A DNA stretch of 20,045 nucleotides. Source: a virus. Under the pieces are notes generated by a model. The model saw only the letters and a program-made list of their open reading frames with translations, was not told the origin of the DNA and did not search any database. Below, in pieces: positions 1 to 20,045 of this stretch. A program made the position numbers and the translations under genes. The first letter of the stretch is position 1, and each line of letters begins with the position of its first letter. The stretch covers positions 1 to 20,045 of IMG/VR virus record IMGVR_UViG_3300035162_001786; one strand, written 5' to 3'.

Positions 1-536
1 TCGGCACTTTCAATATATATTTTGCCAATACTACGTGTGCGTCCTGCAGCACTTTCTTGGTTAATACTTTCTGTATGCTTAATTACAATACGTGCTTCGC
101 CTACTTTTTGGTAACTAATTTTACTAGTACCATATAATTTTGATTCGCTCATTGTTTCATCCCCGGAATTAGTTGCTAAAAACTTATAATCTCTTTTATT
201 TAAATTTGACTTTGTTATGTCTCTGGTATCAAAATTTAATAGTCTCTTTTTAGCAAAATACCTTAGCTCCTTTAAAAACCCATACCATTTTTCTTTTGTA
301 AACTTATCTTGACCTTCGATAAAATTATTACTGTACATAACACTTACACTAGTATCATCTACACTTATACTTACCTTACCTAAATTCTGTTCGCCTTCTT
401 TAAAATCAAAATCAAAAAATCTTGCTTCATTGGGAACATTGGTTACATTGCCTTCAGCATTGCCAATCGTAACGCTTGGAAAACGTCCACGTATTTTATT
501 AAATAATTCTTCACTAATTAGGTCTAAGTTTTTCAT
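1..536 (-). CDS. Conserved T4-like phage protein, N-terminal part (cut by window edge)
   Basis: Reading leftward from the ATG at 534-536, the frame stays open for 178 codons to the window edge, so the C terminus is missing. It begins MKNLDLISEELFNKIRGRFP and later carries the stretches SESKLYGTSKISYQ and ARIVIKHTESINQES. I recall these as typical of a conserved hypothetical/structural protein of marine T4-like phages, but I know no function. No signal peptide or membrane segment is visible. It follows the large terminase gene. An ATAAATA late-promoter element lies at 542-548 with exactly five bases between it and the ATG, and there is no Shine-Dalgarno sequence, so the mRNA may be leaderless. 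The reality of the gene is well supported; the function is unknown. Confidence 0.8.
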   Translation of the reverse strand, partial: MKNLDLISEELFNKIRGRFPSVTIGNAEGNVTNVPNEARFFDFDFKEGEQNLGKVSISVDDTSVSVMYSNNFIEGQDKFTKEKWYGFLKELRYFAKKRLLNFDTRDITKSNLNKRDYKFLATNSGDETMSESKLYGTSKISYQKVGEARIVIKHTESINQESAAGRTRSIGKIYIESA

Positions 537-541
537 ACTAG

Positions 542-548
542 TATTTAT
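542..548 (-). promoter_or_regulatory. Late promoter -10 element (GATAAATA type)
   Basis: On the minus strand this reads TTGATAAATACTAGTATG. ATAAATA is the core of the T4 late -10 element recognised by the gp55-type sigma with the sliding clamp. It overlaps the TGA stop of gp17 and lies five bases before the ATG of the next gene. With T4 spacing the predicted +1 is the A of that ATG. Confidence 0.6.
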
Positions 549-2128
549 CAATAGTTCGTCGATATGAAGATGGGCATGGGCGGTTCATAGTCTAATTCAT
601 TTTCCATACTTTTAAATGTATTATAGACTCTAGGATCCCAGTCTTTAAGTACTGCCATTATTCGTAAAGCTAATAGTGTAGCACTTACTAAATCATCACC
701 CATTCCCGACTTTGCTTGGAAACTCGATCCTGTTGCTACAAACCCTTTAAGCTCACTAATTAGCGGTTTACTTTTAAGCAACATTTTATCATTTTCGATC
801 ATAGTTTTAAGTCTACTACACGCAGAAATCTTAGTACCGTGTGTAGTGTTAAATCCTTTCCGGAACTTCCTTACATGTCCTTTGCGCATCGGTTCACTTA
901 CAAACAGCCCCGGAATGTTTTCTTCACCAAAGTCATTAATAACAAGTAAACATGCTTCACCTATACCATTGTTTTCAACACTCCAATATATATTGTTAGC
1001 ATTTTGAGTTTCTTGTTGTAGATATGTACATATATCAGCAAGTACTCTTATTTGTCCTGGTATAGCCGTTGTGTTATGTTGCCACTCTGCTACTTGCTCG
1101 TAGCTAGGTAATTCAAATACTTGTATAGCTGCATTGTCGCCGCCTGTGCCCATACTAGGATCAAGTGCTACTGCATAGGTGTACTGACTAGTTGGTTTTT
1201 TATACCAACGTGTTTGTCCCATGTTAAGTATTGGGGCCACTCCTTCCATAATAGCAAGTTTAATACTATTAATAAGTGTTTCGTCAAATACAAGGAATTC
1301 ACATCCGTACTCACGACGGAATTTTTCTTCGCCTATCCGACCAACTTCTGTTACTTTCCATTCTTCGTCACGATCAGGATGCTCGTCCCATTGTGATATA
1401 AAGCTATGGAAGCCATTTACACCTAACTCTTGTTCATTGCCGTGTTCATCAAACTTATTTTCTGCTTGTTTCCAAATAGTAGCAAATGTATCTTCGTCAC
1501 TGTTCGGAGTGCTTGTAATAATAGCACGACCACCTGTTGCTAGTGTAGGTGATATTGAAGTCCAAAACTCTTCAGCAATATTAGGTTGTACAAACGCAAA
1601 CTCGTCACAGTATAGTAACGAGATACTCATACCACGTCCCGTGTTGCCTGTTGTTGTTTGTGCAACAATACGTGAACCGTTTTCAAACTCAATTGATTGC
1701 TTGTTATAACTTGTAACACCTGCACGTATGTGATCAGGGCAACTTTCGTACACAAAGCGTATGCGTGACATAATCTCTTGGGCACCTGTATATTTGTGTG
1801 CAGCAACTAGAATAGTTTGATCTGGTTTAAACATTGCATACCATGCTAGATAGATACTAGCACATGTAGTTTTGCCTGTTTGTCTAGGCATCATGTTGAT
1901 GTTAAAGCGGTAGCTATGATAACTGTGCATTAATCCTAACTGATATTTGTAAGGATCGTATAATAGCTTTCCTTGTACAGGATGTTGAATATAAGCAAAG
2001 TGTTCTGCAAAGTACAAGTATCCGATGTCAGGATCCATGCATTTCATTAAGTCTTCAACTTGCTCGTTGCTAAATGTTTCTTGTTTATTGGCTTTCTTAA
2101 TTAAGACGCCGTCTAATGATGCTGCCAT
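548..2128 (-). CDS. gp17: Terminase large subunit gp17
   Basis: This is the ATP-driven packaging motor and headful nuclease, 526 aa against about 610 in T4. The N-terminal ATPase shows a Walker A motif RQTGKTT (residues 82-88, Lys86), a Walker B motif LLYCDE (Asp175, Glu176) and a coupling motif TSTPNS (205-210). The C-terminal RNase H-like nuclease has ALDPSMGTGGD (Asp323, Asp331), SVENNG (Glu385) and GDDLVSA (Asp478/Asp479), matching the acidic triad of T4 gp17 (Asp401, Glu458, Asp542). The missing length is mainly N-terminal to the Walker A motif. The gene starts eight bases after the 116-aa gene with only a weak ribosome site, suggesting translational coupling. Its partner gp16 lies about 3.6 kb upstream in the same strand rather than next to it. 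Function is confident. Confidence 0.96.
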   Translation of the reverse strand: MAASLDGVLIKKANKQETFSNEQVEDLMKCMDPDIGYLYFAEHFAYIQHPVQGKLLYDPYKYQLGLMHSYHSYRFNINMMPRQTGKTTCASIYLAWYAMFKPDQTILVAAHKYTGAQEIMSRIRFVYESCPDHIRAGVTSYNKQSIEFENGSRIVAQTTTGNTGRGMSISLLYCDEFAFVQPNIAEEFWTSISPTLATGGRAIITSTPNSDEDTFATIWKQAENKFDEHGNEQELGVNGFHSFISQWDEHPDRDEEWKVTEVGRIGEEKFRREYGCEFLVFDETLINSIKLAIMEGVAPILNMGQTRWYKKPTSQYTYAVALDPSMGTGGDNAAIQVFELPSYEQVAEWQHNTTAIPGQIRVLADICTYLQQETQNANNIYWSVENNGIGEACLLVINDFGEENIPGLFVSEPMRKGHVRKFRKGFNTTHGTKISACSRLKTMIENDKMLLKSKPLISELKGFVATGSSFQAKSGMGDDLVSATLLALRIMAVLKDWDPRVYNTFKSMENELDYEPPMPIFISTNY

Positions 2129-2136
2129 ACTGTTAT

Positions 2137-2487
2137 TTAACCTATAATATCGTCATAGTAACCAGTATCGAACCTTAGGTCAAATAACTTACGTTTATCT
2201 TGTTGTATTAATACCGGAACAGGAGAGGCATTTGAGCCGTTTGTAGGTTCACTCCACAGCCATTCATAATCGCCGTTATCAATTTTTTTGTGTAATTTTT
2301 TTAATCTTCTACGATTAAGTTTGGGACAAATATAAACAATAGCCTGGTTGTTGCCTAGCGGCTCAATCTCTCCAGACCATTGTATAATTTTTATTTCGCC
2401 CTTTTTGTGAGCTGCGCCACTCCAAGGACAAACTGGTTTAATATGTTGGAAATATTCTTCCCAATTAACCTCTTGACTTCTTACCAC
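2137..2487 (-). CDS. Conserved phage protein of unknown function, 116 aa, GTG start
   Basis: The start codon is GTG (2485-2487) and the protein contains no internal Met, so no ATG alternative exists. It overlaps the end of the 912-aa gene by 23 bases and ends just before gp17, indicating one transcription unit with coupled translation. The sequence includes NWEEYFQHIKPVCPWS and a basic run PKLNRRRLKKLHKKI. I recall similar short proteins beginning near NWEEYF next to terminase genes in marine T4-like phages, without an assigned function. It is too unlike gp16 to be the small terminase, and no membrane segment or catalytic motif is visible. The position suggests a packaging or head role, which is only inference. 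Confidence 0.8.
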   Translation of the reverse strand: MVRSQEVNWEEYFQHIKPVCPWSGAAHKKGEIKIIQWSGEIEPLGNNQAIVYICPKLNRRRLKKLHKKIDNGDYEWLWSEPTNGSNASPVPVLIQQDKRKLFDLRFDTGYYDDIIG

Positions 2488-3142
2488 GACTCTTTTTACC
2501 TTTAGAGCCCTCAGTTGTTTTAATGTCTTCGTTGCCGCGTGATGCTTTTAACTTCTTCTTAGTACCACGTGAACTGCCCTCGGCTGAAGCTTTTTCTTGC
2601 AATGCTGCCCATAGTCTTTCTTTGACTGATTCTACAGCCATTGCATTGTCGCCATCTTGTGCTTTAGCATATGCTTTTTTAGGCTTATGAATGCCACCTG
2701 ACTGATACATTGTATCGTCATCTTTATATTCTTCGTCTGGTGAGTTATCCCACCCATCTTCGTCAACATCATCATCCATTGGTGATTTGCCGCCGGATAG
2801 TTTAATAATATCGTCCATGTCATCAATGTCTTTGCTAGGTGGTGCTAGTCTTGGAGCATTATCATCGCCACCGCATGGTGATTCATCTGGCATATCATGG
2901 CCGTGATCCATAGGACCTACTTCCATATCATCATTACCGTCTCTATCTAAGTCTATACCTGCGCCGCCTGGTATCGGCTTAATTGGCATTGGAGTATCCA
3001 TTGGCATGTCAATTGCTCCAACTGGTGCAGCATTAGGCATACCTGCATTTTTAAGTATATTAAGTAGTTCACTTACTTCACTTGCATTGTCGGCACTCAT
3101 TGAAATATTCATTGATGCTGATTCTTTAATTGTTTTTTTCAT
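2465..3142 (-). other. Possible internal in-frame translation start giving a 225-aa C-terminal product
   Basis: Inside the 912-aa frame, Met688 (ATG at 3140-3142) is preceded by AGTAGGACAACT, a Shine-Dalgarno (AGGA) at five-base spacing, as good as that of the full-length start. The following MKKTIKESASMNISM looks like a natural N terminus and opens a compositionally distinct region (Met/Asp/Pro-rich, then a basic tail). This could be a separately translated product or the scar of a gene fusion. Not proven. Confidence 0.35.
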
Positions 3143-5203
3143 AGTTGTCCTACTTTCCGTTTTTTGAATTTCAGGTACAGTTCCCGGAGGTCCGTCTTTT
3201 CCGGTACCGGGTGCTACTTTACTTTTAGGCGTACCGTCTGGATTATGAGTTGCACTATATTGCTTATCCCATCTTCTTTGTCCAATATCACCGCCTAAGA
3301 AATTTTTCTCAGGTCTAGGTGCTACTTTGCCCGAAGCATCTGTTTCTCCAGGTTTAATTGGTGCTGCAGGTTGCTCTACTCCCAGTCTTTTTAAAGAAAC
3401 GTTAAGATTTTCTAAATCACCGCCGCTCATTTCACTTCTTAGGTCTGCGGTTAAGTCTCTTTGATACTCTGATTTATACGCAGCAATAACCTTAGTATAA
3501 CTAGCAGCATCTTTTAATTTAGCTAATATTGTAAACACTGCCTCTTCGTTAGTGCCCATCCCAAAGTCCATACCGCCCTTTGTTGCGTTGTACAGTCCTT
3601 GTGCAACTTCAACATGATTAGTAATTTCATCTATTGTTTTTGGACCGCTTTGTTGTGCTGTTGAAGCGCCGCTTTGTGCTGCTGGGTCTTCTGCGCTAGA
3701 AGCAATTGCTTTTCCTGCTTTAAATACATCGTCATATTGTGCGTATGCTTGTGCAGTTTCTGGATCTTCTAATTTTGCTTTGTGTTTGTTTAACAAGCCT
3801 TTAAGCTCTTCCATTTCCTCTGGACTTAATGCTTCATTTAACTGTTGCAGTGTTTCTAACATCGACCGCATATCAAACATAGATTCTGCAGCTGGTGCTT
3901 TGTGTTTAGCAATTAATTCTTGTATACGTGCAAAGTCTTTTTCTAATGAATCGTCAATACTGCTCTGCGGATCCTTTGAATAATCTAATAATGCTTTTGC
4001 TGTATTTTTACCTGGGTCACCGTCTACTTTAAGGTCAGCTAGTGTTTGTGCTCGTTTAGTTGCCGAAATACTTGCTGGTCCAAAATATCCGTCTGCTTTA
4101 ATTTTCTTTAATTCTTCATTATTATTTGCTACACCAATACGCATTAATACAGTTTGGATAGCGGCTGCACTAGCAGATTTTATTTTACCTCTGTTAGTTG
4201 CCTTGTTTAATCCATTTGCGTTCTTAGATTCAAGTTCTTTAGGCATCTCGTTAGCAATCCATGCGTCAACATCACCTACTGCTTGCTCAATTGCTTCGTC
4301 ACTTGAATAGTCTCCGTTGAAACTATCTCCTGCAGCATCAGCAGTGCCATCAGCAGTGCCATCAGCGGTGCCATCAGCGGTGCCATCAGCTGGTCCGTCA
4401 ATACCTGCGTTTGCGTCTTTGTCGCCTGCTTTCCACATATCATACTTGTTAATAGCATCATTAATTTGATCAACTACTTCGTCGTCGAAGTCCAATTCCA
4501 TGCCTTTTAGTTCAGCATACAAACTTTGTAATTCTTCTAATTCGTCACCTTCAAGTGCTTCTGAAAGTAACTGATCTGCATACGAACGAGGCATATAACT
4601 TTCTGTTTTTGTATCTGCCATTGCTTTTGTAAGCAATTCCATAAATCTTGTATACTTTGTTTTTGCTGATTCAAGTTTTTCATTGCTGCCTGCTTGTGCT
4701 GCTGGTTCTTCAGTGTTACCTTTATTATTAAATGTAGTACCCTCTGGATAGTCAACCTTCTCACCGTCAACAATCTCGCCATCTACACTTGCAGGATTTA
4801 ATGCGCTACGATTGTTTACATCACCTTGCCAAGGTGCAATTACCTTTTTGTTAGTTTCTTGATCACGTTTTTGAAAATAAAACTTGCCATCAGTGTGTAA
4901 CATAAGACTGTTTGTTAGACCTAAATTATTCTTGTGGAAGTGTGTTGCTTTAAATTCAGTAGGTTTTGCATTCTCGTCTTTAGGTGCGGCTTTGTTAAAT
5001 ACGTGCCAACCGGGGTAATTATTAATGGTTTGCTTTAGTTTTTCTGTATCTTTTCCGTGTAAATCAAAAATTTCACCAGTTCTATCTCTAATTTGAATAC
5101 TTGGCAGATCACGGTTAACATTAAAGTTAACTAACTCTCCGTTGCTTTGGATTCTATACGCTTTACGCTCAATTAAATTTATTATTGATCTAATATCATT
5201 CAT
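2465..5203 (-). CDS. Large mosaic virion-associated protein with PG-binding-like and annexin-like domains
   Basis: A 912-aa acidic, multidomain protein with ATG at 5201-5203 preceded by a good ribosome site (GGAAG, five-base spacing). Regions in order: N-terminal MNDIRSIINLIE, resembling a capsid-targeting peptide; a first helical module (about 182-262); a run of ADGT repeats (about 270-289); a peptidoglycan-binding-type domain (about 344-407) with DGYFGP and VDGDPGKNTAKAL; a second copy of the helical module (about 422-497); an annexin-like repeat (about 532-603) with GMGTNEEA and AYKSEYQRDL; an Asp/Pro/Gly-rich linker; an internal Met688 with its own Shine-Dalgarno; and a lysine/serine-rich tail ending KKSRGKKSRG. 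It sits between the 187-aa gene and the packaging genes. It is probably virion-associated or head-internal; the exact role is unknown. No lysozyme or peptidase catalytic motif was seen. Confidence 0.85.
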   Translation of the reverse strand: MNDIRSIINLIERKAYRIQSNGELVNFNVNRDLPSIQIRDRTGEIFDLHGKDTEKLKQTINNYPGWHVFNKAAPKDENAKPTEFKATHFHKNNLGLTNSLMLHTDGKFYFQKRDQETNKKVIAPWQGDVNNRSALNPASVDGEIVDGEKVDYPEGTTFNNKGNTEEPAAQAGSNEKLESAKTKYTRFMELLTKAMADTKTESYMPRSYADQLLSEALEGDELEELQSLYAELKGMELDFDDEVVDQINDAINKYDMWKAGDKDANAGIDGPADGTADGTADGTADGTADAAGDSFNGDYSSDEAIEQAVGDVDAWIANEMPKELESKNANGLNKATNRGKIKSASAAAIQTVLMRIGVANNNEELKKIKADGYFGPASISATKRAQTLADLKVDGDPGKNTAKALLDYSKDPQSSIDDSLEKDFARIQELIAKHKAPAAESMFDMRSMLETLQQLNEALSPEEMEELKGLLNKHKAKLEDPETAQAYAQYDDVFKAGKAIASSAEDPAAQSGASTAQQSGPKTIDEITNHVEVAQGLYNATKGGMDFGMGTNEEAVFTILAKLKDAASYTKVIAAYKSEYQRDLTADLRSEMSGGDLENLNVSLKRLGVEQPAAPIKPGETDASGKVAPRPEKNFLGGDIGQRRWDKQYSATHNPDGTPKSKVAPGTGKDGPPGTVPEIQKTESRTTMKKTIKESASMNISMSADNASEVSELLNILKNAGMPNAAPVGAIDMPMDTPMPIKPIPGGAGIDLDRDGNDDMEVGPMDHGHDMPDESPCGGDDNAPRLAPPSKDIDDMDDIIKLSGGKSPMDDDVDEDGWDNSPDEEYKDDDTMYQSGGIHKPKKAYAKAQDGDNAMAVESVKERLWAALQEKASAEGSSRGTKKKLKASRGNEDIKTTEGSKGKKSRGKKSRG
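4337..4396. repeat. 12-bp tandem repeat encoding ADGT units
   Basis: Four near-perfect copies of ATCAGCAGTGCC (one position varies A/G between the first and last pair, 4337-4384) are followed by a degenerate fifth. On the coding strand they encode Ala-Asp-Gly-Thr repeats, an in-frame flexible acidic linker in the 912-aa protein. The 12-bp period keeps the frame under copy-number change. Confidence 0.85.
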
Positions 5204-5204
5204 G

Positions 5205-5768
5205 TTAACTTCCTACAGGGCTCTTACTATTTTCTTTGTTACTAATGTCTTTGCCGTCTCCTGGCTTAATACCATCAATTGGATCAATTGCACGTTCTTT
5301 TCTAGCAACTTCTAATTCCTTTAGTAGATCCATTGTTCTATTAACACCTACATCAGCTTGTGCGCTTTCGCCGCCCATATCTTCTTTAGTTAATAAAGAT
5401 TCATATGGTGCTTTGTCGTCAGCAACTTCCATTTGTTGTGCTTCTATAGGATCACCTTCGCCTCTAACAATTAAGTTACTAGCGTGTGTTCCAGTCTCCG
5501 TTACTAGATATTGTTCTAACACAAATGCAGTAACAGGATATGTTACTTCTACATCATAGTGTGTTACTTCGCAATTTGCTAGTTGGGGGAAGTCTAACGG
5601 TTTTTCGGTAATTGGTGTTTTCTTACCTGCGCTAATCTTCACAACTTCGAATTTCGTCATTGCTTGATCTAATTTATCAGCAAAGCCCTCCGGCAATTCA
5701 CCAGCAACCCGTAGTTTAAATTTGTATGTCTTTGCAGACTCTGTTAAATATTCTGTAAATGCTTTCAT
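5205..5768 (-). CDS. Conserved phage head-associated protein with capsid-targeting-like N terminus
   Basis: A 187-aa protein; ATG at 5766-5768 follows AGGAAAACACC, a strong ribosome site, and a late promoter at 5790-5796. The first residues, MKAFTEYLTESAK, match the form of T4 internal-protein capsid-targeting peptides (MKTYQEFIAE) that the gp21 prohead protease cuts after a hydrophobic-x-Glu site; the equivalent here would be after Glu10. The rest is a compact alpha/beta domain (to about residue 125) followed by a charged, probably disordered tail ending NSKSPVGS. I recall homologues in many marine T4-like phages without an assigned function. It stops two bases before the 912-aa start, so the two are probably co-translated. 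Packaging into the prohead is inferred from the N terminus only. Confidence 0.8.
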   Translation of the reverse strand: MKAFTEYLTESAKTYKFKLRVAGELPEGFADKLDQAMTKFEVVKISAGKKTPITEKPLDFPQLANCEVTHYDVEVTYPVTAFVLEQYLVTETGTHASNLIVRGEGDPIEAQQMEVADDKAPYESLLTKEDMGGESAQADVGVNRTMDLLKELEVARKERAIDPIDGIKPGDGKDISNKENSKSPVGS

Positions 5769-5788
5769 GGTGTTTTCCTACTATAATG

Positions 5789-6280
5789 TTATTTATCCAT
5801 ACTCTTAAGTTTTTCAAGCAAACTATTACGGTCTGTAACTACATAGCCTTCGCCTTGTACTACATCTCCGTTGAAGGGATTGCTATCTTTATCCATCTTT
5901 TCTTTTTTAAGTTGCAGATCTATCATTTTCAACTTTTTATCTAGTTTAGCAACCTTTGCATCTAAGCTAGTTTTAAGCATATTTCCTGCTACTTCAAATA
6001 CTCTGCCGCTATATCTACTTTCTACATTCATGCCTAAATCCATTAGGTCATCGTATGCTGTCATAGCCTTATCGGCTATTTCATTAAGTTCTTTATCAGC
6101 TGCCTCGCCTAAACCTTTTACACTAGGCAAAGCTGATGCAATTTTATCTAATTCAGATATATCTCTAACAGTTTCATGTTGTTCAACAATAGCTGCTTCG
6201 GCTCTTTCAACATTTTTTGACTCTGCTATTATTTCTTTTGAGTCAGGTAAATTTAAAAGTTCTTCTAATTTTTTTGTCAT
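5789..6280 (-). CDS. gp16: Terminase small subunit gp16
   Basis: A 163-aa, highly charged, helical protein, essentially the same length as T4 gp16 (164 aa). Landmarks remembered from marine T4-like small terminases are MTKKLEELLNLPDSK at the N terminus, a central run about SALPSVKGLGEAADKEL and AYDDLMDLGMNVESR, the helix AKLDKKLKMIDLQLKKEK (about 122-140), and a C-terminal DRNSLLEKLKS. The family forms rings that recognise DNA and regulate the gp17 ATPase. The ATG (6278-6280) follows TGAGAAG at good spacing, with a late promoter at 6304-6310. It is separated from gp17 by three other genes, unlike T4 where 16 and 17 are adjacent. The assignment is by remembered family sequence and length, since gp16 proteins have no catalytic motif. 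Confidence 0.75.
   Translation of the reverse strand: MTKKLEELLNLPDSKEIIAESKNVERAEAAIVEQHETVRDISELDKIASALPSVKGLGEAADKELNEIADKAMTAYDDLMDLGMNVESRYSGRVFEVAGNMLKTSLDAKVAKLDKKLKMIDLQLKKEKMDKDSNPFNGDVVQGEGYVVTDRNSLLEKLKSMDK
5790..5796 (-). promoter_or_regulatory. Late promoter -10 element embedded in the end of gp16
   Basis: Minus-strand GGATAAATAACAT. The element overlaps the last codons and TAA stop of gp16 (Met-Asp-Lys-stop). With T4 spacing +1 is near 5784, giving a 16-base leader that contains AGGA for the 187-aa gene. Confidence 0.55.
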
Positions 6281-6303
6281 TGACTTCTCACATTAACTGC
6301 TAA

Positions 6304-6310
6304 TATTTAT
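6304..6310 (-). promoter_or_regulatory. Late promoter -10 element upstream of gp16
   Basis: Minus-strand ACATAAATATTAGCAG, in the gap between the gp4 stop and gp16. This is the only one of the eight elements with C rather than G before ATAAATA. Predicted +1 near 6298 gives an 18-base leader carrying GAGAAG. Confidence 0.55.
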
Positions 6311-6311
6311 G

Positions 6312-6746
6312 TTATCGAGAACCCTGATGGAAAATATCGGTTTCGTTTACAACTCTAAAAAATATACCTTGTTGTTTACAGTATGCACTTGCCGCAGCCC
6401 ACTTGGCCTGGTTTAAAACATAGCTTGCTTGATTAGCTGCACTTTTTCCTAGTTTATCTCTGTGAGTTTGATTAGCTGGTTTTACTTCTATTAGTTCTAC
6501 ACGAGTTTTACCGTTTTTATCTACATACTGTACAAAAAAATCAGGTACGTAAATTGTATGTTTCCCTGTAAACGGATTCTTATAAGGTATGCGTATTGCT
6601 TCACTTGCCCATTGTGCAACGTTTGGATGATTGTCACAGAATTGCATAAAGGCAAATTCCCAACTACTTCTATAAGTTGGTGTTTTGCGTCCTACATATT
6701 TTTCTGGGTTTTTTAGGTTAAATTTACCTTGTGCAAATCTAGACAT
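6312..6746 (-). CDS. gp4: Head completion protein gp4 (TnsA-like nuclease fold)
   Basis: A 144-aa protein closely resembling T4 gp4 (about 150 aa), which is needed to finish DNA-filled heads before tail joining. The opening SRFAQGKFNLKNPEKYVG and the segment YRSSWEFAFMQFCDNHP are hallmarks. Putative PD-(D/E)xK residues are visible: Glu30 in SSWEF, Pro68-Asp69 in YVPDFF, and Glu87-x-Lys89 in LIEVKP, the order found in TnsA N-terminal-type nucleases. Whether it cuts DNA is not shown by sequence alone. The start overlaps the region just after the 120-aa stop with a weak ribosome site (GTGG), consistent with coupling to the upstream gene. Confidence 0.9.
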   Translation of the reverse strand: MSRFAQGKFNLKNPEKYVGRKTPTYRSSWEFAFMQFCDNHPNVAQWASEAIRIPYKNPFTGKHTIYVPDFFVQYVDKNGKTRVELIEVKPANQTHRDKLGKSAANQASYVLNQAKWAAASAYCKQQGIFFRVVNETDIFHQGSR

Positions 6747-6750
6747 AACA

Positions 6751-7113
6751 TTATACCACTATGTTACGTTTTTCAAGTTTGTCCACACTCTCTGGGCGTT
6801 TAAATCCTATGCTCGATGTTGAATCTCTGTTGTAGTTTAATACTTCAGCTACAACTGTACTTAACTGTACTTCGTTTAATCCCTTTAGTGTATCTAATAA
6901 ATCAAACACATTAACGTCGTCTATTTTTGCTTGTTCAAGTAATATAGTCGAAGTGCTTTGTGCTGCAGCTTCGTCAAACCCTCTTTTTGTAAAGAATCCT
7001 ATAACTGCATCAACTTCGTTACTTGGAAAACTAAGTTTTTTTGTAAAATACTTGTCAAAAAACTCTGTTGTTTTACCTTCTGAAGTGGCTGGGCTTTTGG
7101 GTAAACTTGACAT
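6751..7113 (-). CDS. Conserved marine T4-like phage protein, 120 aa
   Basis: The product has landmarks EFFDKYFTKKLSFPSNEVDA, VIGFFTKRGFDEAAAQSTS and LKGLNEVQLSTVVAEVLNYN, which I recall as a family conserved across cyano- and pelagiphages without an assigned function. It is helical, with no membrane segment or catalytic motif. The ATG shares one base with the stop of the preceding 421-aa gene (TAATG) and follows GGATGGAA, so translation is coupled. Its position between a tail-type structural protein and gp4 suggests an assembly or virion role, but that is inference. The gene is secure; the function is unknown. Confidence 0.85.
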   Translation of the reverse strand: MSSLPKSPATSEGKTTEFFDKYFTKKLSFPSNEVDAVIGFFTKRGFDEAAAQSTSTILLEQAKIDDVNVFDLLDTLKGLNEVQLSTVVAEVLNYNRDSTSSIGFKRPESVDKLEKRNIVV

Positions 7114-8378
7114 TATGTTCCATCCTTTAATGCGTTTTGTTGGGCAGTTGTTAATGAATTGTAATTAGCAGTGTTACCATTAACTCCGCCAGTTCCACCG
7201 TTTGCTTGATAGGCTTTATTATTTGCAATTCGTGCTGCGCTTTCTTTTGCGGCGTCTGTGTTATTAGCTGATTGTGCTATTGCTTTTAATCCTGCGACAG
7301 CCGCTGTTGCGAGCACTAAGTCCTTGGCACCGCCATTGCCGCCATTCTTTGGAAAGAATGTATTTGAAACACCGCTAACATCTATGCCAGCAGCAGCTCC
7401 AATCGCTCCTTTAAGTAGGCCAAATCCCTCGGATCGTATCCCTTCACTACTAAGATTTCGTACATTAGATATTAAGTTAGCTGCTGCTAGGCCTGCTTCT
7501 AATGGGCTATTAAAACTGCCGTCATTTGTAATAAAGTCATACAATCCAATACCAGCATTAAGTATTCCGCCAATTCCAAGTTGTCCGCCACCTAATAAAC
7601 TAGCAGGACTTGGAGTAGTATCGTAGTGTGATGGGTCACCAAATCCTTTAGGATTATCTACACCAACTGCTCCGCGATCATACCACACTGCTTCGTATGC
7701 CACAGTCATTGTGTTTTCCATAAATCCAGCGCCGTCTGCTGAATCAACACTGTCGTGGCCCCAATCTGTTATTGTAGGATTAACAAGGGTGTAAGTAGTA
7801 AATGTTTTACGAGTAAGTTGACTTATTTGTATCGACTTAAAAAAAGGTTCATTTTGACCATTGTCTAAACCATAAGCATACTTGTTTCTATCTTTACCTG
7901 CATATGTAGTATCACCAAAAGATGTTTTACTTATTTGTCTATTATATGCTTCTGGTCTTGATCCATAATTACCGTCTGCAAAATAGTAGCGATAGTATGC
8001 TTCCATTAATGCGCTAGTAATACCTAAGTTATCGTCATGAAAGGAAATATTAACAGGATTGTACGAAATACTAGTTTGTACGTTTTTAATTCTGTTATAT
8101 TTTTTCTTTGTGTCAACAGTTGCACTATATTTTGGCAAATCTGCTGCCTTAACTAATAGTCCAATTTCTCTGTTGTGTCGTTGTTTTAACTCCGGTAATA
8201 CGCTTGCTGGTTGATCATTTATTTCAAAAAATACATGAAAAAGAAACTTTGTCTTTGGTGCTAATCTAAAAGCATCAGTAACAAATGTTTTGCTTGCATG
8301 CCTAAAGTCGCCTAGGTTACCTTTTGGTCCTAGTGCGCCGGTTGCTAAATTATCTAAAAATCCTGTAAACTTTGCCAT
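7113..8378 (-). CDS. Virion structural protein, possibly tail-tube related, 421 aa
   Basis: Landmarks are GDFRHASKTFVTDAFRLAPK, LLVKAADLPKYSATVDTKKK, VNISFHDDNLGITSALMEAY and a typical TVAYEAVWYDRG. The N-terminal ~250 residues look like the beta-rich domain of marine-phage structural proteins distantly reminiscent of the tail-tube fold (a phrase such as LPKY..T.. then ISFHDD is also typical of tube-like proteins). The C-terminal ~170 residues are Gly/Ala/Asn-rich and low in complexity. The gene lies directly downstream of gp18-gp19 but behind a terminator, with its own late promoter at 8384-8390. ATAAATA-TTAGT-ATG leaves no room for a Shine-Dalgarno, so the mRNA is probably leaderless. The structural role is likely; the tube relationship is tentative. 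Confidence 0.8.
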   Translation of the reverse strand: MAKFTGFLDNLATGALGPKGNLGDFRHASKTFVTDAFRLAPKTKFLFHVFFEINDQPASVLPELKQRHNREIGLLVKAADLPKYSATVDTKKKYNRIKNVQTSISYNPVNISFHDDNLGITSALMEAYYRYYFADGNYGSRPEAYNRQISKTSFGDTTYAGKDRNKYAYGLDNGQNEPFFKSIQISQLTRKTFTTYTLVNPTITDWGHDSVDSADGAGFMENTMTVAYEAVWYDRGAVGVDNPKGFGDPSHYDTTPSPASLLGGGQLGIGGILNAGIGLYDFITNDGSFNSPLEAGLAAANLISNVRNLSSEGIRSEGFGLLKGAIGAAAGIDVSGVSNTFFPKNGGNGGAKDLVLATAAVAGLKAIAQSANNTDAAKESAARIANNKAYQANGGTGGVNGNTANYNSLTTAQQNALKDGT

Positions 8379-8383
8379 ACTAA

Positions 8384-8390
8384 TATTTAT
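8384..8390 (-). promoter_or_regulatory. Late promoter -10 element, leaderless type
   Basis: Minus-strand TAGATAAATATTAGTATG. Five bases separate ATAAATA from the ATG of the 421-aa gene, and the predicted +1 is the A of the ATG (8378). It restarts transcription just after the terminator at 8413-8444. Confidence 0.6.
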
Positions 8391-8412
8391 CTATTCTGTA
8401 ATGTGCGCACAT

Positions 8413-8444
8413 AAAAGAAAAGGGGATACTTAAAAAAGTACCCC
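8413..8444 (-). terminator. Rho-independent terminator after gp19
   Basis: On the minus strand, CCCC pairs across with GGGG and AAGTA with TACTT around a four-base loop (stem arms 8422-8431 and 8436-8444, with one bulged base at 8426). The stem is followed by TTTTCTTTT (8421 down to 8413). There is no U-tract on the plus side, so it works only for the gp18-gp19 transcript. It separates the very abundant tail proteins from the downstream genes. Confidence 0.75.
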
Positions 8445-8472
8445 CCAAGATTAGGAACTCTTGTTTTTGTTA

Positions 8473-9102
8473 TTAAGCGCCGCCGCCGGTAACAAGTGTA
8501 TTTGCAGTTCTGCCAATAGCAGTACCAATACCTGTACCTTGCGGAGATTGTATAGCATTATCGTATTGTATATTCAATGATATGCTCACTGGATCTGTTG
8601 AGTTAGAATATGCTAACTGATTATAGTTTGCACTCTCTACATAACAGCCATACAATTCGAAAGTTTCTAAGACGTTTGGTGTGTTAGCACCGTTGCCGCC
8701 GTCTAAGATCTCAATGCGTGTTGTAAATTTGTAGTCTTGTCCTGATGCTGCACTTGACTGCTCGTAGAAGTCAAACTGTTTCTGTAACTGTTCGCCTACA
8801 AGTTTTTGCACATTGTTATTTACATCTTCACGCAAGTTAAGCGTAATTGGATCCCAAGTATGTTTACCAGCTAGGTAAACTCTTGAGTTGTAAATGTCTA
8901 TTGTCATCTTTTCAAATGACACGTTTGGACGGGCTACATCAATAACTTGTTTTGTAAGTTCAGTAGTCGGTGTTGATACCCCAAAGTTTTCCAGTGACAC
9001 TCGAAAGCGATACTGTAGCTTTGGCATTAACAAGCCCTGGTTACTAGCGGAGTCTCCGCTAGCCAAAGGCACTGTAATTTTTGATAGTGTTGATATTGCC
9101 AT
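8473..9102 (-). CDS. gp19: Tail tube protein gp19
   Basis: A 209-aa protein of the T4 gp19 type (T4: 163 aa) that stacks as hexameric rings inside the sheath. Landmarks shared with marine T4-like gp19 are KITVPLASGDSASNQGLLMP, LQYRFRVSLENFGVSTP, TKQVIDVARPNVSFE, LAGKHTWDPITLNLRED and DYKFTTRIEILDGGNGA. It lies directly downstream of gp18, as expected for sheath and tube, and has its own late promoter (9126-9132) plus a ribosome site (AGGAGC, about eight bases before the ATG). The C-terminal ~25 residues are a Gly/Thr-rich extension. A terminator follows. High confidence. Confidence 0.95.
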   Translation of the reverse strand: MAISTLSKITVPLASGDSASNQGLLMPKLQYRFRVSLENFGVSTPTTELTKQVIDVARPNVSFEKMTIDIYNSRVYLAGKHTWDPITLNLREDVNNNVQKLVGEQLQKQFDFYEQSSAASGQDYKFTTRIEILDGGNGANTPNVLETFELYGCYVESANYNQLAYSNSTDPVSISLNIQYDNAIQSPQGTGIGTAIGRTANTLVTGGGA

Positions 9103-9125
9103 TTAATTTGCTCCTAATCTATAAG

Positions 9126-9132
9126 TATTTAT
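9126..9132 (-). promoter_or_regulatory. Late promoter -10 element upstream of gp19
   Basis: Minus-strand TGATAAATACTTATAG, in the short gap after the gp18 stop. Predicted +1 near 9120 gives an 18-base leader beginning AGATTAGGAGC, which contains the ribosome site of gp19. Confidence 0.6.
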
Positions 9133-9138
9133 CATTTT

Positions 9139-12100
9139 TTACAATCCTGCAATTTCGCCAGTATTCTTGAGTCTTAACGGAATGTAAATAAACTCAACTG
9201 CTTTAACAGGTTCGATAGCAATGTCTAAGTGTAGTTCGTTTCTATCAATTCTTGCTGGAGTGTTGTTTGATTCATCACATACAACTAGGAAGTCATATAG
9301 TGCTCGTTGTCCTACTAACTCAAGCATTAAACTTTCTGCTGCACCTTTGATCTCATCACGTGTGATTTTATCATTTGGTTCAAACAAATATGGTTTAGCA
9401 AGTGTGTTAAGCTGACTACGTAGATAGATAACAAGTCTTGCAACGTTAATTCTATCTAATGAACTAGCTGTTAGCTGTCTTGTTTTCTGTCCAAATGCAA
9501 CTAAGCCTGCACCTGTAATGAATGTAATTGGATTCACTGCATTTGCATACAATGTATCACGCTGACCTTCATTAAGTGATATTGACTTAAATTCGCCTTC
9601 GCTTGTAATAAACCCTGTTGAACTTGCGTTAGTAATTCCACCACGTCTTGTTCCTGCTGGAGCAAACCATGGATAACTAACTTGGTCACTTAGTGCCATA
9701 GTTCTCATCATCATGTGACTAGATGGAACAACAACATTATTACCAAAGTTATCACTTGTAAATCCACTTGGATAGTACACAGCTAGGTATGGATCTGTAG
9801 TTACAAGTCCGTTAGCGTTATCTTCAACTGCCTTGTTAACGTTAGTTGCCCAGTTGTTAATAGATGTTGCATCACTTGTTAAACGGAATGGACCATCACC
9901 TAACACAAACGCTGTTAAGCCTCTGTCATAGTTTAGTGATTTCATTTCGCCTATTAGCTCTGGATATCCAGGACAAGACATTAAGTTAAATAGTCTCGAC
10001 TCGTCATCTCTAATTTCTTGGTTACTATTAACCATTGCTTGCAATGCTTGTACAACAACTACACGTTGTGCTTTGCGTCCAAACGTTCCTGAACCATCGC
10101 TTTGGTTAGCTGACTCAGTAACCCAACGATCTGCAAAGTAGCCTGACATAGACTGTCCAAGACCTGTACCAAATCTAGTATTGTTTCCTGCTGTATTAAC
10201 GTAATTTTTAACATATTTTTTAACATTAAAGCCAGAACGTCTTAGATTCCATAGCAACATACCTTTTGGATATAGTGCTGGGTCTGGAGCATCAAAGTCT
10301 ATAAAGTCACTAACTAACAAATCAGCAATAGAAGCTGCTGTTGCACTTGACGCTCCTGAATCTGAATATCTTGCATCAGCAAATAATATACCTTCTTCTG
10401 ATGTTTGATCTCCGGAATCTACAAGGAACCATCTGTTAGCAATTGGTAAGTCTGTTCTATCTGCATTAAATTTGTAAATGGTTGCATAATTTTCTACGTT
10501 AGCTGTACTAACCCAAATGTCGCCAGTTACTAGTGCAGTTCCGTCGCTCTGTGTTAATGGAGTTGTTGCACTTACAAGTGGTCCTTCTGGATCTGGTGTT
10601 GCTGAACTGTCTGCATCGTAAAATGGACTTGCTACAGCACTTTGGCCTGTTGTTCCATCATACAATAGTCCAACCCACTGACTACCATTATGTACCAGTA
10701 AGTCAACTTCGTCAACAATACTATTGTACCATAGTGTATTGTTTGCTGTTGTAGCTTTTACTTCTGTTTCTTTTGCAGTATAAAAACCGTTTCCTAAATC
10801 GTTAACAGGTGACCAAAGCGATGCTTGGAGTTGTTTTGGATTAGTAGACGATGTTGTACCTGGAACATAAAGCAAGTTTGGTGTTCCTACAGTTGGACTT
10901 ACGTATGGTGTAAATCCAGCACCAGTAAGTGCTCCGCCTGTATCTACAAAACGTATTTCTCCACCCAATGCATGGCTTATAATAACTTTATTAGCTGCAT
11001 TAACTGTTGCTGTTACATTTTCTACGTTTGCATCGTTAATTGCTCCTGCCATCAATGATGCATCAGCTGCTGCGCTAGTATATGTTACTGTAACTGTTAC
11101 CGGAGTACTAAATGCAGCACTGCCGTTATCACTAGAACTAAGTGTAAAGCCTTTACTGCCCGAACCAATTGATCCTGCAATAATTTTACTACCTGTAATA
11201 CTTGTTGGTGCTATGCCTCTACGCTTTTGTAGTTTAATAGTAGCGAGTGGTTGTGTATCACCAGCAACGTTAGTTTCGGCATAAATTGCTCCAGTAAGTA
11301 GGTTTGCACCGCCTCCTGTTACATCTAATTCATATAATGCAGTTTGGTTATCACTAGCTAATGGAGCACTTATTGTCTCCCAAAGCTGTGTACCGTTGTT
11401 CCATTTTTTAACAATGAGACTTGCACCTAAGTTTGGAGTTGTAGTTTTAAGCCAAACTGAACCAGTTGGGCGTGTATACGTGTCTCCAGTTTTCCATTCA
11501 GGAATACTTGTGTGCTTGCCAATTTGTAGTGCTGGCGGATAGTAAGTGCCAACAGCTATGCCTAACTCACCGAGTCTATCTGCACTGCCGCCGATTAAGA
11601 TTGGGCCGCCTAATGAACTATCATCTGCGCCACTACTTGTGCCATCACTGTAAATTTCTAATTTAAGATCTACTGCCGCTGCTGTAATACCTGAAATACT
11701 TAAACCGTTAATAGTAGCTGCAACATCTGTTACTGTGTCTGAACTGTTAACTGTTACGCTTGTACCGTTAATTGTAATAGCTGTTGTTCCAGCAAACGAC
11801 GGATTAGAAGCAGTACCAGTAATTGTTGGCCAGCTCTTTGTCCACGCATCGCTGCCAACAAGTACCCAAGTACCTGCTCTGTTTCTATAAAAAATTCTAA
11901 TTAATGTTGTTGTTGCTACTACAGCATACTGGCCAATTTTACCTATGCTACTTACTGGAATTTCCCCTGAATATCCATTAGTGCTTAGTGATCCAGTATT
12001 TGTTAAATCCGAAGCGTCTGTAATTACTACTGGCTTTGAATTTTTAAATACTTGCCCTGAATTAATTACACTTGCTGAATTCCACTGTTGAACTCCCCAC

Positions 12101-12528
12101 AATGTATTTGCAGTATCTAGCCAATATGTTCCTTCAGTTGGATTTGCTGCAGGTGCTGTTGCACTGGGTTCTAATTCTGCTAGATCAACATCTGCTCGCA
12201 CAACCCATGCTCTGTTAGCAACACCTAAGTATGAATATGCAGCTTGTAAGCCGTATTCGTTAAGTTCGCCGCCGTGTATTGGATTGTTATTTGTATCTGT
12301 TTTGAATATCGGATCACCGAATGTATCTGCTAAATCTCTTTGTGAAGTTAGCAAGTACGGTGTTCCTGCATTAGCTGCCAATGTACCAGGTGCTGTACCT
12401 GTTCCAGCAGCATTAGTTTTATTTGCCGCAGATGCGACAAAAATCATTGGGGTTGTACCTGGTTCAGCGGGTGTGTAAAAACTTTCGTCTACTACGCTGA
12501 CCTGTACGCCTGGGGATACTAGTGCCAT
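9139..12528 (-). CDS. gp18: Tail sheath protein gp18, greatly enlarged
   Basis: The contractile sheath subunit, 1129 aa against 659 in T4. The start MALVSPGVQVSVVDESFY and the C-terminal third are typical: DRGLTAFVLGDGPFRL (sheath core), YPWFAPAGTRRGGI, FGQKTRQLTASSLDRINVAR, and the terminal EFIYIPLRLKNTGEIAGL. The extra length is a long central insertion (about residues 110-740) rich in Thr, Ser, Gly and Asn. It repeatedly uses a Trp-containing unit: GTYWLDTANTLWG (about 131), GSVWLKTTTPNLG (about 353), NNTLWYNSIVDEV (about 600) and GDIWVSTANV (about 668). Insertions in gp18 normally face outward on the tail, so these are probably surface decorations. Strong ribosome site AGGAGAATAAC before ATG; late promoter at 12564-12570. 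Identity is secure; the insertion role is inference. Confidence 0.95.
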   Translation of the reverse strand: MALVSPGVQVSVVDESFYTPAEPGTTPMIFVASAANKTNAAGTGTAPGTLAANAGTPYLLTSQRDLADTFGDPIFKTDTNNNPIHGGELNEYGLQAAYSYLGVANRAWVVRADVDLAELEPSATAPAANPTEGTYWLDTANTLWGVQQWNSASVINSGQVFKNSKPVVITDASDLTNTGSLSTNGYSGEIPVSSIGKIGQYAVVATTTLIRIFYRNRAGTWVLVGSDAWTKSWPTITGTASNPSFAGTTAITINGTSVTVNSSDTVTDVAATINGLSISGITAAAVDLKLEIYSDGTSSGADDSSLGGPILIGGSADRLGELGIAVGTYYPPALQIGKHTSIPEWKTGDTYTRPTGSVWLKTTTPNLGASLIVKKWNNGTQLWETISAPLASDNQTALYELDVTGGGANLLTGAIYAETNVAGDTQPLATIKLQKRRGIAPTSITGSKIIAGSIGSGSKGFTLSSSDNGSAAFSTPVTVTVTYTSAAADASLMAGAINDANVENVTATVNAANKVIISHALGGEIRFVDTGGALTGAGFTPYVSPTVGTPNLLYVPGTTSSTNPKQLQASLWSPVNDLGNGFYTAKETEVKATTANNTLWYNSIVDEVDLLVHNGSQWVGLLYDGTTGQSAVASPFYDADSSATPDPEGPLVSATTPLTQSDGTALVTGDIWVSTANVENYATIYKFNADRTDLPIANRWFLVDSGDQTSEEGILFADARYSDSGASSATAASIADLLVSDFIDFDAPDPALYPKGMLLWNLRRSGFNVKKYVKNYVNTAGNNTRFGTGLGQSMSGYFADRWVTESANQSDGSGTFGRKAQRVVVVQALQAMVNSNQEIRDDESRLFNLMSCPGYPELIGEMKSLNYDRGLTAFVLGDGPFRLTSDATSINNWATNVNKAVEDNANGLVTTDPYLAVYYPSGFTSDNFGNNVVVPSSHMMMRTMALSDQVSYPWFAPAGTRRGGITNASSTGFITSEGEFKSISLNEGQRDTLYANAVNPITFITGAGLVAFGQKTRQLTASSLDRINVARLVIYLRSQLNTLAKPYLFEPNDKITRDEIKGAAESLMLELVGQRALYDFLVVCDESNNTPARIDRNELHLDIAIEPVKAVEFIYIPLRLKNTGEIAGL

Positions 12529-12563
12529 GTTATTCTCCTATGTGGACATTACGTTGTTATTAT

Positions 12564-12570
12564 TATTTAT
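12564..12570 (-). promoter_or_regulatory. Late promoter -10 element upstream of gp18
   Basis: Minus-strand ATGATAAATAATAATAAC in the divergent 110-base gap between gp18 and the Zn-ribbon gene. Predicted +1 near 12558 gives a leader of about 30 bases, the longest of the eight, ending in AGGAG before the gp18 ATG. I saw no clear promoter for the plus-strand gene in this gap. Confidence 0.6.
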
Positions 12571-12638
12571 CATATATTTTTAAAACCCCACTGTAATTCA
12601 CCGGTCAAAAGGTACCATAAAGGTGAGGTAAATACAAT

Positions 12639-12974
12639 ATGAGACCTTTATGCAAGTGCAGGCAACATCCGTGTGCTATAAATTATAAAAAAGAAGGTAA
12701 AACCTTTTATAGAAGTGTGTGCGAACGGTGTTTGCGCAACGGGGTAAACTACGGTATTCCGCTGTGGCAACAAAGAGGATATGATAAAAAGGATTATTGC
12801 GAGAAGTGCGGGTATGCATCAAAGCACACTGAACAGTTTAATGTGTATCATATAGATGGAAGCCTACAAAATTGTAGGCCAAACAATTTAAAAACTATTT
12901 GTGCAAACTGTCAACGAGTGTTGCAAAAAGAAGGATTTAAATGGAAGCAAGGTGACCTTTTACCCGACTTCTAA
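12639..12974 (+). CDS. Cys-rich HNH-like zinc protein, 111 aa
   Basis: The protein has Cys5/Cys7/Cys12 and a CERC pair (28-31), then CEKC (54-57) and CANC (88-91) flanking YHIDGSLQNC and NNLKT, the layout of an HNH (beta-beta-alpha metal) fold with a structural zinc. The usual catalytic pair before the IDG is present only as Tyr70-His71, and the His that often follows the last CxxC is Gln92, so the nuclease activity may be altered or lost. I recall close relatives in cyanophages annotated as hypothetical or zinc proteins. The start (ATG 12639) follows GTGAGG. It lies between gp18 (divergent) and gp1, whose 3' end overlaps it by 38 bases on the opposite strand. Function unassigned. Confidence 0.8.
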   Translation: MRPLCKCRQHPCAINYKKEGKTFYRSVCERCLRNGVNYGIPLWQQRGYDKKDYCEKCGYASKHTEQFNVYHIDGSLQNCRPNNLKTICANCQRVLQKEGFKWKQGDLLPDF

Positions 12975-13530
12975 GTTCTAACAACGATCCGCTATTATCT
13001 AATACGTTGTCAAAAGCAATGTTAGCCCACGCCCATTCTGATTTATGTACATCAGTTGGTTCTACTTGTAAATCAACATACATTCTAAACCAAACAGGAT
13101 CAGGTCCTCTACGTATGCGCCAAACGTCTCCACCGATACTTTTAAGCATCTTAGCTTCGTTTTCAAAACGTACATCAGGAATAACATAATTTTTATTTGG
13201 ATTTTGTTGAATTTCTTGCTTAACAAGACTTACCCATATGCCGTCGTAGAATCCATTTCGCATACAATCAGTACCAAACTCTTGTAGCACTAATCTTGGA
13301 GTAATAGTGCGGCCTGTTTCGTTTGACCAAAAAGTGTCTTCTTGTTCACGCCAGGCTCTACTTTTTTCTGTATTTCCTTCTAGCATAACTCTGTCCCAAC
13401 CAAACACAGCCGACACACCGTCTTTTAACTTATCTGCAAATGAAAGTTTTTTAAAGTTGTTTTCTTGTACTAGAATGTCTGCTACAGTGTCTTTGCCACT
13501 ACCAATTAAACCACAAATGCCAATTATCAT
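12937..13530 (-). CDS. gp1: Deoxynucleoside monophosphate kinase gp1
   Basis: Phosphorylates dNMPs to dNDPs for phage DNA synthesis in the cytoplasm. I place the start at ATG 13528-13530 (197 aa), preceded by AAGGAATAAAGTT; an 18-residue longer reading to 13584 would run through the promoter and lacks a ribosome site. The P-loop GLIGSGKDT begins at residue 7. Other landmarks are KLSFADKLKDGVSAVFGWDR, TPRLVLQEFGTD, YVIPDVRFENEA and EWAWANIAFDNVLDNSGSL, matching marine-phage dNMP kinases (T4 gp1 is 241 aa). It is driven by a consensus sigma70 promoter (13556-13584) rather than a late one, fitting an early nucleotide-metabolism role. Its 3' end overlaps the convergent zinc protein gene by 38 bases. 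Confidence 0.88.
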   Translation of the reverse strand: MIIGICGLIGSGKDTVADILVQENNFKKLSFADKLKDGVSAVFGWDRVMLEGNTEKSRAWREQEDTFWSNETGRTITPRLVLQEFGTDCMRNGFYDGIWVSLVKQEIQQNPNKNYVIPDVRFENEAKMLKSIGGDVWRIRRGPDPVWFRMYVDLQVEPTDVHKSEWAWANIAFDNVLDNSGSLLELRSRVKGHLASI

Positions 13531-13555
13531 AACTTTATTCCTTAAATATAAAGCT

Positions 13556-13584
13556 ATTATATACGAAAAATAGACAAATGTCAA
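13556..13584 (-). promoter_or_regulatory. Consensus sigma70 promoter for gp1
   Basis: On the minus strand TTGACA (13584-13579) is followed after exactly 17 bases by TATAAT (13561-13556). Both hexamers are perfect E. coli-type consensus. It points to gp1, whose ATG begins 26 bases past the -10. It covers the first ATG (13578) of the halogenase frame on the other strand, so the divergent genes share this regulatory region. Confidence 0.85.
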
Positions 13585-13595
13585 GAGATTTAACT

Positions 13596-15134
13596 ATGAA
13601 AAAAGACAAAATTACAATAGTAGGCGGAGGAACAGCGGGATGGTTAGCAGCACTTGTAATTTCTCGAAGGAACCCTTTATATGACGTTACTGTAGTATCG
13701 TCAGAAAAGATAGGTGTAATAGGTGTAGGAGAAAGCACCACTGGATTTTTTACTAATGTAGTTTGTAACGAATTTTTTAACTTAGATTGTGATATTAATG
13801 AATTTATATCCGAAACTGGTGCTACTTTAAAATATTCTATAAAACACAAAGGGTGGACTAAAGATAAAAATCAGCACTACCACGGTCCTATTGATGGTTG
13901 GGGATTTTCGGAAAATACTGAAGATATTTTTTTAAAATACGCACTAGCATATGAAACTGACCAAGATGAGTTATTATCAATTTCTCAAATGGGGTCGTAT
14001 ATATCAACAGGTAAGAGTAATTTTAATAATGGGCATTTTACAGATGTTTCACACGCCATGCATATTGATGCACATTTAGCAGGACAATATTTTAGAAAAA
14101 AATGCTTACAAAAAGATAATGTAGTGCATTTTGATACCGAGGTTATAAATGTAAACTTAGACGAAAAGGGCTATATTTCTAGTATAGATTGTGCAGATGG
14201 AAAAAATATTAAATCAGATATTTTTATAGATTGCACAGGTTTTAAGAGATTACTGCTTAACAAATTAGGTGCAAAATGGCATAGTTACAAAGAAAATTTA
14301 CCAGTTAAAGCTGCAATACCGTTTCATCTACCGTATAACCAAAACGAAATGCCAGAACCTTATACTACTGCAACAGCACTATCTGCAGGATGGATGTGGC
14401 AAATACCATTAATGGATCGAAAAGGATGCGGATATGCATTTGACACAGATTTTATTACTCCAGATCAAGCGTATTCAGAAATTGAATCTAAATTAGGTAC
14501 AAAGGTAGATGCTTCTCCGTTAATAAAATTTGATTCAGGAAGACAAGAAGAGTCATGGATTAAAAATTGTATTGCTATAGGGTTGTCTAGTGCCTTTTTG
14601 GAGCCATTAGAAGCAACTAGTATACACACTACACTTTGTCAGATAAAATCCCTATCTGACGAATTTATACTTTCCAATGCAAAAGATACTTTAAATACCG
14701 GATCTATAGAATTATATAATAAACGTACAAGACTTCTGTTTGATGATACAAGAGACTTTCTTGTTATGCATTACATGGGGGGCAGAAATGATACTGAATT
14801 TTGGAAATATATTTCATCAGGAAATACACAAACTGAGTATGTTAAAAATTTAATCGAAATGTCGAAATATAAAGTTCCAGGACCAAATGACTTTCCTTCT
14901 TATTTTGGAGCTGCAGGATGGGGACTATATAGTCATGTAATGAAAGGCTTAGGTTTACTTGATCCTGCAATGTGTAGGAAAAATATAGAATCAGATTTTT
15001 TACAAATACCTTTTACAAAAACTTTAGTAGATCACGACTATCGACCATTGAAGGAATTTATTGCTACAAGAAGTGAAAACTCTCTTAGCTATAATAGTTT
15101 TATACAATATTTTAGAGATAAAAGAAAAAATTAA
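13596..15134 (+). CDS. Flavin-dependent halogenase (tryptophan-halogenase family, viral type)
   Basis: This enzyme would use FADH2 and O2 to make HOX and halogenate a substrate; the family includes the marine viral iodinase VirX1 from cyanophage Syn10. From the ATG at 13596 (512 aa): the FAD-binding GGGTAGW begins at residue 10; GVGESTTGF follows; the catalytic lysine fits TLKYSIKHKGW (Lys79, the same number as PrnA Lys79); the family signature WxWxIP is WMWQIP (266-271); and PLEATS holds Glu339, equivalent to PrnA Glu346. All key halogenation residues are present, so the gene looks intact. An alternative start at 13578 is worse because it lies in the gp1 promoter; AAGAG at 13583-13587 precedes 13596. 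No late promoter is seen. Substrate and halide cannot be told from sequence; free tryptophan should not be assumed. Confidence 0.92.
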   Translation: MKKDKITIVGGGTAGWLAALVISRRNPLYDVTVVSSEKIGVIGVGESTTGFFTNVVCNEFFNLDCDINEFISETGATLKYSIKHKGWTKDKNQHYHGPIDGWGFSENTEDIFLKYALAYETDQDELLSISQMGSYISTGKSNFNNGHFTDVSHAMHIDAHLAGQYFRKKCLQKDNVVHFDTEVINVNLDEKGYISSIDCADGKNIKSDIFIDCTGFKRLLLNKLGAKWHSYKENLPVKAAIPFHLPYNQNEMPEPYTTATALSAGWMWQIPLMDRKGCGYAFDTDFITPDQAYSEIESKLGTKVDASPLIKFDSGRQEESWIKNCIAIGLSSAFLEPLEATSIHTTLCQIKSLSDEFILSNAKDTLNTGSIELYNKRTRLLFDDTRDFLVMHYMGGRNDTEFWKYISSGNTQTEYVKNLIEMSKYKVPGPNDFPSYFGAAGWGLYSHVMKGLGLLDPAMCRKNIESDFLQIPFTKTLVDHDYRPLKEFIATRSENSLSYNSFIQYFRDKRKN

Positions 15135-15889
15135 CCGATTACGAAAGTATATCCTGCTCCGCCTGCAACTGCTGTTGCTACTTCTTGCTCTAGCTTTTCC
15201 ATTTCTTGCATTGCTTCGTTCTTTAGCGCATCGCCGTTTAACTGACCGCCACCTTGTGGCCCTGCAATAGTAGCAAATTTACTACGTGCTTCGCCTAGCA
15301 TATACTTACAAGTTGCTACAGTATAATCTTTAATCCACTGTTTTGCAAGATAATCGTCCATAATTTGTTCATCCGGGCGATAATTATAACAAAGTAACAT
15401 TAGTGTTTCTTCTGCTCTTGTGCGCTGTAGTACTGTAAGTTTTTTAGTTGTTGAATTCCATTTAAATTCAATATACGAGCCAAACATTCTGCCTACTAAC
15501 TCTTGGTACTGACTAAACATATCGTATGTTGCTAGTCCGCCCATGTTTGAACTTGACAACAAATATGTGTTAGTGTATGCCATGTTAAATGGTTCGAACA
15601 ATGTGCCGCCGTCTCCGCCCCCGGAGCGTGAACCAATACTTCTACGGAAAATTTGACGTACTTCAACTACCTCATTAGGCAATGTATAAGTATTCTGGTC
15701 AATTACTGTCGGCAAGAAGAAATAACTTTCTTCAACTGAATTATCCGAGCGTTGTCTAAATCTAGTCAATGCCTTAGTTAAAGCTGTCTCGTAATGTACA
15801 GGATCTAATTCGACATCAACCATACCGCCACCTAACATAGCGTACACATAGTCAAATATCTCTTGTTTTTTAGTTTGTAATGTTGCCAT
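15131..15889 (-). CDS. gp13: Neck protein gp13
   Basis: A 252-aa head-completion/neck protein (T4 gp13: 309 aa), transcribed leftward from a late promoter at 15909-15915 with GGAGAACAATTAAC before the ATG. Marine-phage landmarks are LGGGMVDVELDPVHYETAL, RFRQRSDNSVEESYFFLP, EVRQIFRRSIGS, TYDMFSQYQELVGRMF, ARSKFATIAGPQGGG and a C-terminal GYTFVIG. Gp13 and gp14 together bind the portal after packaging and accept the tail. Here gp13 and gp14 are divergent rather than in one operon. Its stop overlaps the halogenase stop by four bases on opposite strands, with no visible terminator between. High confidence from remembered family sequences. Confidence 0.88.
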   Translation of the reverse strand: MATLQTKKQEIFDYVYAMLGGGMVDVELDPVHYETALTKALTRFRQRSDNSVEESYFFLPTVIDQNTYTLPNEVVEVRQIFRRSIGSRSGGGDGGTLFEPFNMAYTNTYLLSSSNMGGLATYDMFSQYQELVGRMFGSYIEFKWNSTTKKLTVLQRTRAEETLMLLCYNYRPDEQIMDDYLAKQWIKDYTVATCKYMLGEARSKFATIAGPQGGGQLNGDALKNEAMQEMEKLEQEVATAVAGGAGYTFVIG

Positions 15890-15908
15890 GTTAATTGTTC
15901 TCCATTAG

Positions 15909-15940
15909 TATTTATCGTATTAGTCAACTAACGATAAATA
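15909..15940. promoter_or_regulatory. Back-to-back late promoters for gp13 (minus) and gp14 (plus), within an inverted repeat
   Basis: The minus element is at 15909-15915 (gATAAATACTAATGG) and the plus element at 15934-15940 (CGATAAATATGTGTATG). The two halves are inverted copies: TATTTATCGT(AT)TAGT to the left and its reverse complement without the AT to the right, separated by two bases. They fire outward, so a single 32-base site launches both neck genes. For gp14, ATAAATA is five bases from the ATG at 15946; for gp13, +1 falls at the GGAGA ribosome site. Confidence 0.65.
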
Positions 15941-15945
15941 TGTGT

Positions 15946-17109
15946 ATGCCGAGACTTAGTTTATATAAACCAGAAAAGGGCAAAGACTTTAAATTCATAG
16001 ACAATCGCATCTATGAAATGTTCACCATGGGTGGAACCGATGTCTTTGTTCACAAGTATCTAGGACCAAAAAATCCTGATGAAGCAGACGCGACTGCTGA
16101 CCAGCCCCGTTACGATGCGGTTAAGGAAACTAATATACAAGATATGTTGTTTATGGAAAACAGGGATCGAAAATATGATCCCGACATTTACAGTATGCGA
16201 GGTATATATAATGTCCAAGACATAGATTTTAATATGAGCCAATTTGGTTTATTCCTATCTAACGATACAGTGTTTATGACTATACACATCTCTTCTAGTG
16301 TAAAAACATTAGGTAGAAAAATTATAAGTGGTGACGTAATTGAACTTCCTCACTTAAAAGACGAGTATGCACTTAACGATTATAGTGTTGCACTAAAACG
16401 CTTTTACGTTGTCGAAGACGTAAATAGAGCCGCAGAAGGATTTTCGCCTACTTGGTATCCGCATCTATATAGAGTAAAACTTAAACAGATAATGGATAGT
16501 CAAGAATACAAAGAAATATTAGATTTGCCAGCTGAAGAAGATGTACCGGGTGGCAACACATTACGAGACTTACTCAGTACATACGAGCATGAAATGCAAA
16601 TTAATAATGCTGTAGTTGCTCAAGCAGAAGCTGATGCAGCAAAATCAGGGTATGACACAAGTCATTTCTTTAGTCTTGCAACTGACGAAAACGGCGAAGT
16701 TGATCTAGTTACTGTAGACACTAACAGCCTTGATGCTAGTACTGCCAACGAATTAGCAGATAGAGTAATGCAAACGCCTAGTAGAGAAGGATATCAGGGA
16801 TACTTATTAGGTGACGGAATACCTGGCAACGGCGAAGCATTTGGTCATGGCATAACATTTCCTGGAGGTAGTATGGAAGGCGACTTTTTCTTAAGGACAG
16901 ATTTTATGCCTAATAGATTATTTAGAAATGACGGACAACGTTGGGTCAAGCAAGAAGATAAAGTACGCATGACGTTAACTAATACTGATACAAAAGCGAC
17001 CCAAAAAGGTACGTTTGTTAATAATACATCTACAAATACAATTGGTGGTGACACTGTACAAGAAAGACAGAGCTTATCAACAGCACTTAGACCTAAGGCA
17101 GATAACTAA
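15946..17109 (+). CDS. gp14: Neck protein gp14
   Basis: A 387-aa neck protein (T4 gp14 is 256 aa). I start at 15946: MPRLSLYKPEKGKDFKF is the conserved N terminus, and the ATG lies at the predicted +1 of the late promoter. An upstream ATG at 15940 overlaps the promoter element itself, and a longer frame from 15895 runs through both promoters. Further landmarks are MGGTDVFVHKYLGPK, VYRVKLKQI-like and LPAEEDVPGGNTLRDLLS, a C-terminal PSREGYQGYLLGDGIPGNGE, FLRTDFMPNRLFRNDGQRW and the terminal ERQSLSTALRPKADN. It acts with gp13 at the head-tail junction. Its stop shares one base with the gp15 ATG (TAATG). Confidence 0.88.
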   Translation: MPRLSLYKPEKGKDFKFIDNRIYEMFTMGGTDVFVHKYLGPKNPDEADATADQPRYDAVKETNIQDMLFMENRDRKYDPDIYSMRGIYNVQDIDFNMSQFGLFLSNDTVFMTIHISSSVKTLGRKIISGDVIELPHLKDEYALNDYSVALKRFYVVEDVNRAAEGFSPTWYPHLYRVKLKQIMDSQEYKEILDLPAEEDVPGGNTLRDLLSTYEHEMQINNAVVAQAEADAAKSGYDTSHFFSLATDENGEVDLVTVDTNSLDASTANELADRVMQTPSREGYQGYLLGDGIPGNGEAFGHGITFPGGSMEGDFFLRTDFMPNRLFRNDGQRWVKQEDKVRMTLTNTDTKATQKGTFVNNTSTNTIGGDTVQERQSLSTALRPKADN

Positions 17110-18572
17110 TGCAACATTTTTACGATGGCCAAATACGAAGATACATTACTCAAATAGTAAGACTTATGAGTAACTTTTCTTACCAAGACGGAGCAGGACA
17201 ATTAACACAAGTTCCTGTTATGTATGGAGATATTACACGCCAAGTAGGACATATTTTAAGAGACAACTCAGAAAATAAAATTCCAAGTGCTCCGAGGATG
17301 GCCGTATATATTACTGGTCTTGAAATGGATAGTGCGCGACTTAGTGATAGTAGCTATGTTAATAAAGTTAATATTAGAGAACGTGCGTATGATGCAGATG
17401 GAAAAGAATACTTAAACACCGAAGGCAAGAACTATACTGTAGAGCGATTGATGCCTACTCCATATACCCTTAGTGTTAATGTGGATTTATGGACATCAAA
17501 TACAGATCAAAAATTGCAACTAATGGAACAAATATTGATGTTGTTTAATCCTAGTCTTGAAATACAGACAACAGATAACTATATTGATTGGACTAGTCTT
17601 AGTGTTGTAAACTTAGCAAACATTGGGTTTAGTACACGAAGTATTCCTGTAGGAACTGAAACAGAAATAGATGTTGCACAACTAGGATTTACAACACCTA
17701 TATACATTTCTCCTCCTACAAAGGTAAAACGATTAGGAGTTGTTACTAGCATTGTTCAAAGCATTTACGACGAATCACGTGGCACTATTGAACTAGCGCA
17801 AAGTACACCAGAACTGCAATCATATGCAGATACTAGTGTTCCTAAAGCAGATATTAGAACAGGAGTGTTTGTTACGCCAACTGGCGAAATTGGAAGGCAA
17901 AATAATAATCTAGGCGCTATCAAAGATAACGCTACAAATGTAATTAATAACACGTTTAAAGATTATGGATTATTAGTAATGGGAACTTCAGCTAAACTTA
18001 TAAGGCGCGGCGTAGTTGGTAGCGTACAATGGGATGCATATATTAAAGCACTGCCAGAAATATTTGAACAAGGTATTACCGAAATACGGTTAAGTCGTAA
18101 AGACAGAACCACTGAAATTGCAGGCACAGTTGCTATAAACTCAACTAGCCCTACAGAACTAATTGTAAATTGGGACGTAGATACATTACCTAGTGATACA
18201 GTGTTTACTGGTCCAACTGGTGATGCAAATAAAATACACTACATTGTTGACCCTACTAAAACAAGTCCAGTAAATTTAAAAACATCAGGTTATAGATTCT
18301 TGTTATTAGATTCTGGTATCGGTGATGGCATCAATACAGACGGTGCCGACGATTGGAAAAATACAGACGGTACTGATTTTGTTGCAGGTGCTAACGATAT
18401 TGTTGAGTGGAATGGTACAGCATGGTCTGTAGTATTTGATTCTAGTACATACGTTGGCACAGCATATACTTCTAACTTAAATACCGGAGTACAATACAAG
18501 TGGGATAACGGCGAATGGATATTATCATTCGAAGGCGAATATCCAAATGGAACCTGGCGTTTGAAATTCTAG
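17109..18572 (+). CDS. gp15: Tail sheath stabilizer gp15
   Basis: Caps the tail tube and sheath at the head-proximal end (T4 gp15: 272 aa); here 487 aa. The N-terminal ~260 residues carry the typical FYDGQIRRYITQIVRLMSNF, VPVMYGDITRQVGHILRDNS, VNIRERAYDADGKEYLNTEG, NYTVERLMPTPYTLSVNVD and LMEQILMLFNPSLEIQTTDN. The C-terminal ~170 residues form an added beta-rich domain ending in WNGTAWSVVFDSS, YKWDNGEWILSFEGEYPNG and TWRLKF, a Trp-rich module I recall from marine-phage gp15 and structural proteins. It is translationally coupled to gp14 by a one-base TAATG overlap. The assignment is strong; the function of the extra domain is unknown. Confidence 0.88.
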   Translation: MQHFYDGQIRRYITQIVRLMSNFSYQDGAGQLTQVPVMYGDITRQVGHILRDNSENKIPSAPRMAVYITGLEMDSARLSDSSYVNKVNIRERAYDADGKEYLNTEGKNYTVERLMPTPYTLSVNVDLWTSNTDQKLQLMEQILMLFNPSLEIQTTDNYIDWTSLSVVNLANIGFSTRSIPVGTETEIDVAQLGFTTPIYISPPTKVKRLGVVTSIVQSIYDESRGTIELAQSTPELQSYADTSVPKADIRTGVFVTPTGEIGRQNNNLGAIKDNATNVINNTFKDYGLLVMGTSAKLIRRGVVGSVQWDAYIKALPEIFEQGITEIRLSRKDRTTEIAGTVAINSTSPTELIVNWDVDTLPSDTVFTGPTGDANKIHYIVDPTKTSPVNLKTSGYRFLLLDSGIGDGINTDGADDWKNTDGTDFVAGANDIVEWNGTAWSVVFDSSTYVGTAYTSNLNTGVQYKWDNGEWILSFEGEYPNGTWRLKF

Positions 18573-18585
18573 CATAATTATTTGT

Positions 18586-19014
18586 ATGGAAAAGATTATT
18601 TGCAGTGGCGCACTGTTCTATACATTAGATACTCATAGATTTTTATTTCTACATAGAACTAAAGGAAAACAAAATAACCTTTGGGGACTTGTAGGCGGTA
18701 CCAATGAAGGTGAAGAAACTCCGTGGGAAAGCCTACAGCGTGAAATTTCTGAAGAAATCGGTACTAGGAAGATTAAAAAAACTATACCTTTAGAAACGTT
18801 TGTTAGCAATGATGACAAGTTTCAATTTCATACATACTTGTGTCTTGTAGAAAACGAATTTATTCCTATACTCAACGACGAACATGATGGGTATGCATGG
18901 GTATCATTTTCAAAGTGGCCAAAGCCGTTACATCTTGGATTAAGAAACACACTGCAAAATAAAACTAACCTACTTAAATTAGAAACAGTATTCAAGCTAA
19001 TAGAGTTGATATGA
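18586..19014 (+). CDS. Nudix hydrolase
   Basis: A 142-aa enzyme expected to hydrolyse a nucleoside diphosphate linked to another moiety. The Nudix box is complete: Gly38-x5-Glu44-x7-Arg52-Glu53-Ile54-x-Glu56-Glu57-x-Gly59, with Thr60 in place of the usual final aliphatic residue. It is preceded by the strand-loop NNLWGLVGG. The C-terminal part (LHLGLRNTLQNK) is typical of phage Nudix proteins. The substrate is not predictable. It begins 13 bases after gp15 with no good ribosome site, so expression is probably low or coupled, and its stop overlaps the first ATG of the cupin gene (ATGA). It is carried on the late gp14-gp15 transcript as an accessory gene. Confidence 0.9.
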   Translation: MEKIICSGALFYTLDTHRFLFLHRTKGKQNNLWGLVGGTNEGEETPWESLQREISEEIGTRKIKKTIPLETFVSNDDKFQFHTYLCLVENEFIPILNDEHDGYAWVSFSKWPKPLHLGLRNTLQNKTNLLKLETVFKLIELI

Positions 19015-19025
19015 CGAAGGATAAT

Positions 19026-19379
19026 ATGCAAGATAAAGATAATATAAAACACACTCCGTTTGGCTATGAAATAACTTGGATTGCTGAAGAATCGTATGGT
19101 GGGAAAATTTTAGTATTTGACAAATTATCAAAAACAGACTTTTGGTTTAATAATAAAACTGAAAAGTCTTGGTTTGTTAATAATGGCTCGTTTGTTTTTA
19201 GATGGATAGATACTGCAACAGGACAGGTGTTTGAAAGAGAAGCATCTGAAGGGTTTGTGTTCACTGCAAAGCCTCTTGTTCCGTGTGCAATACAATGCAC
19301 TGTGCCTGGCAGTATAGCAGAAGTTAATAACGGAACCAATGACGATCATTTTATTGTTGTTAAGAAAGAAAGCTATTAA
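19026..19379 (+). CDS. Degenerate cupin-like protein
   Basis: I start at ATG 19026 (117 aa), preceded by AAGGATAAT; an ATG at 19011 overlaps the Nudix stop and is possible. The opening FGYEITWIAEESYGGKIL matches phage cupins of the mannose-6-phosphate-isomerase-like type (WGYEIIW..YVGKIL), and the beta-strand pattern of a single cupin barrel follows. However, the metal-binding His residues are replaced: DFWFNNKTEKSW stands where HxHxxE usually is, and LVPCAI where PHR usually is. It probably does not bind metal and may be structural or regulatory. Neighbours are Nudix upstream and a one-base overlap with the 85-aa gene. Family assignment is moderate; function unknown. Confidence 0.7.
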   Translation: MQDKDNIKHTPFGYEITWIAEESYGGKILVFDKLSKTDFWFNNKTEKSWFVNNGSFVFRWIDTATGQVFEREASEGFVFTAKPLVPCAIQCTVPGSIAEVNNGTNDDHFIVVKKESY

Positions 19380-19636
19380 TGAATTTACTAGACAGCCCTA
19401 AAGTACAAAAAGATCTACGCAACTATGAAAATGCAGTTAAAAAAATTGTTAATACTAATATAAAACAAGATTTTGAAAAGTTATTAATTGAATACAAGTT
19501 ACAAATAACAACAATTAATGATCTGCATAGTTCGTCAACTCCGGGTGAGATCAAGCCTAGTTCTATTCAAGAACATGTTAGAGGGTTAGGTCAGCTACGA
19601 AATAAATTAGATAAATTAGTAGTAGACTCGCGTTAA
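19379..19636 (+). CDS. Small helical phage protein, 85 aa
   Basis: ATG overlaps the cupin TAA by one base (TAATG). The protein is almost entirely helical and highly charged (KVQKDLRNYENAVKKIVN at the N terminus, ending GQLRNKLDKLVVD), with probable coiled-coil character. There is no transmembrane segment or catalytic motif, and I do not recognise the family. It closes the plus-strand gp14-gp15-Nudix-cupin series. Its stop TAA and the stop of the convergent structural gene share the palindrome TTAA (19633-19636), with no terminator visible. Confidence 0.75.
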   Translation: MNLLDSPKVQKDLRNYENAVKKIVNTNIKQDFEKLLIEYKLQITTINDLHSSSTPGEIKPSSIQEHVRGLGQLRNKLDKLVVDSR

Positions 19637-20045
19637 ATATTATCCATATTCTTGATCTTCATAGTTCCATACATAGCCGCATGTGATGTACATTGGTAAA
19701 CGTATGTAGTATTATTAGTAATAGAATCAGCTACACGCCAGTATAACATTCCGCTTGATTTACCCTGTGCATTTGAATCAAGTGACACAGTTCCGTCTGC
19801 AGCAACGTGTGCTAAATTACTAGTTAATCCAGTTAACGTATTGTCTTGTAGTTCAAAAGGATGTCCACCAATATCATCTAGATCAAATGCAATAGTAGTA
19901 CCAGTTAGTACTGTAATAGTAGGGTTATTGCCGCTGTAATGACTGTTAATTGTATATGCACTTGTACCTATGTTTCCCATTCTAAGTGTAGCAATAGCGT
20001 GTTCGTAAACATCATGCACGTCTATGCTTGCTGCTTGTATGTCTG
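19633..20045 (-). CDS. C-terminal end of a virion protein with a cupredoxin-like domain (cut by window edge)
   Basis: The frame continues without a stop to the right edge (before the first in-frame GTG at 20017-20019, upstream codons read DIQAASID), so this is the C terminus of a larger protein, not a 128-aa gene. The visible ~110 residues form a beta-rich domain: TITVLTGTTIAFDLDD, GGHPFELQD, MLYWRVADS, then TYVYQCTSHAAMYGTMKI. The last stretch has the type-1 copper pattern Cys-x2-His-x2-Met, and HPF supplies a fourth His, so all four plastocyanin-type ligands (His, Cys, His, Met) are present. I recall such domains at the ends of marine-phage tail or fibre structural proteins. Copper binding is inference; the convergent placement beside the gp15 group suggests a tail or baseplate component. 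Confidence 0.75.
   Translation of the reverse strand, partial: DIQAASIDVHDVYEHAIATLRMGNIGTSAYTINSHYSGNNPTITVLTGTTIAFDLDDIGGHPFELQDNTLTGLTSNLAHVAADGTVSLDSNAQGKSSGMLYWRVADSITNNTTYVYQCTSHAAMYGTMKIKNMDNI

Follow-up and report, generated by a model that had tools for sequence, protein, structure and literature searches.

Why should a gene for a flavin-dependent halogenase lie within the structural gene cluster of a phage, between gp1 and gp13? The question is raised by a linear IMG/VR record of 20,045 bp, the whole of which constitutes the window analysed here. The location itself, noted in a sequence-only reading of the window, is borne out by the neighbouring genes, which encode a gp1-type deoxynucleoside monophosphate kinase on the left and a gp13-type head-tail adaptor on the right (Table 1). 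Phage halogenases are already catalogued as phrog_2928, which 70 phage records match. In cyanophages, annotations of tryptophan halogenase go back a long time, the older labels including prnA. The gene in the window adds to this known family of enzymes an intact-looking member from a phage lineage that is unusual. Our preferred reading, held with good confidence, is that the product is a working PF04820 flavin-dependent halogenase, carried by a PA5oct-related myovirus as an accessory cassette that is exchanged between phages.

Table 1. Coordinates of the halogenase gene, its motif codons and its surroundings in the window.
Feature	Position	Strand	Basis or remark
gp1-type deoxynucleoside monophosphate kinase, left neighbour	12937..13531	-	homology
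Exchange tract	13489..15136		4 mismatches to contig L003, all in the gene; flanks mostly 70-85% identical
Perfect sigma-70 promoter TTGACA-17-TATAAT of gp1	13556..13584	-	halogenase directly behind its -35; also at the empty site of several sisters
Flavin-dependent halogenase (Trp_halogenase family, phage clade A)	13596..15134	+	512 aa; homology, tree, AF2 model
GxGxxG FAD-binding motif codons, residues 10-15	13623..13640	+	alignment
Catalytic Lys79 codon	13830..13832	+	invariant in 84/84 aligned phage halogenases
WxWxIP motif codons, residues 266-271 (WMWQIP)	14391..14408	+	alignment
Catalytic Glu339 codon; Ala340 next	14610..14612	+	alignment
gp13-type head-tail adaptor, right neighbour	15131..15889	-	homology; stop codon overlaps halogenase stop

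The halogenase reading frame is open from end to end. An in-frame ATG is also found 18 nt upstream, at 13578, and the start at 13596 agrees with the N-termini of relatives. The Pfam Trp_halogenase profile PF04820 matches residues 5-426 (E 1.8e-95), phrog_2928, labelled 'tryptophan halogenase', is matched with an E value of 5.7e-108, and 31 distinct PDB sequences are recovered, the best at 2.1e-69. The complete set of halogenase motifs that had been claimed for this protein is present: the FAD site reads G10xG12xxG15, the WxWxIP motif W266-M-W268-Q-I-P271, and the catalytic glutamate is embedded in P-L-E339-A-T-S. Alignment with solved halogenases, which had been proposed as a check, places both Lys79 and Glu339 in register at the level of sequence, 8fov included. 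Glu339 is nearly invariant among the 84 aligned phage halogenases, and the protein of S-RIM44 has Gln at this position. Judged from the primary sequence, these motif and profile matches are far beyond chance.

One residue of the active site departs from the best-characterized enzymes. A serine stands beside the catalytic glutamate in Thal, PrnA and PyrH (PMC7948982), and the equivalent site of VirX1 is likewise Ser; this feature (Ser359 in Thal), which some family members lack, is replaced by Ala340 in the window protein. As almost every member of phage clades A and B has alanine after the catalytic glutamate, and as 13 of the 88 halogenase ORFs that were scored at bacterial loci also read EAT, Ala340 looks like a subfamily feature and by itself would be no sign of decay.

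A halogenase fold is confidently predicted for the protein. The AF2 model, built from 50 relatives, has a mean pLDDT of 92.1 and a pTM of 0.92, and all 50 of the PDB matches listed by Foldseek are flavin halogenases, with query-normalised TM scores of 0.81-0.87. The substrate pocket is more distinctive. Four motifs have been listed for tryptophan halogenases (PMC8269204). The window protein has STTGFF in the place of Trp1 and, where tryptophan halogenases carry the H-x-F of Trp2, it has YHGPID at residues 95-100; H-x-F is absent throughout its clade, and Y95, P98, D100 and G101 are invariant in alignment A1 of clade A. The segment SYFGAAGWGLYS aligns to the Trp4 lid region of the PyrH type but differs from the Trp4 motif, and FPSYFGAAGWGLYS, a C-terminal segment, can be aligned with the lid region in enzymes of the PyrH/Tar14 type. 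The best PDB alignments, to tryptophan 5- and 6-halogenases, extend to residue 456, whereas the match to VirX1 ends at residue 407. The pocket thus looks like neither a standard tryptophan site nor that of VirX1: the motif YxGP[IL]DG in place of H-x-F would speak against a PrnA- or PyrH-like binding of free tryptophan, and it differs from that of VirX1.

The phylogeny of phage halogenases, obtained by a quick method with SH-aLRT support, resolves into four clades. Clade A comprises the window halogenase, with S-RIM44 in a basal position (support 99), clade B the proteins of P-SSM2 and S-SCSM2R (100), and clade D VirX1 and its Syn10 neighbour (99); clade C is supported at 100. The window protein does not cluster with the VirX1 group in this tree. 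Clade A is under purifying selection: dN/dS is 0.04-0.11 in pairs of its members, most of which are near synonymous saturation, and the one pair with a dS of 0.31 gives 0.066.

The host genome of this gene appears to be that of a myovirus related to the PA5oct-type jumbo phages. The terminase encoded in the window is 54% identical to those of PA5oct-type Pseudomonas phages (284-288 kb) and 49% identical to that of Sinorhizobium phage Phosso, and the nearest relatives of gp13 present the same picture. A megablast search with the window matched no phage record. A cyanophage origin was rejected on these three grounds. Contig L002 represents approximately the same phage, with 16,446 of 16,450 overlapping bases identical, and adds 4 kb; beyond the end of the window it encodes a subtilase-family protein (16936-18516, minus strand) and a 2OG-Fe(II) oxygenase (19876-20469, plus strand). 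Elsewhere in the window (2465-5203, minus strand), a 912-aa protein combines a peptidoglycan-binding domain with a match to the annexin repeat (29.3 bits against a Pfam cut-off of 25), an odd stretch to meet in a phage protein. In another related record (G014, C1:25275-28208, the record of L028), the terminase large subunit is matched in two pieces with approximately 1.3 kb between them, reminiscent of an intron or insertion.

How the gene came to its present position can be approached through related phages. At 11 sister loci gp1 lies next to gp13, with a gap of approximately 64 bp and no halogenase between them, and the halogenases of these sisters are located elsewhere. The sister gap holds a GTCAAG element, which in six of the 11 is part of a TTGACA-TATAAT promoter directed into gp1; the window halogenase sits between the -35 of the gp1 promoter and the stop codon of gp13. 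The same gp1-halogenase-gp13 arrangement recurs in L003, and a 1,648-bp tract known from this one short contig (7.5 kb) differs from the window at four sites, three of which are amino-acid changes. Such a tract would be expected if diverged phages had recently exchanged a cassette, and the position of the halogenase has probably been acquired recently. The tract may instead be a double assembly chimera, as it rests on a single contig whose right-hand junction is found in no other IMG/VR contig. The location, initially described as unexplained, is partly accounted for by cassette insertion or exchange, because gp1 and gp13 are adjacent in the sisters and a near-identical tract is shared with the diverged L003. 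It would reflect insertion into a tolerant intergenic spot and not a structural role for the enzyme. Insertion driven by a homing endonuclease was considered and rejected, as sisters without the insertion also have the small HNH-like ORF next to gp1. This Cys-rich ORF (12639-12974, plus strand), maintained beside gp1 in the sister phages, has no Pfam, PHROG or NCBIfam match.

The timing of expression was considered from promoter motifs. The heptamer ATAAATA occurs only eight times in the window, both strands counted. Seven copies lie 13-43 nt before annotated gene starts, a placement that fits a T4-type late promoter, and the eighth, at 542-549, is at the margin of the stretch that was annotated. 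No GATAAATA late promoter is found within 80 nt before the halogenase, and 11 of the 12 halogenases of relatives checked over 100 nt similarly lack one. The claim that the gene differs from its neighbours in having no late promoter is therefore correct as to the absence, but the contrast is only half true: gp13 and the sheath gene have such a promoter, whereas neither the adjacent gp1 nor the small ORF preceding it has one. The stretch CTTAAATA, which lies upstream of the halogenase, was considered as a hidden late promoter and rejected, since it reads as the ribosome-binding site of gp1 (TAAGGA) in reverse complement, a site that sister phages share. No convincing promoter for the halogenase was found on the plus strand. 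Earlier or middle expression of the gene is plausible on this basis.

Most of the related records carry more than one halogenase, and these are divergent. Between two and six PF04820 matches per record are present in 19 of the 21 related records examined, a count in which one diverged ORF matched in two pieces figures as two; L003 and the contig matching the window have one match each. Several halogenase clades are found together in many of these records. 2OG-Fe(II) oxygenase genes adjoin the halogenases in many, and DUF6445 or chaperonin-like genes in some. In the sister group, a NUDIX gene lies upstream of a tandem pair of halogenases, and those contigs that extend further show HldE-like, HldD-like and cupin genes after the pair. 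Beside the arrays of L024 and L027 (records G011 and G013) lies a strongly diverged halogenase-like ORF of 396-402 aa on the opposite strand. The window itself contains an ORF (19011-19379, plus strand) with the PHROG label cysteine dioxygenase, a cluster member of which weakly matches WbuC-type cupins; its counterpart in sister phages adjoins the HldE-like and HldD-like genes. In a limited literature search, no paper was identified as describing multi-halogenase arrays in phages.

What the enzyme acts upon is a matter of competing readings. The sequence-only reading had proceeded from VirX1 to a broad-substrate iodinase, a step that is not supported. An open pocket, broad substrates and a preference for iodide would be in keeping with the family, the phage origin and the catalytic Lys and Glu shared with VirX1, but the two proteins belong to separate clades (SH-aLRT 99 each), are 27% identical and differ in their pocket motifs (YHGPID versus YPFGP), and the C-terminal region of the window protein aligns with lid-bearing enzymes past the end of the VirX1 match. 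The use of iodide by VirX1 has been ascribed to the absence of the helical lid, and iodination to its loss (PMC7948982), so that iodide use is not to be inferred for the window protein; a VirX1-like activity is quite improbable. The opposite proposal, a true tryptophan halogenase that makes halogenated tryptophan during infection, as the old cyanophage prnA annotations imply, could draw on the best PDB sequence matches, which are tryptophan 5- and 6-halogenases, and on a PyrH-like Y-x-G...Y-S segment near residues 436-446. It is nevertheless unlikely, given that the Trp2 motif (PMC8269204) is missing from the whole clade and that no pathway using halotryptophan is seen. The step from 'tryptophan halogenase' to pyrrolnitrin, made in older papers, was likewise rejected for want of pathway support in the window.

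Modification of proteins is a further candidate, in which the enzyme would halogenate aromatic residues on proteins of the virion or the host and the 2OG-Fe(II) oxygenases would complete a post-translational modification set. The position of the gene in a virion-gene region, both in the window and in HTVC008M, and the arrays of relatives with their many 2OG oxygenases speak for it; nothing links the halogenase to a protein substrate, however, and the halogenases of other phages lie among metabolic or sugar-nucleotide genes, which makes this proposal improbable. The enzyme might also generate HOX without a dedicated organic substrate, to the harm of the host or of competitors. Leakage of HOX is documented for the family (PMC7948982), but the clade-specific pocket, conserved with four invariant residues in A1, and the purifying selection acting on the clade together suggest a specific substrate, and a mere HOX generator is very improbable.

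By analogy with the family, halogenation chemistry is likely for the window protein. FADH2 from a reductase encoded elsewhere would react with O2 and a halide, and the HOX so formed would move to Lys79 and, with the participation of Glu339, halogenate an electron-rich aromatic substrate. Neither a flavin reductase nor pathway genes for the halogenase were recognised in the window. The neighbours of related halogenase copies hint, weakly, that the likeliest substrate would be a small molecule, aromatic or linked to a sugar, from a pathway of surface modification or secondary metabolism. A broader proposal, offered tentatively and as less likely than not, is that PA5oct-related myoviruses keep up to six old, divergent halogenases which, together with numerous 2OG-Fe(II) oxygenases, would form a single system of oxidative tailoring and modify a surface molecule or protein made by phage or host; the window gene would then be a relocated, freely exchanged member with a substrate pocket of its own.

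No natural substrate has been demonstrated for any phage halogenase in the literature examined, and the genetic context of the arrays, with its 2OG oxygenases and its HldE-, HldD- and cupin-like genes, provides a lead to one. What the window halogenase suggests is threefold: the gene behaves like a cassette open to exchange, phage halogenases divide into several clades that differ in their pocket motifs, and VirX1 may be unfit as a model for all of them.

Comparison with known systems places the protein more exactly. Like VirX1 of cyanophage Syn10 (PDB 6QGM), it is a phage-encoded PF04820 halogenase with the same Lys79, Glu and WxWxIP, but VirX1 comes from a phage of another lineage, has YPFGP at Trp2 and carries EST instead of EAT. 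The nearest named phage protein in the tree, the halogenase of cyanophage S-RIM44, is 33.5% identical and, unlike the window protein, has Gln at the Glu339 position and is encoded among metabolic and tRNA genes. The halogenase of Pelagibacter phage HTVC008M also lies within the virion gene cluster, where it adjoins the large terminase, and bears the motif EPLEATS, yet it is 35% identical, belongs to another clade and occupies another place in the cluster. Tar14, AbeH, PyrH and PrnA, the best PDB matches by sequence and structure, share the fold, the FAD site, the catalytic Lys and Glu and WxWxIP, whereas the window protein lacks their tryptophan-binding Trp2 motif and has Ala instead of Ser beside the glutamate. 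The closest cellular homologues found, at 32-39% identity, are alphaproteobacterial PF04820 proteins (Rhodobacter, Devosia and others); the EAT motif is present in some bacterial homologues, but several of the alphaproteobacterial genes adjoin ABC-transporter, solute-binding-protein or GH4 genes and not phage genes.
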